Shown piece after piece: positions 1 to 64,000 of a stretch of DNA of 64,000 nt (the first letter of the stretch is position 1; each line of letters opens with the position of its first letter). The DNA lies in NCBI RefSeq assembly GCF_001411495.1, contig NZ_CP012981.1:744001-808000 (forward strand), in the 5' to 3' direction. Source of the stretch: Burkholderia cepacia ATCC 25416. Its GTDB lineage: Bacteria; Pseudomonadota; Gammaproteobacteria; Burkholderiales; Burkholderiaceae. The position numbers were made by a program, and so were the translations under genes. A model generated the notes under the pieces. It did no database searches, was not told the DNA's origin, and saw only the letters and a program-made list of their open reading frames with translations.

Positions 1-402
1 GTGATCCAGCAGAACCTCGAGGACGGCCTGCGCCTGTTCGAGGATCACAGCTTCGACATCGCGATCCTGTCGCAAACCCTGCAGACGATCCACCAGACGG
101 CCGCGATCCTGCGCGAGACGGCGCGCGTCGGCCGCGAGTGCATCGTGTCGTTCCCGAACTTCGGCTACTGGTCGCACCGGCTGTCGGTGCTGCACGGCCG
201 GATGCCCGTGTCGAAATCGCTGCCGTACCAGTGGCACAACACGCCGAACGTGCGGGTGCTGACGATCAAGGATTTCGAGGCGCTCGCGCCGGAAGTCGGC
301 GTCACGATCCTCGACCGCGTCGTGCTGCACGAAGGCCAGCCGATTCGATGGGGAGCGAACTGGCGTGGTAGTCTTGCTGTCTACCGCGTCAAGCGCAGCT
401 GA
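1..402 (+). CDS. metW: MetW, methionine biosynthesis protein (3' part only)
   Basis: This open frame runs in from the window edge and ends at TGA 400-402. It lacks the N-terminal SAM-binding part, so the true start lies upstream of the window. The visible part has the hallmarks of MetW, a methyltransferase-fold partner of homoserine O-acetyltransferase MetX: the IVSFPNFGYW stretch and the downstream MPVSKSLPYQWHNTPN segment. MetW is normally about 200 residues and is translated just after metX, which should lie to the left. The start codon at base 1 is only the edge of the window. The gene is followed 97 bases later by the AmpG-like gene on the same strand. Confidence 0.88.
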   Translation: MIQQNLEDGLRLFEDHSFDIAILSQTLQTIHQTAAILRETARVGRECIVSFPNFGYWSHRLSVLHGRMPVSKSLPYQWHNTPNVRVLTIKDFEALAPEVGVTILDRVVLHEGQPIRWGANWRGSLAVYRVKRS

Positions 403-498
403 GCCGGGGGGCCGTTGACGAACGCCGGGCCCGGCCCGCGCCGCTCCCCCCGCCGCGCGCTGCCGCCGCAATCAGTCAACGCTACCCAGTTCCAGTCC

Positions 499-1920
499 AT
501 GTCGAAAACGCCACACGAGGCGCCCGCACTCACCGCTCACGAGGATCACCCCGGCTGGCGAGCCTATCTGAACACGCACATGCTGATCTGCGTGTTCCTG
601 GGCTTCACGTCGGGCCTGCCCCTGTTCACGCTCGTCTACCTCGTGCAGGCATGGCTGCGCTCCGAGGGCGTGAACCTGAAGGAAATCGGCCTGTTCGCGC
701 TGATCCAGTTCCCGTATACGTGGAAGTTCCTGTGGGCGCCGCTGATGGACCGCTACCTCCCGCGCCTGCCCGGCTGGCGGCCGGGCCGCCGGCGCGGCTG
801 GATGCTGCTCACGCAGGTGCTGGTCGCGGGCGCGATCGCCGCGCTCGGCTTCGTGTCGCCGCGCGATTCGATCTGGACGGTTGCCGCGCTCACGACGCTC
901 GTCGCGTTCTTCGGCGCGAGCTCGGACATCGTGATCGACGCGTATCGCCGCGAGCTGCTGCGCGACACCGAGCAGGGCCTCGGCAACGCGGTGCACGTGA
1001 ACGCGTACAAGCTCGCCGCGCTGATCCCCGGCTCGCTGGCGCTGATCCTGTCCGACCACATGCCGTGGGACGTCGTGTTCGCGATCACCGGCGCGTTCAT
1101 GCTGCCGGGCATCCTGATGACGCTCGTCGTGCGCGAGCCAGAAGTGGTCGGCGCACCGCCGCGCAACCTGCGCGACGCGATCGTGCTGCCGTTCCGCGAA
1201 TTCATCCAGCGCGACGGCTGGACCGGCGCGCTGCTCGTCATCGCGTTCATCTTCCTGTTCAAGATCGGCGACACGATGGCCACCACGCTGTCGACGTCGT
1301 TCTTCCTCGACATCGGCTTCACGCGCACCGAGATCGGCATCGTCGCGAAAACCACCGCGCTCGTCGCGAGCGTCGCCGGCGGCATCATCGGCGGCGTCTG
1401 GCTCGTGAAGATCGGCATCGGCCGCGGGCTGTGGGTCTTCGGCGCGCTGCAGATGGTGTCGACGCTCGGCTTCGCGTGGCTCGCGCAGGTCGGCCCCGGC
1501 TCGCCGGTGCTCGCGGCGCTCTACGACTTCACGGTCGCGGCCAGCCATGCGCTCGCGTCGTTCCTGTCGATCTTCGGCTTCGAGGTCACGCCGCATCTGA
1601 GCCCGATGACCGTCGCGCTCGCGATCGTCTACGGCTTCGAAACCTTCACGACCGGCCTGACGATGGCCGCGTTCGTCGCGTACATCGCGAGCACGACCGA
1701 CCCGCGCTACACGGCCACGCAGTTCGCGCTGTTCACGAGCCTCGCGTCGGTACCGCGCACGCTCGCGTCGGCCGCGAGCGGCTTCATCGTCGCGAAGATC
1801 GGCTGGTTCGACTACTTCATCGTGTGCACCGCGCTCGCGATTCCCGGCATGCTGCTGCTGTTCAGGATCGCGCCGTGGAACGGCGCCGCACGCAACGGCG
1901 AGGCCAGCCGTGCGCAGTAA
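499..1920 (+). CDS. ampG: AmpG-family MFS permease (muropeptide transporter)
   Basis: A 473-residue hydrophobic protein with about 12 to 14 transmembrane segments, starting MSKTPHEAPALT and entering the membrane at about residue 22. The early sequence (GFTSGLPLFTLVYLVQAWLR, then EIGLFALIQFPYTWKFLWAP) is typical of AmpG, which imports anhydro-muropeptides for wall recycling and, in species with ampC/ampR, feeds beta-lactamase induction. The frame stays open upstream to 415, but the ATG at 499 gives a normal N-terminus. The upstream residues are Arg/Pro-rich and unlike a transporter start. No clear Shine-Dalgarno site is visible. The 3' end overlaps the next gene by 11 bases, suggesting coupled translation. 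Substrate is inferred from family only. Confidence 0.8.
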   Translation: MSKTPHEAPALTAHEDHPGWRAYLNTHMLICVFLGFTSGLPLFTLVYLVQAWLRSEGVNLKEIGLFALIQFPYTWKFLWAPLMDRYLPRLPGWRPGRRRGWMLLTQVLVAGAIAALGFVSPRDSIWTVAALTTLVAFFGASSDIVIDAYRRELLRDTEQGLGNAVHVNAYKLAALIPGSLALILSDHMPWDVVFAITGAFMLPGILMTLVVREPEVVGAPPRNLRDAIVLPFREFIQRDGWTGALLVIAFIFLFKIGDTMATTLSTSFFLDIGFTRTEIGIVAKTTALVASVAGGIIGGVWLVKIGIGRGLWVFGALQMVSTLGFAWLAQVGPGSPVLAALYDFTVAASHALASFLSIFGFEVTPHLSPMTVALAIVYGFETFTTGLTMAAFVAYIASTTDPRYTATQFALFTSLASVPRTLASAASGFIVAKIGWFDYFIVCTALAIPGMLLLFRIAPWNGAARNGEASRAQ

Positions 1921-2974
1921 CCGCCTGCACCGCCTCGCGCGCGTTGCGGCTTCGTGGAGCGTCGGTGCTGCGGCGCTCGCCGGGGGCTTCGCACATGCGG
2001 CCGACACCGGCGCGGCCGCGGCAGGCTCCGCGCCGGCCGCTGCGCCGGCAACGCCGCCCGCGCCGGCAACTTCGGCCGCGCCCGTCCCGCCGGCCACCGC
2101 CGAACCCGCGCAGCCGACCGGCGCCGCCGCGTCGACGAAGGCATATACACCGACACCGCAGCAGGTCCGCTACGGCAATGCGATCGCATTCCGCACGCTG
2201 ATCCCGTCGCCGCTGCTCGAGCAGCTCACCGCGAGCGAATACACGCAGATCGTACAGGCGGCCGCCGACAGCAACCGCCTGCTGCCGGCAAACCAGCCGC
2301 GCGTGAAGCGCCTGCGCGCGATCGTCACGAAGCTCGCGCCGTATTCGGTGAAGTGGAACGATCGCGTGAAGAACTGGGCGTGGGACGTGAACGTGATCCG
2401 CTCGCGCGACATCCGCCTGACCTGCCTGCCGGGCGGCAAGGTGCTCGTGTACGGCGGCCTGCTCGAGCGCATCCGGCTGAACGACGACGAGCTCGGCGTG
2501 CTGGCCGCGCACGGCATCGCGCACGCGCTGCGCGAACATGCGCGCAGCAACTTCAGCGCGGCATCGCAAACTTCGCTGCGCGCCGCCGCGCTGCCGCCGC
2601 TGTTCGGCGTCGGCGATCCGCTGCCGCAGGCGCTGAACCTCGGCGAACGCCTGCAGTCGCTCCACTACGACCCGACCGACGAGACCGAAGCCGACGTGAT
2701 CGGCGGCGACATCGCCGCCCGCGCGGGCTTCGATCCGCGCGCGGCGATCACGCTGTGGGACAAGCTCGCGGCCGCGACGCGCGCGAACAAGGCCACGGGC
2801 TTCATCTACACGCACCCGTACAGCACCGCGCGGCGCCAGGATCTGCTGAACCGGCTGCCGGACCTGATGCCGCTCTACGCGAAGGCGATCGGCAAGCGTG
2901 TCGACTCACTGCCCGACTACGCGGGCATCAGCGCGCAGCGGCGCAAGGTCGTGCGGCGCGGCGCCACCGGCTGA
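1910..2974 (+). CDS. M48-family metallopeptidase-like protein, catalytic Glu replaced
   Basis: A 354-residue protein with an N-terminal signal peptide (hydrophobic stretch ending AGGFAHA at about residue 30), then an Ala/Pro-rich linker and an M48-type domain. It starts at GTG 1910 inside the end of ampG. The zinc motif of the family is HEXXH; here the sequence reads AAHGIAHALREHAR, so residues 201-205 are HGIAH and the catalytic Glu is Gly (codon GGC at 2513-2515). The downstream DETEADVIGG segment, with the third zinc ligand, is intact. It therefore looks like a periplasmic protein that kept metal ligands but lost the general base. A chaperone-like or regulatory role, or a sequencing change, are the alternatives. 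Confidence 0.78.
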   Translation: MRSNRLHRLARVAASWSVGAAALAGGFAHAADTGAAAAGSAPAAAPATPPAPATSAAPVPPATAEPAQPTGAAASTKAYTPTPQQVRYGNAIAFRTLIPSPLLEQLTASEYTQIVQAAADSNRLLPANQPRVKRLRAIVTKLAPYSVKWNDRVKNWAWDVNVIRSRDIRLTCLPGGKVLVYGGLLERIRLNDDELGVLAAHGIAHALREHARSNFSAASQTSLRAAALPPLFGVGDPLPQALNLGERLQSLHYDPTDETEADVIGGDIAARAGFDPRAAITLWDKLAAATRANKATGFIYTHPYSTARRQDLLNRLPDLMPLYAKAIGKRVDSLPDYAGISAQRRKVVRRGATG

Positions 2975-2983
2975 CGCCGGGCG

Positions 2984-3937
2984 CTACGCGTCCGTATCGG
3001 CCACGGCCGGGCGAATCCCGATTTCACGCATCCAGCGCACTTCGTCACCGGGACTGCGGCCGAACAGCCGCTTGAACTCGCGGCTGAACTGCGACGCGCT
3101 CGCATAACCGACGCGCGCGGCCGCCGTACCGGCGCCGACGCCGTCCTGCACCATCATCAGCCGCGCCTGGTGCAGGCGCGCGGCCTTCACATACTGCATC
3201 GGCGACGTCGCCGTCACGTGCTTGAAGTGCGCGTGGAACACCGCGAGGCTCATCCCGGCCTCGCGCGCCAGGGTCTCGACATCGAGGTCGGCCCTCAGCT
3301 CCGCATGGATGCGCCGCAACGCCTTCGCGATGCGGCCGAAGTGATGCTGCTGCACGAGCGCCGCGCGGATCGCGTCGCCCTGCGCGCCTGTCAGCACGCG
3401 ATACGCGATCTCGCGCATGATCGCGGGGCCCAGCACGCGCGTGTCGTGCGGCGAAGCCAGCACTTCGAGCAGCCGCACGACCGCATCGGCCAGCGGCGCG
3501 TCGAGCGGCGTCGAATAGACGCCGAGCGGTTCGCTCGCGGCCGCGCCGAGCGTCTCGTCGAGCAGGATCGCGAGTTCGGCGATCACCGCGAGATCGACGC
3601 GGATCGAGATCGCGAGAAACGGCTCCTCCGCGCTCGCGAAGGTCTCGCATTCGAACGGCAGCGGCACCGACAGCACCAGGTATTGCTGCGCGTCGTACAC
3701 GAACGAGCGGTCGCCGAGATAACCGAGCTTGCGCCCCTGGCACACGACGATGATGCTCGGCTCGTACAGCACGGGCATGCGCGGCCCCGGACGGCTCACG
3801 CGGATCAAACGCACGCCGTCGAGCGCCGCGAGCGTGTCGCCCTCGTTCGGCGCGAGGCGCGTGTGCAGCTCGACCATGCGGCGCTGCATGCGGTCGCCCG
3901 TGTCGGCGAAAAGGGGCTCGAAGCTCATCTGCGTCAT
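2984..3937 (-). CDS. AraC-family transcriptional regulator
   Basis: A 317-residue regulator read from ATG 3937 (MTQMSFEPLF); the frame extends far upstream, but only as noise opposite the alcohol dehydrogenase. The N-terminal half is an AraC_N cupin-like ligand domain (PSIIVVCQGRKLGYLG, then YLVLSVPLPFECE). The C-terminal hundred residues hold two helix-turn-helix motifs, with DVETLAREAGMSLAVFHAHF and the canonical second one VGYASASQFSREFKRLFGRSP. This subtype is usually adjacent to, and regulates, oxidoreductases. Here it is divergent from the zinc alcohol dehydrogenase at 4157, with about 220 bases between the starts, so that gene is the natural target. This is inference from context. Confidence 0.9.
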   Translation of the reverse strand: MTQMSFEPLFADTGDRMQRRMVELHTRLAPNEGDTLAALDGVRLIRVSRPGPRMPVLYEPSIIVVCQGRKLGYLGDRSFVYDAQQYLVLSVPLPFECETFASAEEPFLAISIRVDLAVIAELAILLDETLGAAASEPLGVYSTPLDAPLADAVVRLLEVLASPHDTRVLGPAIMREIAYRVLTGAQGDAIRAALVQQHHFGRIAKALRRIHAELRADLDVETLAREAGMSLAVFHAHFKHVTATSPMQYVKAARLHQARLMMVQDGVGAGTAAARVGYASASQFSREFKRLFGRSPGDEVRWMREIGIRPAVADTDA

Positions 3938-4156
3938 CCTGTCCGGCAAGAGAATCTGGCTCGCAATGTAGCATCTTGAATGCGTTTTGGCGGCCGTTTG
4001 CACGCAGTTCGAGAGGAATAGGCAAATCTTCCAGACCTTCGTGTATTTCATCGCGGCGCCGTGCTCCTTACGATGACGTCCTGCCTCGCCGCATCGCCAT
4101 AGGGTGCGACGGCAGTTCGTTTCGCCGGATGTTTTCCCGGCCAAGGAGCCCCCTGC

Positions 4157-5209
4157 ATGAGCACCACCTACGCTTACGCGGCAACCGATTCGCAGTCGCC
4201 GCTCGCCCCGTTCGAATTCCAGCGTCGCGCGCTGCGCGACCTCGACGTCCAGATCGACGTCCTCTACTGCGGCGTCTGCCACTCGGACCTGCACCAGGCG
4301 CGCAACGAATGGCGCAACACGATCTACCCGGTCGTGCCGGGCCATGAAATCGTCGGCCGCGTGACCGCGACCGGCCCGCAGGTATCGCGCTTCAAGGTCG
4401 GCGAGCTGGTCGGCGTCGGCTGTCTCGTCGATTCGTGCCGCACCTGCCCGAGCTGCGCCGACGGGCTCGAGCAGTATTGCGAGAACGGCTTCGTCGGCAC
4501 CTACAACGGCCAGGACCGCGTGACGGGCGACGTCACCTACGGCGGCTACTCGACGCAGCTCGTCGTCGACGAGGCGTTCGTGCTGCGCGTGCCCGAGACG
4601 CTCGACCCGGCCGGCGCCGCGCCGCTCCTGTGCGCGGGGATCACGACCTACTCGCCGCTGCGGCAGTGGAACGTCGGCCCCGGCAAGAAGGTCGGCATCG
4701 TCGGGCTCGGCGGCCTCGGCCACATGGGCGTGAAGCTGGCACGCGCGATGGGCGCGCACGTCGTCCTGTTCACGACGTCGCCGTCGAAGATCGAGGACGG
4801 CAAGCGCGTCGGCGCGCACGAAGTCGTGATCTCGAAGGACGAAGCGCAGATGAACGCGCACCTGAACAGCTTCGACTTCATCCTGAACACGGTCGCCGCG
4901 CAGCACGACCTGAACCCGTTCCTGCACCTGCTGAAGCGCGACGGCACGATGACGCTCGTCGGCGCGCCGGAGCACGACCATCCGTCGCCGCAGGTGTTCA
5001 ACCTGATCTTCAAGCGCCGCCGCCTCGCGGGCTCGCTGATCGGCGGGATCGCGGAAACGCAGGAAATGCTCGACTTCTGCGCGGAGCACGGGATCACGTC
5101 GGATATCGAGACGATTCCGATGCAGCAGATCAACGCCGCTTACGAGCGGATGCTGAAGAGCGACGTGAAGTACCGGTTCGTGATCGACATGGCATCGATC
5201 AAGCAGTAA
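4157..5209 (+). CDS. NAD(P)-dependent zinc alcohol dehydrogenase (YahK/CAD type)
   Basis: A 350-residue medium-chain dehydrogenase. Visible features in order: GVCHSDLH with the catalytic zinc Cys41, PGHEIVG with His63, a structural zinc loop with four Cys (SCRTCPSCADGLEQYC), the third catalytic ligand in PLLCAGITTYSPL, and a Rossmann motif GLGGLGHMG. This pattern fits the cinnamyl-alcohol-dehydrogenase-like aldehyde reductases such as E. coli YahK, which reduce aldehydes with NADPH. An A-G-rich stretch (CCAAGGAG) sits upstream of ATG 4157. The gene is divergent from the AraC regulator and followed by a strong hairpin at 5252-5282. The physiological substrate cannot be read from the sequence. 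Confidence 0.9.
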   Translation: MSTTYAYAATDSQSPLAPFEFQRRALRDLDVQIDVLYCGVCHSDLHQARNEWRNTIYPVVPGHEIVGRVTATGPQVSRFKVGELVGVGCLVDSCRTCPSCADGLEQYCENGFVGTYNGQDRVTGDVTYGGYSTQLVVDEAFVLRVPETLDPAGAAPLLCAGITTYSPLRQWNVGPGKKVGIVGLGGLGHMGVKLARAMGAHVVLFTTSPSKIEDGKRVGAHEVVISKDEAQMNAHLNSFDFILNTVAAQHDLNPFLHLLKRDGTMTLVGAPEHDHPSPQVFNLIFKRRRLAGSLIGGIAETQEMLDFCAEHGITSDIETIPMQQINAAYERMLKSDVKYRFVIDMASIKQ

Positions 5210-5251
5210 GCGCCACCGCCGGGCGGCCCGCACGATCGCCGCCCCAAATGA

Positions 5252-5282
5252 AACGGGCCGCATGTTCGACATGCGGCCCGTT
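5252..5282. terminator. Hairpin between adh and xth
   Basis: A perfect 14-bp inverted repeat (AACGGGCCGCATGT and its complement) with a 3-nt TCG loop. It lies between two convergent genes, so it probably terminates both. The T-run is short on both sides, so efficiency is uncertain. Confidence 0.6.
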
Positions 5283-5337
5283 CTGCATCCGGCGACCGGC
5301 GGGTTCGGGCGCTACGCGCGCGGCGCGGCGCCGGCAA

Positions 5338-6111
5338 TCACTTCTTGTAGTCGTAGTCCACCGTCAGCGGCGCGTGGTCGCTGAACTTGATGTCCTTGAA
5401 GATCGACGTGCTTTTCGCGGTGCCGGCGACGCCCGGCGTTGCGATCTGGTAATCGATCCGCCACCCGACGTTCTTCGCATACGCCTGGCCGCGGTTGCTC
5501 CACCACGTGTACTGCTCGGCGCGCGGGTCGAGCGTGCGGAACACGTCGACGTAGCCGACATCGTCGAACAGCTTCGTGAGCCACTCGCGCTCTTCCGGCA
5601 GGCAGCCCGAGTTCTTCTGGTTGCTCTTCCAGTTCTTGATGTCGATTTCCTTGTGGACGATGTTCACGTCGCCGCACAGGATCACCTCGCGCTTCTTCTT
5701 GAGCTGGGCAAGGTGCGGCATGAACTCGTCCATGAAGCGGTACTTCGCCTGCTGGCGCTCTTCGCCGCTCGAGCCGGACGGCACGTACACCGACACGACC
5801 GACAGCTTGCCGTAGCGCGCCTCGACATAACGACCCTCGGCATCGAATTCGCTGCTGCCGAAGCCGATGATCACGTCGTCGGGCTCGCGGCGGCTGTACA
5901 CGCCCGCGCCGCTGTAGCCCTTCTTCTCGGCGTGGTGAAAATAGCTCTTGAAGCCGTGCGGCTCGACGAATTCGGCCGGCAGGTCGTCGGCCGAGACCTT
6001 GATTTCCTGCACGCACACGCAATCGGCGTTCTGTTCGCCGAGCCACTCGAAGAAGCCCTTCTTCGCGGCGGAGCGGATGCCGTTCAGGTTGGCGGTAATC
6101 ACTCGCATCAT
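5338..6111 (-). CDS. xth: Exodeoxyribonuclease III
   Basis: A 257-residue EEP-fold nuclease, full length for the family. The N-terminus reads MRVITANLNGIRSA, then CVCVQEIKV with the metal-binding Glu, GDVNIVHKEID with the catalytic Asp-x-Asn, and the final SDHAPLTVDYDY with the Asp-His pair. This is the AP endonuclease/3' exonuclease used in base-excision repair in the cytoplasm. The first two codons are both ATG; either may start. It lies 40 bases downstream of the PPK2 gene on the same strand and could be co-transcribed, though their functions are unrelated. Confidence 0.93.
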   Translation of the reverse strand: MMRVITANLNGIRSAAKKGFFEWLGEQNADCVCVQEIKVSADDLPAEFVEPHGFKSYFHHAEKKGYSGAGVYSRREPDDVIIGFGSSEFDAEGRYVEARYGKLSVVSVYVPSGSSGEERQQAKYRFMDEFMPHLAQLKKKREVILCGDVNIVHKEIDIKNWKSNQKNSGCLPEEREWLTKLFDDVGYVDVFRTLDPRAEQYTWWSNRGQAYAKNVGWRIDYQIATPGVAGTAKSTSIFKDIKFSDHAPLTVDYDYKK

Positions 6112-6151
6112 GTCGGATTCCGTTCAGTTCGATGTTTTACAGGGTGGCAGC

Positions 6152-6991
6152 TTAACGGATCTTCACGCCTTCGAGCTCCGGCTTCGGCGGCGGGAATTCC
6201 AGCTTCATGTCGGTCATCGTGCGCAGCAGCAGCTCGGCGATCATCACGTTGCGGTGCGTCTTCGAGTTGGCCGGGATCACGTACCACGGCGCATGCTCGG
6301 CGGACGTCGCGGCGAGCGCGTCGCGGTACGCGGACTGGTACGCGTCCCAGTGCTTGCGCGCGTCGAGATCGGAGATGTCGAACTTCCAGTGCTTGGTCGG
6401 ATCGTCGATGCGCGCCTGCAGCCGCTCGCGCTGCTCGTCCTTCGAGATGTGCAGGAAACACTTGATGATCGTCGTGCCGTTCTCGACCAGCATCGTCTCG
6501 AAATCGCGGATCTGCCGGTAGCGGCGCTCGCATTCCTTCGCGTCGATCAGGTCGAGCACGCGCGGCACGAGCACGTCTTCATAGTGGCTGCGGTTGAAGA
6601 TCGCGAGCTCGCCCGCGGCCGCCACCTGCGCATGCACGCGCCACAGGAAGTCGTGCGCGGCCTCGATCGGCGTCGGCGCCTTGAACGACACGACGCGCAG
6701 GCCGAGCGGATCGACCTCGCGGAACACCGCGCGCACGGTGCCGTCCTTGCCGCTGGTGTCCATCCCCTGCAGCACGAGCAGCACGCGCTTCTTCTGCTGC
6801 GTGTGCAGGCGCTCCTGCTGCACGTCGAGTTCGGTCGACACGACCGACAGCCGTTCGCGGTCGTCATCCTTCGAGCCGGACGAAAACGGCTTTGCGGCCG
6901 GGTCGAACGCATCGAGCTTGAATGCGGCGGCTTCCTTCTCGCGCGTGAAATAAGGCACGCGGAAATCGTCGAGCGACGGTTGTTTCGCCAT
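6152..6991 (-). CDS. ppk2: Polyphosphate kinase 2 family protein
   Basis: A 279-residue P-loop kinase of the PPK2 family, which moves phosphate between polyphosphate and nucleotides. The Walker A loop is LQGMDTSGKDGTVRAVF, followed by the base-binding region VSFKAPT and the NRSHYEDVLVPRV lid segment; the C-terminus has the YVIPANSKTHRNV element. The start is ATG 6991 (MAKQPSLDDF), preceded by a very good ribosome site GGAGGA. The frame extends about 30 codons upstream into unlikely Arg/Pro-rich sequence. Single-domain PPK2 enzymes differ in nucleotide preference (GDP, ADP or AMP), which cannot be settled by eye. Confidence 0.9.
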   Translation of the reverse strand: MAKQPSLDDFRVPYFTREKEAAAFKLDAFDPAAKPFSSGSKDDDRERLSVVSTELDVQQERLHTQQKKRVLLVLQGMDTSGKDGTVRAVFREVDPLGLRVVSFKAPTPIEAAHDFLWRVHAQVAAAGELAIFNRSHYEDVLVPRVLDLIDAKECERRYRQIRDFETMLVENGTTIIKCFLHISKDEQRERLQARIDDPTKHWKFDISDLDARKHWDAYQSAYRDALAATSAEHAPWYVIPANSKTHRNVMIAELLLRTMTDMKLEFPPPKPELEGVKIR

Positions 6992-7044
6992 TCGTTCCTC
7001 CGTTGGACGGTGTGACGCATACGATAACGCATCCGCCAAACGCA

Positions 7045-7078
7045 ACGGGCCGCCCCGAACTGGTTCGGGGCGGCCCGT
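7045..7078 (-). terminator. Terminator hairpin after gatB
   Basis: A perfect 16-bp inverted repeat (ACGGGCCGCCCCGAAC and complement) with a 2-nt spacer, between gatB and the PPK2 gene. Read on the minus strand it is 30 bases after the gatB stop and is followed by a modest T-containing stretch. Confidence 0.65.
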
Positions 7079-7109
7079 CGTCAAGCGCGGTTCAGGCGCG
7101 CGCTCATGC

Positions 7110-8585
7110 TCAGCCGAGCTTCTTCTTCAGCAGTTCGTTGACCTGCTGCGGATTGGCCTTGCCCTTGGTCGCCTTCATCGCCTGGCCGATCAGCGCGTTG
7201 AACGCCTTTTCCTTGCCCGCGCGGAACTCCTCGACCGACTTCGCGTTCGCCGCGAGCACTTCGTCGATGATCGCTTCCAGCGCGCCGGTGTCGGAGATCT
7301 GCTTCAGGCCCTTCGCGTCGATGATGCGGTCGGCCGCGCCTTCGTCGTCCGGCTTCTCGTCCCAGATCGTCGCGAAGATCTCCTTCGCGATCTTGTTCGA
7401 GATCGTGCCGTCGGCGATGCGCTGCAGCAGCAGCGCGAGCTGCGCGGCCGACACGGGGATCGCGTCGATCTCGATGCCGTCGCGGTTCAGCTGCGACGAT
7501 ACGTCGCCCATCAACCAGTTCGCGGCGATCTTCGCGTTCGCGGCGCCGGCCTTCGCGACCACCGACTCGAAATACGCGGCCATCGCCTTGCTCGACGTCA
7601 GCACGCCCGCGTCGTACGCGGACACGCCGTACTGCTCGGCGAAGCGCTGCTGCATCGCGGCCGGCAGCTCGGGCATCCCGGACTGCACGCGCTCGATCCA
7701 GTCCTGGCCGATCACGAGCGGCATCAGGTCGGGGTCGGGGAAGTAGCGGTAGTCGTGCGCGTCTTCCTTGCTGCGCATCGAGCGCGTCTCGCGCTTGTCC
7801 GGATCGTAGAGGCGCGTTTCCTGCACGACTTCGCCGCCGTCCTCGATCAGCTCGATCTGGCGACGCACTTCGTAGTTGATCGCTTCCTCGAGGAACCGGA
7901 ACGAGTTCAGGTTCTTGATTTCCGCGCGCGTGCCGAACTTCTCCTGGCCGACCGGTCGCACCGACACGTTCGCGTCGCAGCGGAACGAGCCTTCCTGCAT
8001 GTTGCCGTCGCAGATGCCGAGCCACACGACGAGCCCGTGCAGTGCCTTCGCATAGGCCACGGCCTCGGCCGCGCTGCGCATTTCCGGCTCGGTGACGATC
8101 TCGAGCAGCGGCGTGCCTGCACGGTTCAGGTCAATCCCGGTCATCCCGGCGAAGTCTTCATGCAGCGACTTGCCCGCGTCTTCCTCGAGGTGCGCGCGGG
8201 TCAGGTTGACCGTCTTCTCGTACGCTTCCTTGCCGGCCTTTTCGTTGGCGGGCACCTGGATCGTGATCTGGCCGCCCTGCACGACCGGAATCTCGTACTG
8301 GCTGATCTGATAGCCCTTCGGCAGATCGGGGTAGAAATAATTCTTGCGCGCGAAGATGCTGCGCGGCGCGATGGTCGAGCCGATCGCGAGGCCGAAGCGG
8401 ATTGCGCGCTCGACCGCACCGCGGTTCAGCACCGGCAGCACGCCCGGCAGCGCCAGGTCGACCGGGCACGCCTGCGTGTTCGGCTCGGCGCCGAACTGCG
8501 TCGACGCGCCCGAGAAAATCTTCGAGACGGTCGACAGTTGCGCGTGCGTCTCGAGACCGATAACGACTTCCCATTGAGTAGCCAT
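7110..8585 (-). CDS. gatB: Asp/Glu-tRNA amidotransferase subunit B
   Basis: A 491-residue GatB, full length. The N-terminus [20 protein letters not shown] and the LPGVLPVLN segment are characteristic, as are the [12 protein letters not shown] motif and the [13 protein letters not shown] motif. The last 150 residues form the YqeY-like tail domain ending in NELLKKKLG. GatB phosphorylates misacylated Glu-tRNA(Gln) or Asp-tRNA(Asn) and transfers ammonia supplied by GatA. It lies 4 bases after gatA, with gatC upstream, in a gatC-gatA-gatB operon. Confidence 0.96.
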
Positions 8586-8589
8586 GTGC

Positions 8590-10080
8590 TTACACCCCTG
8601 CCGGAACTTGCTTGTGCCAGTCGGTCGCGCGCTGGAACGCGTCGGCGACCTGCAGCATCCGGGCTTCGTTGAAATAGTTGCCGATGATCTGCAGGCCGAC
8701 CGGGCGCTTCGCGTTCGCGCCCGCGCCGAAGCCGCACGGCACGCTCATGCCGGGCAGGCCCGCGAGGCTCACCGACAGCGTGTAGATATCCGCGAGATAC
8801 ATCTGCACCGGATCGTCGCCCTTCGAACCGAGATCCCATGCGACCGTCGGCGAAGCCGGGCCCATGATCACGTCGCAGGTCTTGAACGCTTCCTGGAAAT
8901 CGTTCGCGATGATGCGGCGGATCTTCTGCGCCTGCAGGTAGTACGCGTCGTAGTAGCCGTGCGACAGCACGTACGTGCCGACCAGGATCCGGCGCTTCAC
9001 CTCGGGGCCGAAGCCTTCCGCGCGCGACTTCTTGTACATGTCGAGCAGGTCGCCGTATTGCGCGGCGCGGTGGCCGAAACGCACGCCGTCGAAACGCGAC
9101 AGGTTCGACGATGCCTCGGCCGGCGCGATCACGTAATACACGGGGATCGACAGCTCCGTCTTCGGCAGCGACACGGGCACGAGCGTCGCGCCGAGCGCTT
9201 CATACTGCTTCAGTGCCGCGTCGATCGTCGCGCGTACGTCGTCGGCCAGGCCGTCGCCGAAATACTCGTTCGGCAAGCCGATGCGCAGGCCCGCGAGCGG
9301 CTTGCCCGCATCGTTGCCGGCCGCCCACGGCTGGCCGAGGTGGCGCGTGAAATCTTCATCGTCGCGATCGAGGCTCGTCGAGTCGCGCTCGTCGAAGCCG
9401 GCCATCGCGTTCAGCAGCAGCGCGCAGTCGGACGCGCTCTGCGCCATCGGGCCGCCCTGGTCGAGCGACGACGCGAACGCGATCATCCCGTAGCGCGACA
9501 CGCGGCCGTAGGTCGGCTTGATGCCCGTCACGCCCGCGAACGACGCGGGCTGGCGGATCGAGCCGCCGGTGTCGGTGCCGGTTGCCGCCGGCGCGAGGCG
9601 CGCGGCGACGGCGGCCGAACTGCCGCCCGAGCTGCCGCCCGGCACCGCGTTCGTGTCCCACGGGTTCTTCACCGCGCCGAACGCCGAGTTCTCGTTCGAC
9701 GAGCCCATCGCGAACTCGTCCATGTTGGTCTTGCCGAGCGTGACCATGCCGGCCGCCTGCAGGCGGGCGACGACGGTCGCGTCGAACGGGCTCGCGTAGT
9801 TCGCGAGCATCTTCGAGCCGGCGGTCGAGTGCCAGCCGCGCGTGACGAACACGTCCTTGTGCGCGATCGGCAGGCCGGTGAGCGCGCCGCCCGCGCCGCG
9901 CGCGAGCTCCGCGTCGGCAGCTTTCGCCTGCGCGAGGGTCAGGTCGGCATCGACGTGGACGAACGCGTTCAGGTCGCGCGCGGCGTCGATCCGTTTCAGG
10001 TAGAGCTGCGCGAGCTCGACGGCCGAGCATTCCTTGGCGGCGAGCGCGGCGCGCAGTTCGGTCAGGCTTTTTGCGTGCAT
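8590..10080 (-). CDS. gatA: Asp/Glu-tRNA amidotransferase subunit A
   Basis: A 496-residue amidase-signature enzyme. The catalytic Ser-cisSer-Lys triad is visible: LPIAHKDVF (Lys), the Gly/Ser-rich core [19 protein letters not shown], and [14 protein letters not shown] with the nucleophile Ser. GatA hydrolyses glutamine and channels ammonia to GatB. The start ATG 10080 gives [19 protein letters not shown], a normal GatA N-terminus. It is the middle gene of the gatCAB operon, 65 bases after gatC. Confidence 0.96.
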
Positions 10081-10145
10081 TGAGTGGTTTTCCTGGGAAT
10101 TCTGGGTGGCGCGCGGCGCTGGCCGGCGCGCTTGTCGTCGAATGC

Positions 10146-10445
10146 TTACTCGATCACCTTCGGCACGAGATAGAGGCCGTCCTGGACGGCCGGCGCCGGA
10201 CGCTGGTTGTCGTCGCGATTGACGACTTCCGTCACGGCGTCGTCGCGCAGGCGCTGCGCGACTTCCTGGATCTGTTCGATCGGGTGGGCGAGCGGCGCGA
10301 TGCCGGCGGTGTCGACCGCCTGCATCTGCTCGACGAGGCCGAAGAGATCATTGAGCTGGCCGAGCATGTGCTCGGCGTCGGCGTCGGCCATTTCGAGTCG
10401 CGCCAGGTGCGCGATGCGTTTCACATCGGTCAGGGTCAGGGCCAT
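10146..10445 (-). CDS. gatC: Asp/Glu-tRNA amidotransferase subunit C
   Basis: A 99-residue protein matching GatC in size and layout: [19 protein letters not shown] at the N-terminus, a conserved [22 protein letters not shown] centre and an LRDDAVTE segment. GatC stabilises the GatA-GatB complex. It is first in the operon, and its start faces mreB across a 367-bp divergent region that contains a TATAAT box on this strand. Confidence 0.95.
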
Positions 10446-10812
10446 GCGATCACCGGAAAAACAAGACTGCGCAATGCATCGAAAGCAGCACTGCGGCGGG
10501 GGGTTGGAGGGTGCGATCCCACCCTCAAAAATCGGGGCCGAAGCGGCAAAAATACCGCCCGTTTCGATTCAAATACCGTGAAATTATAAGGTATCATTAC
10601 GCGTTCGACCCAAACCCGGCAGCCTTTTCCCGCACCGTTTCGCCCCGCTTCGGCAAGCCGTGCGTGCTTCGTGCGATCCCCGGTAGACATCACTCGCAGC
10701 TTCGTGCGCCGCGGCGGCCGCTTCCGCCACGCTTCCCGAGGCTGTTATTTTTTCCGCTGCCGCCCTCAGCGCTCGCTATGCAGGGCCGGCCCAGAGCGAA
10801 ACAGGATTCTGA
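10446..10812. promoter_or_regulatory. Divergent gatC / mreB promoter region
   Basis: No gene is seen in these 367 bases. At 10583-10588 the minus strand reads TATAAT exactly, with a weak TTGGGT 19 bases upstream, giving a candidate gatC promoter. On the plus strand the same AT-rich patch reads TATAAG at 10585-10590 and could serve mreB. About 220 bases of mreB leader remain, without an obvious further signal. Confidence 0.4.
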
Positions 10813-11856
<1,044 letters not shown>

Positions 11857-11982
11857 TCGTCTAGGCAGTCTTCCTGACATGACGCACCCGCGGCGTGGCC
11901 GGCTCGCTCATTCAGAACGAACCGCCGCGCCGTTTGCGCGTCTGAGCTTCATTTAACCGATCATTCGCGCCCGGCGCCGACC

Positions 11983-13041
11983 ATGGAATACAGTCCGCCG
12001 CCCCTCTTCAAGCAAGGCCCGCCCGCGCTCGCGCGGCTCATCTTTTTCGTCGCCGTCGCGATCGCACTGCTGGTGTCGGACGCGCGCTTCAACACGCTCG
12101 AAATCGTCCGCGGCGTGCTCGGCACCGTGCTCTATCCGCTGCAGCGCGCCGCGCTCGTGCCGCGCGACCTGTTCATGGGCGCGGCCGACATCGCCGTCAC
12201 CGGCGCGTCGCTGCGCCACGACAACGACGATCTCCGCAAGCGCAACCTGCAGCTGTCCACGCAGGCCAACCAGGCCGCCGTGCTCGCGCAGGAGAACGCG
12301 CACCTGCGCGCCGTGCTCGAGCTGCGCCAGCACATCGCGACGCAATCGACGCCGGCCGAGATCCAGTACGACACGAGCGATCCGTTCACGCAGAAGATCG
12401 TGATCGGCCAGGGTTCGCAGCAGGGCATCCAGAACGGCGCGCCCGTCGTCAGCGAGAACGGCGTGGTCGGCCAGGTCACGCGCGTGTTCCCGCTGCAGTC
12501 CGAAGTCACGCTGGTCACCGACCGCGATCTCGCGATTCCCGTGCAGGTGCTGCGCACCGGCCTGCGCAGCGTGATCTACGGCACGCCGAAGGGCGATTCG
12601 CTCGACCTGCGCTTCGTGCCGACGAGCGCGGATCTCGTCGTCGGCGACGAGCTCGTCACGAGCGGCCTCGACGGCGTCTATCCGCCCGGCCTGCCGGTCG
12701 CGAAGGTCGTACGCGTCGACAAGCTCGCCGATACCGCATTCGCGCGCGTGACCTGCGCGCCGATCGCCGCCGTGCGCGGCGCGCGCCAGATGCTCGTGCT
12801 GCATTACCAGAACGACATCCCGCCGCGCCCGGCCGAGCCCGATCCGGCCGCCGACAAGAACGCGAAGGGCAAGAAAGGCGCGAAAGCCGCCGCGAAAGGC
12901 GAGAAGGCCGACGCCGGCGCGAAGCCGGCCGCCGCGGCCCAGCCCGGCGCCAAGCCGGCGCCTGCCGCGCCTGCGCCTGCGGCCAAGCCCGCCGCCGCGC
13001 CCGCGAAGCCCGCGGCCGGGCAACCAGGAGCCCAGCGATGA
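11983..13041 (+). CDS. mreC: Rod shape-determining protein MreC
   Basis: A 352-residue inner-membrane protein. One transmembrane segment (about residues 17-33), then a coiled coil (DNDDLRKRNLQLSTQANQ) and the periplasmic beta-domain with FTQKIVIGQGSQQGIQNGAPV and the VVGDELVTSGLDGVYPPGLP motif. The last 70 or so residues form a low-complexity Lys/Ala/Pro tail, longer than in E. coli MreC. MreC links MreB to PBP2. The stop overlaps the mreD start by 4 bases (ATGA). Confidence 0.95.
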   Translation: MEYSPPPLFKQGPPALARLIFFVAVAIALLVSDARFNTLEIVRGVLGTVLYPLQRAALVPRDLFMGAADIAVTGASLRHDNDDLRKRNLQLSTQANQAAVLAQENAHLRAVLELRQHIATQSTPAEIQYDTSDPFTQKIVIGQGSQQGIQNGAPVVSENGVVGQVTRVFPLQSEVTLVTDRDLAIPVQVLRTGLRSVIYGTPKGDSLDLRFVPTSADLVVGDELVTSGLDGVYPPGLPVAKVVRVDKLADTAFARVTCAPIAAVRGARQMLVLHYQNDIPPRPAEPDPAADKNAKGKKGAKAAAKGEKADAGAKPAAAAQPGAKPAPAAPAPAAKPAAAPAKPAAGQPGAQR

Positions 13042-13550
13042 ATCGCCCGCAATACATCCTGCAGCCGGTCAATCCGTACTTCATCGTCTTCAGCCTCGCC
13101 GCCGCGTTCCTGCTGAACCTGATGCCGTGGGGCCGCCTGCCCGGCGTGCCCGACTTCGTCGCGCTCGTGCTGCTGTTCTGGAACATCCATCAGCCGCGCA
13201 AGGTCGGGATGGGCGTCGCGTTCGCGCTCGGCATCCTGATGGACGTGCATGACGCGGGGCTGCTCGGCGAGCATGCGCTCGCCTATACGCTGCTGTCGTA
13301 CGGCGCGATCACGATCCACCGTCGCGTGCTGTGGATGCCGATCGGCGTGCAGGTGCTGTACGTCACGCCGCTGCTGGTCGTCGCGCAGCTCGTTCCGTTC
13401 GTGATCCGCCTCGTGATGGGCGCCGCGTTCCCGGGCTGGCGCTACCTGGTCGACGGCTTCGTCGAGGCCGCGCTGTGGCCGATCGCGAGCCACCTGCTGC
13501 TGATGCCGCAACGCCGCCCGGTCGATCCGGACGATACGCGCCCCATCTGA
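13038..13550 (+). CDS. mreD: Rod shape-determining protein MreD
   Basis: A 170-residue polytopic membrane protein with about five hydrophobic segments. The segments LMPWGRLPGVPDFVALVLLF and GMGVAFALGILMDVHDAGLLG are typical of MreD. It is translationally coupled to mreC (ATGA overlap) and precedes mrdA by 112 bases. Confidence 0.94.
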   Translation: MNRPQYILQPVNPYFIVFSLAAAFLLNLMPWGRLPGVPDFVALVLLFWNIHQPRKVGMGVAFALGILMDVHDAGLLGEHALAYTLLSYGAITIHRRVLWMPIGVQVLYVTPLLVVAQLVPFVIRLVMGAAFPGWRYLVDGFVEAALWPIASHLLLMPQRRPVDPDDTRPI

Positions 13551-13662
13551 ACCCTGGGCCTGCCTTGACTACCCGCCGCCTCCACGCCCGCCGCGCGCCG
13601 CGCTCCGGGGCGGCCCCTCGCCCGCAGCCGCATCGTGCGCGGGCCAGATCGATCGTAACCGC

Positions 13663-15945
13663 ATGACCGAATTCAACGACACCCAACAGCAGCTCTCGAA
13701 GTTCCGCCTGCGCGTCGCGGCGGCGGGCGTGTTCGTGTTCGTCTGCTTCGGGCTGCTCGCGAGCCGCTTTTTCTACCTGCAGTTGATGCAGCACGGCAAA
13801 TACGCGCTGCAGGCCGAGGAAAACCGCATCTCGGTCGCGCCGATCGTGCCGAACCGCGGGATCATCACCGACCGCAACGGCGTGATCCTCGCGAAGAACT
13901 ATTCGGCGTACACGCTCGAGATCACGCCGTCGAAGCTCGACGACACGCTCGAGAACACGATCGACAAGCTGTCCGAGATCATCCCGATCGACGCGCGCGA
14001 CCGCCGCCGCTTCAAGAAGCTGCAGGAAGACTCGAAGAACTTCGAGAGCCTGCCGATCCGCACCCGGCTCACCGACGAGGAAGTCGCGCGCTTCACCGCG
14101 CAGCGCTTTCGCTTCCCCGGCGTCGACGTGCGCGCGCGGCTGTTCCGCCAATATCCGCTCGGCACGACGGCCGCGCACGTGATCGGCTACATCGGCCGGA
14201 TCTCGAAGCGCGACCAGGATCGCATCGACGCGATGAGCGACGACAACGACAGCGACCAGGAAAACTACGATCCGCGCCGCGACGCGAACAACTACAAGGG
14301 CACCGACTACATCGGCAAGATCGGCGTCGAGCAGAGCTACGAAACCGAGCTGCACGGGCTGACGGGCTTCGAGGAAGTCGAGGTGACGGCCGGCGGCCGG
14401 CCGGTGCGCACGCTGTCGCGCACGCAGGCGACGCCCGGCAACAACCTCGTGCTGTCGCTCGACATCGGGCTGCAGCAGGTCGCCGAGCAGGCGTTCGCCG
14501 GCAAGCGCGGCGCACTGGTCGCGATCGAGCCGAAGACGGGCGACGTGCTCGCGTTCGTGTCGTCGCCGAGTTTCGACCCGAACTCGTTCGTCGACGGCAT
14601 CGACCAGCAGACCTGGGACGAGCTGAACAACTCGACCGACAAGCCGCTGCTGAACCGCCCGCTGCACGGCACCTACCCGCCCGGCTCGACGTACAAGCCG
14701 TTCATGGCGCTCGCCGGCCTGACGCTCGGCAAGCGCACGCCGGGCTGGGGCTTCCAGGATCCCGGCTACTTCACGTTCGGCGGCCACACGTTCCGCAACG
14801 ACGTGCGCTCGGGCCAGGGCTGGGTCGACATGAACAAGGCGATCATGGTGTCGAACGACACCTACTTCTACATGCTCGCGCGCGACCTCGGCGTGAACGC
14901 GATCGCGAACTTCATGAAGCCGTTCGGCTTCGGCCAGATCACCGGGATCGACATCCAGGGCGAGGCGCGCGGGATCCTGCCGTCGACCGACTGGAAGAAG
15001 AAGGCGTTCAAGAAGGCCGCGCAGCAGAAGTGGTTCGACGGCGAAACGATCAGCCTCGGGATCGGCCAGGGCTACAACTCGTTCACGATCCTGCAGCTCG
15101 CGCACGCGACCGCGACGCTCGCGAACAACGGCGTCGTGATGAAGCCTCACCTGGTGAAGGAAATCGAGGACCCGATCACGCGCGGGCGCCGCCTGACCGT
15201 GCCGAAGGAAAGCGAAGTGATCCCGCTCAAGCAGGCCGACATCGACGTCGTGAAGCGCGGGATGGAGAACGTGATCGAGAACCCGTCCGGCACCGCGTAC
15301 AAGGTGTTCCGCGGCGCGCCGTACCTCGCCGCCGGCAAGACCGGCACCGCGCAGGTGTTCTCGCTGCAAGGCTCCAACTACAAGGGCCACCTGCTCGCCG
15401 AGCACCTGCGCGACCACGCGCTGTTCATCGCGTACGCACCGGTCGACCATCCGCAAATCGCCGTCGCGCTGGTCGTCGAGAACGGCGGCTGGGGGGCGCA
15501 GGCCGCGGGCCCGATCGCGCGCCGCGTGCTCGACTTCTATCTCGTCGACCGCCAGAACCCGCAGAACGAGGCCGCGGCCGTGGCTGCCGCGGCGTCGGCG
15601 ACCGAACCCGTCAACGCGCCGGTGATCGGCGACGCGAACCGGCCCGCCGCCGTCGCGGCCGGCTTCACGGCGCTGCCGCAGCCGGTCGTGCCGAGCGCGG
15701 CCAGTGCGGCGGAAGCGGCATCGGCCGCCGCGGCCTCCGAAGCGTCGGCCGCCGGTGCAAGCGCCGCCGCGCCGGCGAGCGTCGGTGCCGATGCGCCGAG
15801 GGCCGCGAGCCTGCCGCCGATCCGGCGCCCGCACCGGCCGCGCCGGCCCGCCAGTGACGCGCAGCCGCTCGTCGCCACGCCGCGCGACGACAACCACCGT
15901 GCGACGGCCTCCGCGAAGGCGGCGGACGCCGGCACCGCTCATTAA
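13663..15945 (+). CDS. mrdA: Penicillin-binding protein 2 (transpeptidase)
   Basis: A 760-residue class B PBP. One N-terminal membrane anchor (about residues 20-40), a pedestal domain with NRGIITDRNGVILAKNYSAY, and the transpeptidase domain with the active-site Ser342 in STYK, the SND motif near 397 and KTG at 559. The C-terminal 110 or so residues are an Ala-rich, low-complexity extension that ordinary PBP2 proteins lack. The enzyme cross-links lateral wall peptidoglycan with RodA, whose gene follows after 11 bases. Confidence 0.95.
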   Translation: MTEFNDTQQQLSKFRLRVAAAGVFVFVCFGLLASRFFYLQLMQHGKYALQAEENRISVAPIVPNRGIITDRNGVILAKNYSAYTLEITPSKLDDTLENTIDKLSEIIPIDARDRRRFKKLQEDSKNFESLPIRTRLTDEEVARFTAQRFRFPGVDVRARLFRQYPLGTTAAHVIGYIGRISKRDQDRIDAMSDDNDSDQENYDPRRDANNYKGTDYIGKIGVEQSYETELHGLTGFEEVEVTAGGRPVRTLSRTQATPGNNLVLSLDIGLQQVAEQAFAGKRGALVAIEPKTGDVLAFVSSPSFDPNSFVDGIDQQTWDELNNSTDKPLLNRPLHGTYPPGSTYKPFMALAGLTLGKRTPGWGFQDPGYFTFGGHTFRNDVRSGQGWVDMNKAIMVSNDTYFYMLARDLGVNAIANFMKPFGFGQITGIDIQGEARGILPSTDWKKKAFKKAAQQKWFDGETISLGIGQGYNSFTILQLAHATATLANNGVVMKPHLVKEIEDPITRGRRLTVPKESEVIPLKQADIDVVKRGMENVIENPSGTAYKVFRGAPYLAAGKTGTAQVFSLQGSNYKGHLLAEHLRDHALFIAYAPVDHPQIAVALVVENGGWGAQAAGPIARRVLDFYLVDRQNPQNEAAAVAAAASATEPVNAPVIGDANRPAAVAAGFTALPQPVVPSAASAAEAASAAAASEASAAGASAAAPASVGADAPRAASLPPIRRPHRPRRPASDAQPLVATPRDDNHRATASAKAADAGTAH

Positions 15946-15956
15946 CGGAGAAAGGC

Positions 15957-17105
15957 ATGCAATTCGACAAGCGCGCCTGGCTCGACAAGATCAAGCAGAT
16001 GTTCGCGGGCTTCGACCGCCCGCTCGCCCTCATCGTGTTCCTGCTGCTGTGCGTCGGCATCGTCACGCTGTACAGCGCGGCGATCGACATGCCGGGCCGC
16101 GTCGAGGACCAGTTGCGCAACATCCTGCTGACGTTCGTGCTGATGTGGGTGATCGCCAACATCCCGCCCACGACGCTGATGCGCTTCGCGGTCCCGCTCT
16201 ACACGTTCGGGGTCACGCTATTGGTCGCGGTCGCGCTGTTCGGGATGACCAAGAAAGGCGCGAAGCGCTGGCTGAACGTCGGCGTCGTGATCCAGCCGTC
16301 GGAGATCCTCAAGATCGCGACCCCCCTGATGCTCGCGTGGTACTACCAGCGCCGCGAAGGCGGGCTGCGCTGGTACGACTTCATCGCCGCGTTCGGGATC
16401 CTGATGGTGCCGGTCGGGCTGATCGCCAAGCAGCCCGACCTCGGCACGGGCCTGCTCGTGTTCGCGGCCGGCTTCTTCGTGATCTACCTCGCCGGCCTGT
16501 CGTTCAAGCTGATCGTGCCGGTGCTCGTCGCGGGCGTGATCGCGGTCGGCTCGATCGCCGTGTTCGAAGATCGCATCTGCCAGCCCGAAGTGCAGTGGCC
16601 GCTGATGCACGACTACCAGAAGCACCGCGTGTGCACGCTGCTCGACCCGACTTCCGACCCACTCGGCAAGGGCTTCCACACGATCCAGGCCGTAATCGCG
16701 ATCGGCTCGGGCGGCGTGCTCGGCAAGGGCTACCTGAAAGGCACGCAGGCGCACCTCGAGTTCATTCCGGAGAAGCACACCGACTTCATCTTCGCGGTGT
16801 TCTCCGAGGAATGGGGGCTCGTCGGCGGGCTCGTGCTGCTGACGCTTTACATGGCGCTGATCGCACGCGGGCTCTATATCGCCGCGCAGGGCGCGACGCT
16901 GTTCGGCCGCCTGCTCGCGGGTTCGCTCACGCTCGCGTTCTTCGTCTATGCGTTCGTCAACATCGGGATGGTGAGCGGCGTGCTGCCGGTCGTCGGCGTG
17001 CCGCTGCCGTTCATGAGTTATGGCGGCACGGCGCTCACGACGCTCGGCATCGCGATCGGGATGATCATGAGCGTCGGGCGGCAGCGGCGGTTGATGAAGA
17101 GCTGA
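15957..17105 (+). CDS. rodA: Rod shape-determining SEDS glycosyltransferase RodA
   Basis: A 382-residue SEDS-family membrane protein with about ten hydrophobic segments. Family features are QPSEILKIATPLMLAWYY, KQPDLGTGLLV (with the catalytic Asp), HTDFIFAVFSEEWGLVGG and the C-terminal VGVPLPFMSYGGTAL. RodA polymerises peptidoglycan glycan strands for elongation, paired with PBP2. It closes the mre operon, and a strong terminator follows at 17134. Confidence 0.96.
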   Translation: MQFDKRAWLDKIKQMFAGFDRPLALIVFLLLCVGIVTLYSAAIDMPGRVEDQLRNILLTFVLMWVIANIPPTTLMRFAVPLYTFGVTLLVAVALFGMTKKGAKRWLNVGVVIQPSEILKIATPLMLAWYYQRREGGLRWYDFIAAFGILMVPVGLIAKQPDLGTGLLVFAAGFFVIYLAGLSFKLIVPVLVAGVIAVGSIAVFEDRICQPEVQWPLMHDYQKHRVCTLLDPTSDPLGKGFHTIQAVIAIGSGGVLGKGYLKGTQAHLEFIPEKHTDFIFAVFSEEWGLVGGLVLLTLYMALIARGLYIAAQGATLFGRLLAGSLTLAFFVYAFVNIGMVSGVLPVVGVPLPFMSYGGTALTTLGIAIGMIMSVGRQRRLMKS

Positions 17106-17133
17106 CCGCGCGGCACGCACGCATCGCAGAATG

Positions 17134-17161
17134 AAAAACGGCGCCGCGGCGCCGTTTTTTT
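17134..17161. terminator. Bidirectional terminator after rodA
   Basis: GC-rich self-complementary core (ACGGCGCC/GGCGCCGT around CG) flanked by an A-run on the left and seven T on the right, so it works in both directions. It serves rodA and the convergent Sel1-repeat gene. Confidence 0.85.
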
Positions 17162-17213
17162 CGACCGTCCTTGCCGAACGCGGCCGCGCGGCGCGGTGTG
17201 GCGCGACCTCCGT

Positions 17214-18008
17214 TCACTGCGCCGGCGCGTGCGTCCCGCCCGGCTCCGCGCCGGCACCCGACGCCGGCCCCTGCACCTTCAGCCGCGCACTCAGCTCCTT
17301 GAATTTCAGCCCGGCCGTCTCGTCGCCCTGCGCGGCCGCCGCCGCGTAATACGCCCGCGCGATGTTCAGGTTCTGCGCGACACCGTCGCCCCCGCGCTCG
17401 TAGAACGACGCGGTCACGTACTGCGCGGTCGGCTCGCCTGCATCGGCGGCCTGCTTGTACCACGCGAATGCCTGCCGGTTGTCGCGCGGCGTGCCGCGCC
17501 CGTCGAGGAACTGGTTCGCGAGCGACAACGCGGCCTGCACATGCCCCTGCTTCGCCGCCCGCAGGAACCAGCGATGCGCTTCGGCCGGATTGCGCGCGAC
17601 GAACTCGCCGTCGTCGAGCATCCGCCCGTACACGTACTGCGCATGCGACATGTTCGCGTCGGCCGCGCGCTTCAGCCAGCGCAGCCCTTCGTCGACGTTC
17701 GCCGTCACGCCTTCGCCGGTCAGCAGCATCATCGCGTAGTTGAATTGCGCGAGACGGTCGCCGCGCTCGGCCGCGTCGTGGAACTGCACCAGCGCCGCGC
17801 GATAGTCGCCGGCGTTGTAGTCGGCGACCGCCGACTGCGTCTCGCGCGATGGATCGGGCTTCGCTTGCGGCGCGCCCGGTGCGCCCGCTGCAATACACAC
17901 GCCATAGACGCCACACACGCACCACAGGCCGAGCATCGCGCCGATCCGCCTGCGCGCCCCGGCCCCACCCTGCACGCGCCCACGGCACGCGCCGTCGCCA
18001 TCGTTCAT
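17214..18008 (-). CDS. Sel1-repeat (TPR-like) secreted protein
   Basis: A 264-residue protein with an N-terminal hydrophobic export signal (GAMLGLWCVCGVYGVCIAAG) and four to five Sel1-like repeats of 36 residues, e.g. AQFNYAMMLLTGEGVTANVD, AQYVYGRMLDDGEFVARNP, ALSLANQFLDGRGTPRDN and AQYVTASFYERGGDGVAQ. Such solenoids bind other proteins; the partner is unknown. ATG 18008 overlaps the TGA of the aldolase gene in a 4-base ATGA arrangement, implying coupled translation. The frame continues upstream through the aldolase, but those residues are out of frame noise. Confidence 0.85.
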   Translation of the reverse strand: MNDGDGACRGRVQGGAGARRRIGAMLGLWCVCGVYGVCIAAGAPGAPQAKPDPSRETQSAVADYNAGDYRAALVQFHDAAERGDRLAQFNYAMMLLTGEGVTANVDEGLRWLKRAADANMSHAQYVYGRMLDDGEFVARNPAEAHRWFLRAAKQGHVQAALSLANQFLDGRGTPRDNRQAFAWYKQAADAGEPTAQYVTASFYERGGDGVAQNLNIARAYYAAAAAQGDETAGLKFKELSARLKVQGPASGAGAEPGGTHAPAQ

Positions 18009-18790
18009 GACCGTACCTCCTGCAGCGCCTGCCGCGTGGCGCGCAACAGCCAGCTGACGTCGGCCGACAGCGTGATCATCCGGTAGCCGGCCTCGCGATA
18101 CTGGCGCGCGGCCGCCGTATCGCCCGCGAAGATGCCGACCGCGACGCCGGCCTGCCGGCCGGCCGCGAGCACGCGCGCCATCGCGGTTTCGACGTCCGGG
18201 TGGCGGATATCGCCGAGATGTCCGAGGCTCGCCGCGAGATCGGCCGGACCGACGAACAGGCAGTCGACGCCGGGCAGCGCCGCAATCCGCTCGACTTCGT
18301 CGACGCCGCGCGCCGATTCGATCTGCACGATCACCGCGACCTGCGCGTTCGCCGTCTGCACGTAATCTCGGCGCATCCCGAACGCTGCCGCGCGCACCAT
18401 GCCCGCGACACCGCGCAGCCCGTCCGGCGATTCGGGCGACGGATAGCGCGTCAGCCGCACCGCGTGCGCGGCGTCGTCGACCGTCTCGATGCATGGAAAC
18501 ATCAGCGTGCGCGCGCCGGCATCGAGCGCGCGCTTCACGAGCCACGGCTCGCGCGCCGGCACGCGCACGACGGGTTCGCTCGGCAGATGGGCGGCCGCGA
18601 TCGCGCGCAACTGCGATGCAACATCGCGGCTGTCGTTCGGCGCGTGCTCCATGTCGATGCAGAGCCAGTCGTAGCCGGCATGCGCGAGCGCTTCCGCGGC
18701 CGAGTCGCTGCCGAGCGACAGCCACAGGCCGTACAACGGGTCGTCGCCGTCGTGCAGGCGTTGTTTGAGGGAATTGGTGAGCGTGCTCAT
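18005..18790 (-). CDS. HpcH/HpaI-type aldolase
   Basis: A 261-residue class II aldolase of the 2,4-dihydroxyhept-2-ene-1,7-dioate family. It starts at ATG 18790 (MSTLTNSLKQRL). Family features: GLWLSLGSDSAAEALAHAGYDWLCIDMEHAPND, read in two parts, then VRVPAREP, DAGARTLMFPCIET with a conserved Glu, VIVQIESARGVDEVERIA and the VDCLFVGPADLAASLG substrate loop. These enzymes cleave 2-keto-3-deoxy acids to pyruvate and an aldehyde, using a divalent metal. The natural substrate is unknown. It is first in a two-gene operon with the Sel1 gene. Confidence 0.88.
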   Translation of the reverse strand: MSTLTNSLKQRLHDGDDPLYGLWLSLGSDSAAEALAHAGYDWLCIDMEHAPNDSRDVASQLRAIAAAHLPSEPVVRVPAREPWLVKRALDAGARTLMFPCIETVDDAAHAVRLTRYPSPESPDGLRGVAGMVRAAAFGMRRDYVQTANAQVAVIVQIESARGVDEVERIAALPGVDCLFVGPADLAASLGHLGDIRHPDVETAMARVLAAGRQAGVAVGIFAGDTAAARQYREAGYRMITLSADVSWLLRATRQALQEVRS

Positions 18791-19092
18791 CGATACGGCC
18801 TCCTGGACGGAACGGCAATCGAACGGGACAAGCAACGGGCAAAGCGGAGCGCGACACGCCGGGCAGCGAAGCACGGCGGCGCCAGGACCGGGCCCTGGAT
18901 CGTTGGTCGGCCGTGGATGGCCGATCTGACAGCGCCGGCCGCGCGATCGCGCACGGCCGCGTTTTCCGGCGCCACGCAACGATCATAGCGCGGCGTTAAG
19001 CGGAATGTGGGAACGGACGGGGGCGGGACGAAGCCGCGGGGTGCGGCGTCAGGCAGCCCGCGCCGGCTGGCGGGGCTGCCGGGAAGGCGGGA
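18791..19092. other. Intergenic stretch, nothing recognised
   Basis: About 300 bases upstream of the aldolase and downstream of queD. I see no gene, no clear terminator and no repeat; the aldolase promoter should lie here. Confidence 0.4.
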
Positions 19093-19545
19093 TCAGCGGC
19101 CGGGCTGGCGTTCGACGTCGGCCCAGCAGTTCGGCGTTTCGTACAGGCGCACGCGCTCGAGCCGCAGGTTCACGCCGTAGTGCGCGTCGTACACGTTCGC
19201 GAGGATGTCGAACGCGATCGCCGCGAGGTTCTCGACGGTCGGGATCCGGTCGATCACGACCGTCTTGTGGTCGGCCATCTGCTCGAGGAACGAGCGCACG
19301 ACCTCGTCGCGGGCGTAAACCAGGAACGCGTGGTCCCACTTGCCGACCAGGTGCTCCATCGCGAGCGCCTTCACGTCGGCGAAATCCATCACCATGCCGC
19401 GGTCGGGCGCCCCCTCGGTATCGACGAGATCGCCGCGCAGCGTGACTTCGAGCACGTAGCGATGACCATGGAGGTTCCGGCACTGGCTGCGGTGATCGGG
19501 AATGCGGTGGCCCGCGTCGAATTCGAGTTTTCGGGTAATCAGCAC
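19093..19545 (-). CDS. queD: 6-carboxy-tetrahydropterin synthase QueD
   Basis: A 150-residue PTPS-family enzyme. Zinc ligands His13, His26 and His28 and the catalytic Cys22 are seen in FDAGHRIPDHRSQCRNLHGH. VMDFADVKALAMEHL and the WDHAFLV segment are also conserved. It converts 7,8-dihydroneopterin triphosphate to 6-carboxy-tetrahydropterin, the first pathway-specific step in queuosine synthesis. It is the last of queC-queE-queD, 18 bases after queE. Confidence 0.95.
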   Translation of the reverse strand: MLITRKLEFDAGHRIPDHRSQCRNLHGHRYVLEVTLRGDLVDTEGAPDRGMVMDFADVKALAMEHLVGKWDHAFLVYARDEVVRSFLEQMADHKTVVIDRIPTVENLAAIAFDILANVYDAHYGVNLRLERVRLYETPNCWADVERQPGR

Positions 19546-19563
19546 GATGTCAAAAGCCGTGGC

Positions 19564-20196
19564 TCAGGGAATGTTCAGATATTTGTGGGTCTGCATCGAC
19601 AGCCGCCACTGCGGATGACGCTTGCACCAGTCGATTGCGAGCTTCGTATTCAGGTCGCGCGACGGGCCGTCCATCGGCTGGACGAGGAAGTATTCGAAGT
19701 CGAGCTTCGCGTAGTCGGCCAGCCGCTGGTTGTCCTGCGGGATCACGACCTTCAGTTCGTTGCCCTTCGTGACGACGAGCGGCGCGTCGGCCTTCGGGCT
19801 CACGCAGATCCAGTCGATCGATTCGAGCACCGGCAGCGAACCGTTGGTCTCGATCGCGATCTCGAAGCCGGCCGCGTGCAATGCGTCGACGAGCGGCTGG
19901 TCGAGTTGCAGCATCGGCTCGCCGCCCGTGCAGACGACGAAGCGGTGCGCCTCGCCCTCCGGCCACAAGCCGGCGATCGTCGCGACGAGCGCTTCGGCGT
20001 CCTTGAACTTGCCGCCGTTCTCGCCGTCGGTGCCGACGAAGTCGGTATCGCAGAAGCGGCACACGGCCTCCGCACGATCCTCTTCGCGGCCCGACCACAG
20101 GTTGCAGCCGGCGAACCGGCAGAACACGGCCGGCCGGCCCGCGTTCGCGCCCTCGCCCTGCAACGTGTAGAAAATTTCCTTGACCGCGTAAGTCAT
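19564..20196 (-). CDS. queE: 7-carboxy-7-deazaguanine synthase QueE
   Basis: A 210-residue radical SAM enzyme. The iron-sulfur cysteines are Cys31, Cys46 and Cys49, giving a CX14CX2C pattern instead of the usual CX3CX2C. This expanded loop is the variant known from Burkholderia multivorans QueE. VCTGGEPMLQLDQPLVDALH is the SAM-binding GGEP region. The enzyme rearranges 6-carboxy-tetrahydropterin to 7-carboxy-7-deazaguanine in queuosine biosynthesis. It lies between queC and queD on the same strand. Confidence 0.95.
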   Translation of the reverse strand: MTYAVKEIFYTLQGEGANAGRPAVFCRFAGCNLWSGREEDRAEAVCRFCDTDFVGTDGENGGKFKDAEALVATIAGLWPEGEAHRFVVCTGGEPMLQLDQPLVDALHAAGFEIAIETNGSLPVLESIDWICVSPKADAPLVVTKGNELKVVIPQDNQRLADYAKLDFEYFLVQPMDGPSRDLNTKLAIDWCKRHPQWRLSMQTHKYLNIP

Positions 20197-20271
20197 CGTG
20201 CTTCGTCCGGCTCGCGCCGCTCGTTGTCGATCAGAATCCGTTATTCGTCCAGCGCTGCCGGCGCACCCGCG

Positions 20272-21006
20272 TCACAGCGGCGCTTCGGTCACCCGCTCGC
20301 CCTTCAGGTAAGCCTCGTAGCCGCGCTTGCGCAGCTTGCAGGCGGGGCATTCGCCGCAGCCGAAGCCCCATTCGTGCAATTCCGCTCGCTCGCCCACATA
20401 GCACGTGTGCGTCTCGACGCGGATCAGTTCGACGAGCGCTTCGCCGCCGAGCTGCTCGGCGAGCTGCCACGTCTGCGCCTTGTCGAGCCACATCAGCGGC
20501 GTCTCGAGCACGATGCGCGTGTCCATCCCGAGGTTCAGCGCGACCTGCAGCGCCTTCATCGTGTCGTCGCGGCAGTCGGGGTAGCCCGAGAAATCGGTCT
20601 CGCACATTCCGCCGACCAGCACACGCAGCCCGCGGCGATAGGCGATCGCCGCGGCGATCGTCATGAACATCAGGTTGCGGCCCGGCACGAACGTGTTCGG
20701 CAAGCCGTTCGCCGCCGTCTCGATCTCGATCGTGCGCGTCATCGCGGTATCGCTGATCGCGCCGAGCACCGACAGGTCGATCATGTGATCGTCGCCGAGC
20801 CGGTCCGACCATGCGGAAAAATCGCGCTTCAGTGCTTCGCGCACGCCTTCGCGACACTCGAGCTCGACGCGGTGGCGCTGGCCGTAATCGAAGCCGAGCG
20901 TCTCGACCGTCTGGTAGCGTTCCAGAGCCCAGGCCACGCACGTGGCCGAGTCCTGCCCGCCGGAAAACAACACGAGCGCGCCGTCTTTAGCGTCTGTCCG
21001 AATCAC
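20272..21006 (-). CDS. queC: 7-cyano-7-deazaguanine synthase QueC
   Basis: A 244-residue ATP-dependent synthase that turns the carboxylate into preQ0. The PP-loop motif is [11 protein letters not shown] near residue 14, and the C-terminal zinc cysteines are in [18 protein letters not shown] chose the GTG at 21006 ([12 protein letters not shown]) because GGAG lies 9 bases upstream and QueC proteins begin close to the PP-loop; the frame extends further without family likeness. It heads the que operon. Confidence 0.93.
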
Positions 21007-21325
21007 CGTGATACTCCGTGAATGTGTAGGCTCGCGTCGCGCTGCGTCCCGGGGCCGGCTGCCGCCGGGCGGCCCGACGCGTGCCGGCCTGGGCCGGCTC
21101 GACCAGTATAGGCAGCGCAATCGGCCGCGAACGCGGCGGAGCGCTTATACCGCCCATCGCGCGGCATCGTTGCCGCGCGCCACGGCGGCACCACGCTGGC
21201 AGCCTGCCGTGCGCATGAAGCGATGCGCTAAGTTATTGAGCGGACACGGATTTTATCATGCCATCTCGAATACTGCCGGGCTCGCGGGCCCGCGGACCTC
21301 ATCACGCCAACCCCACCACAAACGA
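21007..21325. other. Intergenic stretch upstream of queC
   Basis: About 320 bases between queC and the tRNA-Phe terminator. I see no convincing gene. The queC promoter must lie here, but no clear hexamers stand out. Confidence 0.4.
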
Positions 21326-21359
21326 AAAACCCCAAGAACCTTCCGATTCTTGGGGTTTT
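21326..21359 (-). terminator. Terminator of tRNA-Phe
   Basis: A perfect 13-bp inverted repeat (AAAACCCCAAGAA and complement) with an 8-nt loop. Read on the minus strand it lies 5 bases after the tRNA CCA end and closes with a T-run, a classic Rho-independent terminator. Confidence 0.88.
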
Positions 21360-21364
21360 AATTC

Positions 21365-21440
21365 TGGTGGCCTGGGACGGAATCGAACCATCGACACGCG
21401 GATTTTCAATCCGCTGCTCTACCAACTGAGCTACCGGGCC
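21365..21440 (-). tRNA. tRNA-Phe (GAA)
   Basis: A 76-nt cloverleaf with encoded CCA. The anticodon loop reads TTGAAAA, so the anticodon is GAA. D-arm (GCTCAGTTGGTAGAGC), anticodon stem and T-arm (TTCGATT loop) pair normally. In the acceptor stem GGCCCGG faces CCAGGCC, so position 5 (C) faces position 68 (A), a mismatch. It has a consensus-like promoter upstream and a strong terminator downstream. Confidence 0.93.
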
Positions 21441-21453
21441 AACGAAGAATGAA

Positions 21454-21482
21454 AGTATATCGAGCTATTCGTACCTGAGCAA
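21454..21482 (-). promoter_or_regulatory. tRNA-Phe sigma-70-type promoter
   Basis: On the minus strand TTGCTC (21477-21482) and TATACT (21454-21459) are spaced by 17 bp. The -10 box ends 13 bases before the tRNA 5' end. Confidence 0.7.
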
Positions 21483-21500
21483 GTGTTTTCGCAAAATATT

Positions 21501-22202
21501 TTATACGGCGCCTTCGGACGGTTTCTTGCCGAGCTCGACACCGAGCTGCTTGAGCTTGCGATACAGGTGCGTGCGCTCGAGGCCCGTCTTCTCCGCGACG
21601 CGCGTCATGCTGCCGTTTTCGCGCGCGAGGTGATATTCGAAGTACGCACGCTCGAACGCATCGCGCGCTTCACGCAACGGAATGTCGAACGGGATCGCGG
21701 CCGTCTGGCCCGCGAGGCCGAGCGCCGAAGCCATGTCGTCGCCGAGCGTCGGCAGCGCGGCCGCGGATGCGACCGCCGCCGGGCCCGCCGCCTGCCCCGC
21801 ACCGGCCTTCGCCGCCGCGTTCGCGGACACCGGCGCCGCACCGCGTGCGAGACCGTGCTCGACGGACTTCAGCAGCTTCTGCAGCGCGATGGGCTTCTCG
21901 AGGAAATCGAGCGCGCCGATCTTCGTCGCCTCGACGGCCGTATCGATCGTCGCGTGCCCGGACATCATGATCACGGGCATCGTCAGCAGCCCCTGCGCCG
22001 CCCACTCCTTGAGCAACGTCACGCCGTCGGTATCGGGCATCCAGATATCGAGCAGCACGAGATCGGGCGCCTGATTCAACCGGTATTCCCGCGCGGCCTG
22101 CGCGTTCTCCGCTGCCTCGACGACATGTCCTTCATCGCTGAGGATCTCCGAGAGCAATTCCCGGATGCCCATTTCATCATCTACCACCAGGATGGTTGCC
22201 AT
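21501..22202 (-). CDS. ntrX: NtrX-like response regulator without AAA+ domain
   Basis: A 233-residue protein: a receiver domain (ATILVVDDEMGIRELL, phosphorylatable Asp52 in LVLLDIWMPD, the conserved Thr/Lys positions in MMSGHATI and FLEKPIALQKLL), then about 40 Ala/Gly-rich residues, then a Fis-type helix-turn-helix (MTRVAEKTGLERTHLYRKLK). Classical NtrX has a sigma-54 AAA+ domain between these parts; here it is absent, so it cannot act as a standard sigma-54 activator. It follows the histidine kinase with no gap and is its expected partner. Confidence 0.88.
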   Translation of the reverse strand: MATILVVDDEMGIRELLSEILSDEGHVVEAAENAQAAREYRLNQAPDLVLLDIWMPDTDGVTLLKEWAAQGLLTMPVIMMSGHATIDTAVEATKIGALDFLEKPIALQKLLKSVEHGLARGAAPVSANAAAKAGAGQAAGPAAVASAAALPTLGDDMASALGLAGQTAAIPFDIPLREARDAFERAYFEYHLARENGSMTRVAEKTGLERTHLYRKLKQLGVELGKKPSEGAV

Positions 22203-24617
22203 TTACGCTGCCTTTGTCTGCTCACTTGCTTTTGTCTTGGCGGGAGCCGTCCCGTCCTGCACGCCCGATTCGGCGCCTGGCGCATCGCTCGCCATCTGCA
22301 GGAACAGAATCGACACCTGCGCACCCTCGACGGTCTCGCCGTGCATGCGATTGCGCAGATCGATCCGCGCACCGTGCTCATCGACGATTTTCTTGACCGT
22401 GGCCAACCCCAGCCCCGTGCCCTTCGCCTTCGTCGTCACATAAGGCTCGAACGCGCGGGTCAGGATGCGCGCCGGAAAACCGGGCCCGTTGTCGGACACG
22501 GTAAGACGTACCGCGACGCGTGTTTTGCCCTCGGCGTCGGGATCGCCATATTCTACTGTCTTGGTTTCGATCAACACACGCGGATGCGCTGACTCCGCGA
22601 CCGAATCCTGCGCATTCTGCAGCAGGTTGTGAATCACCTGGCGCAATTGCGTCGCGTCGCCGCGAATCACCGGCAGCGACGGCGCGAGCTCGGCGACGAT
22701 CGCGCTCTTGCCTTCGCCCACCCCGTACAGCCCGAGCACCTCGCTCGCCAGTTCGTTCAACTGCAGGTTCGCGAGCACCGCCGGCGGCGTGCGCGCGTAT
22801 TCGCGGAAATCGTCGACCATCCGCTTCATCGCGGCCACCTGGTTGACGATCATCGTCGCGCCGCGCTTGAGCACATCGGCGTCGGGCGGCGCGAGCTTGT
22901 CGGACAGCTTCATCTGCAACCGCTCCGCCGACAGCTGGATCGGCGTCAGCGGATTCTTGATCTCGTGCGCGAGCCGGCGCGCCACCTCGCCCCACGCGAC
23001 CGAACGCTGCGCGGAAATCACGTCGGAAATGTCGTCGAACACGACGACGTAACCGGACGTCTGCGGATCGTCGGCCTGCCCCTCGATCGTCGATACGAGG
23101 CGCGTGCCGCGCACGAGCAGCGTCAGCGGATCGGCTTCGCCCGGCACCTCGATCGCGAACTGCTGCTGCCAGTGGCCGCGATCGCCGCTGGCGCCGTCGG
23201 ATGCCGCCTCGCGATCGGCGAACGCCTTGCGCACCATCGCGCCGAACCCGGCGGCCACGCCGATCCGGTCGAGCGTCGTGCCGATCAGCGCGTTGAACGG
23301 CTGCCGGAAGATCCGCTCGGCGCCGCGATTGGCCGTCGTCAGCCGGAACTGGCGGTCGAGCACGAACACGCCGGCCGTCAGGTTCGCGAGGATACTCTCG
23401 AGATACGTCTTCGAATGCTCGAGCGCGACACGGTTCTTCTCGACCGCGAGCCGCGCCTCGGACAACTGGCGCGTCATCGCGTTGAACGACTGCGTGAGGA
23501 AGCCGAGCTCGTCGCGCGTCTTGATCTCGCGCTTCGGCGTGTAGTCGCCTTCCGTGATCTCCTTCGTGCCCTGTGCGAGCAGGAACAGCGGCCGCGCGAG
23601 CTGCTGGCCGAGCGCGAGCGCGAGCATCATCGCGATGAACGTCGCGAGGAACAGCGCGAGCGTCAGCGTGCCGATGTACATCTTGCGCAGCCCCGTGCGG
23701 CCGAGCGCCTTTTCCTGGTACTCGCGATACGCGCGCTGCACGGCATCCGCGTTGTGGGCAAGGGTGGGCGGCACCGGCTGGGTGAGTTGCAGGAAGCGCT
23801 CCGCCGGCTGCAGCAGCGATGTCGTCGCATCGGGAATCGGCCGCACGACGCGCAGCCGCAGCGCACCCTTCGCACCGTGCGCGCGCGGGTCGCCGTCGAC
23901 TTCGCCCTCGATCGCCGCGTACGCGCCGTGTTCGCGCGCCTGGCTCAGCATCAGCGGCGTCGGCAGGTCGTCCGGAATCAGCGCCGCGAAATTGCCCGAC
24001 GCCTGCGCGACGATGTGCAGGTCGGGCGCCGCGCCCGAGCCGCCGCGGCTCGGCTCGACGATCGTCGCGTCCTGCACGCCGAACTGGTCGCGCAGCCGCA
24101 GCAGCGTGAGTGTCGTGCCGTTCGTGTTCGCGTCGGCGCTCGCGAGCTGGTCGGACATCAGCCGCGCCTTCGTCTGCAGATCGGACAGCGACGCATCGAG
24201 CATCCCGCGGCCGAGATTCAGGCCGGCCGTCAGCGCCGTCTCGACGTTCACGTCGAACCACGACTCGATGCTGCGCGACACGAACTGGTACGACACGATG
24301 TAGATGATCCCGCCCGGCACCACGCCGACGAGCGCGAAGAACACCGCGAGCTTCGCGAGCAGCCGCGTGCCGAACTTGCCCCTCCTCAGGCGCACGACGA
24401 TCATCCCGATCAGCCCGAGCACCACGAGCAGGAACACGAGCGCGACGACGATGTTCGTCGCGTACAGCCACGAGTAGTAGCGATCGAAGAATTCGGTGTT
24501 CGCGCTCGCGGCCGCGAGCAGCACGAGCAGCAGCAGTGCGGTGAGCGCGACGGTCGAGACGATCACGCGAACGAGGAGGCTCTTCCCGCTGGCCGCGCGG
24601 CGCACTTTATTTAGCAC
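22203..24617 (-). CDS. ntrY: NtrY-like membrane sensor histidine kinase
   Basis: An 804-residue kinase. Three to four N-terminal membrane segments (about 20-110), a periplasmic region, another membrane segment followed by HAMP (LALGQQLARPLFLLAQGTKE), a PAS domain (NLTAGVFVLDRQFRLTTANR), HisKA with the phospho-accepting His in VARRLAHEIKNPLTPIQLSA, and HATPase_c (VSDNGPGFP, then KGTGLGLATVKKIV). This is the NtrY layout, linked in other proteobacteria to nitrogen, redox or envelope control. Its start overlaps the DUF4390 gene by 11 bases. Signal and targets are unknown. Confidence 0.92.
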   Translation of the reverse strand: MLNKVRRAASGKSLLVRVIVSTVALTALLLLVLLAAASANTEFFDRYYSWLYATNIVVALVFLLVVLGLIGMIVVRLRRGKFGTRLLAKLAVFFALVGVVPGGIIYIVSYQFVSRSIESWFDVNVETALTAGLNLGRGMLDASLSDLQTKARLMSDQLASADANTNGTTLTLLRLRDQFGVQDATIVEPSRGGSGAAPDLHIVAQASGNFAALIPDDLPTPLMLSQAREHGAYAAIEGEVDGDPRAHGAKGALRLRVVRPIPDATTSLLQPAERFLQLTQPVPPTLAHNADAVQRAYREYQEKALGRTGLRKMYIGTLTLALFLATFIAMMLALALGQQLARPLFLLAQGTKEITEGDYTPKREIKTRDELGFLTQSFNAMTRQLSEARLAVEKNRVALEHSKTYLESILANLTAGVFVLDRQFRLTTANRGAERIFRQPFNALIGTTLDRIGVAAGFGAMVRKAFADREAASDGASGDRGHWQQQFAIEVPGEADPLTLLVRGTRLVSTIEGQADDPQTSGYVVVFDDISDVISAQRSVAWGEVARRLAHEIKNPLTPIQLSAERLQMKLSDKLAPPDADVLKRGATMIVNQVAAMKRMVDDFREYARTPPAVLANLQLNELASEVLGLYGVGEGKSAIVAELAPSLPVIRGDATQLRQVIHNLLQNAQDSVAESAHPRVLIETKTVEYGDPDAEGKTRVAVRLTVSDNGPGFPARILTRAFEPYVTTKAKGTGLGLATVKKIVDEHGARIDLRNRMHGETVEGAQVSILFLQMASDAPGAESGVQDGTAPAKTKASEQTKAA

Positions 24618-25197
24618 GTTCGGTCACCGTGAAAGTGAAGCGCTTCCAGTCCGACCCGAGCGTCCAGTCGCGGTTGTTCACCGCATCGACCTGGAACGGC
24701 TTCGGCATCAGCGCCGTATCGAGCTGCATCCGCACCGATGCCGTGTAGGTTTCGCCCGAGCGCACCTGGCTGCGGTCGATCACGTGCCACGACGTGATGT
24801 GCCTGATGACCGCAAGCGCATCCTTCAGCGACGGGAAACCGAGCTGCAGGCCGCCCGTCGACACGCGATACTCGCGCGTGAGCGGCTGGAACGACAGGCG
24901 GATCGTCTGCGACACCGATACCGGCTGTTCGTCGAGCCAGTACCAGCGCGCACGGCTCAACTCGAAATCCGTCGTGAAATACACCGGAATGCCTTTGTTG
25001 ACGGCATCCTCGAGGCTCGGGTTCAGCTCGAAATCGAAGCGGGCATCGAGGCTCCAGCCGCTTCCGTCGGCCTGGAGCGACGCGCGCTGCACGGCGATCG
25101 ACTCGGCATGCGCCGGCCGGACGACAGCCAGGCACAGCGTCAACGCGACCATCAGGACGGCCGCGAGCCGAAGTGGAAAAAGGTGTTTGATCGTCAC
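24607..25197 (-). CDS. DUF4390 domain exported protein
   Basis: A 196-residue protein with a cleavable signal peptide (LAAVLMVALTLCLAVVRPAHA). The rest is a predicted beta-rich DUF4390 domain (VYFTTDFELSRARWYWLDEQ, then LSFQPLTREYRVSTGGLQL). The family is of unknown function and is commonly encoded between rsmB and ntrY in beta-proteobacteria. It overlaps both neighbours (ATGA with rsmB, 11 bases with ntrY), so it is made in step with the kinase and may act as its periplasmic partner; that role is inference. Confidence 0.85.
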   Translation of the reverse strand: MTIKHLFPLRLAAVLMVALTLCLAVVRPAHAESIAVQRASLQADGSGWSLDARFDFELNPSLEDAVNKGIPVYFTTDFELSRARWYWLDEQPVSVSQTIRLSFQPLTREYRVSTGGLQLGFPSLKDALAVIRHITSWHVIDRSQVRSGETYTASVRMQLDTALMPKPFQVDAVNNRDWTLGSDWKRFTFTVTERAK

Positions 25198-26585
25198 CGT
25201 TTCTGAAACCGCGCGTAGAAAAATCCGTCGTGATCGGTGTTCTGGTCGAGTGCGCCGGCGGCCGCCCCTCCCTGCACTCCGCCCGGCAGCAGTTGGCCGG
25301 GGGCGTCCAATCGTACCGCATCTTCACAGGCCGCTTCAAACCAGCGGGCCTGCAATTCGCCTTCTTCGGGGAAGACCGAACAGGTCACGTAAAGCAGTTC
25401 GCCGCCCGGCTTCACGAGCGGCCACAACGCCGACAGGATGCGACGCTGTTCCGTGACGAGCGCCGGGATGTCGGCCTCGCGACGCAGCCAGCGGATGTCC
25501 GGGTGACGACGCACGATACCGGACGCCGAGCACGGCACGTCGGCCAGGATACGATCGAACGGGCGCCCGTCGTACCACGCGTCGGGCGCACCCGCGTCGC
25601 CGACGCGCACGTCCGCCGCGAGCGACAGCCGCACGAGGTTCTCGCCGATCCGCGCCGCGCGCGCGGCGTCGCTTTCCAGCGCAACGACTTCCGCATCGGC
25701 GAGTTCGAGAATATGACCGGTCTTGCCGCCGGGCGCCGCGCATGCGTCGAGCACGCGCATGCCGTCACGCGCGCCAAGCCATTCGGCTGCGAGTTGCGCA
25801 CCGGCATCCTGCACCGACACGACGCCGTCGGCAAACCCCGGAATGCGATCGACCGGCAGCGCCGACGCGAGCCGCACTGCATGCTTGCCGATCGCGGTCG
25901 CTTCGATTCCGCTCGCCCGCAGCGTATCGAGATACGCGTCGACGCTCGCGCGGCGCGCATTCACGCGCAGCGTCAGCGGCCCCTGGCGCTCGCCGGCCGC
26001 GAGGATCGCCTGCCATGCGTCGGGCCATGCGCGCTTCACCGAATCGACCCACCACGCGCGGTAATTCCAGCGCGCGACGACATCGTCCTGCAGCGCCGCG
26101 ACGAGCGCGTCGCGCTCGCGCAGGAAACGGCGCAGCACCGCGTTGACCATCCCCTTCGCGAACGCGCATTCGCGGCGGGCGCCGATCACGGTCACGGCCT
26201 GGTCGACCACCGTGAACGGCGGATACGCGGCCTCGTCTGCCGGATCGAGCAGCAGCGCGAGCGCGCCGGCAAGGACTGCGTGCACGTGCGCGGGCGGCGC
26301 CTTGCTGATGAGCCGGCCGATCAGCCAGTCCGCACTGCCGAGACGGCGCATCGTCCGGTAGGCGACGTCCTGCGTCGCCCCGCGCGCAAGGGCCTGCGTA
26401 CCGGACGCCATCTGCGCGAAAACCGCCGAGAGTGCCGCCGGCAGCGCGGTGCCGCGTCGTACCGCATCGACCGCCTGCGCGGCCGCGTCGAGCGCGAAGC
26501 CGAGCGAATCGGGCGCGAGATGCAGCGCGGACAGGCGCGCCGGGCGGCCGGAAGAAGACGGAGCGGTAGAACGGGTTCGTGTCAT
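25194..26585 (-). CDS. rsmB: 16S rRNA m5C967 methyltransferase RsmB
   Basis: A 463-residue protein: an N-terminal NusB-like RNA-binding domain (residues about 20-165), then a SAM methyltransferase core with VLDACAAPGGKTGHILEL (motif I), ILADVPCSASGIVRRHPDIR (motif IV, with one of the two active Cys) and YVTCSVFPEE (motif VI, with the other Cys). It methylates C967 of 16S rRNA. The ATG at 26585 (MTRTRSTAPSSS) is preferred; the frame extends ten codons further. It heads an overlapping gene set rsmB-DUF4390-ntrY-ntrX. Confidence 0.93.
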   Translation of the reverse strand: MTRTRSTAPSSSGRPARLSALHLAPDSLGFALDAAAQAVDAVRRGTALPAALSAVFAQMASGTQALARGATQDVAYRTMRRLGSADWLIGRLISKAPPAHVHAVLAGALALLLDPADEAAYPPFTVVDQAVTVIGARRECAFAKGMVNAVLRRFLRERDALVAALQDDVVARWNYRAWWVDSVKRAWPDAWQAILAAGERQGPLTLRVNARRASVDAYLDTLRASGIEATAIGKHAVRLASALPVDRIPGFADGVVSVQDAGAQLAAEWLGARDGMRVLDACAAPGGKTGHILELADAEVVALESDAARAARIGENLVRLSLAADVRVGDAGAPDAWYDGRPFDRILADVPCSASGIVRRHPDIRWLRREADIPALVTEQRRILSALWPLVKPGGELLYVTCSVFPEEGELQARWFEAACEDAVRLDAPGQLLPGGVQGGAAAGALDQNTDHDGFFYARFQKR

Positions 26586-26730
26586 CGGAGCAAATTCGGC
26601 AAACAAGCGCGGCAAGCAAATACGGCAAACGGCGGGATCGCGGCACTCGCATGGCCCCGCGGTCCCAAACCGGGCATTGTAGCGTGCGACGTTGCAGCCC
26701 CTTTGGCCCCTTTACGGCACGCACAAATGA

Positions 26731-26758
26731 AAACCCCGCAGCGCGAAGCGTGCGGGGT
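26731..26758 (-). terminator. Terminator after htpX
   Basis: An ACCCCGCA/TGCGGGGT stem with a ten-base GC-rich centre that can pair partly. On the minus strand it is followed by TTTTCATTT, 47 bases after the htpX stop. Confidence 0.7.
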
Positions 26759-26804
26759 GGCGTGGCGGCCCCCGAGCGGCAACTGCCGCACGGGGTGCCG
26801 GGGC

Positions 26805-27668
26805 TCAATCGAAGCGGCCGGTACGCGCCATCTCCATCAAGCGCGCGATGCGCTCCTCGGTGGCCGGGTGCGTCGAGAACAGGTTCTGCAATCCGCCACC
26901 ATGCAGCGGATTCATGATCATCATCTGCGCCGTGGCCGGATGCGCTTCCGCCGCCTGGAACGGAATGCCTGCCGCATAGCGATGGATCTTGTCGAGCGCG
27001 GTCGCGAGCGACTGCGGATCGCCGGAAATCTGCGCGCCGCCGCGGTCGGCCTCGAACTCGCGTGCCCGCGAGATCGCCATCTGGATCAGCGCGCCGGCGA
27101 TCGGCGCGAGCAGCGCGACCGCGATGCCCGCGATCGGGTTGGCCGGCCGGCCGTTCTCGTCGCGCCCGCCGAAGAACATCGCGAAGTTCGCGAGCGCCGA
27201 GATCGCGCCCGCCATCGTCGCGGTGATCGTCGAGATCAGGATGTCGCGATGCTTCACGTGTGCAAGCTCGTGCGCCATCACGCCGCGCATCTCGCGCTCC
27301 GACAGCACGCGCAGGATGCCCGTCGTCGCGGCGACCGCCGCGTGCTCGGGGTTGCGGCCCGTCGCGAACGCGTTCGGCGCATCCTCGTTGATCAGGTAGA
27401 CGCGCGGCATCGGCAGGTTCGCGCGCGTGGCCAGCTCGCGCACCATCCGGTAGAACTGCGGCGCCGTGTTCTCGTCGACTTCCTGCGCGTTGTACATGCG
27501 CAGCACCATCTTGTCGGAGAACCAGTACGAGAAGAAATTCATGCCGAGCGCGAACAGCAGCGCGATCGTCATGCCGCGTGAGCCGCCGATCATCCCGCCG
27601 ATCACGATGAACAGGGCCGTGATCGCGGCCATCAGCATCGCCGTTTTGACCCAATTGAACATACCCAC
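26805..27668 (-). CDS. htpX: Protease HtpX
   Basis: A 287-residue membrane metalloprotease of family M48B. Two N-terminal membrane segments ([19 protein letters not shown], then [15 protein letters not shown]), the zinc motif [12 protein letters not shown] with an intact HELAH, two further hydrophobic segments, and the third ligand Glu in [14 protein letters not shown]. HtpX degrades misfolded inner-membrane proteins. This intact motif contrasts with HGIAH in the M48 protein at 1910-2974. Confidence 0.95.
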
Positions 27669-27762
27669 TCCTTATCCGTCAGGGGACCCGCCGCACATCA
27701 CAAGGCACGGCGGAAAATTGTAAGCGATTTGTTAGATAAGGTCTTGCCGGAAAAATTCAATC

Positions 27763-28398
27763 TCAGCGTTGCGATGCCGCAAGACGAAGGCCGAGGCCGA
27801 CGAAAGCGCTGCCGACCGTGCGGTCGAGCCACTTCCTGACACCCGGCTTGCCGGAAAAGCGCGCCGTGACACTGCCCGCAACCCAGGCGACGAGGCTGGT
27901 CCACACCGTGCTCATCGCGACGAACACGCCGCCGAGGGTCAGGAACGCCAATGTCTTGTGCGGGCTGTCGGCCGACACGAATTGCGGGAAGAACGACACG
28001 AAGAACAGCACCACCTTCGGGTTCAGCACGTTGGTCCAGAAACCCTGCATGAACAGCTGGCGCAGTGGCTTCGCGGCTTGCGCGGCCGCCTTGCCCGACG
28101 GCTCGCCCGCCTGCTTCGCGATGATCATCCGCACGCCGAGGTAGATCAGGTAGGCGGCGCCAACCAGCTTGATCACCGTGAACGCGGCAGCCGATGCCGC
28201 GAGCAGCGCGGTCAGGCCGAATGCGCAGGCGAGCGCGTGCACGCAGCAGCCGGCCGAAATGCCCAACGCCGACATCAGCCCCGCGCCACGGCCCTGCGCG
28301 ACGCTGCGGCCGACGATATAAGCCGTATCGGGGCCGGGCGTGACGTTCAGCAGGAAGACTGCCAGCACGAAGAAGCCGAAATGGGTGATGCCGAACAT
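27763..28398 (-). CDS. LysE/RhtB-family amino-acid exporter
   Basis: A 211-residue membrane protein with about six transmembrane segments. The N-terminus FVLAVFLLNVTPGPDTAYIVGRSVAQGRGAGLMSALG, given here in parts as LLNVTPGPDTAYIVGRS and GRGAGLMSALG, is the LysE signature; GVRMIIA and GFWTNVLNPKVVLFFVSFFP are also typical. Members export amino acids or their derivatives such as homoserine lactone; the substrate is not evident. It lies between htpX and fmt on the same strand. Confidence 0.9.
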   Translation of the reverse strand: MFGITHFGFFVLAVFLLNVTPGPDTAYIVGRSVAQGRGAGLMSALGISAGCCVHALACAFGLTALLAASAAAFTVIKLVGAAYLIYLGVRMIIAKQAGEPSGKAAAQAAKPLRQLFMQGFWTNVLNPKVVLFFVSFFPQFVSADSPHKTLAFLTLGGVFVAMSTVWTSLVAWVAGSVTARFSGKPGVRKWLDRTVGSAFVGLGLRLAASQR

Positions 28399-28518
28399 GA
28401 AAACCTCGAAACCGGAGAGCGCAGGGAAATTCTACGCGCGCCTGCCGCACCGCGCGACTCGGCCGTCCGGCCGATTGCGCACGCCCGGCAGGCCGTGTCG
28501 AATAGCGGTCAGGCCGCC

Positions 28519-29502
28519 TCAGGCAACGTCGGTCAGCGCAAAACGCTGGCCCGCGGCGAGCGGCGAACCGGCCAGGAACTCGCGGGCGGGCAGCCGCTTG
28601 CCGCCCGGCTTCTGCAACTGCGTGACGCGCAGCGCACCGCTGCCGCACGCGACGACCACGCCTTCCGGCGCGGCTTCGACGATCGTGCCGGGCAGCGCGT
28701 CACCGCGCGCCGCCACGGGCTCGGCCGCCCACAGCTTGATCGCCGCGCCATCGAGCGTCGCGACGCCGCCCGGGAACGGATCGAACGCACGCACCTGGCG
28801 CGCGAGCACGTCGGCCGGCTTGCGCCAGTCGAGCGCCGCTTCATGCTTGCCGATCTTTTCCGCGTAAGTCACACCGTCGGCCGGTTGCGGCGTGGCCGGC
28901 AGCACACCGTCGCGCTCGAGCTGCACGAGCGCGTCGACGATCAGTCGCGCACCTTCGGCAGCGAGCCGGTCGTGCAGGGTCGCGGTCGTCTCGTCCGGCG
29001 CGATCGCGATGCGCGCCTCCTCGATCATCGCGCCGGTGTCGAGGCCGATGTCCATCTGCATCAGCGTGACGCCCGTCTCGGCGTCGCCGGCCTCGATCGC
29101 GCGGTGGATCGGCGCGGCGCCGCGCCAGCGCGGCAGCAGCGATGCATGAATGTTGATGCAGCCGCCACGCGGAATGTCGAGCACCTCCTGCGGCAGCAGC
29201 AGGCCGTATGCGGCGACCACCATCACGTCATGCGGAGTCGAGCGCAGCAGCTCGATCGCGTCGGCCGCCTCCGCCGGGTACTTGCCCGCGCGGCGCAGCG
29301 ACGGCGGCTGCGCGACGGGCATCCCGTGCTCGACGGCGTAGCGCTTCACCGCGCTTGCCTGCAGCTTCATCCCGCGCCCGGCAGGACGATCGGGCTGGGT
29401 CAGCACGAGCGGCACCGGAAAACCGGCCTCGTGGATCGCGGCCAGGGCAGCCGCGGCAAATTCCGGCGTGCCGGCAAAAATCACGCGCAACGTATGGGTC
29501 AT
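28519..29502 (-). CDS. fmt: Methionyl-tRNA formyltransferase
   Basis: A 327-residue enzyme. [15 protein letters not shown] at the N-terminus, [20 protein letters not shown] with the catalytic region, and [17 protein letters not shown] are diagnostic. The C-terminal 110 residues form the OB-like tRNA-binding domain. It formylates initiator Met-tRNA. It lies 34 bases after def, the usual def-fmt pair. Confidence 0.96.
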
Positions 29503-29536
29503 GACAGCTTTCAGGGTCGGGCAGGGCGAACGCGCG

Positions 29537-30040
29537 TCACATCGCGCGTTCGAGTTTCTTCATCTTCGTCTTGATGCGCGTCTGCTTGAGCGGCGACAGG
29601 TATTCGACGAACACGCGCCCCATCAGGTGATCCATCTCGTGCTGGACGCACACGGCCAGCAGGCCCTCGCAGTCGAGCTCGAAGGTCTCGCCCTGCTCGT
29701 TGAGCGCACGTACGCGCACATGATCGGGACGCTCGACTTCGTCGTAGATGCCGGGCACCGACAGGCAACCCTCTTCGTAGATTTGCTTCTCGTCGCTCGA
29801 CCACACGATCTCGGGGTTGATGAACGCGCGCAGCTCGTTCTTTTCCTCCGAGACGTCGATCACGATCACGCGCTCGTGCACGTCGACCTGCGTGGCCGCC
29901 AGGCCGATGCCGGGCGCTGCGTACATGGTTTCGGCCATGTCGGCGACGAGCTTGCGGATCCGGTCGTCGACCTTGTCGACGGGCTTTGCGACCTTGTGCA
30001 GCCGCTTGTCGGGGTAATGAAGAATATTGAGTAAAGCCAT
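29537..30040 (-). CDS. def: Peptide deformylase
   Basis: A 167-residue deformylase. All three motifs are present: GIGLAATQ (44-51), EEGCLSVPG with Cys92, and QHEMDHLMG with His134 and His138. It removes the formyl group from nascent proteins. The ATG at 30040 ([14 protein letters not shown]) is the standard start; the frame continues about 34 codons upstream without family likeness. It is divergent from dprA across about 230 bases. Confidence 0.96.
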
Positions 30041-30270
30041 GGCGTTCGGTATTCGGTGGGGCGGCATGCCGCATCGGCCATCCGGCCAGCTGGCGGTGCC
30101 GCCGGGATGCAATGAAGATGAGGCGGACGCGCGGCGAATCAATGCCGCGGATCACGCCTCCTGCAATTGGCCGGGCGCCTGCGCGCGCGGCCCTGTCGAG
30201 TATTTCGGATGATGAAAATTTTATCATGGCGCCACGCGGTCCGCTGGCCGCCGCATTCGAGGAGCGTCTC

Positions 30271-31545
30271 ATGTCGCCGCAAGTGCTGACCACCTCCGCG
30301 CTGCGTGCGTGGCTGCAGCTCGCGCATGCGCCCGGCCTCGCACCCGCCGTGCTGCAGGCACTGCTCGACGCGTTCGGCTCGCCGGATGCGCTGCTGCGCG
30401 CGTCCGGCCAGGCGATCGCCGCCGCAACCAGCCCCGCCGCGGCCCAGGCCGTGCGCGCGAGCGAGCGCGGCGACCTCGACGCGCGCACCGACGCCGTGCT
30501 CGCCTGGCTCGATGCGCCGGGCAACGCGCTCGTCACGCTCAACGATCCGGCCTACCCGCCGCGGCTGCGCGACCTGCACGATCCGCCGCCGCTGCTATAT
30601 GTAAAGGGCCGTCTCGACCTGCTGCACGCGCGCGGTCTCGCCGTGGTCGGCAGCCGCCACGCGACGCCGCAGGGTCTCGCCGACGCGACGCGCTTCGCCC
30701 GCGAGCTGTCCGACGCCGGGCTTCCGATCGTGTCGGGCCTCGCGCTCGGAATCGACGGCGCCGCGCATCGGGGCGGGCTCGACGGCCGGTCAGGCACGGT
30801 CGCGGTGATCGCGACCGGCGCCGATCTCGTCTATCCGGCGCGACACCGTGCGCTCGCCCACGAAATCGCCGCTCACGGCGCGATCGTGTCGGAATGGCCG
30901 CTCGGCACACCGGCCCGCGCCGCACACTTCCCGCAACGCAACAGGCTGATCGCCGCGCTCGCGATCGGCGCGCTCGTCGTCGAGGCCGCCCCGCGCTCCG
31001 GCTCGCTGATCACCGCGCGGCTCGCGAACGAACTGGGGCGCGATGTGTTCGCGATGCCGGGCTCGATCCACGCGCCGCTCGCGCAGGGCTGCCACGCACT
31101 GATCCGCGACGGCGCGAAGCTGACGGCGGCGCCGCTCGACGTGCTCGAGGAGTACGGGCTGGGCGAACCGGCGGTTCGCGCGGCGGGCGATGCATCGTGC
31201 ACCGGAAATCAGCTCGCCAGCGCCGCCAACCTCCGCGGAACCGAGGCCGCTAGCGTCGCGCAGGCCGATCCGCTCGTTGCAACCGGCCCGCCGGCGCGAA
31301 TCGAAGCATCGCCAGCGCGACCCCACAGCCCGTCCGAACAGGCCGTACTCGCCGCACTGGGATACGGCCCCGTCACCTACGAATGGCTCGCCGAACACAG
31401 CGGCCTGGCCGACGACGTGCTGCACGGCGCGCTGCTCGCGCTCGAGCTGGCCGGTCGCGTCGCGAGCGTCCCCGGCGGACGCTTCGCGCGCCTTGACGCA
31501 GCGCCCACCCCGGCCGCGCACGGCGTGCTACATTCCCCCGCATAG
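30271..31545 (+). CDS. dprA: DNA-processing protein DprA
   Basis: A 424-residue protein that loads RecA on incoming single strands during transformation. The Rossmann-fold core shows LAVVGSRHATPQGLADATRF, LPIVSGLALGIDGAAHRGGL, FPQRNRLIAALA and VVEAAPRSGSLITARLANEL. An N-terminal helical domain and a C-terminal winged helix (EQAVLAALGYGPVTYEWLAE) flank it. I chose ATG 30271 (MSPQVLTTSALR) because GAGGAG lies 6 bases upstream; an ATG at 30226 is the alternative. Confidence 0.93.
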   Translation: MSPQVLTTSALRAWLQLAHAPGLAPAVLQALLDAFGSPDALLRASGQAIAAATSPAAAQAVRASERGDLDARTDAVLAWLDAPGNALVTLNDPAYPPRLRDLHDPPPLLYVKGRLDLLHARGLAVVGSRHATPQGLADATRFARELSDAGLPIVSGLALGIDGAAHRGGLDGRSGTVAVIATGADLVYPARHRALAHEIAAHGAIVSEWPLGTPARAAHFPQRNRLIAALAIGALVVEAAPRSGSLITARLANELGRDVFAMPGSIHAPLAQGCHALIRDGAKLTAAPLDVLEEYGLGEPAVRAAGDASCTGNQLASAANLRGTEAASVAQADPLVATGPPARIEASPARPHSPSEQAVLAALGYGPVTYEWLAEHSGLADDVLHGALLALELAGRVASVPGGRFARLDAAPTPAAHGVLHSPA

Positions 31546-31581
31546 GGGCGGCCACGCCGCCAACGATATCCAAGGAAATCC

Positions 31582-31962
31582 ATGCCCGCGCTGAACCTCG
31601 ACACCGATGCGGATCGGATCGCCGAGCGCCTCGCCGATCCCGGCACGTTGCTCGTCGCCTGCCTGTGCGCCGAGTGGTGCGGCACGTGCCGCGACTACCG
31701 GGCGGCCTTCGACCAGCTCGCCGACGCGCATCCGGACACCTGCTTCGCCTGGATCGACATCGAAACGCATGCCGACCAGCTCGACGATCTCGACGTCGAG
31801 AACTTCCCGACGATCCTGATCGAAGATACCCACACCGCACGTTTCTTCGGCACGGTGCTGCCGCATGCGGCAATCGTCGAGCGGATGCTGTCCGACCTGA
31901 GTGCGGTACCCGGTGCGCCGCACGCACCGAAATTGCGCAACGTCCTGACCGTCGAAGCCTGA
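31582..31962 (+). CDS. Thioredoxin-family protein
   Basis: A 126-residue thioredoxin fold. The active site is WCGTC (Cys33, Cys36), with Thr instead of the Pro of thioredoxin, which usually shifts redox potential. ENFPTILIEDTHTARFFG holds the cis-Pro. No signal peptide is seen, so it is cytoplasmic. It follows dprA by 36 bases on the same strand, with a good AAGGAAA ribosome site. Its substrates are unknown. Confidence 0.85.
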   Translation: MPALNLDTDADRIAERLADPGTLLVACLCAEWCGTCRDYRAAFDQLADAHPDTCFAWIDIETHADQLDDLDVENFPTILIEDTHTARFFGTVLPHAAIVERMLSDLSAVPGAPHAPKLRNVLTVEA

Positions 31963-32155
31963 ATTCACGAGCCGGCCCGGTGGTTTTGCGCCCGTTCGCG
32001 CGCGCCGCCGCGCCGGGCGCTTGCCGCCGTTGCAGGCCCCCTCTATGATGAGCCGCTTTTTGCACGCCGAGCCGCCGTCGCGTCGGCGTGTGCTATAAAG
32101 CGGTCGTTAAAGGGACCCACAACCGGCGAACCCGGTCTACCAACACACACCTGTC

Positions 32156-34780
32156 ATGTCCAAAGCACTGATCATTGCGGAAAAGCCTTCTGTCGCGAAC
32201 GACATCGCACGCGCTTTGGGCGGCTTTACCAAGCATGACGAGTATTACGAGAGCGACGATTTCGTCCTTTCGTCCGCTGTCGGCCACTTGCTGGAAATCG
32301 CCGCCCCGGAAGAGTACGAGGTCAAGCGCGGGAAATGGAGCTTCGCGCATCTGCCCGTCATCCCCCCGCATTTCGACCTGAACCCGATCGCAAAAAGCGA
32401 GTCGCGCCTCAAGGTGCTCACGAAGCTGATGAAGCGCAAGGACGTCGACCGCCTGATCAACGCATGTGACGCGGGGCGCGAGGGCGAACTGATTTTCCGT
32501 CTGATCGCGCAGCACGCGAAGGCGAAGCAGCCGGTCCAGCGCCTGTGGCTGCAGTCGATGACCCCGCAGGCGATCCGCGACGGCTTCGCGAACCTGCGCA
32601 GCGACACCGACATGCAACCGCTCGCCGACGCCGCACGCTGCCGCTCGGAAGCCGACTGGCTCGTCGGGATCAACGGCACCCGCGCGATGACCGCGTTCAA
32701 CAGCAAGGGCGGCGGCTTCTTCCTGACGACAGTTGGCCGCGTTCAGACGCCAACGCTGTCGATCGTCGTCGAACGCGAAGAGAAAATCCGCCGCTTCATC
32801 CCGCGCGACTACTGGGAGGTGAGGGCGGAATTCGCGTGCGCGGGCGGCTTCTACGAAGGCAAGTGGTTCGACCCGAAATTCAAGCGCGACGAATTCGATC
32901 CGGAAAAGCGCGACTCCCGCCTGTGGAGCCTGCCGGCCGCCGAAACGATCGTCGCCGCGTGCCGCGACCAGGTCGGCACGGTCTCGGAGGAATCGAAGCC
33001 GTCGACCCAACTGTCGCCGCTGCTGTTCGACCTGACGAGCCTGCAGCGCGAAGCGAACAGCCGCTTCGGCTTCTCCGCGAAGAACACGCTCGGTCTCGCG
33101 CAGGCGCTGTATGAAAAGCACAAGGTGCTGACCTACCCGCGTACCGACGCGCGCGCGCTGCCGGAAGACTATCTGTCGACGGTCCAGTCCACGCTCGAGA
33201 TGCTCAAGGAGAGCCACAACTACCTGCCGCATGCGAAGCAGGTGCTCGACAAGGGCTGGGTGAAGCCGAACAAGCGCATCTTCGACAACTCGAAGATCAG
33301 CGACCACTTCGCAATCATCCCGACGCTGCAGGCACCGAAGTCGCTGTCCGAGCCGGAGCAGAAGCTGTACGACATGGTCGTGAAGCGCTTCCTCGCCGTG
33401 TTCTTCCCGGCCGCCGAATTCCGTGTCACGACGCGGATCACCGAAGTCGCCGGCCATCACTTCAAGACCGAAGGCAAGGTGCTCGTCGAGCCGGGCTGGC
33501 TGCAGGTGTACGGCCGCGACGCCGAAGGCGCGGATGCGAACCTCGTGCCGGTGCAGAAGGACGAGAAGGTGAAGACGGACGAAATCGCCGCCGTCGCGCT
33601 CGTCACGAAGCCGCCCGCACGCTATTCGGAAGCGACGCTGCTGTCCGCAATGGAAGGCGCGGGCAAGCTCGTCGAGGACGACGAACTGCGCGAAGCCATG
33701 GCCGCGAAGGGCCTCGGCACGCCGGCCACGCGTGCGGCGATCATCGAAGGCCTGCTCGGCGAAAAGTACCTCGTGCGTGAAGGCCGCGAACTGATCCCGA
33801 CCGCGAAGGCGTTCCAGCTGATGACGCTGCTGCGCGGGCTCGGCGTGAAGGAACTGACCGCGCCGGAGCTCACCGGCGAATGGGAATACAAGCTGTCGCA
33901 GATGGAGCGCGGCAACCTCGGGCGCGACGCCTTCATGCAGGAAATCGCCCGCATGACGCAGCAGATCGTCAAGCGCGCGAAGGAATACGATTCCGACACG
34001 ATCCCCGGCGATTACGCGACGCTCGAGACGCCGTGTCCGAACTGCGGCGGCCAGGTGAAGGAAAACTACCGCCGCTTCGCGTGCACGAAGTGCGAGTTCT
34101 CGATCTCGAAGATCCCGGGCAGCCGGCAGTTCGAGATCGCGGAAGTCGAGGAGCTGCTGCGGGAAAAGACGATCGGTCCGCTTTCCGGATTCCGCAGCAA
34201 GATGGGCCGCCCGTTCTCGGCGATCCTGAAGCTCTCGTTCGACGACGAGACGAAGAACTACAAGCTCGAGTTCGATTTCGGCCAGGATACGGGCGGCGAG
34301 GAGGGCGAGGCGCCCGACTTCTCGACACAGGAGCCGGTCGGCGCGTGCCCGAAGTGCAAGGGCCGCGTGTTCGAGCACGGGATGAGCTACGTGTGCGAGC
34401 ACTCGGTGGCCAACCCGAAGACGTGCGACTTCCGCTCGGGCAAGGTGATCCTGCAGCAGGAAATCACGCGCGAGCAGATGGGCAAGCTGTTGGCCGACGG
34501 CCGCACAGATCTGCTGCCGAACTTCAAGTCGTCGCGCACCGGCCGCAACTTCAAGGCGTTCCTCGTGAAGCAGCCGGACGGCAAGATCGGCTTCGAGTTC
34601 GAGAAGAAGGAACCGAAGGCTGCCGCCGCGAAGAAGACTGCGAAATCGGCGACGAAGGATGCCGAAACCGTGACGGAAGGTGCAGAAGAGAAACCGGCAC
34701 CGGCGCGCAAGACCGCCGCGAAGACTGCAGCCACCAAGACGGCAGCTCGCAAGACGACGGCCCGCAAGACGGGCTCGTAA
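32156..34780 (+). CDS. topB: DNA topoisomerase III (type IA)
   Basis: An 874-residue type IA topoisomerase. TOPRIM domain: LIIAEKPSVANDIARALGG and the DAGREGELIF acidic triad. The catalytic Tyr327 is in LTYPRTDARALP, with the preceding FLTTVGRVQTPTLSIV. Two or more C-terminal zinc ribbons follow (CPNCGGQVKENYRRFACTKC, then CPKCKGRVF). The last 55 residues are a Lys/Ala/Thr-rich basic tail of the histone-like type, common in beta-proteobacteria. It relaxes or decatenates single-strand-containing DNA. A strong terminator follows at 34840. Confidence 0.93.
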   Translation: MSKALIIAEKPSVANDIARALGGFTKHDEYYESDDFVLSSAVGHLLEIAAPEEYEVKRGKWSFAHLPVIPPHFDLNPIAKSESRLKVLTKLMKRKDVDRLINACDAGREGELIFRLIAQHAKAKQPVQRLWLQSMTPQAIRDGFANLRSDTDMQPLADAARCRSEADWLVGINGTRAMTAFNSKGGGFFLTTVGRVQTPTLSIVVEREEKIRRFIPRDYWEVRAEFACAGGFYEGKWFDPKFKRDEFDPEKRDSRLWSLPAAETIVAACRDQVGTVSEESKPSTQLSPLLFDLTSLQREANSRFGFSAKNTLGLAQALYEKHKVLTYPRTDARALPEDYLSTVQSTLEMLKESHNYLPHAKQVLDKGWVKPNKRIFDNSKISDHFAIIPTLQAPKSLSEPEQKLYDMVVKRFLAVFFPAAEFRVTTRITEVAGHHFKTEGKVLVEPGWLQVYGRDAEGADANLVPVQKDEKVKTDEIAAVALVTKPPARYSEATLLSAMEGAGKLVEDDELREAMAAKGLGTPATRAAIIEGLLGEKYLVREGRELIPTAKAFQLMTLLRGLGVKELTAPELTGEWEYKLSQMERGNLGRDAFMQEIARMTQQIVKRAKEYDSDTIPGDYATLETPCPNCGGQVKENYRRFACTKCEFSISKIPGSRQFEIAEVEELLREKTIGPLSGFRSKMGRPFSAILKLSFDDETKNYKLEFDFGQDTGGEEGEAPDFSTQEPVGACPKCKGRVFEHGMSYVCEHSVANPKTCDFRSGKVILQQEITREQMGKLLADGRTDLLPNFKSSRTGRNFKAFLVKQPDGKIGFEFEKKEPKAAAAKKTAKSATKDAETVTEGAEEKPAPARKTAAKTAATKTAARKTTARKTGS

Positions 34781-34839
34781 CAGCCTGGACGCCGGGACGG
34801 GCTTTCTCCCGGCCTGTCCTGCTTCGGCAGGCAGCTATA

Positions 34840-34875
34840 AAAAAACGCGGATCGACTGCTCGATCCGCGTTTTTT
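34840..34875. terminator. Bidirectional terminator after topB
   Basis: A 16-bp stem (AAAAAACGCGGATCGA and complement) with a CTGC loop. The A-run and T-run let it act on topB and on the convergent LysR gene. Confidence 0.9.
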
Positions 34876-34931
34876 CTTTGTGCCGGCGGTGACCGACGCC
34901 CGGTCGCCCGGTCGCCCGGGCCGTCGCGCCG

Positions 34932-35981
34932 TTACAGCGGCGACGGCGCCGCGACGCGCGTGCGCGGCGAACGCGGCAGGCGCGGCGACAGGTTCGGGTC
35001 GGCCGATTCCGGTTGCTCGGCACGCGTCTCGACACCGATCGGCGCGAGCGCGGAGCTCTGCGCGGCCCACTGCTCACCCATCGTCGCGTCGGTCGCGTGG
35101 CTGAAATGCTCGACGAGGTGGTCGATGAACGTGCGCACCTTCGCGGGCAGATGGCGCCGGCTCGGGTAAGCGATGTTGATCTCGACCTGCGGCAGCCGGA
35201 AATCCGGCAGCAACCGCACGAGCGCACCGCGCGCGATGTCACTGCCGATCAGGTAACTCGGCAGGATCGCGACACCCATCCCGAGCAGCGCGAACTGGCG
35301 CAGCATCGCGGTGTTGTTCGCGACAATCACGTTGGTCGGGCGCACACGCACTTCGCCGTCCTGCCCCGTGAACACACGCTCGTCGCCCCAGTATTCGGTC
35401 GGCAGGCTCAGGCTCGGATGCTCGGCGAGATGCTCCGGATGGGTCGGCACGCCGTGCTTCTCCAGATAGCTCGGCGTCGCGCACACGGTCATGCAGCCGG
35501 TGGTCAGGCGCCGCGTGACGATGCTCGCGCTGCGCATCTGGCGCGTGACGACGATGCCGACATCGAAACCTTCCTCGACCAGATCGACCTGCCGGTCGAC
35601 CAGCGTGAGATCCGGCACCACTTTCGGGAAATTCTCCGTGTACGACTGCAACACGGGCGCGAGGTTATGCAGGCCGAACACGACCGGCGCGACGATGCGC
35701 AGCGTGCCGACCGGCTCGTGATTGCGCGCGACGACCATCTGCTCGACGTCTTCCAGCTCATCGAGGATCTGGCGGGCACGCTCCAGATAGACCTGGCCTG
35801 ACTCCGTCAGGGAAAGGCTGCGCGTGGTGCGGTTCAGCAAACGCGTGCCGAGCCTGCCTTCCAGATCGGCGACGTGACGCGTCGCGACCGCGTTGGAGAT
35901 ATCCATTGCACTCGCGGCCCGCGCGAAACTGCCGAGATCTGCAACCTTGACGAACACGCGCATCGACTGCAAATGATCCAT
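34932..35981 (-). CDS. LysR-family transcriptional regulator
   Basis: A 349-residue LTTR. The N-terminal winged helix is clear (MDHLQSMRVFVKVADLGSFA, then RHVADLEGRLGTRLLNRTTR), followed by the two-lobed effector domain (GTLRIVAPVVFGLHNLAPVL onward). The C-terminal 45 residues (after HFSHATD) are Pro/Arg-rich and probably disordered. It is divergent from the D-2-hydroxyacid dehydrogenase at 36408, which is a candidate target. Effector unknown. Confidence 0.92.
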   Translation of the reverse strand: MDHLQSMRVFVKVADLGSFARAASAMDISNAVATRHVADLEGRLGTRLLNRTTRSLSLTESGQVYLERARQILDELEDVEQMVVARNHEPVGTLRIVAPVVFGLHNLAPVLQSYTENFPKVVPDLTLVDRQVDLVEEGFDVGIVVTRQMRSASIVTRRLTTGCMTVCATPSYLEKHGVPTHPEHLAEHPSLSLPTEYWGDERVFTGQDGEVRVRPTNVIVANNTAMLRQFALLGMGVAILPSYLIGSDIARGALVRLLPDFRLPQVEINIAYPSRRHLPAKVRTFIDHLVEHFSHATDATMGEQWAAQSSALAPIGVETRAEQPESADPNLSPRLPRSPRTRVAAPSPL

Positions 35982-36407
35982 AAACGACTCCTGCCGCTGT
36001 TACAACTTCAAAAAGATGAAGCAAATGCGTAATTCTCCTACGACAGCGGAAATGATGCAGAGTTGCTCAACAAGGCCCCGGTTGACGATAAAAATAGTCA
36101 AAAATCCTCGCCCTCTGCGGATAGTTGATCCAATTATTCCGATTGGGACAACAATTGGGTGAACCTCGTCGTGTAAGCGGCCGAATCAGGAAGGACGTAT
36201 TTGATGCGACACAACAGCGCACCCATCTGCCCGTCGCGCGAGCGGCGTCGGGGCAGGCTGCCGCCAATTGCGGCGGAGCGTAACAACCTGTTAAAAAGAC
36301 ACCACGAAGGCGGCTGACATAGCATCATGTCGGCCCCGGCCGGGCGGGACGGGTGCGCGAGGTGCGCCGCCGCCACCGCCGCTTTCAACGCGCGACACCC
36401 GCTCATC
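35982..36407. promoter_or_regulatory. Divergent LysR / dehydrogenase intergenic region
   Basis: About 425 bases with no convincing gene. The part from 36000 to 36200 is visibly more AT-rich than its surroundings and probably holds the divergent promoters and the LysR operator. No exact operator could be picked out. Confidence 0.4.
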
Positions 36408-37421
36408 ATGAAAATTGCCATCCTCGACGACTACCAGGACGCCGTCCGCAAGCTGAACTGCTTCGAGATGCTTGCCGGCCACGACGTGAAGGTCTTCAAC
36501 AATACGGTGCGCGGATTGGGACAGCTCGCCAGCCGTCTGGCGGAAGTCGAGGCGCTCGTGCTGATTCGCGAACGGACCCCGATTTCGTCGCAACTGCTCG
36601 CGAAGCTGCCGAACCTGCGCATGATCAGCCAGACCGGCCGCGTGTCGAGCCACATCGATCTCGAAGCCTGTACCGACCGCGGCATCGCGGTGCTCGAAGG
36701 CACGGGCTCGCCGGTCGCCCCCGCCGAGCTGACCTGGGCGCTCGTGATGGCCGCCCAGCGCCGCATTCCTCAGTACGTCGCGAACCTGAAGCAGGGCGCC
36801 TGGCAGCAGTCGGGCCTGAAGACGTCGGCCATGCCGCCGAACTTCGGCCTCGGCCAGGTGCTGCGCGGCCAGACGCTCGGCATCTGGGGCTACGGCAAGA
36901 TCGGCCGGCTCGTCGCCGGCTACGGCAAGGCGTTCGGGATGAACGTGCTGATCTGGGGCCGCGAGCATTCGCTCGAGGCCGCGCGCGCCGACGGCTATAC
37001 GGCCGCCGAAAGCCGCGAAGCGCTGTTCGAGCAGAGCGACGTGCTGTCGCTGCACCTGCGCATGCATGACGACACGCGCGGGATCGTGAAGCAGGAAGAC
37101 CTGATGCGGATGAAGCCGACGTCGCTGCTCGTCAACACGAGCCGCGCCGAACTGCTCGAGGAAAACGCACTGGTCAACGCGCTGTCGCACAACCGTCCGG
37201 GGATGGTCGCGATCGACGTGTTCGAGAGCGAGCCGATCCTGCAGGGCTACAGCCTGCTGCGAATGGAAAACGTGATCTGCACGCCGCACATCGGCTACGT
37301 CGAGCGCGAAAGCTACGAGCTCTACTTCAGCGCGGCGTTCCGCAACATCCTCGCGTTCGACGACGGCGACATGTCGAGCGTTGCCAATCCGGAAGCGCTG
37401 ACGCCGATCCGCAAGCGCTGA
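36408..37421 (+). CDS. D-isomer specific 2-hydroxyacid dehydrogenase
   Basis: A 337-residue NAD-dependent dehydrogenase. Start ATG 36408 (MKIAILDDYQDAV); the frame runs on 27 codons upstream without likeness. The Rossmann motif is LGIWGYGKIGRLVAGYGKAF, followed by LVNTSRAELLEENALV with the catalytic Arg region and VAIDVFESEPIL with Glu; the active His is in TPHIGYVERESYE. It reduces 2-keto acids or acts in phosphoglycerate-type reactions; substrate unknown. Confidence 0.9.
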   Translation: MKIAILDDYQDAVRKLNCFEMLAGHDVKVFNNTVRGLGQLASRLAEVEALVLIRERTPISSQLLAKLPNLRMISQTGRVSSHIDLEACTDRGIAVLEGTGSPVAPAELTWALVMAAQRRIPQYVANLKQGAWQQSGLKTSAMPPNFGLGQVLRGQTLGIWGYGKIGRLVAGYGKAFGMNVLIWGREHSLEAARADGYTAAESREALFEQSDVLSLHLRMHDDTRGIVKQEDLMRMKPTSLLVNTSRAELLEENALVNALSHNRPGMVAIDVFESEPILQGYSLLRMENVICTPHIGYVERESYELYFSAAFRNILAFDDGDMSSVANPEALTPIRKR

Positions 37422-37468
37422 CCGCGCGGGCCGCGCATGCCGCGGCCCCGCACCTCCGTTCCCGATCG

Positions 37469-38335
37469 TCAGGCGGCCACGCGGCCGCCCGTCATCGCAT
37501 CGACGCGCGTGAGGAAATGCTCGCCGTCGCGCCGACCGAGATCGTACGCATGCCGCATCTGCGACGGGCTCGTGTAATCCCAACTCGAAATCGGCACCTT
37601 GCTCGAAGGCTGGACGTACAGCCGACGCTGCTCGCCATGCGCGACCGTGAACATCTGCGGGCGCGGATACAGCCGCGTGACGAGCACCAGCACGTCGCCC
37701 GGCGTCGGGTCGAGCGCGTCGACCGGCACGTTGTCGACCATCCCGCCGTCGAGCACCGGCCGGCCGCCGCGGCGCAGCACCGGCGTGAACGGCGGCGTGC
37801 AGGACGACTGCAGGATCAGGTCGGCGAGTTCCTCGACTTGCGTGCAGGCCTGCGCACGCACGAATTCGGGCCGAAAACCGAGCGTGCGCCCGAGCGTCGG
37901 GTGCAGCGTCTTGCGCACATACTTCTCGATGTTGTACGCGACGAGACCGGCGGCGACTGCGCTGCGCGCACCGAGCCAGCGCGGCACATGCGACACGCCG
38001 ATGCGGATCTCCGGCGCCGCGGCAAGCTTCGCGAACGGTTCGCCGTAGATGTCGAGCAGCGCCTGACGATAAATCCGGTAATGCGGAAACACGGGCTCGC
38101 GCCCGAACAGGTTGCCCCAGTACGCGTTCTTCCGGTTGTGGCGCAGCGCCTCTTCGTAATAGCGCATCACCCAGGCGGCGTCGCGTGTATACAGCATGCA
38201 GGCGGTTGCCGCGCCGGCCGAGATACCGGTGATCACGCGCGGGCGCAGGCCGAGCGCCGGCTGTGCGACGTCCCAGAAGCCGGCCTGCCACCAGCAGCGA
38301 TTGCCGCCGCCCGCAAAGACGATCTGGTCGAACAT
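37469..38335 (-). CDS. Patatin-like phospholipase
   Basis: A 288-residue patatin-fold hydrolase. The oxyanion motif is AGGGNRCWWQAGFW, the nucleophile elbow GISAGAAT (Ser39), and the catalytic Asp lies in VLDGGMVDNVPVDAL. These enzymes release fatty acids from phospholipids. No signal peptide is visible, so it is probably cytoplasmic. It follows the thioesterase gene by 8 bases on the same strand, so the two are likely one lipid-related operon. Confidence 0.9.
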   Translation of the reverse strand: MFDQIVFAGGGNRCWWQAGFWDVAQPALGLRPRVITGISAGAATACMLYTRDAAWVMRYYEEALRHNRKNAYWGNLFGREPVFPHYRIYRQALLDIYGEPFAKLAAAPEIRIGVSHVPRWLGARSAVAAGLVAYNIEKYVRKTLHPTLGRTLGFRPEFVRAQACTQVEELADLILQSSCTPPFTPVLRRGGRPVLDGGMVDNVPVDALDPTPGDVLVLVTRLYPRPQMFTVAHGEQRRLYVQPSSKVPISSWDYTSPSQMRHAYDLGRRDGEHFLTRVDAMTGGRVAA

Positions 38336-38343
38336 CGCGCCGC

Positions 38344-38748
38344 TCAGCTGACGAGCGCGTAGGTCGACGTCGCGTGAACGGCCATCTTGCCGTCTTCGTC
38401 GAACAGCTCGACTTCGCCGAATACGAGATTGCGGCCCATCCGCAGCACGCGCGCGGTGACGAGCACGTCGCCCTTGCGCACGGGACGCATGAAGTTCGTG
38501 TTCAACGACACGGTCGTCATCGGCCGGAACTCGCCGAGCGCGGCCGAGATCGCGACCACCATCGCGGTATCGGCGGCCGCCGTGAACACCTGGCCGCAGA
38601 TCACACCGCCCGAATGGCGGAATTCGCCGGAAAACGGCAGGCGCAGCGTGACGCTGTCGTCGCCGATCGACACGGGGACCAGACCGAGCGAGCGGACCCA
38701 GGGGGCCAGCAGGCGATCCAGCAATTCGCGGACTGCGTTTTCGTCCAT
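38344..38748 (-). CDS. PaaI-family hotdog thioesterase
   Basis: A 134-residue hotdog-fold protein, with FSGEFRHSGGVICGQVFTAAADTAM around the catalytic helix (read as HSGGVICGQVFTAAADTAM) and MTTVSLNTNFMRPVRKGDV. Members hydrolyse acyl-CoA thioesters. ATG 38748 (MDENAVRELLDRL) is chosen as the family-like start; the frame extends about 35 codons upstream. It is followed by the patatin gene. Confidence 0.88.
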   Translation of the reverse strand: MDENAVRELLDRLLAPWVRSLGLVPVSIGDDSVTLRLPFSGEFRHSGGVICGQVFTAAADTAMVVAISAALGEFRPMTTVSLNTNFMRPVRKGDVLVTARVLRMGRNLVFGEVELFDEDGKMAVHATSTYALVS

Positions 38749-38896
38749 CTTCGAAAGCCCAGAAAGCGCTGCGCGACCGCCGCGCAACACGTGTGGCGTC
38801 ATCATACCGGGAGCACGAAAACTGCGATCGCTCGTTATCGGGCCGGCAGCCACCGTTGTCGTGACGAAATATTCTCAGGAAATTTGCAGAAAGGAC

Positions 38897-38925
38897 TTGC
38901 CAAGCCTGAAATGCTCGTGCATAAT
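38897..38925 (+). promoter_or_regulatory. tRNA-Lys sigma-70-type promoter
   Basis: TTGCCA (38897-38902) and CATAAT (38920-38925) with a 17-bp spacer. The -10 box ends 13 bases before the tRNA 5' end. Confidence 0.75.
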
Positions 38926-38938
38926 CTTTTTTCTGTTG

Positions 38939-39014
38939 GGGGCGTTAGCTCAGTTGGTAGAGCAGCGGACTCTTAATCCGTAGGTCGAGTGTTCGAGTCA
39001 CTCACGCCCCACCA
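38939..39014 (+). tRNA. tRNA-Lys (CUU), island attachment site
   Basis: A 76-nt cloverleaf with encoded CCA. Acceptor GGGGCGT pairs with ACGCCCC; the anticodon loop CTCTTAA gives anticodon CTT. Its last 49 bases are repeated exactly at 55859-55907, marking it as the integration site of the adjacent island, which leaves the tRNA intact. Confidence 0.95.
38966..39014 (+). repeat. attL: 3' end of tRNA-Lys, 49-bp direct repeat
   Basis: Identical over 49 bases to 55859-55907, starting CGGACTCTTAATCC and ending CCCACCA. Starts within the anticodon arm and runs through the CCA end, the usual crossover zone for tRNA-directed tyrosine integrases. Confidence 0.93.
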
Positions 39015-39023
39015 AAGAATTCA

Positions 39024-39060
39024 AAGGGTTACAAGCGATTAGCTTGTAACCCTTTTTCTT
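39024..39060 (+). terminator. Terminator after tRNA-Lys, supplied by the island
   Basis: A 13-bp perfect stem (AAGGGTTACAAGC and complement), a GATTA loop, then a T-rich tail. It lies 9 bases after the tRNA and belongs to island DNA, so the island gives the rebuilt tRNA a new terminator. Confidence 0.85.
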
Positions 39061-39484
39061 TTTCTGGCCTCATGTAACCGCCGTGTAACCCGATTTGGTC
39101 GACAGGCGTCAACACATGTCGGACCCTCCATCGCGCTTTGGGCATCATGGATGGCTTGGCTGCCGACGAGCGCCACGCTTTCACGGCGCTCCCGAGCTGA
39201 CCAGATTGCCCGGGAAATCGCTCAATTTCGGCGGCCACAAGCTCCCGCCGCGACGACAGCCCACTTGCGAAGCTTTTCCGCGAAAGCCCGGTCAGCCTGG
39301 TCTCGGTAGTCACGCGCCACTACGCGTCTTTTCTTAGTAGTCGGGTGCAAATACCCCACCACCCCACTCTTGCGCCCCCACTGGCACCCCACCTGATTCT
39401 GTCGGTGTTCTGAGCGACGCCACGCTGGGCGAAATGCTCAGACGCACAAAGGCAATTTCAGCAAACGACCACTGGAGAATGATT
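39061..39484. other. Left-end island noncoding region with G4-forming sequence
   Basis: About 420 bases without a convincing gene. Its main feature is the G-quadruplex-like sequence at 39347-39392 and an expected promoter for the gene at 39485. Confidence 0.45.
39347..39392 (-). repeat. 46-bp G-quadruplex-like repeat, copy A
   Basis: The minus strand has four runs of at least four G with loops of 7, 9 and 4 bases (the last loop TGGT), ending GGGGTATTTGC. A second copy lies at 53186-53231; 40 of 46 positions match and every difference is outside the four conserved G4 runs. It lies 93 bases upstream of the start at 39485, in the same orientation to its gene as copy B. Confidence 0.75.
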
Positions 39485-39997
39485 ATGTTGACGCAAGAAA
39501 AGCTGAACGACCCGAGCGCGTCTTTCATGCAAACGATGATAAGCCTCTTTCTCACTGACGAGGTCACACCGTATTCCGGTCGAAAAGAAGTCGAAGCGCT
39601 CCCGCCCCTGGAAACTATCGTGCTCGGCTTGATGTGCCTGGAAAAAACGTACAACAGCCGACATTTTGACAATCGTCTTCGCTTTAAGTACCGCTCGTTC
39701 AGCACTCGGGAGTGCGGCATCTTCACGGAAGTCGGCATCCTCGGGCTGGTGGCACGCGGATACCTGCGGCCCGCTTCTAAACGAGCTGAACGGGCTATTA
39801 ACGAGCGGAACGACAGGGTCTGGGGCTTGGGAGATGTGCCATTCGTCGTGACCGCTAAGGGTGCCCGCCGCATCGGCTACCTAGTCGCCAACCTCCGTGG
39901 CGGGCTCTACAAAGATGTCGTCAAGGAGTTGCAGGCCGAATCGCGCGAAGCCGCGAAAGGCTGGCGAGCTGACGTACCCGTCTCGATGCTAGGTTAA
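39485..39997 (+). CDS. Hypothetical island protein
   Basis: A 170-residue soluble protein with no family I recognise. ATG 39485 (MLTQEKLNDPSAS) has GGAG eight bases upstream; an ATG six bases earlier is too close to it. Visible stretches: ALPPLETIVLGLMCLEKTYN, then a basic segment RLRFKYRSFSTREC, then a possible winged-helix-like part (TEVGILGLVARGYLRPAS, then FVVTAKGARRIGYLV). The layout suggests a DNA- or RNA-binding protein, but this is only a guess from composition. It is the first gene of the island and has the G4-like repeat upstream. Confidence 0.65.
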   Translation: MLTQEKLNDPSASFMQTMISLFLTDEVTPYSGRKEVEALPPLETIVLGLMCLEKTYNSRHFDNRLRFKYRSFSTRECGIFTEVGILGLVARGYLRPASKRAERAINERNDRVWGLGDVPFVVTAKGARRIGYLVANLRGGLYKDVVKELQAESREAAKGWRADVPVSMLG

Positions 39998-40097
39998 GCG
40001 CGAGCTAAGGCCACCGCTTGCGCGGTGGCTTTCCGTGAACCATTGACCATGCAATCAGGCTGCCTCGCCATCCCTTCACTTTACGTAGGAGCAGCAC

Positions 40098-40349
40098 ATG
40101 ATGCTGGAATTCGAAACCTTGGAAGAATTCTCGGTTGCGTCGGAGGTCAGAGACGCCACGGTGACCGTGAAGCTGCGTCGGATGCTCAACCACAAGCCGA
40201 CCCAGTGCAGTCCCGCTCCGTACTGCCTTGACTTGGCGGTCGGCAGCGTCATCCAGCAGCATTATGGCATTGACGAGCTCCGTGCCCGCGAGACTGCTGC
40301 TCGGTTCTTACTGACGCACGTTAAGGGGATTACCCCGCCGCTGCATTGA
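40098..40349 (+). CDS. Small hypothetical protein
   Basis: An 83-residue protein with a good ribosome site (AGGAG, 8 bases before ATG 40098). No membrane segment or motif is seen; it holds two Cys (QCSPAPYC) close together. No family recognised. It stands alone between the first island gene and the TIGR04255 cassette. Confidence 0.55.
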   Translation: MMLEFETLEEFSVASEVRDATVTVKLRRMLNHKPTQCSPAPYCLDLAVGSVIQQHYGIDELRARETAARFLLTHVKGITPPLH

Positions 40350-40567
40350 GCGCAGCTTGGTCGCCAGAAAGCGCCGCGCGAGCAGCGGCTTTCCGAACGG
40401 GCGATTCCATCGCCTACGGACTTCGTGGAACCCATGGATGGTATCTGGCACAGAGGCGGCGACTCAACCCGAGACAACGCCGTGTCAATTCCACCTCGCC
40501 GCTGGTCAGACGAGTGTGATACCCTCAAGCCCACGAGCGTCCTTAACGCTTCCTCGATGTAGCGACC

Positions 40568-41359
40568 ATGTCAGCTCAAACACTTCCAACTTATAAGACG
40601 CCGCCGCTTAGTGAGGTTACATTCGGTGTGCAATTTGCGCCTCTGACGCGCTTCAAGTCTGCGCACATTGGCCTCCTATGGGAGCGCTTTAGGAAAGAAT
40701 TTCCGAATGTTGAACAGGTCGCCCCGATTGCTGACTCAGGGGTCGAAGTTCCGTTGGATTCTTCCACCGGACTTCCGCATCCGCGTACGTGGTTCATAAA
40801 TGCTTCTGAGAGTCGCTTGGTCCAGTTCCAACCTGACCGGCTGTACTACAACTGGCGAACCAAGGAACAGGAGCCGGCATATCCGCGCTTTGCTGAGATA
40901 GCTGCTTGTTTCTTTGAAACTTACGCCCAGCTGCAATCTTGGGCGGACGAGGCAGTCTTGGGTACTGTGGACGTAAGGGCATTCAGTCTTGCCTATACCA
41001 ACCACATCGCGATACCGCCTGACAGCGATGTGTCGCAACTTGCAGCTACGATACTCACCGACTTCCACTGGGACGAGGACAGAGAACGCTTTTTAACGAA
41101 GCCGCGTGCACTAGGTTGGTCTGCGGTTTTCCCTTTACCCGATGACCGAGGCCATATGACTGCGAAGGTATCCGAGGGGCTTCGGACGTTCGACTCGCAG
41201 AAGGTACTCGTGTTGGAACTGGCCGCCGGTGGCAAGGCCGCTAGTTCGACTCCCGTCGCAATCCGTGAATGGTTTGACATAGCCCATGCATACATCGTGA
41301 ATGCATTTGCAGATTTGACTCAAATTGACGTTCAAAAGACTAAGTGGGGACGGGTATGA
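40568..41359 (+). CDS. TIGR04255-family protein
   Basis: A 263-residue protein of the sporadically distributed TIGR04255 family. It shows the family layout: an N-terminal LPTYKTPPLSEVTFGVQFAP, a central RLVQFQPDRLYYNWRTKEQE and a C-terminal region with LVLELAAGGKA and WFDIAHAYIVNAFADLT, where the family ends in a helix after a beta-rich fold. Function is unknown; members occur patchily in bacteria and archaea, often in variable regions. Its stop overlaps the next start (ATGA at 41356), the first of two such couplings, so it leads a three-gene operon. Confidence 0.75.
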   Translation: MSAQTLPTYKTPPLSEVTFGVQFAPLTRFKSAHIGLLWERFRKEFPNVEQVAPIADSGVEVPLDSSTGLPHPRTWFINASESRLVQFQPDRLYYNWRTKEQEPAYPRFAEIAACFFETYAQLQSWADEAVLGTVDVRAFSLAYTNHIAIPPDSDVSQLAATILTDFHWDEDRERFLTKPRALGWSAVFPLPDDRGHMTAKVSEGLRTFDSQKVLVLELAAGGKAASSTPVAIREWFDIAHAYIVNAFADLTQIDVQKTKWGRV

Positions 41360-42102
41360 CAGCGCTCCTTGAAAAACACGGGTTCGAGTCGCCCTACGTC
41401 TTAGCACCGGGGTCAACGTCCTACTTGGAAAGCGACGACGACGAGATTTTGGATTTGGGACTTGTTGAACATCAGGCGGCACCGGCAAAAGGATTGCCTG
41501 TTCGAGTGATTTACGGCACCAGTCAGAATACCGTGTCCGCTACGGCCAACACGGTTGTGACCCCTCGCGCGTCATACAGCAATTTGGGGAAGTGGCAGGC
41601 TACTTCCCACCTGCACGTGGCCCTCTACGACTTCCCTAGTCGGGCTGACTATGCCTTCACCGCACTGGACCTGCTTCGCTCGGATGACGAACTATTCAAA
41701 GAAGCGGTAGAAAAGCTCCGCGCGTCGCAGGAGATACTTCACCGCGAAGCCATCTGCGAAAGACTCCTCCGTTTGTTGGACCTTTACCAAGAAGACTATG
41801 ACGGCCGAGCGCTTTCAGCCGATTCGCTAGCCAGCTTTATTGCCTTCCTGCGAGATAGGCCCACAGTTCGACGACCTTCCATCGCTGCCACACCAGCGGG
41901 CAACCTTTACGCCATCTGGAAGGAAGGGACTGGGCAGAAACTTGTATTGCATTTCTTGCCGGGCGCCCGTTGCCGATACGCGGCTTCGGTGCGCAACGCT
42001 ATGCATGAGGCGCGATTTGACGAACATTCGGGCAGCACAACGGCCGATTCCGTTTCCAGGTCTATCGACGCACTTGGAATTGCCTCGTGGATTGACGAAT
42101 GA
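41356..42102 (+). CDS. Hypothetical protein, second gene of cassette
   Basis: A 248-residue protein, start ATG 41356 (MTALLEKHGFES), overlapping the previous stop by 4 bases. A short acidic stretch (ESDDDEILDL) is followed by a region with heptad-like residues (LFKEAVEKLRASQEILHREA). No catalytic motif is evident to me and no family recognised. Its strict coupling to both neighbours suggests the three proteins form one functional unit. Confidence 0.65.
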   Translation: MTALLEKHGFESPYVLAPGSTSYLESDDDEILDLGLVEHQAAPAKGLPVRVIYGTSQNTVSATANTVVTPRASYSNLGKWQATSHLHVALYDFPSRADYAFTALDLLRSDDELFKEAVEKLRASQEILHREAICERLLRLLDLYQEDYDGRALSADSLASFIAFLRDRPTVRRPSIAATPAGNLYAIWKEGTGQKLVLHFLPGARCRYAASVRNAMHEARFDEHSGSTTADSVSRSIDALGIASWIDE

Positions 42103-42533
42103 GCGTTGGCGACGAGTTGCCCGATGAGCATCATATTGCGCGATTGTGCAAAGGCTCATCGCTCGACGAAGAAGGGAACCCCACGGGCGCGTCCTTCATG
42201 CTACGTGATGGCGAATCTTACCTATCGGTGAACTGGTTAGAACTAGTTGACCCAGACAATCGCGAGAACGCGCTGGCTCTTTTAAAACCAGTCCTCGCGA
42301 AAAAGATGACCATCACTGGCAGCTGGAGACTGGCGACGCTCAACGTCGGTCAATGCAAGGCGACTGTAGCAGACGCGACTGGTGACGAAATAATAATTCG
42401 TGTGGCCCATGAACCCATTGAGACGGAGACCATTTCCGACCCGTCCCATAGCGGAATCCATGGCTACAGCAACGAAGAAACCGTTGTAGAAAAATTGGCA
42501 GCAGCAGTTACCTCCACGTGCCCCGCCAAATAG
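42099..42533 (+). CDS. Hypothetical protein, third gene of cassette
   Basis: A 144-residue protein, again coupled by ATGA (42099-42102). The N-terminal half has a conserved-looking block, ARLCKGSSLDEEGNPTGASF followed by YLSVNWLELVD, that reads like a small compact domain found as a stand-alone hypothetical in many bacteria. Function unknown. A bidirectional terminator follows, then the convergent restriction gene. Confidence 0.62.
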   Translation: MSVGDELPDEHHIARLCKGSSLDEEGNPTGASFMLRDGESYLSVNWLELVDPDNRENALALLKPVLAKKMTITGSWRLATLNVGQCKATVADATGDEIIIRVAHEPIETETISDPSHSGIHGYSNEETVVEKLAAAVTSTCPAK

Positions 42534-42553
42534 CCGCATAGTCGAGCAAAATC

Positions 42554-42588
42554 AAAAGGCCACAGAACGCAAGTTTCCGTGGCCTTTT
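42554..42588. terminator. Bidirectional terminator between cassette and res
   Basis: AAAAGGCCAC and GTGGCCTTTT form a perfect 10-bp stem with a 15-nt loop, between convergent operons; T-run on both strands. Confidence 0.85.
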
Positions 42589-42611
42589 GACCCGACTGAC
42601 CACGTGATTGC

Positions 42612-45600
42612 TTAGTCCAAGTTGTCGAGCAGCTGCATTAGGTCGGCCGGATGCTTCATCAGGTGATAGTTCCAGCGACCATATCGGCTGTCGCGGTTGA
42701 CAGCCTCGCACCACCGCTTGGCTGCCGCTTCTTTTACGAGAGCGTCGTCAATCACCTGCCCCTTGATTTCGACCACCAGCTTTTCACCGGACACTAGCTC
42801 GACGATGAAATCGGGCAAGTAGCTCCGCTTGTTGCCGTCTTTCCGATACAGCACGACGAAGCCGAGATGGTCATTCTTGACCCAAGCTCGAACCTTCTGG
42901 TGCGTATCGAGGCAATAGGCCGCGCTCTGCTCCCATTTCTTGGTATCCGCCACCATCGCGTTCAGGTGGCTACGGGTAACCGGCCAGAGGTCGCGGCCCG
43001 TGGCAAAATCGACGAAGCGCGTCGAACGCATGCCTGCTGCGCCTGCCGCAATGATGGGCCGCTCCTGAGCCTGGCCGCTCTCATCGACGGCCTGTAAGTT
43101 GTCGATGATGTAGCTGACTGCCTTGCCGAAATACGGATTCAGCGCCACGTCCTGCGGAGCGCGGTTTCCCTTGCAAACGAGTTTGGTGGCTAGAAACTGC
43201 TGCGCGTAAGCCAGAAGCTGCGGAAATAGACGATGCGTCGGAATACTGTCGCCTTTTTCTTTCTGCCACTGTTGGACAAGTGTGCTTGCAAGGGTAAAGG
43301 CGACTTGCTGCACGCGAATGCGTGCGCGCCACGCTTCCAACGTCACCAGTTCCGCGGCACCTGGACCATACGCAGCAAGGCGACCATCAGCCCCTGCCAG
43401 CCCCATCATGAGCGTTGTGTCCGGCACCTCAAGCGGGTCGAGTGTGAGCGTGGGAACCTTACCCCAATCGAGCGAAATGCGAGTGATGCCGGGGTCCGTG
43501 TAGCCTTCGACCACGGGGAACGTGATTTCAAAATCAGCTTTGGCTGGGTCGGCGTATATCTGGTTAGAAGGTGGCGTCGGGGGAGGAGCTCCACCACCCT
43601 CCACCTTAAACGGAATCAGTTCGAACGGGACTCCGAATACCTTGGCAGTCTCCTCCTGGAAAAAGCCGTTCTTATCGATGGCGTAGGACGTGCGGCGCAG
43701 CGCGCGGCCAACCACCTGCTCGCATAGCAACTGCGAGCCAAATGGTCGCAGGCCAACGACGTGGGTTACGGTGTTGCAGTCCCAGCCCTCCGACAGCATC
43801 GCCACACTGATGATGCAGCGCACGTCGCGCCCAGGGGGAATGCTGGCGTCGATGGTCACCAGGCCGCTGTCTTCGTCGTCCAGTGCCTTACGGTTGTGTT
43901 TCTCGACCAGTGCCTCGTATTCTTCAGGGATATGGCCACCAGGCCAAGCAGTCTTGCCGATGGTATCCAGCACAAAACGCAAGCGCCGAGCTTCATCGCT
44001 GCCGCTCGCGCCAGAAGCGATGTCCTCCGCAATCTTGCTATCTACGCGGATGGTGTTTTCCTGGCCGGGCTTGTTGCGGAACTCCATCGGCGACTGACCG
44101 TAGTCCGGCTTGCCATTGGACAGCCATTCATACAACTCCTTGGCAAGCGCGGTATCGCGACACACGACAATAAAGACGGGTGGGACGTCTGTCTTGCGGA
44201 AACCGTCTTTGAATTGGGCTTTCCACGTATCCAGTGTCTTGCGCCACTCATCGGCAAGCTGGGTGATAGGGGTCGTTGCATAGCGCATCACCATATCCGG
44301 GCTGAGCTTCGCCTTGCCGCCGCCATCCTGCTCGATACGCTCTTGAACCCAGCGCCACACATTGAAGTAGGCTGGAGTTTCACCACCGGTGATGTCTTGA
44401 GTCGGCAACTGCGGGATTTTCACAAGCCCAGCTTCAATACCTTCCAGCAAACTGAAATCGGACACCACCCAAGGGAAGGGCTTGCCCACTTCATTGCCGG
44501 ACCCCTGGATGAAGAATGGGGTGGCAGACAGGTCAACGCACAGGCGCACGCCGTTCTTCGACCCATTCAATGCCTTGTTGATGCGGTCCAGGCCTTCAAT
44601 CCAGACGGTGGCCTCGCGCGCATCGGCGTCAGCGGTTTCCTCGTCGAGTGCGTATTCGTCATCGGGCTCCGCCTTGCCGCGCCGGTAAGCGTGGTGGGCC
44701 TCGTCATTCATCACCATGATGGCGGAGCTGCGCCCCTTGCGATTGCCCAGCACCCGGCGCAGGAATGCCGTATCGCTCTCGTAGTATCTGGTTTCCTTGA
44801 CCTCGAATGCCGTCAGAACACCGTGACGGTCTTTGACCTCGCCGACGATTTCAAAAGCACCCGTCAATGCCTGCTGACGAATGTCGGCCTCAGTCAGTTG
44901 CTCTTTGCCACCCAGCTTGACCGTGCGACGCTTCTCGATAGGCGTGCCGCGCTTCACTACCTTGGCCGATGTGCCGTTCACGTCGGAAAGCTCGCGGCGC
45001 TCAAGGTTGTGCCAGTTGGTGACGAACACCTCGCCGCGACGCAGGTCGGGCATGCGATGCAAAGGCACCAGCTCACGAGTGCGATAGAGGCTGATTTGGT
45101 CCAGATTGGGGTCAAGCTCGTGTAACCGGTCGCGGACCGTGACGTTAGGGCAGACGATGAGCACGGTGTCCGAGTAGTTCGGATTGGCTGAGTCCGCCAC
45201 CTTGTTCAGAATCGACCACGCGGCCAGCATACCCATGACCGTGCTCTTACCCGACCCCGTGCACATTTTCACTGCATAGCGGATGAAGGCTTTGTATCCG
45301 GCGGCTTTGGCGTCATCGCCAGGCTCGTCGGTAGGAACGCGGATGCCCTGCTTGAGGTCTTCGGGCCCTTCTATAAGAAGGAGTACCGTTTCGACCGCCT
45401 CAAGCTGGGCGAAGAAAAGCCGTTGCTTACGGTCGGTCGAGCGCCACAAGCCTATCAACTCTTTGGTGACTTTCGTTGCTCCGCTGTACTCGCGAGCGCG
45501 CCACTCCTTCAGTCGCTGACGGATGAGGTTAGCCGTGTCGAGCAAATACTCGTTGCCCTTCGCGTCTTGCTCGAATAGCACAGTTTGTTTCTTGGTTTTC

Positions 45601-45761
45601 TTTCCCCGACCGGCATGTTCTGGGACGCGGAAGAAGTAGCTGGCTGGGCGTCGTCCCTCACGCTTTTGTGGTTGCTTGCCTTCCTCGATGTGCCAATGAA
45701 ACTTCGGCTCTTCGAAGGGCGAGTTGATGATGGGCGCTTCGACGGCATTGATTTGCGACAT
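42612..45761 (-). CDS. Type III restriction enzyme, Res subunit
   Basis: A 1049-residue superfamily 2 helicase-nuclease. Walker A KMCTGSGKSTVMG lies near residue 170, the DEAH-type box is MNDEAHHAYR, and further helicase motifs include LCVDLSATPFF and the motif VI region LRPFGSQLLCEQVVGRALRR. The C-terminal PD-(D/E)XK nuclease is YLPDFIVELVSGEKLVVEIK. ATG 45761 (MSQINAVEAPI) has GGAG 8 bases upstream and lies just after the mod stop. Cleavage requires the Mod partner and ATP-driven movement between sites. Confidence 0.9.
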   Translation of the reverse strand: MSQINAVEAPIINSPFEEPKFHWHIEEGKQPQKREGRRPASYFFRVPEHAGRGKKTKKQTVLFEQDAKGNEYLLDTANLIRQRLKEWRAREYSGATKVTKELIGLWRSTDRKQRLFFAQLEAVETVLLLIEGPEDLKQGIRVPTDEPGDDAKAAGYKAFIRYAVKMCTGSGKSTVMGMLAAWSILNKVADSANPNYSDTVLIVCPNVTVRDRLHELDPNLDQISLYRTRELVPLHRMPDLRRGEVFVTNWHNLERRELSDVNGTSAKVVKRGTPIEKRRTVKLGGKEQLTEADIRQQALTGAFEIVGEVKDRHGVLTAFEVKETRYYESDTAFLRRVLGNRKGRSSAIMVMNDEAHHAYRRGKAEPDDEYALDEETADADAREATVWIEGLDRINKALNGSKNGVRLCVDLSATPFFIQGSGNEVGKPFPWVVSDFSLLEGIEAGLVKIPQLPTQDITGGETPAYFNVWRWVQERIEQDGGGKAKLSPDMVMRYATTPITQLADEWRKTLDTWKAQFKDGFRKTDVPPVFIVVCRDTALAKELYEWLSNGKPDYGQSPMEFRNKPGQENTIRVDSKIAEDIASGASGSDEARRLRFVLDTIGKTAWPGGHIPEEYEALVEKHNRKALDDEDSGLVTIDASIPPGRDVRCIISVAMLSEGWDCNTVTHVVGLRPFGSQLLCEQVVGRALRRTSYAIDKNGFFQEETAKVFGVPFELIPFKVEGGGAPPPTPPSNQIYADPAKADFEITFPVVEGYTDPGITRISLDWGKVPTLTLDPLEVPDTTLMMGLAGADGRLAAYGPGAAELVTLEAWRARIRVQQVAFTLASTLVQQWQKEKGDSIPTHRLFPQLLAYAQQFLATKLVCKGNRAPQDVALNPYFGKAVSYIIDNLQAVDESGQAQERPIIAAGAAGMRSTRFVDFATGRDLWPVTRSHLNAMVADTKKWEQSAAYCLDTHQKVRAWVKNDHLGFVVLYRKDGNKRSYLPDFIVELVSGEKLVVEIKGQVIDDALVKEAAAKRWCEAVNRDSRYGRWNYHLMKHPADLMQLLDNLD

Positions 45762-45772
45762 CGCCTGCTCCC

Positions 45773-48505
45773 TCACGCAATGTTCTCAACAACGCGCATC
45801 AGCTCGTTGCCGCGCTCGTCAATCACCTTCACCGCGATGCGGCGACGCTGACCAAGGACAAAGGGCTCACTCGTCGTTCCTGACAAGTGCGACCACACTG
45901 AGGCGTCAAAAGTCGTTTTCAGCGATTTTTGCAGATTGTCCCAAGCGCTGGTTTTGGGAAAGAACACCTGGGTCGCATAGAAAGAACCCGATGGGTCGTA
46001 GTCGGTGTCGAGCATCCAGCAGGGCAGGTTTTCGCCTTCGACCGACTCCTGGTCCATGCTTGCTGGGTTGAAGATGTCTAAACCCTTCACGTCCACCTGA
46101 TACAGCGCATCGCCTGCGCTGTTCACCTGCGAAAGTTTGGTTAGCTTTACGTCTGGCAGGCCGGTTACCGAGAAAATTTCCGAGGCGCGCGTGGTCTTGA
46201 GCAAGTCGCTCATCGCCACGTCCGGCGTCACTGACACATAGGTGCAGTGGATACGCAACTTCGGACTTCCATCCTTATTGCGCTCCTCGATGAGTTCGCG
46301 CGCCTTGGCCTGAATGGCGAAGGCGAAGAAGTACAACTGGTCAAAACGGAGAAAGTGGGCTTCGCGTGCAGCCTCAAATACCATGTCGGCCGAGATAGCG
46401 CCGGACTCTGGGCCGAAGACAATAGCGATGCGTTTGCCTTCGGCATCGGATGCTTCAGCGTGGAGGATGTCACCATCACTAGCGCGACGAATCTGCTCCA
46501 GTACCAGTTCCCTGTTACCCGGCAAGCGCAGGGTCTTGGATTGCCGCAGCACTTGGGTCATACGCTCGATATGGGTGGCTACGTCGCTTTGCGCTGCAGA
46601 CGATTCAATAGCAGTGGATTCCGAGTCATCGCCGAAGCCGGCGGGCGTATTGCCGAGAGCAGTCACTGTCTGTGCAGGGGCAATCGTTGCCTCGACCACG
46701 AACGGGCCGGACACTCGCGTGACGCCTTCCAGTTTTTCGGGGCGGTCGACCATCACTTCGGTGGTGGGTGGCTCGTCGTTCGCGATGGACTTCAGCGAAA
46801 TACGCGGCACCAGACCACCGACTTCCTCGCCTTTGCGGTTCTTCTTACGAGCGTAGACGAACCCACCAGCAGGGCCAAGTTTTGGTTCCTTCAGGTCGTA
46901 ATACGGGAAAGTGGCGGTCAGCAGGCGTTGCCGGGCCAAGGCCAACGGCACCCGCGAGGTATCGCAGGTAATCCAGCGGCGTCCCCACTGCTCAGCGACA
47001 TACGCGGTCGTACCAGAGCCGCATGTCGGGTCGAGCACGAGGTCGCCCGGGTCAGTGGTCATATGCATGCAACGAGCAATGACATCTTGATTCGTTTGAA
47101 CGACGTACGTCTTGCTTTGTGCAGGCGCTGTGTCGTCCCATGGGCTGGTGACTTTCGCGAATGGAAAATCGTCATGAAATACAACGTACCTCGGATAGTC
47201 ACCTTCGACGAAAAGTCGTCCTGCTTGGCCGAGTTTTTCCATCTTTTCCTTGGAGGTGACCCAACACTGCCCTCGCGTGGGCTCATACGTCTTCCCTTCG
47301 AATTCCAGTGGATAGACGTTTGCGGCAGAGAATGATGGTGCCCACTGCGATACCGTTCCGAAGATTCGGCAGTCGTTCGGGATGTTTGCAAAATCCGCGC
47401 GCTCCTCGGAGTTGAGGCGTCGCAGTGTGCCGTCAGGTGTACAGACGCCTGTCCATCGTCCCTTCGGGTCTGGCGTTGTCTTTCTGAATAGCTGACGGTA
47501 CTTAACCCGGGTCGCATCTTTTGCATACCAGACCAGAAAGTCGGCCATAGACTCAAGGGTCTTCGCGCCCAACGGCATCAGCTTCTTTCTGAAGGTAATC
47601 AAACTGATGAAGTTTTGAGCACCAAAAACCTCATCCATAATCGAGCGGACGTGATGAACGTTCTCTTCGGAAATCTGCACGAATACACTCCCGCTTTCAT
47701 GCAGAAGTTCCCGAGTCATCAGCAGTCGGTCGCGGAGATAGGTCAAATACGAATGTAGGCCGAGCTCCCAGGTGTCTCGATAGGCCTTGACCATCTCCGG
47801 CTCGCGAGTCATCTCGCTGTCAGGGCCGTGTTTCACATCCCGCTTTCGAACAAATGGCTGGAAGTTAGAGCCGAATTTCACGCCATAAGGCGGGTCGATG
47901 AAGACCATTTGCACCTGTCCCCCAAGGCCCTCAAACTCCAGCATGGAGTTCATGACCTGAAGGCTATCGCCCAGAATCATGCGATTCTGCCATGGCCCCT
48001 TGTGCTCGTATGCATCCAGCCGGTCGGTCACATCGAGTTGCGCGTCGCCAAACAGGTCAAGGTTGGTGCCTTTGGCTTTACGGCTCTTGATGCCGTCTAG
48101 GATAGCTTTAGTCGAATGCCGCTCATGCACGAACAGCGGGGTCGTCGGTACGCTGAGTTGATGCCGTTCCGCTTTGCCGGACCAGTTCAGGAAAGGTTGC
48201 GAGATGGTCTGTAGCAGGCCTGCCGCCGCCTTGAGGGACTGCACTCGGATGCCACCCCCTTTCCAGACTTGCGGAGATTGGAAGACCGCATCTTCGCCTT
48301 CGTCCGCGCACCGGGCAACCAGACCAATCAGCCATTCGCCTAGTTCACGCTCGCGGTTCTCGTCCCACGACAGGGCCGGGTCAAGGCTTGAATCGTAGCG
48401 GTAGACGCGGTTTGGCTTTTTTATGCTGAACTGGTCCTGAACACCTACGTCAGGGCGTTGCACTGCTTCTTGTTTATGCTCGTATTGGGCTGACGTGTCG
48501 CTCAC
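45773..48505 (-). CDS. Type III modification methyltransferase, Mod subunit
   Basis: A 910-residue DNA N6-adenine methyltransferase. Motif IV DPPY (in VFIDPPYGVKFGSNFQPF, near residue 205) comes before motif I (VLDPTCGSGTTAYVAEQW, near 490), the beta-class order expected for type III Mod. The long C-terminal half is probably the target recognition and Res-binding part. It is longer than typical Mod (about 600-700), so extra C-terminal domains may exist. No simple-sequence tract for phase variation is seen. It overlaps nothing but precedes res by 11 bases. Confidence 0.9.
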   Translation of the reverse strand: MSDTSAQYEHKQEAVQRPDVGVQDQFSIKKPNRVYRYDSSLDPALSWDENRERELGEWLIGLVARCADEGEDAVFQSPQVWKGGGIRVQSLKAAAGLLQTISQPFLNWSGKAERHQLSVPTTPLFVHERHSTKAILDGIKSRKAKGTNLDLFGDAQLDVTDRLDAYEHKGPWQNRMILGDSLQVMNSMLEFEGLGGQVQMVFIDPPYGVKFGSNFQPFVRKRDVKHGPDSEMTREPEMVKAYRDTWELGLHSYLTYLRDRLLMTRELLHESGSVFVQISEENVHHVRSIMDEVFGAQNFISLITFRKKLMPLGAKTLESMADFLVWYAKDATRVKYRQLFRKTTPDPKGRWTGVCTPDGTLRRLNSEERADFANIPNDCRIFGTVSQWAPSFSAANVYPLEFEGKTYEPTRGQCWVTSKEKMEKLGQAGRLFVEGDYPRYVVFHDDFPFAKVTSPWDDTAPAQSKTYVVQTNQDVIARCMHMTTDPGDLVLDPTCGSGTTAYVAEQWGRRWITCDTSRVPLALARQRLLTATFPYYDLKEPKLGPAGGFVYARKKNRKGEEVGGLVPRISLKSIANDEPPTTEVMVDRPEKLEGVTRVSGPFVVEATIAPAQTVTALGNTPAGFGDDSESTAIESSAAQSDVATHIERMTQVLRQSKTLRLPGNRELVLEQIRRASDGDILHAEASDAEGKRIAIVFGPESGAISADMVFEAAREAHFLRFDQLYFFAFAIQAKARELIEERNKDGSPKLRIHCTYVSVTPDVAMSDLLKTTRASEIFSVTGLPDVKLTKLSQVNSAGDALYQVDVKGLDIFNPASMDQESVEGENLPCWMLDTDYDPSGSFYATQVFFPKTSAWDNLQKSLKTTFDASVWSHLSGTTSEPFVLGQRRRIAVKVIDERGNELMRVVENIA

Positions 48506-48618
48506 CGGGGCTCCTTATCCTATCGCTGGTCGTCTGACTAGTTCGGGATAATAGCGCCTCGGCTTGACGCGGTCATTCATTCGCCGAGGCACTGCGCAGC
48601 GGTGAGCGCTAAGAACGG

Positions 48619-48777
48619 TTAAAAGCTGTTTCCCATGCAGCCAAAATCGGTGGAAATCCACGGATTGTGATGCGTATAGATGTCGGTGCCGTAGGGGCTG
48701 CCGCCGACATCGACGCCGCCGTAACAGTCACCGGTCATCGGCAGGCCGGTCGCGGGGTTAATCGGGGTATGTGACAT
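48619..48777 (-). CDS. Small protein, 52 residues
   Basis: A short gene with a strong ribosome site (AGGAG, 8 bases before ATG 48777) and stop TAA at 48619. It encodes a Gly/Pro-rich, neutral peptide beginning MSHTPINPATGLPMTGDCYG and ending GCMGNSF, with no membrane segment. I recognise no family. It sits between the DUF6573-like gene and mod, on the same strand as both. Confidence 0.55.
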   Translation of the reverse strand: MSHTPINPATGLPMTGDCYGGVDVGGSPYGTDIYTHHNPWISTDFGCMGNSF

Positions 48778-48836
48778 GGTCGCTCTCCTATTGAGCAGTG
48801 GTTAAATGCCCCGCCGAAATCAACGGGGCGGAAAAA

Positions 48837-49250
48837 TCAGTCGTCGCTTGGGAACATGACAGTCACGACCGGCTCGGCGTTATCTCCCGGTCCAATGGTC
48901 ATCACGAGGGCTATCGGTGTGCGACGCACACCATTCCCACCGCGCGGCACGCGATGATGCTGGAAAGGCATACGGTTGCCCGTGTGATGACGTGCCAAGG
49001 TGGCGGCGGCCCAGAGCAGGTCGTTCAAGCGCCCGCGTTCGTCCTGTTGGATTTGTCGGGCGCTGTCCTCGGCTGACCACGCCACCACGTCCGCCCAAAC
49101 CGCCGCTGTGAGTGCCACGGGAACCTTGAAGCCCGCGTCGTTTGCCTCTGCCGTGACATCAATCAGCACGCCGTCCGCGATTGCCTGTTCGCGCGTGTAC
49201 ACCGAAATGACTTCACCGAAGAGGTCTTGCAGACCGTCTCGTTTTTCCAT
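48837..49250 (-). CDS. DUF6573-like protein
   Basis: A 137-residue cytoplasmic protein. The pattern of YTREQAIADGVLIDVTAEANDAGFKVPVALTAAVW (given in parts: REQAIADGVLIDVT and AGFKVPVALTAAVWADVV) resembles the DUF6573 family of plasmids and islands, of unknown function; the family match is from memory. A cat-to-end ATG at 49250 with AAAGGA-type spacing (GGAGAAAGCACT) upstream supports the start. Confidence 0.6.
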   Translation of the reverse strand: MEKRDGLQDLFGEVISVYTREQAIADGVLIDVTAEANDAGFKVPVALTAAVWADVVAWSAEDSARQIQQDERGRLNDLLWAAATLARHHTGNRMPFQHHRVPRGGNGVRRTPIALVMTIGPGDNAEPVVTVMFPSDD

Positions 49251-49379
49251 AGTGCTTTCTCCAAAGCTGACCGGATTCCAAGATGTGAGCCCGCTTTACC
49301 GATTCCCGGTCTTCGGCGTGCGGGGTGGCGTATTGCTTGTGCCGCCGTTTTTCCTGAGTGTTTCGCCCTGGTGAACGAG

Positions 49380-50108
49380 AACGCGGGGCGGCCAGATGGG
49401 CAAGGTCGCGCACGCAAGCCGCAGCCCACCAGGGACCGGGTGAGTACGCGCGCTAAGCGCCTGGCCTTGCCCATCTGGTTGGCTCGCGTAAGGTCACCGT
49501 TTATGGGCGGAACGTTTGGGAATTACGGCGGCAGCGCCACCATCACGACGAAGCCGATGTCGCGGACATGGGCCGCGACCTATGCACGACGCATGTCGTG
49601 CGTGACTCGCAAGCCAGCGGCGCGCAGTCGGAGCGCGAGAGCGCGCTGGCGTAGGGGAGCCGCGACGGCCCGAAGGGAACGGCGTGGGGCAAGGGCGTCC
49701 AGCCCGCTGCCCAGGTCGCTGCACCAGCCCCCAGGCTGGTCGGCGGACTGCGGGGGGAGCCGGTCATCGCTGGAGGCCCTAGCCTCCAGAGGGTGCCCCA
49801 GCACCCGGCGGAAGAACCGGGGGACGGCAAACGTCCCGCGCCCCGAGCTACGCGCGGGTAAGGTAGTCAAGTCGGCGCGAAGCAAAGACCGCAGGCCCCA
49901 GGCCGGGAGCCAGCGGCGCGTTCAGCGATGCGGGTTGAGTACCTTACCCGCGCGAAGCGTGGGGCGCCGCTTTTGGAGACATGAGCTACGTCCAGTAGCG
50001 AAAATGCCCGGCAAAACGTCCAGTTTTGCGCAGAGGGCATGGTGGCTCGCCGCGTAAGCGGCTACGCCTTCCGTGTTCGTCCTCCGCCGTCCGGGAGGGC
50101 GAACACGG
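49380..50108 (+). ncRNA. Hairpin-dense noncoding block A (candidate structured RNA or origin)
   Basis: No plausible gene, yet at least ten perfect inverted repeats in 730 bases. Examples: 49391-49404 with 49465-49478 (14 bp); 49584-49601 (7 bp, 4-nt loop); 49723-49740 (7 bp, CCCA); 49770-49789 (8 bp, CCTA); 49791-49806 (6 bp, CCCA); 49821-49837 (6 bp, GCAAA); 49852-49865 with 49940-49953 (14 bp) inside 49838-49844 with 49961-49967 (7 bp); 50004-50040 (6 plus 7 bp); 50049-50062 (5 bp, GTAA); 50072-50107 (8 plus 5 bp). The GTAA tetraloop favours a plus-strand RNA; an oriV or oriT is the alternative. No known RNA family was recognised. Confidence 0.5.
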
Positions 50109-50109
50109 G

Positions 50110-50961
50110 ATGCTGCGACTTTCGCGCTATACGAAATATCGACACGTTTTTTGGAGATACTTCGTGAAATCGCGCGACGGACGCATCATCGCCAGAGAGC
50201 AGGAGCAACGACTTTTGCACTCACTATCTCGCTTTGGTTTCCTGAGGACCAGAGATTGCGCCGCTTTGCGCGCGGCCTGGTCCAGCGGCGCGACCGGCGA
50301 GCCTAGGCTAGAAGGGCCCGTCGCCACCGCGTCTGATGTGCGGATGGCGCAACGCACGGTGCGGCGGCTGTCCGATGCCCGCCAGGTACTGCGCGGGCAG
50401 GGACCGGACGGCAGCGTGATTTACGCGCTGTCAGAAGCAGGCGCGCGCCGATTGCAACACGCAGGGATTGCGGCAACGACGGGAAAGGATTTGGTGCGGG
50501 CGTTTAGCTCGGCACATTTCCGGCACCGCACGATTGCCAACGAGATTGCCATTCGCGGCCTCCTCGACGGCTATCGCGTCTCGACCGAGCGTGAGATTGC
50601 GCAGGATAAGTGGCTTGGCGGCGTCGAGGGCATCGCTGGCAAGAAACCTGACGTTCTGCTGCGCGGCGATGATGGCAAGGTATGGCTCGTGGAAGTCGAG
50701 AGAAGCCGGAAGAACGCGAAGGAATATGCCAAGTTGCTGAAATGGCTCGATGCTGTAGCCGCCGACGCGGCGGATACCTCGGGCTCGAAGCTGCTGGGCA
50801 AGGGTCTGAAATGGGGAAAAGTCATCTTCATCTGCACGCGTGCGTTCCGTGCGAAGCTCACGCGCGACCTGATTGCGAAGGGCTGGAAAAAGAGTGCGCT
50901 CGATGCGCTCGTCGCGTTCTCCACGGAGCTATACAAATTCGAGGACATCGTTTTTGCCTGA
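50110..50961 (+). CDS. Replication-relaxation-like winged-helix protein
   Basis: A 283-residue protein. The N-terminal half is a winged helix (LHSLSRFGFLRTRDCAALRA, then ALSEAGARRLQHAG) and the C-terminal half a nuclease-like or Replic_Relax-type fold with FRHRTIANEIAIRG, DVLLRGDDGKVWLVEVERSR and a VIFICTRAF strand. The DVLLR...VEVERS pattern resembles a PD-(D/E)XK core. A GTG at 50164 with GGAG 7 bases upstream is a strong alternative start. Family assignment is tentative. The gene stands between two hairpin-dense blocks, which suggests a role at an origin. Confidence 0.6.
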   Translation: MLRLSRYTKYRHVFWRYFVKSRDGRIIAREQEQRLLHSLSRFGFLRTRDCAALRAAWSSGATGEPRLEGPVATASDVRMAQRTVRRLSDARQVLRGQGPDGSVIYALSEAGARRLQHAGIAATTGKDLVRAFSSAHFRHRTIANEIAIRGLLDGYRVSTEREIAQDKWLGGVEGIAGKKPDVLLRGDDGKVWLVEVERSRKNAKEYAKLLKWLDAVAADAADTSGSKLLGKGLKWGKVIFICTRAFRAKLTRDLIAKGWKKSALDALVAFSTELYKFEDIVFA

Positions 50962-51608
50962 TGGCCTGGGCGTTCATGTCCCGGCCATCAGACCAGGCAA
51001 TCGACGAGGGGAGACTCGTCCCCGGCCTGCGGTATTGACCCACCGCTTGTACTCGTGAACTCCATCGCGGAAACCATCTAATTCGAAGGAATCCGCCGTG
51101 CAGAATGCATCCCGGTCTCTGCATGGAAAAACTGGATTGGGCAGCGTCCCCGCCGGAGGCATCTGGTGGGGGCGTTGTTTTTGCGCGCACGGTTGCTGCG
51201 CAGAACCGGTCACTCTGGTCGGCGCGTTCATGAGCGCGTCGTCGCTCGATGTGAGCATAGGCTTACCCGGCTTCTTGTTTGTGCTGTTATCGCGCGTCCG
51301 CAATCCGCGTGCAGGCCACCCGCCCGCGATGGGGCGCGTGACCTGCCTGCCGATTTGCTGGCGCGGTAAGAGAAATGGGTAAGCCTCCACGAGCTGCGCC
51401 CGTGATTGCGATTCGCAGGATGCCGGAACGCGATAGCTTGCCGTCGCTCACCGCTCTCCCTGGCTGCCACCGCCCGCGCGAAGCGGGCGAATGAAATCGC
51501 TGTCGTAAACGATGGCTTATGCGTTACACCTAGATGAAAAGGCGGGCAGCCAGGAGGCGATGCTGACGGCGTGATACCGTCCATCGTTTCCTGGTCAGCC
51601 AGGTTTTT
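50959..51608 (+). ncRNA. Hairpin-dense noncoding block B ending in a terminator-like hairpin
   Basis: About 650 bases without a plausible gene. Perfect inverted repeats: 50959-50966 with 50983-50990 (8 bp); 51003-51020 (6 bp); 51259-51268 with 51377-51386 (10 bp); 51459-51468 with 51545-51554 (10 bp) enclosing 51471-51489 (7 bp, GCGAA loop); 51558-51586 (5 plus 5 bp, nested). It ends with CCTGG-TCAG-CCAGG (51590-51603) and five T. That end is what a plus-strand transcript of this block would have. Confidence 0.45.
51590..51608 (+). terminator. Terminator-like hairpin closing block B
   Basis: CCTGG, loop TCAG, CCAGG, then TTTTT on the plus strand. Short stem, so moderate strength. Confidence 0.55.
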
Positions 51609-51646
51609 CAACGGTTCACGTGTCTCTCGTTGCGCACACCACGTTT

Positions 51647-51692
51647 AGGTACGTACATACACATCTATATATAGATGTGTATGTACGTACCT
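51647..51692. repeat. 46-bp perfect palindrome
   Basis: Both 23-base arms match exactly; the left arm starts AGGTACGTACATACACATC and the centre is TATATA. More copies of GTACGT/ACGTAC follow to 51765, including GTACGTGC and GCACGTAC as an 8-bp inverted pair. It lies just after the RepA-like gene end. A binding site for a dimeric Rep or repressor, or a transcription barrier, are possible. Confidence 0.7.
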
Positions 51693-51751
51693 CGATGTAC
51701 GCCGGGTACGTGCTCGGCTTTGCTGCCTGCACGTACCTTCGTGTACCTGGC

Positions 51752-52840
51752 TTACGTCGTAGTCTCGGTGACTGAAAGGACATCATCAACGTCTCGAAGG
51801 TACCCCGCTGCCACCAGGTCCTTAATGTCTCGATATACGGATGATTCTACGCCGCCACCCATGACGACATGCGCAACGACATCGGCTTTCTGCACCCCGA
51901 CCTTCTTCTCACGCAGGAACGCCATGGCCCTGCTCTTGATTGTGCCGGGTTTGAAGCTGCTGCCGCGTTTCGAGCCACTGTGGCGCTCATGTGCCTCACC
52001 AGGAACAACAACGCAGCTTGTCGCTACTGCTCCCCACTTCGTCGTCCCGGCCTCGACCACCTCCAGCGTGAAGCCGATAAGCTCCCCTTTTGAGCCGAGG
52101 TCGCGATTCTTCGTCACTTTGGCGCATCGCCCCGCAGCCTGCTCAGTCACCTCGATTTCTGTATCGACAGCCGCACGCATGCCAGTCCATCCGCGCGCAC
52201 CAGCAGCAGCATTTCTGCCGACGTGGTGAATGAGCATGAAATGCGCTTTACTGCACGCGCTGCGGATTCGGTCGATGCGTGCGATGACTCGCCCCATATC
52301 TTGGCCCATATTCTCGTTTGCGCCTGCGCTCAGGCGTGCGAGCGTATCACCAACAATCAGGCGTACCGGCTGTCCGTGCTCAGCCTCCTGCGCACGGACT
52401 TCTTCGATAATGGTCTCCATGTCCACATTGTCTGCAAACAGGTTTATCGCTTTCTGTGCGATGAAGAAGTTAGGCACGCGAACGCCGTGATGCTTCTGAT
52501 ATGCCTGAAGACGACAGCGCACCGATTCCGGAGACTCGGCAGCCAGATAAAGCACCAGTCCCTGTTCGACCCGTCGCCCCATCCAGTCGCACCCCCTTGC
52601 GATGGCGGCAGCAAGGTCAATGGTAAAGAACGTCTTGCCGCTGTGTGAGTCGCCATACAGCATGCTGCTTCCGCCGGTCGTGAGTAAGCCCTGCACCAGT
52701 TCATCTGGCGCGGCATAAGTGGTGGGCAAGTCAGCCGCAGATACGACGTTAAGTGAGCGCCCTGTGGTTGTCGTCACTGGCGAAAGCGCCGGTCTGGCTG
52801 CGTAAATAGCTTGGTCTTTCACGCTGGTTTTCGTGCTCAT
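51752..52840 (-). CDS. RepA-like AAA ATPase (replicative helicase type)
   Basis: A 362-residue RecA-fold ATPase of the plasmid RepA (AAA_25) type. Walker A is YGDSHSGKTFFTIDLAAAIA near residue 63, Walker B the RLIVGDTLARLSAGANEN segment, and the conserved HHVGRN motif follows in FMLIHHVGRNAAAGARGWTG. The last 70 residues form a winged-helix-like tail (KVGVQKADVVAHVV...). RSF1010-type RepA is a hexameric helicase that opens the origin. The start overlaps the upstream regulator stop by 4 bases. Confidence 0.85.
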   Translation of the reverse strand: MSTKTSVKDQAIYAARPALSPVTTTTGRSLNVVSAADLPTTYAAPDELVQGLLTTGGSSMLYGDSHSGKTFFTIDLAAAIARGCDWMGRRVEQGLVLYLAAESPESVRCRLQAYQKHHGVRVPNFFIAQKAINLFADNVDMETIIEEVRAQEAEHGQPVRLIVGDTLARLSAGANENMGQDMGRVIARIDRIRSACSKAHFMLIHHVGRNAAAGARGWTGMRAAVDTEIEVTEQAAGRCAKVTKNRDLGSKGELIGFTLEVVEAGTTKWGAVATSCVVVPGEAHERHSGSKRGSSFKPGTIKSRAMAFLREKKVGVQKADVVAHVVMGGGVESSVYRDIKDLVAAGYLRDVDDVLSVTETTT

Positions 52841-53055
52841 GCTGCCACCCCGCCCAAGAGAGCCTGAATGTCAGCGACACGCCAAGCCAGGCGCCCGTTG
52901 ATACGGACAGGGCGGATAGGGCCATTTTCGAGACATGCCCATTTTCTTAAAGTTTGCGGGCGGCGGTTCAGCGCGGCGGCGGCGATGTCAGTCGGAACCA
53001 CAGCTTGGATGGCATCACGGTTGAAACTAAACGAAATACGGTTGGTCGTGTTCAT
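52837..53055 (-). CDS. AlpA/MerR-type helix-turn-helix regulator
   Basis: A 72-residue DNA-binding protein (MNTTNRISFSFNRDAIQ start). The motif VPTDIAAAALNRRPQTLRKW and the PVRINGRLAWRVADIQALL end are typical of small excisionase/AlpA-like helix-turn-helix proteins that regulate island excision. A longer start at ATG 53133 with GGAA upstream is possible and would add 26 residues. It is coupled to repA by a 4-base overlap. Confidence 0.7.
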   Translation of the reverse strand: MNTTNRISFSFNRDAIQAVVPTDIAAAALNRRPQTLRKWACLENGPIRPVRINGRLAWRVADIQALLGGVAA

Positions 53056-53185
53056 GTCAACAATGGAATCTTGCCGCGCGCAGCGGGACTCGAATGCCTG
53101 TTGATAACGCGCCGAATTCGTTTCAACGTTCATCCGAGTATTCCGCTGTGTGCGGCTGTGTTCTTCGGCGTTGACGAACTATCGA

Positions 53186-53231
53186 GTGGGGTCGTACTGG
53201 GGTCGCAAGACTGGGGTGGTGGGGTATTTGC
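53186..53231 (+). repeat. 46-bp G-quadruplex-like repeat, copy B
   Basis: The plus strand has four GGGG runs with loops of 7, 10 and 4 bases. It lies 131 bases upstream of the regulator start (53055, minus strand), inside the 182-bp gap between 53238 and that start. In both copies the G-rich strand is the template strand of the downstream gene. See copy A at 39347-39392. Confidence 0.75.
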
Positions 53232-53237
53232 GCGCCA

Positions 53238-54260
53238 CTACCTACCTGTGAACTTGCTTCGGTTCGCGATGACAAGTCGATTACTTTTGCTGGCTGCCTT
53301 CCAGGCATCGTTAAACGGAGAGTCTCCGCCACCGAACAGGTCTGGGTGTTCAGCCTTGCATTGGCTGAGAAGCGCCTTTTTACCGCCGTTATTCGGGATT
53401 TGCTGACGTGGATAGCCCAGCTTGTCGGCCATTTCCTCGATGGCTCGAATCTGCCGCTCTCGCCGTGTTATCCCGCCATCGTGCTCGGCCGGGTTTCCTT
53501 GTGCCGAATTTGCTGGCTGTGTTGGCTTGCCAGAGAACACCGTATTAACTGGGTTGCCAGCCACTTGGGCATCTGCTGCTTCCAGCGGCCAGACGTAGCC
53601 GTGTTGCGCGCACCAAGCTCTGATGTCGGCGTGCGAGAGCATCTGCTCGCGCGCGACGTTTTTCATCACAATTTCGTCGCGGTCAATCGCATCGGCCAGC
53701 GCTTCATTCCACTTAGAGAACACTTCATCATATTGCGGGGGCCAAAGGTCGGCGTCCGTGGTACCTGCAATGAGAATTTTTACGGCTCTGCTACGTGCTA
53801 GCCATACTTGGCGGTCATAGGCCAGTATCCAGTTGGGGATACGCCGCCCATCGGAAAAGACGCGCTCCTCGGAACCATCGTCGCCTGGGCGCAAAACGGC
53901 GACGTCATTGCGAGCGAGGAACGGATAGATGTCGGATGCATAGAAACCGAAGTGCTCGAACGTCGGCTGCACTTCATCATTCGGCGCGTCATTGGCATCG
54001 AACAGCGTGCCATGGTTCGCAAAATTGCTTAGCTGCTGCAATAGATGCAGACGCGCTCTCATATCCAGCGGAAGAATGATTCCCGATTCGTCGCGGCGAC
54101 GAATGTAATTGATGCCTGCCGGGTCGCTTTCCAAGCGCGACACTAGGTAGCGGGCAGCTTCATTATCGGTTTCTTTTTCAGCTCGCCCAATCTGCGGGAA
54201 TAGTTCCCATAAGCTGACAAATCGACCGCCATCGCTTGAGCGGCTTACCTCTACAATCAC
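53238..54260 (-). CDS. Hypothetical island protein
   Basis: A 340-residue protein, GTG start at 54260 with GAGGG upstream. I recognise no family. The middle contains FSKWNEALADAIDRDEIVMK and the C-terminal third a basic, helix-rich part (RRERQIRAIEEMADKLGY) with the PRQQIPNNGGKKALLSQCK sequence, which hints at nucleic-acid binding. It lies between the integrase and the regulator on the same strand. Confidence 0.6.
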   Translation of the reverse strand: MIVEVSRSSDGGRFVSLWELFPQIGRAEKETDNEAARYLVSRLESDPAGINYIRRRDESGIILPLDMRARLHLLQQLSNFANHGTLFDANDAPNDEVQPTFEHFGFYASDIYPFLARNDVAVLRPGDDGSEERVFSDGRRIPNWILAYDRQVWLARSRAVKILIAGTTDADLWPPQYDEVFSKWNEALADAIDRDEIVMKNVAREQMLSHADIRAWCAQHGYVWPLEAADAQVAGNPVNTVFSGKPTQPANSAQGNPAEHDGGITRRERQIRAIEEMADKLGYPRQQIPNNGGKKALLSQCKAEHPDLFGGGDSPFNDAWKAASKSNRLVIANRSKFTGR

Positions 54261-54330
54261 TGTACCCTCGCTTGAGCCTGGATTTATCCCGGCGACTATT
54301 CTAATGGCGCGACTTCACGACGAGCGCGGT

Positions 54331-55677
54331 TTATGGCGATTGTTCCAGCTTGAAGTCGATACCCGCTTGTTCGAGCATCCACGCCTCAATCTGGTCATGC
54401 CACTCGCGTAGCAAGTCTATCGGGCGGCGACGGTAATGCTTCTCCACCAGCGCGCTCGGCTTGTGGCCCATGATTTGCGCGCTAATACCGCTCGGCACCT
54501 CCACCCACTCGCACAACGTGCCGAACGAACGGCGCAAGCCGTGAAGGCTCACATGAGGCAATCCGGCCGCAGCCACTGCGTCCTGATGCGCACTCGAAGG
54601 CTCAGCCAGCTTGCCATCGGCGGCGGTCGGGCTCGGGAATACCCACTCCGAAGGCTTCCACTCTTTTCCCTTGGACTTCATGCGGTCAAGCTTGCGCACG
54701 TTCGGCGGCGTCTCGTTGAGTCGCTTCAGTTCAAGTAGCAGAGAGGCAAGATACGGTGTCAGGGGGATGACGCGGCCCGATTCTTCCACCTTGTCAGACA
54801 ATGACAGACTGCGCCATTGAAAATCCACGTCATCCCATTTAAGCGCGGCCATTTCCTCTCGACGCGCGCCAGTCAGCAGTAGGGCTTGCAGATATGCGCT
54901 GATAATAGGGTTGCCAAGCCGGCGAATGGCGGCGAACCACGCGGGCAACTGCTCGCGCTGGAGGCAGTCACCCTCTTTCGCGGCCACTCTGGGTACGGCA
55001 TCTCTCACCCGGCGGGCCTTGTACGCCTCATCGTGAACCACACCACGGTAATCCGCTGTATCGGCGGTCCACCGGATGAACGCGCGTAGTAGGCGATACG
55101 ATAGCGCGGCCATCGTCGGACGCTCGGCGGTCTGCGATTGCAGCCACTGGGCGACGCGCTCTCCCGTCAGCTCGGACAGCTTCAACTCCATCAGGTGCGA
55201 TAGCGGCCCCGGCATCGTCACGCCCTTTCCGCGTTTCACCGGAGCCCCGCCAGCATCTGACAGCTTCGCATGGTCGAGATAGTGGCGCTCGCCCCAGTGC
55301 GGCTTACGGTCGAGCAAATAAACGTGCCACGCCTCGCTCACGGTCACATCTCGTCGGCGTGCCTCTGCTTTTTTCGACTCCCGGGCGACGCGCTGCTCGG
55401 CGGCTTCTTCCCGCGGGTCTTTGCCAGCATCAATAAGCCGTTGCAAGCGGCGCGCTTCGTCACGGGCATCGTCAATCTTCCAATCCCTCGGCGCACCGAT
55501 TGTGACGCGCACCGTATCGCCCGCCAGCTTGCCTTGGAAAATGTAAGACAGTGCACCTGCCGCCGTTGCACGCAGCCCTAGGCCGGAAGCGCCGCTATCC
55601 CAAATGAACGATTGAGATTTGCCCGCCGGGCAGCTATGCCCATTAACCCGCCCCGCCGTGAAGTTGACCTTTGCCAT
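54331..55677 (-). CDS. Tyrosine integrase of island 1 (P4-type)
   Basis: A 448-residue integrase with the DUF4102-like N-terminal arm-binding domain (GLGLRATAAGALSYIFQGKL). Catalytic residues: Arg in LLTGARREEMAALKWDD, His-x-x-Arg in SLHGLRRSFGTL, His in IMGHKPSALVEKHY and Tyr in the KHYRRRP segment. ATG 55677 (MAKVNFTAGRVNG) is the family-like start. It lies 180 bases from the right att site, as expected for the enzyme that inserted island 1 in tRNA-Lys. Confidence 0.93.
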   Translation of the reverse strand: MAKVNFTAGRVNGHSCPAGKSQSFIWDSGASGLGLRATAAGALSYIFQGKLAGDTVRVTIGAPRDWKIDDARDEARRLQRLIDAGKDPREEAAEQRVARESKKAEARRRDVTVSEAWHVYLLDRKPHWGERHYLDHAKLSDAGGAPVKRGKGVTMPGPLSHLMELKLSELTGERVAQWLQSQTAERPTMAALSYRLLRAFIRWTADTADYRGVVHDEAYKARRVRDAVPRVAAKEGDCLQREQLPAWFAAIRRLGNPIISAYLQALLLTGARREEMAALKWDDVDFQWRSLSLSDKVEESGRVIPLTPYLASLLLELKRLNETPPNVRKLDRMKSKGKEWKPSEWVFPSPTAADGKLAEPSSAHQDAVAAAGLPHVSLHGLRRSFGTLCEWVEVPSGISAQIMGHKPSALVEKHYRRRPIDLLREWHDQIEAWMLEQAGIDFKLEQSP

Positions 55678-55858
55678 ATTTTCTGTTGTTAGAACCGGAT
55701 TGCACACTATCATGTAACCCTTATGTAACCGCATTCTAGGCAAACCAATCACCGTGGGTCAACAGAATAATCCGTGCAACCTAAGCCAAACCTCCCAGTG
55801 GCGCGCCATTTCCCGGGTTACATGCCCTTAGGTCAACACTGATAAATACCAACTTGCA

Positions 55859-55907
55859 CGGACTCTTAATCCGTAGGTCGAGTGTTCGAGTCACTCACGC
55901 CCCACCA
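55859..55907 (+). repeat. attR: 49-bp copy of the tRNA-Lys 3' end
   Basis: Identical to 38966-39014. Only the 3' part of the tRNA is present (from the anticodon arm on), so this is not a functional tRNA. It separates island 1 from the second integrase. Confidence 0.93.
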
Positions 55908-55929
55908 CCGAATTTTGTAGTAGAAAATC

Positions 55930-55963
55930 AAGCACTTGCGCGAAAGCGTCGGTGCTTTTTTTT
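55930..55963 (+). terminator. Terminator just right of attR
   Basis: AAGCAC and GGTGCTT arms around an imperfect GC-rich stem-loop, then eight T. It may be the original tRNA-Lys terminator left behind when island 1 inserted. Confidence 0.55.
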
Positions 55964-56070
55964 CGTCTATAGCCCGCGTGGGTAGGCGTCAAAAACTGGC
56001 CTTTGCCGGAAATCTGCCGGAACGGAAAAATCCAGACCAAGCGATCTCAACCTTTCGCATGGAGTCTGGA

Positions 56071-57153
56071 ATGGCATACATCAGCCAGCGCGGCGAGTAT
56101 TGGCGAGCCGAAGTCCGTCGGCGCGGATACAAACCGGTCTATCGATCATTCGACACCAAGCAGCAAGCCCAGCAATGGGCTCGACGCGTGGAGTCCGAGA
56201 TGGATAGCGGCGCCTACGTCGATCGCACCGAAGCCGAGCGCACTACGCTCCGTGAGGCACTGGAGCGGTACCGTCGCGAGATCGTCCCAGAAAAGCGCCA
56301 CCCCTATCAGGAAAATCGGCGCATCGAGCGCTGGATCGACAACCCTCTGTCGTATCGAACTCTCGCCAACTTGCGTGGCGCAGATTTCGCAAAGTACCGA
56401 GACGAACGCCGGGCAGCCGGGCGCGCAGAAAATACCATTCGCCTCGAACTCCAGCTCGTCAGCCACCTCTTTGAGATTGCCCGGAAGGAATGGGGGCTGG
56501 AAAGCCTCCCAAATCCGCTCAAGAACATCCGGAAGCCGTCAGGCAGCCGCGCCCGCGACCGGCGCTTGAACCCGGGGGAATTCGAAGCCTTACACGCGCA
56601 ACTTGCCGCATCAAACAACGTATGGGCCGCCCCGGCCTTCGAGCTGGCAATCGAAACCAGCTTGAGGCAGGGCACGTTGTTCAGCCTTCAGTGGCCATGG
56701 ATCGACCTCAAATCCCGCCTCATCACATTCCCTGCAGAGGCTCGCGGAAGCGACAACAAGGGCGTTCCGAGTGTTCTGCCCCTTTCAAGTCGGGCAGTGA
56801 CGGTACTGCGCCATCTCGCCGCGCTCGCCGAAGCACCGATGCGACTTGAAGATCCTCGCGCCAATTTCGGTCCAGTGAATGTCGATCCGAGCAGGCTCAA
56901 AGGGCCGGTCTTTCAAACCACGGCCAATGCCGTGCTCTGCGTCTGGAAGCGAAGCCTTCAGAAAGTGAGCAAGTCCCTTCCCAACGTCAAAGAGCTTCGA
57001 TGGCATGACTTACGTCACGAGGCAGCGTCCAGATTGTTTGAGAAGGGCCTGCATCCCATGGAAGTTGCGAGCATCACGGGACACAAGAGCATGCAGATGC
57101 TCAAGCGCTATACGCATCTGCGGCCGGAAAGCCTCCTCGAAAGACTCGGCTGA
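56071..57153 (+). CDS. Tyrosine integrase of island 2
   Basis: A 360-residue phage-type tyrosine recombinase. N-terminal SAM-like region (MAYISQRGEYWRAEVRRRGY), then the catalytic domain: Arg in IETSLRQGTLFSLQW, His-x-x-Arg in WHDLRHEAASRLF, His in ITGHKSMQMLKRY, Tyr in KRYTHLRPE. The ATG at 56071 has GGAG 6 bases upstream. It is only distantly like the island 1 integrase, so it belongs to a different element that uses the same or an adjacent site. Confidence 0.9.
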   Translation: MAYISQRGEYWRAEVRRRGYKPVYRSFDTKQQAQQWARRVESEMDSGAYVDRTEAERTTLREALERYRREIVPEKRHPYQENRRIERWIDNPLSYRTLANLRGADFAKYRDERRAAGRAENTIRLELQLVSHLFEIARKEWGLESLPNPLKNIRKPSGSRARDRRLNPGEFEALHAQLAASNNVWAAPAFELAIETSLRQGTLFSLQWPWIDLKSRLITFPAEARGSDNKGVPSVLPLSSRAVTVLRHLAALAEAPMRLEDPRANFGPVNVDPSRLKGPVFQTTANAVLCVWKRSLQKVSKSLPNVKELRWHDLRHEAASRLFEKGLHPMEVASITGHKSMQMLKRYTHLRPESLLERLG

Positions 57154-57227
57154 CCTGTAGCAGCCCTCGAACCACGGCGACATTCGATTCTCATTTCTAA
57201 GTAGTTCTAATTTATAGGCGTTAGGAA

Positions 57228-57455
57228 ATGGAAAGACTACTGACTTTTGGCCCCCTTCTTATCGCGATCGCTTTGACTGGCTGCGGCAAGAGCGATGAAC
57301 GCAGGCTCTCTGATGCAGTGGCGGCAGACATGGCAGCAAAAGCCGATGCGATCCAGAAAGACAAAGAGCGGTCGACGCGGCGTGCGCACATCGCGGAACA
57401 CCTGAAACCGCTCGTCTACGACCCGAAGACAGGCAAGTACGTCGAGCAGAAGTAG
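57228..57455 (+). CDS. Small lipoprotein
   Basis: A 75-residue protein with a lipoprotein signal (LLIAIALTGCGKSDE; lipobox LTGC, Cys at about 19), then a charged helix-rich domain. Size and position before a VirB6-like gene recall the entry-exclusion or VirB7/TrbK-type lipoproteins of T4SS loci, but the sequence alone does not show this. Confidence 0.7.
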   Translation: MERLLTFGPLLIAIALTGCGKSDERRLSDAVAADMAAKADAIQKDKERSTRRAHIAEHLKPLVYDPKTGKYVEQK

Positions 57456-57531
57456 CAGCAGAGCGGCCCGACGTGGTGCTACCAACACCGCGCCAGGCCT
57501 GACCACAACCCACCTATATGAGAGGTGAATC

Positions 57532-57768
57532 ATGGCTGAGATCAATTTTAACGAAGCTGAACCAGCATCCATAGGAAAGGACAGCGTACTCGCGCTCCGT
57601 GACTGGATTGACGACCTGCAGCTGACGCACGACGGCATGAAGATGCTGCTCAGTCTCGAGACCGGCCTGGACCAGCACGGCGTTCTGCTGAACACGGTCA
57701 AGCTGCTGGCGGCAACGATCGATCGGAAACTCGACGACGGCCGCCGCCTGCTGCCTTCAGCCGACTAA
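57532..57768 (+). CDS. Small hypothetical protein
   Basis: A 78-residue acidic, probably all-helical protein (MAEINFNEAEPASIG, later VLLNTVKLLAATIDRKLDD). A GAGGTGA ribosome site precedes ATG 57532. No family recognised; it lies between the lipoprotein and the VirB6-like gene on the same strand. Confidence 0.6.
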   Translation: MAEINFNEAEPASIGKDSVLALRDWIDDLQLTHDGMKMLLSLETGLDQHGVLLNTVKLLAATIDRKLDDGRRLLPSAD

Positions 57769-57800
57769 CCGACCCGAACTAACGAATTGAGGAATGCAGC

Positions 57801-58892
57801 ATGGCAGATATCTACACCTACGTCGGAACCTCGATAGACAACGCTACAGCCACATGGGTCACGAGCGTTTCTTCGCGCCTGGTCGGAGGCATAACGCCGA
57901 TTGTGCTTCTTGTTTTAACGGTTTGGGTCATGTGGTACGGCTACCGAGTGATGACCGGACTCACCGAATCGCCCGTGATGAACTTTTTACTGACGGCCAT
58001 CAAAATCAGCCTAGTACTCGGTATCGCACTCGGCGTCGGCAACTATCAATCGATGATTGTTGGCGGCGTCCAAGACTTCATCAACGGCATGGCTCAGATT
58101 TTCTGGCCCAGTTCTACATCGCTCTATAGCGCCCTGGACACCTTTAACCAGACGGGAGCGAATCTTGGCATGGCCCTTTGGGATCGTGGCAGCCAGTCCT
58201 TACCTTGGGGTGGCTGGAGCGATGTGTTCGCCGGAAGCGTCGTATTGATTTCCGGCGGGCTCGTCGCGGTGTTCACGCTGGTTGTTATGCTCGTCGCAAA
58301 AATGGCTTTGGTGTTTCTGCTCGCTGTCGGACCGGCGTTCATTGCGTGCCTGGCGTTCCCCACGGTTGCACCTTACTTCGACAAGTGGGTTTCGAAGGTA
58401 CTCAACTATGCCTTCCTACAAGCCATGCTCGTAGGCGCCTGTGGCCTGTTCATGCAAATCGCTCAGTACTTCACCGACCACATGTCGACCAGCATGACGA
58501 GCGGCAACACAAGCCAGTTGGGTGATGCTTTTGACCTGCTGGCCGTCTGCGCCGTACTCGCAGTGGTGATCTGGCAACTGCCACATATCACGTCGGGCTT
58601 GGTAGGCGGCATGGCGCTTGATCACGGCCTCGGCATGGCTCGTCAGGCGATGGGAAACTGGAGCGCTGGCATTCCACAAGTACAACCCAGCAAGCAGTCG
58701 TCATCGGGCGGGGGCCGCGGCGGTGCAGTCGTCGGAAGCAATTCTTCGTCTGACAGTTCCGGAGGAGTGCCGGCCTACCGGCGCGCGAGCACTTTGGCAC
58801 ATCAGCAAAGCACCGATCGAACGACGAGCGCCGCTTCGACAGGGAGCGGCCAGTCCTCGGCGTATCGTCGCAAACCCGGTAGTAACGCCTAA
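57801..58892 (+). CDS. VirB6/TrbL-like type IV secretion membrane protein
   Basis: A 363-residue inner-membrane protein with five to six transmembrane segments and a Gly/Ser-rich, low-complexity C-terminus of about 80 residues. The central FASGSVVLISGG region followed by LVAVFTLVVMLVAKMALVFL and GPAFIACLAF is the TrbL/VirB6 pattern (the motif before it reads DVFAGSVVLISGG). VirB6 is a channel part of conjugative T4SS. No other mating-pair genes lie in the window. Its stop overlaps that of the convergent relaxase gene. Confidence 0.82.
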   Translation: MADIYTYVGTSIDNATATWVTSVSSRLVGGITPIVLLVLTVWVMWYGYRVMTGLTESPVMNFLLTAIKISLVLGIALGVGNYQSMIVGGVQDFINGMAQIFWPSSTSLYSALDTFNQTGANLGMALWDRGSQSLPWGGWSDVFAGSVVLISGGLVAVFTLVVMLVAKMALVFLLAVGPAFIACLAFPTVAPYFDKWVSKVLNYAFLQAMLVGACGLFMQIAQYFTDHMSTSMTSGNTSQLGDAFDLLAVCAVLAVVIWQLPHITSGLVGGMALDHGLGMARQAMGNWSAGIPQVQPSKQSSSGGGRGGAVVGSNSSSDSSGGVPAYRRASTLAHQQSTDRTTSAASTGSGQSSAYRRKPGSNA

Positions 58893-60013
58893 CGCTCCTT
58901 GCCATTTTGACCGGATCGACGCGGACCCTGCGTCGTTCGCTCGGACTGCTCGTCGCCCTTCGACTGGCCCACTTGCCGGGCCAGTCGCTCATTAAAGGCC
59001 GCACGCAGCTTTTCCTGATCCGCCGGCGGATTGTTCGCTATCCTGCGCTCAAATGCATCTCGTTGGAGGGCTGCGACACGTTGCTCGAATATCTGGCGCG
59101 CCGCATCCTGCACCGCCGCAGATTGCCCACCGACATGCTCTTCAAACTGCTCTCGTAGCATTTGCGCCGTCGCTGACGGCGCCGCTGCTTTGCTTCTTCG
59201 CTGCGCTCGCTCGGTTTCCAGATCGATTACTTCGGCACGCACATTCGGCACCAGTGCACTCAGCTCTCGTCGCGCTTGCCGCAAATCCGCGCGCGCCGCT
59301 CGTAGCTCAAGAACCTTCGCACGACCGTCGCCGCGCCACTGACTGGGTAGCTGCTTAGCTTCCGGCTCCATCGCTAGCCCGCGCTCGGCATAGCTGCGCA
59401 TGTCGATCCGCGCATCGTGTCCGGCGCGATGCAGGTGAGCATTTGCCGTTTCCTGCCAGCGGCCACGTAGTGCCTTCAGGTCGGCGGCCCGCTCACCACG
59501 CGTCAAAGTCTGCCCTGCATGCGGACCATAGCCTTTGCGCGCCCCACCCTTCTCCGGGGCCTTGGCGTTGTAGCGTTTGAAGTATTGATCCGGATCGCGC
59601 TCGATCCCGTCACGCTGGCGCTCACTGAACATCAGATGCACATGAGGCTGCTCTTTGCCATCCGCAGCGGTCGGAGAGTGAATCGCCCACTGATATGCGT
59701 GGTGATTGCCAATCTCTTGCCGCACGAACTCACGCACCAGGTCGGCGCGCTGCTCTGGTGTTAACTCGCGCGGCAGCGCGATCTCCATTTCGCGGTACGT
59801 TGTGCCGTTGCTCCGTTCGTTTGCGTCTGCGGCGAGCCAGAACTGCTGCGGGTCGTGCGTGGCCCAAGCGGGCATATTGCCTGCCTCGGTCGCTTCGAGC
59901 ACCTCGCCACGGTCGAGCCGGTTCGCATACCGGCCCACCCGTGAAATATAGGCGGCATGAGGCGCAGCCTTGCCCGCCTTTCCAACTTTCACACTCAGAC
60001 GACCTATTGCCAC
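58889..60013 (-). CDS. mobA: MOBQ-family relaxase (MobA/MobL)
   Basis: A 374-residue relaxase-like protein with the MobA/MobL N-terminus: AIGRLSVKVGKAGKAAPHAA, then Tyr22 (AAYISR) as candidate nicking residue, and the metal-binding HxH motif HVHLMFSERQRDG. The rest is a coiled-coil, Arg/Ala-rich tail. GTG 60013 is chosen because AAGG lies 7 bases upstream and the frame further up only translates the 11-bp repeats. It faces the TraD-like gene across oriT, as in RSF1010. Confidence 0.85.
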   Translation of the reverse strand: MAIGRLSVKVGKAGKAAPHAAYISRVGRYANRLDRGEVLEATEAGNMPAWATHDPQQFWLAADANERSNGTTYREMEIALPRELTPEQRADLVREFVRQEIGNHHAYQWAIHSPTAADGKEQPHVHLMFSERQRDGIERDPDQYFKRYNAKAPEKGGARKGYGPHAGQTLTRGERAADLKALRGRWQETANAHLHRAGHDARIDMRSYAERGLAMEPEAKQLPSQWRGDGRAKVLELRAARADLRQARRELSALVPNVRAEVIDLETERAQRRSKAAAPSATAQMLREQFEEHVGGQSAAVQDAARQIFEQRVAALQRDAFERRIANNPPADQEKLRAAFNERLARQVGQSKGDEQSERTTQGPRRSGQNGKER

Positions 60014-60069
60014 GAAGACACCTTTTCCGAAAGCACCGCGCCCAAAAGAAAGCCAAACGGCACATCGAT

Positions 60070-60179
60070 GGAACAAGACAGGAACATCAACGGAACACCG
60101 GAGGAACACCGGAGGAACACCGGAGGAACACCGGAGGAACACGATGGGAACATCAGTGGAACATTAATAGAACCTCGAT
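60070..60179. repeat. Ten 11-bp repeats in exact phase
   Basis: GGAAC begins at 60070, 60081, 60092, 60103, 60114, 60125, 60136, 60147 and 60158, and AGAAC at 60169, always 11 apart. Four units from 60092 to 60135 are identical (GGAACACCGGA); outer units vary in the last five bases. A degenerate unit (GGCAC) starts at 60059. It lies between the relaxase start and oriT, so it is a candidate binding array for a replication or relaxosome protein. Confidence 0.88.
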
Positions 60180-60190
60180 AGCAGTTACCA

Positions 60191-60208
60191 TTTTCGCGTA
60201 CGCGAAAA
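60191..60208. repeat. 18-bp palindrome, left copy
   Basis: TTTTCGCGTACGCGAAAA is a perfect palindrome. A near copy with a CA centre lies at 63420-63437. It is 20 bases from oriT and may be a repressor operator. Confidence 0.65.
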
Positions 60209-60227
60209 TCCGCCCGGAGGGCCGCGC

Positions 60228-60264
60228 GTTTCTCGGCTTGCCGAGAAACAACTAAGCGCGCCTT
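60228..60264 (+). other. oriT of the MOBQ/RSF1010 type
   Basis: GTTTCTCGG, loop CTTG, CCGAGAAAC form a perfect 9-bp hairpin, followed 4 bases later by TAAGCGCGCCTT. The RSF1010 oriT has the same layout: a GTTTCTCG/CGAGAAAC hairpin followed by TAAGTGCGCCCT, in which the nick is made. It lies between the relaxase and the TraD-like gene. Confidence 0.82.
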
Positions 60265-60339
60265 CTGCTCTGCAGAAGGATACGCCTCCGCGCTATGTTG
60301 CACCATATAATTAGGATTACGGTATATAGAGGAGTGACC

Positions 60340-60870
60340 ATGATCACTGATTGGGTAGAGAATCGCGTCGCCTACATTCGCGGCTTGAAAAAGCCAACCG
60401 ATCGACAACGCATGCTGTTACTGTTGACTGAGAAGCGATTTCGCTCTGCAGACGATAATCGAAAGTTGGCGACGCTGATCAAGGCGGAAAAAGCGGAAGA
60501 GCGCGCGCAGAAGGCACGAGCTGAAGCAGCACGTGTTGTGACAGCCGTGAAGCAGGCAGAGCGCAAAGCACGGAATCACGAACTGTATAAGGCAGCCGGC
60601 CTGCTGATACTCGCAGGGCTGGTCGATAGCGCCACTGGTAAGCCGCTACGTGATCGTGGCGAACTTCTGGGGGCACTACTCGACATGGCTGAGAGGAAAC
60701 GCGACGAGAAAACCGTCAGCGAGTGGAAGCGTGCTGGCGACGCGCGGCTCGATGAACGTGCCGTGACCGAAAAGGCAGCGACGATGCTTTATGTTGACGC
60801 CGCGTTTGAACAGTTCGGGCGCATACTCGTCGAGCAAGCTGACCACATGACTAGAGCCAGGACAACGTGA
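60340..60870 (+). CDS. TraD-like mobilization accessory protein
   Basis: A 176-residue basic protein with a long helix (AEKAEERAQKARAEAARVV), then RKARNHELYKAAGLLILAGL and GELLGALLDMAERK, matching the small conjugal transfer TraD family of MOBQ modules (not the large coupling ATPase of the same name). A strong GAGGAG lies 9 bases before ATG 60340. It starts just past oriT, divergent from mobA. Confidence 0.78.
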   Translation: MITDWVENRVAYIRGLKKPTDRQRMLLLLTEKRFRSADDNRKLATLIKAEKAEERAQKARAEAARVVTAVKQAERKARNHELYKAAGLLILAGLVDSATGKPLRDRGELLGALLDMAERKRDEKTVSEWKRAGDARLDERAVTEKAATMLYVDAAFEQFGRILVEQADHMTRARTT

Positions 60871-61190
60871 AGAACGACCAAACAAATCTCATCGATTGCG
60901 TACTGCTGGGACTCCCTCGTACGGAATTGCCACTGAACATCGATACGCCGATTACGCGAAACGGCCTGCCGGTCCTATCGAACTCGCGCACTGCCCGCCC
61001 GGTCGCGCTCGAACTGGTCAATCAATTGCGAGATGAGAATTCACTTTCGTCTCACGGAGTGAGATCATCCAACATGGTGATACCGATCAATAGTCAAGAA
61101 TCGAAGTCGAAAATTCTTGGTCCAACACGACCTGGGGAAAGCGATGATCACGGGGATTGCAAAAATCAAGGGGCTTGGCGTTTACCATAA
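60867..61190 (+). pseudogene. Probable truncated mobilization-region gene
   Basis: GTG 60867 overlaps the TraD-like stop. The first 50 or so residues (LIDCVLLGLPRTELPLNID onward) look like real coding in the same GC-rich style as traD. After about 61030 the base use turns AT-rich and the frame runs into the start of the ATPase gene, overlapping it by 47 bases. The simplest reading is a gene whose 3' part was replaced when the ATPase gene arrived. Confidence 0.45.
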
Positions 61191-63402
61191 CTACACCAAA
61201 CCTGCCGGCACGCAGGATTTTGGGATTAAAAATCTAATTTATGGGTGGAACTATTCAGGAAAAACCACTCTCTCAAGACTCTTTGCTCAACTCGAATCCA
61301 AAAAGTCAAACCCCGACCTCGCTGGCTGCGAATTCAGTCTCGAAACGACCGACCAACCGATCACTGAAAATAATTTCGACCAGTGCAATTTAACTGTTCG
61401 AGTCTTTAACTCAGATTTTATTCGGGGAAATCTGCATTTCGAAGGAAGCAGCTTCAATCCGATTCTTTTATTGGGTGAAGAATCGGAGGATGCGCAAAAG
61501 AGGATCGACAAACTTTCCATCAGAATAAAAAAATCCGAAACCACCACAAAGAAACTCAACGAGCGCAGCGAAGAAATTAAAGATAGCATTTCCAACGCAA
61601 AAACCGAAGCAGCAAAAAATATTCGGCAACTGCTTAAGATTGACCCTTACACCGCCACACACCTGAATAGTGATGTTCTCAATCTTGGAAATGACTCGAA
61701 GTTACTTTCCGAAAATGAACTTACTGATTATCTTGGTCTTGCCTTAACCTCGAACAGCAACAAACCCACTACGGTCGATAGGATCGAAGTCACCCCTTCA
61801 ATTGATGCCCTTTGGACCGAAGCGGTCAAGGTTCTGGCAGCTACACCGAGCTTCTCAAATACGCTCAAGCATTTGGATGACAATCCAATCATTGAGCGAT
61901 GGGTCGAAACAGGTCTTCACATCCATCAAGAAGCTGGCACCTGCGAATTCTGTGGAAACTCCGTTACCGATGAGCGCCTAGAAGCATTTCGCGCTCACTT
62001 CTCAAAAGACCTCGCCGAACACAAACGGAAAGTCGAGGATTTGCTCAGGCGTGTGCGGGCAGCGGAGATCAAACTCACGTTGCCAAAGGAAGCCGAGCTC
62101 AACTCGCAATTCCGGGAACTCTACAAAGCTACGGCTAGCGCTTTGCCTGCCGCCATTGAGGCGTTCAATGCAGCAGTGAATACCTTAGCGAAGGATGTTG
62201 AACGTAAAGTCGGCGATTCTCGCAAATCAATAGAGCCGGCCCCATTGGCAGCCGGACTGGCAAAGGCCATCATTGATGCGGTCTCCGGAATTAACGCCGT
62301 TATCGACAGCAATAACAAGCTTGCGACGAATTTCGATTCAGCCAAAATCGATGCGATCAAACGCGTTAGAAATCACTTCGTCCAGCAGTTTGCCGACTCC
62401 CAGATCCAGGCAGGGTATGACGACAAGAAAAAGAAACTCACTACCCGAGCGGAACGGTTGAAAATATATGCGCAAGGGCTGCAATCTGAGGTTGAGAAAC
62501 TACAGGCTCTGATTAGTCGAGCTCAGCTCGGTCGAGAGAAGATTAATGAGCGCCTCGCCTCGATGCTGGGTAGTGAAGCCGTTCAAATCGAAGTCGTCAA
62601 GGATTCGACATCGGAGCAAGAGCGATTTCGGTTAGTTCGGAAAAGTGGCAAGGTCGCCCGAAATCTCAGCGACGGCGAACGCACCGCCATTGCGTTTTCT
62701 TACTTCCTGACCAAGCTACAAGAACTCCAACCTGACGAGTTCAAAGAAACTATCGTCTATATAGACGATCCGATCTCGAGCTTGGATGCGAATCATATCT
62801 TCCAGGTTACTGCCGCGATTCGCACTATGTTCTTCAAACAGGAAGACAAGAATTCTCCTTGGACGACTACTTGCAAGCAATTGTTCGTCTCGACTCATAA
62901 TTTTGAGTTTTTTAACTTGCTTCGAGAGATCAAACCAGAAGGAGCAAAGCAAGGCGCCCGACTTTATCTAGTCAAACGAGTGGATAACAAATCATCAACA
63001 TTTTGCAACATGCCACCTTCGCTTTCTCGCTACCAATCAGAATACCATTTCCTTTTTGAAACAATCTACCGATTTCATGAAGCACCGGACAAAACCAATC
63101 ATGAGGTGCTTATGCTGCTACCAAATGCAGTACGTCGATTCGTCGAGCTTTACACCTACTCAAGGCTACCTGGCGTGATGAATGAGACAGTTGATCAGCG
63201 AGCTGAGGCACTTTTTGGCACCGAGAAGGCGAAGCGCATCCTCAAAGTTTTCCACTACTTTAGCCATGCCAACACTATTGACAGACTCGTCGGAAACAAC
63301 GAATTGATATTCGATGTCGAGCATGCCATTAGAGACCTAGTTGAAGCCATTTCAGAGACAGACAAGAAGCACATGGATGCGCTAATGGCCTCGCTAGACT
63401 AA
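61144..63402 (+). CDS. Zinc-hook ABC ATPase, RloC/PrrC-like anticodon nuclease candidate
   Basis: A 752-residue protein: Walker A GWNYSGKTT at 34-42, long coiled coils around a zinc-hook CEFC (267-270), ABC signature ARNLSDGERTA, Walker B and D-loop VYIDDPISSLDANH and an H-loop VSTHN. C-terminal to the ATPase lies R664-x3-E668 in AVRRFVELYTY and His704/His708 in KVFHYFSHAN, resembling the Arg-Glu-His triad of the anticodon nucleases PrrC and RloC. RloC uniquely has a zinc hook. It would cut tRNA under phage attack. ATG 61144 has GGGGA upstream. Base use is AT-rich against its neighbours, a sign of transfer. Confidence 0.7.
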   Translation: MITGIAKIKGLGVYHNYTKPAGTQDFGIKNLIYGWNYSGKTTLSRLFAQLESKKSNPDLAGCEFSLETTDQPITENNFDQCNLTVRVFNSDFIRGNLHFEGSSFNPILLLGEESEDAQKRIDKLSIRIKKSETTTKKLNERSEEIKDSISNAKTEAAKNIRQLLKIDPYTATHLNSDVLNLGNDSKLLSENELTDYLGLALTSNSNKPTTVDRIEVTPSIDALWTEAVKVLAATPSFSNTLKHLDDNPIIERWVETGLHIHQEAGTCEFCGNSVTDERLEAFRAHFSKDLAEHKRKVEDLLRRVRAAEIKLTLPKEAELNSQFRELYKATASALPAAIEAFNAAVNTLAKDVERKVGDSRKSIEPAPLAAGLAKAIIDAVSGINAVIDSNNKLATNFDSAKIDAIKRVRNHFVQQFADSQIQAGYDDKKKKLTTRAERLKIYAQGLQSEVEKLQALISRAQLGREKINERLASMLGSEAVQIEVVKDSTSEQERFRLVRKSGKVARNLSDGERTAIAFSYFLTKLQELQPDEFKETIVYIDDPISSLDANHIFQVTAAIRTMFFKQEDKNSPWTTTCKQLFVSTHNFEFFNLLREIKPEGAKQGARLYLVKRVDNKSSTFCNMPPSLSRYQSEYHFLFETIYRFHEAPDKTNHEVLMLLPNAVRRFVELYTYSRLPGVMNETVDQRAEALFGTEKAKRILKVFHYFSHANTIDRLVGNNELIFDVEHAIRDLVEAISETDKKHMDALMASLD

Positions 63403-64000
63403 AGGATTGGCGGCCTGAATTTTCGCGCACGCGAAAACTGGGTAGCACTTTCCTCGTCCAGCATATCGATAAAATGGTTGCGTACGGTTAGACTTGCGGT
63501 AGGTCGATTTATCGGGGTTCCGCAAGGGACGTCTACCTACCGCCTGCTTTGCAGGTTCCGGCCGTGCCGGTTTCACTTGGTCCGCCAAGCAAGCGTACCC
63601 GCGACATTCTGAGGCTCCTTCGGGAGCCTCACCCATTTCTGGCGTAGCGTCCCGTTTGCGTTTCCACGGCCTCGCGGCGCCACAACGTGCCGCGATCCGT
63701 GAACGACCGGTCTCTTGCGGGCGACGCGACCACTCGGCCGGTTTTCCACGGCAATGGCCATGGACGAGCCGCCCGCCCCTTCTACGACGTCGGAACGCCC
63801 GACAAACACCCCCCCGGACTAGCCAGAGCACCACCAGCCCTGTGGCGGGCCTCTATTTGAGCCGCATGCACAAGAGGCAAAGCTAAAGCCTTCTTCTGGA
63901 AAACTTCTTGGGCGATCGCAGACCAATGATGCGGTTCCGCGTGCTGCTGTCCCGGAGCCCTGAGCCGTCCGTGGACGGCTCAGGGGGCGGCGGTAGGGGC
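63403..64000. other. Noncoding right end with hairpins
   Basis: No convincing gene in about 600 bases. It holds the second palindrome (63420-63437), a UUCG-looped hairpin GAGGCTCC/GGAGCCTC (63611-63630) and a perfect 13-bp hairpin (63958-63985). The GC-rich composition returns here after the AT-rich ATPase gene. Confidence 0.5.
63420..63437. repeat. 18-bp palindrome, right copy
   Basis: TTTTCGCG, centre CA, CGCGAAAA: arms identical to 60191-60208, with one changed central base. It lies 17 bases after the ATPase stop. Confidence 0.6.

Follow-up and report, generated by a model that had tools for sequence, protein, structure and literature searches.

We suggest that positions 49338-50106 (+ strand) of the window, meaning the whole 64,000-nucleotide stretch of Burkholderia cepacia DNA that was analysed, probably contain the gene of a ~770-nt ornate noncoding RNA from an undescribed family, carried on a ~17-kb integrative element with a MOBC-type relaxase. 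At the level of sequence comparison, the data establish a fold, its conservation, the strand that folds, its non-coding nature and its strict pairing with the relaxase; we infer that the RNA is transcribed separately and works jointly with the relaxase. A + strand that folds is most simply read as a large RNA, and we are fairly confident that the folded molecule is RNA. The main rival is a structured single-stranded transfer origin.

The first-pass annotation of this DNA had suggested either an unrecognised structured RNA or else a novel single-strand origin directly ahead of a winged-helix gene. The analyses support that reading, and a strand asymmetry tilts it toward RNA. They add where the element starts at its 5' end, that the next gene encodes a MOBC-type relaxase, and how strictly RNA and relaxase are paired. 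The RNA family and its tie to the relaxase are new, whereas large ornate RNAs of mobile elements are a known kind. We found no account of a large RNA beside a MOBC relaxase in a literature search whose coverage left subscription papers and preprints largely outside.

Hairpin content and folding energy

At least ten perfect inverted repeats, at a density above chance, had been reported for 49380-50108. Ten non-overlapping perfect hairpins are present when stems of at least 5 and loops of 3-7 are counted, against 5.2 +/- 1.9 (maximum 11) in 300 shuffles, so at this stem length the excess is modest and inside the shuffle range. The claim of a density above chance holds from stem 6 up, where the excess is clear: there are 8 hairpins with stems of at least 6 (shuffles 1.7 +/- 1.2, maximum 6, n=300) and 5 with stems of at least 7 (0.6 +/- 0.8, maximum 4, n=300). 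Across the 64 kb, 8 hairpins at stem 6 or more were reached in none of 174 tiled 729-base windows, the highest other count being 7. The loops singled out earlier are all present, namely a GTAA loop (50049-50062), two CCCA loops (49723-49740 and 49791-49806), GGGC-GTCCA-GCCC with its 4-bp stem (49693-49705) and GCAAAAC-GTCCA-GTTTTGC (50011-50029), to which can be added a third GTCCA loop (49985-49999) and a GTTCA loop (49919-49925).

The + strand of 49380-50160 folds at -439 kcal/mol (z -7.7, 20 shuffles) and the - strand at -401 kcal/mol (z -5.2, 20 shuffles). In 200-base windows the folding excess is limited to 49800-50199 (z -7.1 and -5.9), and 49400-49799 looks ordinary at that scale (z -0.9 and -1.2) because the helices there are long-range. 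Correctly oriented close loci range from z -2.3 (L028) to -18 (L036), scores that are rough because each used 12 shuffles; the identical sequence in L028 and L042 gave -2.3 and -4.5. Folding z was left out for L017, L021, L047, L048, L049, L050, L051, L053 and L056, where the orientation was wrong or uncertain; L017, like L018, lies on the opposite strand.

Predicted structure of the element

RNAalifold applied to 9 close relatives predicts 33 helices of at least three pairs on the + strand, with 2076 of 2268 cells paired. A 29-bp helix between 49338-49368 and 49505-49536 closes the 5' domain (49338-49536); in this helix 234 of 260 cells are paired and 12 pairs show at least two Watson-Crick types. 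Because of this pairing the structure begins about 40 bases upstream of the start first assigned at 49380; the other assigned limit, 50108, agrees with an end near 50106. Further helices of the domain join 49381-49390 to 49480-49489 and 49395-49405 to 49465-49476.

The core (49624-50106) is alignable over 21 close loci. It includes the first of four hairpins that share a C-GUYCA-G loop (49693-49705), with the same loop class in relatives, and a CCCA-loop hairpin at 49714-49748 (119 of 135 cells paired; at least two Watson-Crick types at 12 of 15 pairs). A conserved GGGGGAG segment (49753-49759) is predicted to pair with 50065-50072 and so close the core (60 of 63 cells paired), a pairing that rests on conservation and not on covariation, since no pair changes Watson-Crick type. 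Strong compensatory change marks the hairpin at 49770-49789 (69 of 72 cells). The core's longest helix joins 49839-49869 to 49936-49966 in 6 plus 24 pairs (54 of 54 and 208 of 216 cells; 97.2% of 492 cells in alignment A5, described below), and its pairs 49859/49946 and 49863/49942 are among the best covarying in a tree-based test.

The second C-GUYCA-G hairpin (49910-49934; loop GTTCA, 49919-49925) has 65 of 72 cells paired, and the third (49982-50002) has 60 of 63 in this set and 90.5% as helix 2 of alignment A4 (described below). The fourth (50011-50029), helix 4 of A4, keeps 92.9% of cells paired and shows both-side change at 5 of 6 pairs. Relatives' loops that match 50049-50062 are GNNA, not strictly GNRA. 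The 3' terminal hairpin (50073-50106; 97 of 108 cells paired) has no T-run after it, and no terminator-like site was recognised at the 3' end of the block, nor a sigma-70-like promoter in 49100-50300.

Compensatory change in relatives

Covariation was assessed on 21 sequences aligned as three stretches (A3, A4 and A5). Both members change at 64 of 80 pairs over the three together, and 85-97% of cells stay paired: 84.9% of 503 cells in A3 (both-side change at 24 of 24 pairs), 90.9% of 672 in A4 (23 of 32) and 97.2% of 492 in A5 (17 of 24). The covariation score was matched by none of 500 shuffles in each stretch. The tested structures came from RNAalifold run on these very alignments, a choice that favours them; when partners were slid by 1-3 columns as a control, pairing fell to 24-53%, and the both-side changes (351 cells in total) do not depend on the choice of structure alone. 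A stricter all-pairs test compared 601 columns of the 21 sequences with 100 nulls that keep the tree; 13 column pairs reached E<=1, and 12 of them lie inside the predicted structure. At E<=0.05 this same test, low in power because it had only 21 sequences, gave only 3 pairs, 2 inside the structure and 1 outside.

The first-pass annotation would have given up its reading had homologues kept the sequence with no compensatory change; the opposite was found, homologues being rich in such changes. On this comparative evidence, the hairpin density stems from a conserved single-strand fold. A conserved multi-branched structure with compensatory changes is one mark of the large ornate bacterial noncoding RNAs as a kind, and such a structure is what the element has.

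Folded strand and non-coding nature

Counted on the + strand under a strand-symmetric helix rule, G-U outnumbers A-C 45 to 18, and under a slightly looser rule 59 to 23 (3.9% versus 1.5% of cells). Given this excess, the + strand is the folded strand. In 20 related genomes, RNase P RNA counted in the same way gave 46 and 12 (4.3% versus 1.1%), and the G-U:A-C ratio of the block, 2.6, is below the 3.8 of RNase P. With a wobble rate so close to the RNase P one, an RNA is favoured over folded single-stranded DNA, short of proof because the relatives' counts are non-independent and single-stranded DNA, too, might tolerate G-T better than A-C. The same asymmetry, together with the nested long-range helices, makes it very improbable that the block is an operator or iteron array of double-stranded palindromes with no folded strand, even though inverted repeats are common in origins.

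A protein gene was considered and rejected. The window has a 276-aa open frame (49227-50057), the point in favour of such a gene, but stops interrupt it in the relatives compared. In the comparison with L027, 8 of 10 gaps would shift the reading frame, their lengths not being divisible by three, and the three codon positions take 51/50/43 substitutions, in contrast to 38/29/99 in the relaxase gene. Searches with the frame by tblastn did find translations in relatives with partial similarity, which follows from the similarity of the DNA. The first-pass annotation saw no plausible gene here, and the conserved reading frame across the block that would have refuted its reading was not found. With the covariation added, the probability is negligible that the block is a gene for a protein or a set of GC-rich hairpins formed by chance.

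In Rfam 15, the whole window yields two tRNAs and nothing else at the gathering score, and GOLLD, ROOL, OLE, HEARO and group I and II introns are among the families with no match at that level. For 49200-50300 at E<=5 there were four chance matches, three of them to microRNA models, the best with E 0.17 and 24 of 168 bits. The RNA therefore remains outside the families of Rfam, as the word "unrecognised" in the earlier reading implied.

The host element and its cargo

A tRNA-Lys gene lies at 38939-39014, and its 3' part (38966-39014, +) is repeated at 55859-55907 (+; length inferred from 20 shared 30-mers) beside an integrase gene, which sets the bounds of an integrated element of ~17 kb. Besides the block and the relaxase, the element carries genes for a type III restriction-modification pair, DUF6573, an NPATGLPM protein, an AAA_25 helicase and an integrase. 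It is a putative integrative mobilizable element: integrase and helicase, recognised among eight proteins put through Pfam, are present together with the relaxase and the tRNA-Lys repeat. The AAA_25 (RepA-like helicase) gene is at 51752-52840 (-) and the tyrosine integrase gene at 54331-55752 (-), both assigned by Pfam. Downstream of the helicase gene is a perfect 46-bp palindrome (23-bp arms, 51647-51692), almost identical in L027 (8143-8190), which is perhaps an origin or terminator.

The DUF6573 gene (48837-49250, -; PF20213, E 3e-27) is divergent from the RNA and has tblastn matches in 13 of 34 loci searched. Next to it, a 52-aa protein with the motif NPATGLPM...DVGGxPYGT (48622-48777, -) has tblastn matches in 19 of the 34 loci, including some that lack DUF6573; it appears to be a small, conserved component of the module, and we know of no name for it. 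Between the DUF6573 gene and the RNA, the stretch 49264-49300 reads GCTGACCGGRTTCC..GATG..GAGCCC and is kept in most close relatives and on the Hydrogenophaga plasmid L091. A defence system was considered as the nature of the element and rejected: PADLOC matched the type III restriction-modification pair alone, and nothing in the relaxase, DUF6573, helicase, integrase and two hypothetical proteins.

Among the related loci scanned, several have tyrosine integrases, one a serine recombinase and several AAA_25 helicases, and the restriction-modification genes are type I, type III or other. Since integrases, helicases and restriction-modification genes differ between loci, the cargo varies around the RNA-relaxase pair.

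Linkage of the RNA and the relaxase

Relaxase searches found matches in 16 of 398 genomes of the family (11 strong), 10 of 399 of the order (3 strong, own genome included) and 4 of 369 of the class, in addition to 14 loci in further genome contigs and 1 in viral contigs (IMG/VR). The DNA upstream of relatives' relaxases is 65-86% identical to the block in the nearest eight places. Non-pathogenic carriers include Leptothrix discophora CCM 2812, Massilia agri, Acidovorax sp. SRB_14 and Trinickia terrae. R1, a covariance model built from the element's 3' portion, had matches in 11 genomes among 378 of the family, precisely those with a close (strong) relaxase, and in 3 of 369 order genomes, again those with a close relaxase; no R1 match without a close relaxase was found among these 378 and 369 genomes. 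Every one of the 24 distinct loci with a close relaxase matches R1, 23 of them just upstream on the relaxase strand, where the RNA ends about 40-60 nt ahead of the relaxase start codon. As 21 of the 24 loci were used in building R1, only L018, L020, L038 (nearly L034) and G168/L066 count as independent matches. RNA and relaxase distances correlate (Mantel r 0.79, 21 loci, 0 of 2000 permutations), which is expected for linked loci and is no evidence of function.

The remaining close locus, L018, has the whole RNA, four hairpins included, inverted on the opposite strand. This complete inverted copy (475-1300, -) has a 5' domain with very long perfect helices and a perfect 3'-end hairpin. The relaxase match contains a TAG in L018, as also in L020, so L018 may be a decaying locus.

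Plasmid records contributed four Variovorax entries with a distant piece of the relaxase and one Hydrogenophaga entry with the 5' domain alone. The Variovorax relaxase relative L090 has no R1 match and no C-GUYCA-G hairpin on the relaxase strand. In L091, the 45-kb Hydrogenophaga plasmid, the first ~108 nt of the element are matched at 73.5%; the 5' domain (5940-6400) is beside a ParB-like gene, the upstream conserved stretch is shared, the core hairpins are absent and no relaxase is annotated within the 12 kb inspected. The 5' domain may be a separate module, which counts against one indivisible RNA. A phage home was rejected, with no match of relaxase or block in 50,697 phage records; a single IMG/VR contig did match.

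The four C-GUYCA-G hairpins of the window (at 49695, 49919, 49989 and 50017) recur beyond the alignment. In the 24 close loci, 46 such hairpins are on the relaxase strand and 2 on the opposite one. With stems of at least 4, they are found upstream of five of seven distant relaxase relatives (L045, L046, L047, L052 and L056) and not upstream of L054 and L021; the distant relatives together have 11 copies on the relaxase strand and 0 opposite, against 0.07 expected from shuffles. Nine weak relaxase matches (L022-L025, L048-L051 and L053) have 6 over their whole loci, which look to be on the relaxase strand. R1 itself reaches L046 at E 1e-4 and L056, L054, L049, L052 and L047 at E about 0.005-0.07. 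Given these hairpins and matches, the RNA family is probably wider than the alignment.

This linkage bears on whether the RNA is a hitch-hiker on the element, an RNA-only assembly like GOLLD or ROOL with no direct dealings with the relaxase. The size, the ornateness and the home on a mobile element are similar, and the repeated loops could be contacts between copies. However, the near-exclusive pairing with one protein family is unlike free cargo, and restriction-modification cargo and integrases vary while the RNA and relaxase stay together. We regard such an assembly as rather unlikely.

The relaxase and the region ahead of it

The gene immediately 3' of the block, the winged-helix gene of the earlier reading, is at 50164-50961 (+) and is assigned to the PF13814 family of MOBC-type relaxases, with a putative winged helix and a putative PD-(D/E)XK-like domain. 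PF13814 matches (E<=0.1) were obtained for 11 of 20 aligned relatives, the best at 6.2e-7, and the window protein itself gave none; a protein search lists 658 relaxase homologues, and the full-length ones are annotated as replication-relaxation family proteins. D163, E177, E179 and Y188 are kept in 20 of 20 aligned relatives and K183 in 19 of 20, in agreement with the D, E-x-E, K, Y catalytic pattern that TraX is said to have. A search of solved-structure sequences with the relaxase profile gave no match up to E 1. From its sequence relationships, the product is a MOBC-type relaxase with a putative restriction-endonuclease-like fold, and nicking activity is predicted. PF13814 has been mapped to the MobC relaxase superfamily (PMC5357655), and MOBC relaxases are described as kin to restriction endonucleases (PMC6499999).

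Between the block and the gene is a CTATAC motif (50127-50132, +), either promoter -10-like or nic-like, which in the 24 close loci precedes the start of the relaxase gene by 33-49 nt. It reads CTACAC in L039, is found at -59 to -73 in L021, L045 and L047, and is absent in L046, L052, L054 and L056. An inverted repeat, 50131-50140 with 50156-50165 (+), surrounds the ribosome-binding site, and its arms change in step in most relatives. We propose that CTATAC and the repeat (50127-50165) form an operator, an attenuator or a nic region, all of them candidates.

The repeat, which overlaps the ribosome-binding site, and the location of the block, same-stranded in 23 of 24 loci and ending some 40-60 nt short of the start codon, would suit an attenuator or long 5' leader in the relaxase mRNA. 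The size of the block speaks against this, as does CTATAC, which resembles the gene's own -10 box and remains with the gene in L018. Since the RNA is inverted in L018, it is not a mere leader, and we consider this explanation improbable.

The alternative of a single-stranded DNA structure, a transfer origin or leading region whose + strand folds on unwinding so that the relaxase reads the hairpins directly, draws on several features of this region. The block adjoins the relaxase gene, the usual location of an oriT, and CTATAC with its inverted repeat lies between the two. The MOBC prototype TraX/pAD1 reportedly has direct repeats beside a large inverted repeat, which the four same-direction CGTYCAG copies resemble. 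The GNNA loops of relatives are tolerated by DNA too, and the lack of a recognised promoter fits as well. Other observations oppose it: to our knowledge no oriT matches the size of the block and its number of conserved helices, and the G-U frequency resembles that of RNase P RNA. The relaxase gene as a rule enters the recipient last, which predicts transfer of the - strand, yet it is the + strand that folds. In L018, moreover, the block is inverted relative to the relaxase while CTATAC remains with the gene. Although this is the main rival, we consider it unlikely.

Proposed function

Returning to the noncoding RNA, we predict, on account of the linkage, that it acts through the relaxase and is probably its partner or regulator. 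In this scenario the RNA would fold into two domains, and a protein from the mobilization module, the relaxase being the likeliest, would dock onto the four near-identical C-GUYCA-G hairpins. The docked RNA could either assemble the relaxosome or restrain it until a helper conjugation system is present. It is possible, although we hold this only tentatively, that a conjugative relaxase here has, for the first time, an RNA partner, a dedicated molecule of ~770 nt. It would bind a MOBC relaxase via its repeated C-GUYCA-G hairpins to assemble, target or restrain the relaxosome of mobilizable elements across Betaproteobacteria, and distant versions would stand beside other PF13814 relaxases.

The element hints at an unsuspected role of RNA in gene transfer, and MOBC relaxases are the least understood of the relaxases. 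Bacterial RNAs this large and intricate are few and mostly without a known function or partner, so that a candidate partner and a testable phenotype, mobilization, could open the question of what large RNAs do. Should the RNA reading fail, single-stranded transfer DNA with a conserved fold of 770 bases would be equally unusual or more so.

Comparison with known systems

The closest known RNAs are GOLLD and ROOL. According to PMC12286853 these form cages, and like the block they measure several hundred nt, are ornate in structure, occur on mobile elements and have no known function. The block differs in having no Rfam match, in its hosts (Betaproteobacteria and kin), in lacking a tRNA island, in its tie to a relaxase and in its repeated C-GUYCA-G hairpins. 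OLE is likewise a large ornate RNA and works in a protein complex. However, OLE is chromosomal and belongs to Gram-positive extremophiles, and the block has no Rfam match to it.

Omega RNAs and HEARO are structured RNAs beside a nuclease gene of a mobile element, and the block is similarly structured beside a nuclease-like gene of such an element. Unlike them, it has no Rfam match and no guide-like variable end was noticed, and by Pfam its neighbour is neither IscB nor TnpB. F-type plasmids have single-strand promoters and leading-region structures near the transfer origin, but the block is far larger, and its folded strand is not expected to transfer first. With the MOBC modules, TraX of pAD1 and MobC of CloDF13, the block shares a neighbour of the PF13814 family; it departs from them in the large RNA beside the relaxase, which we did not find described for those modules.
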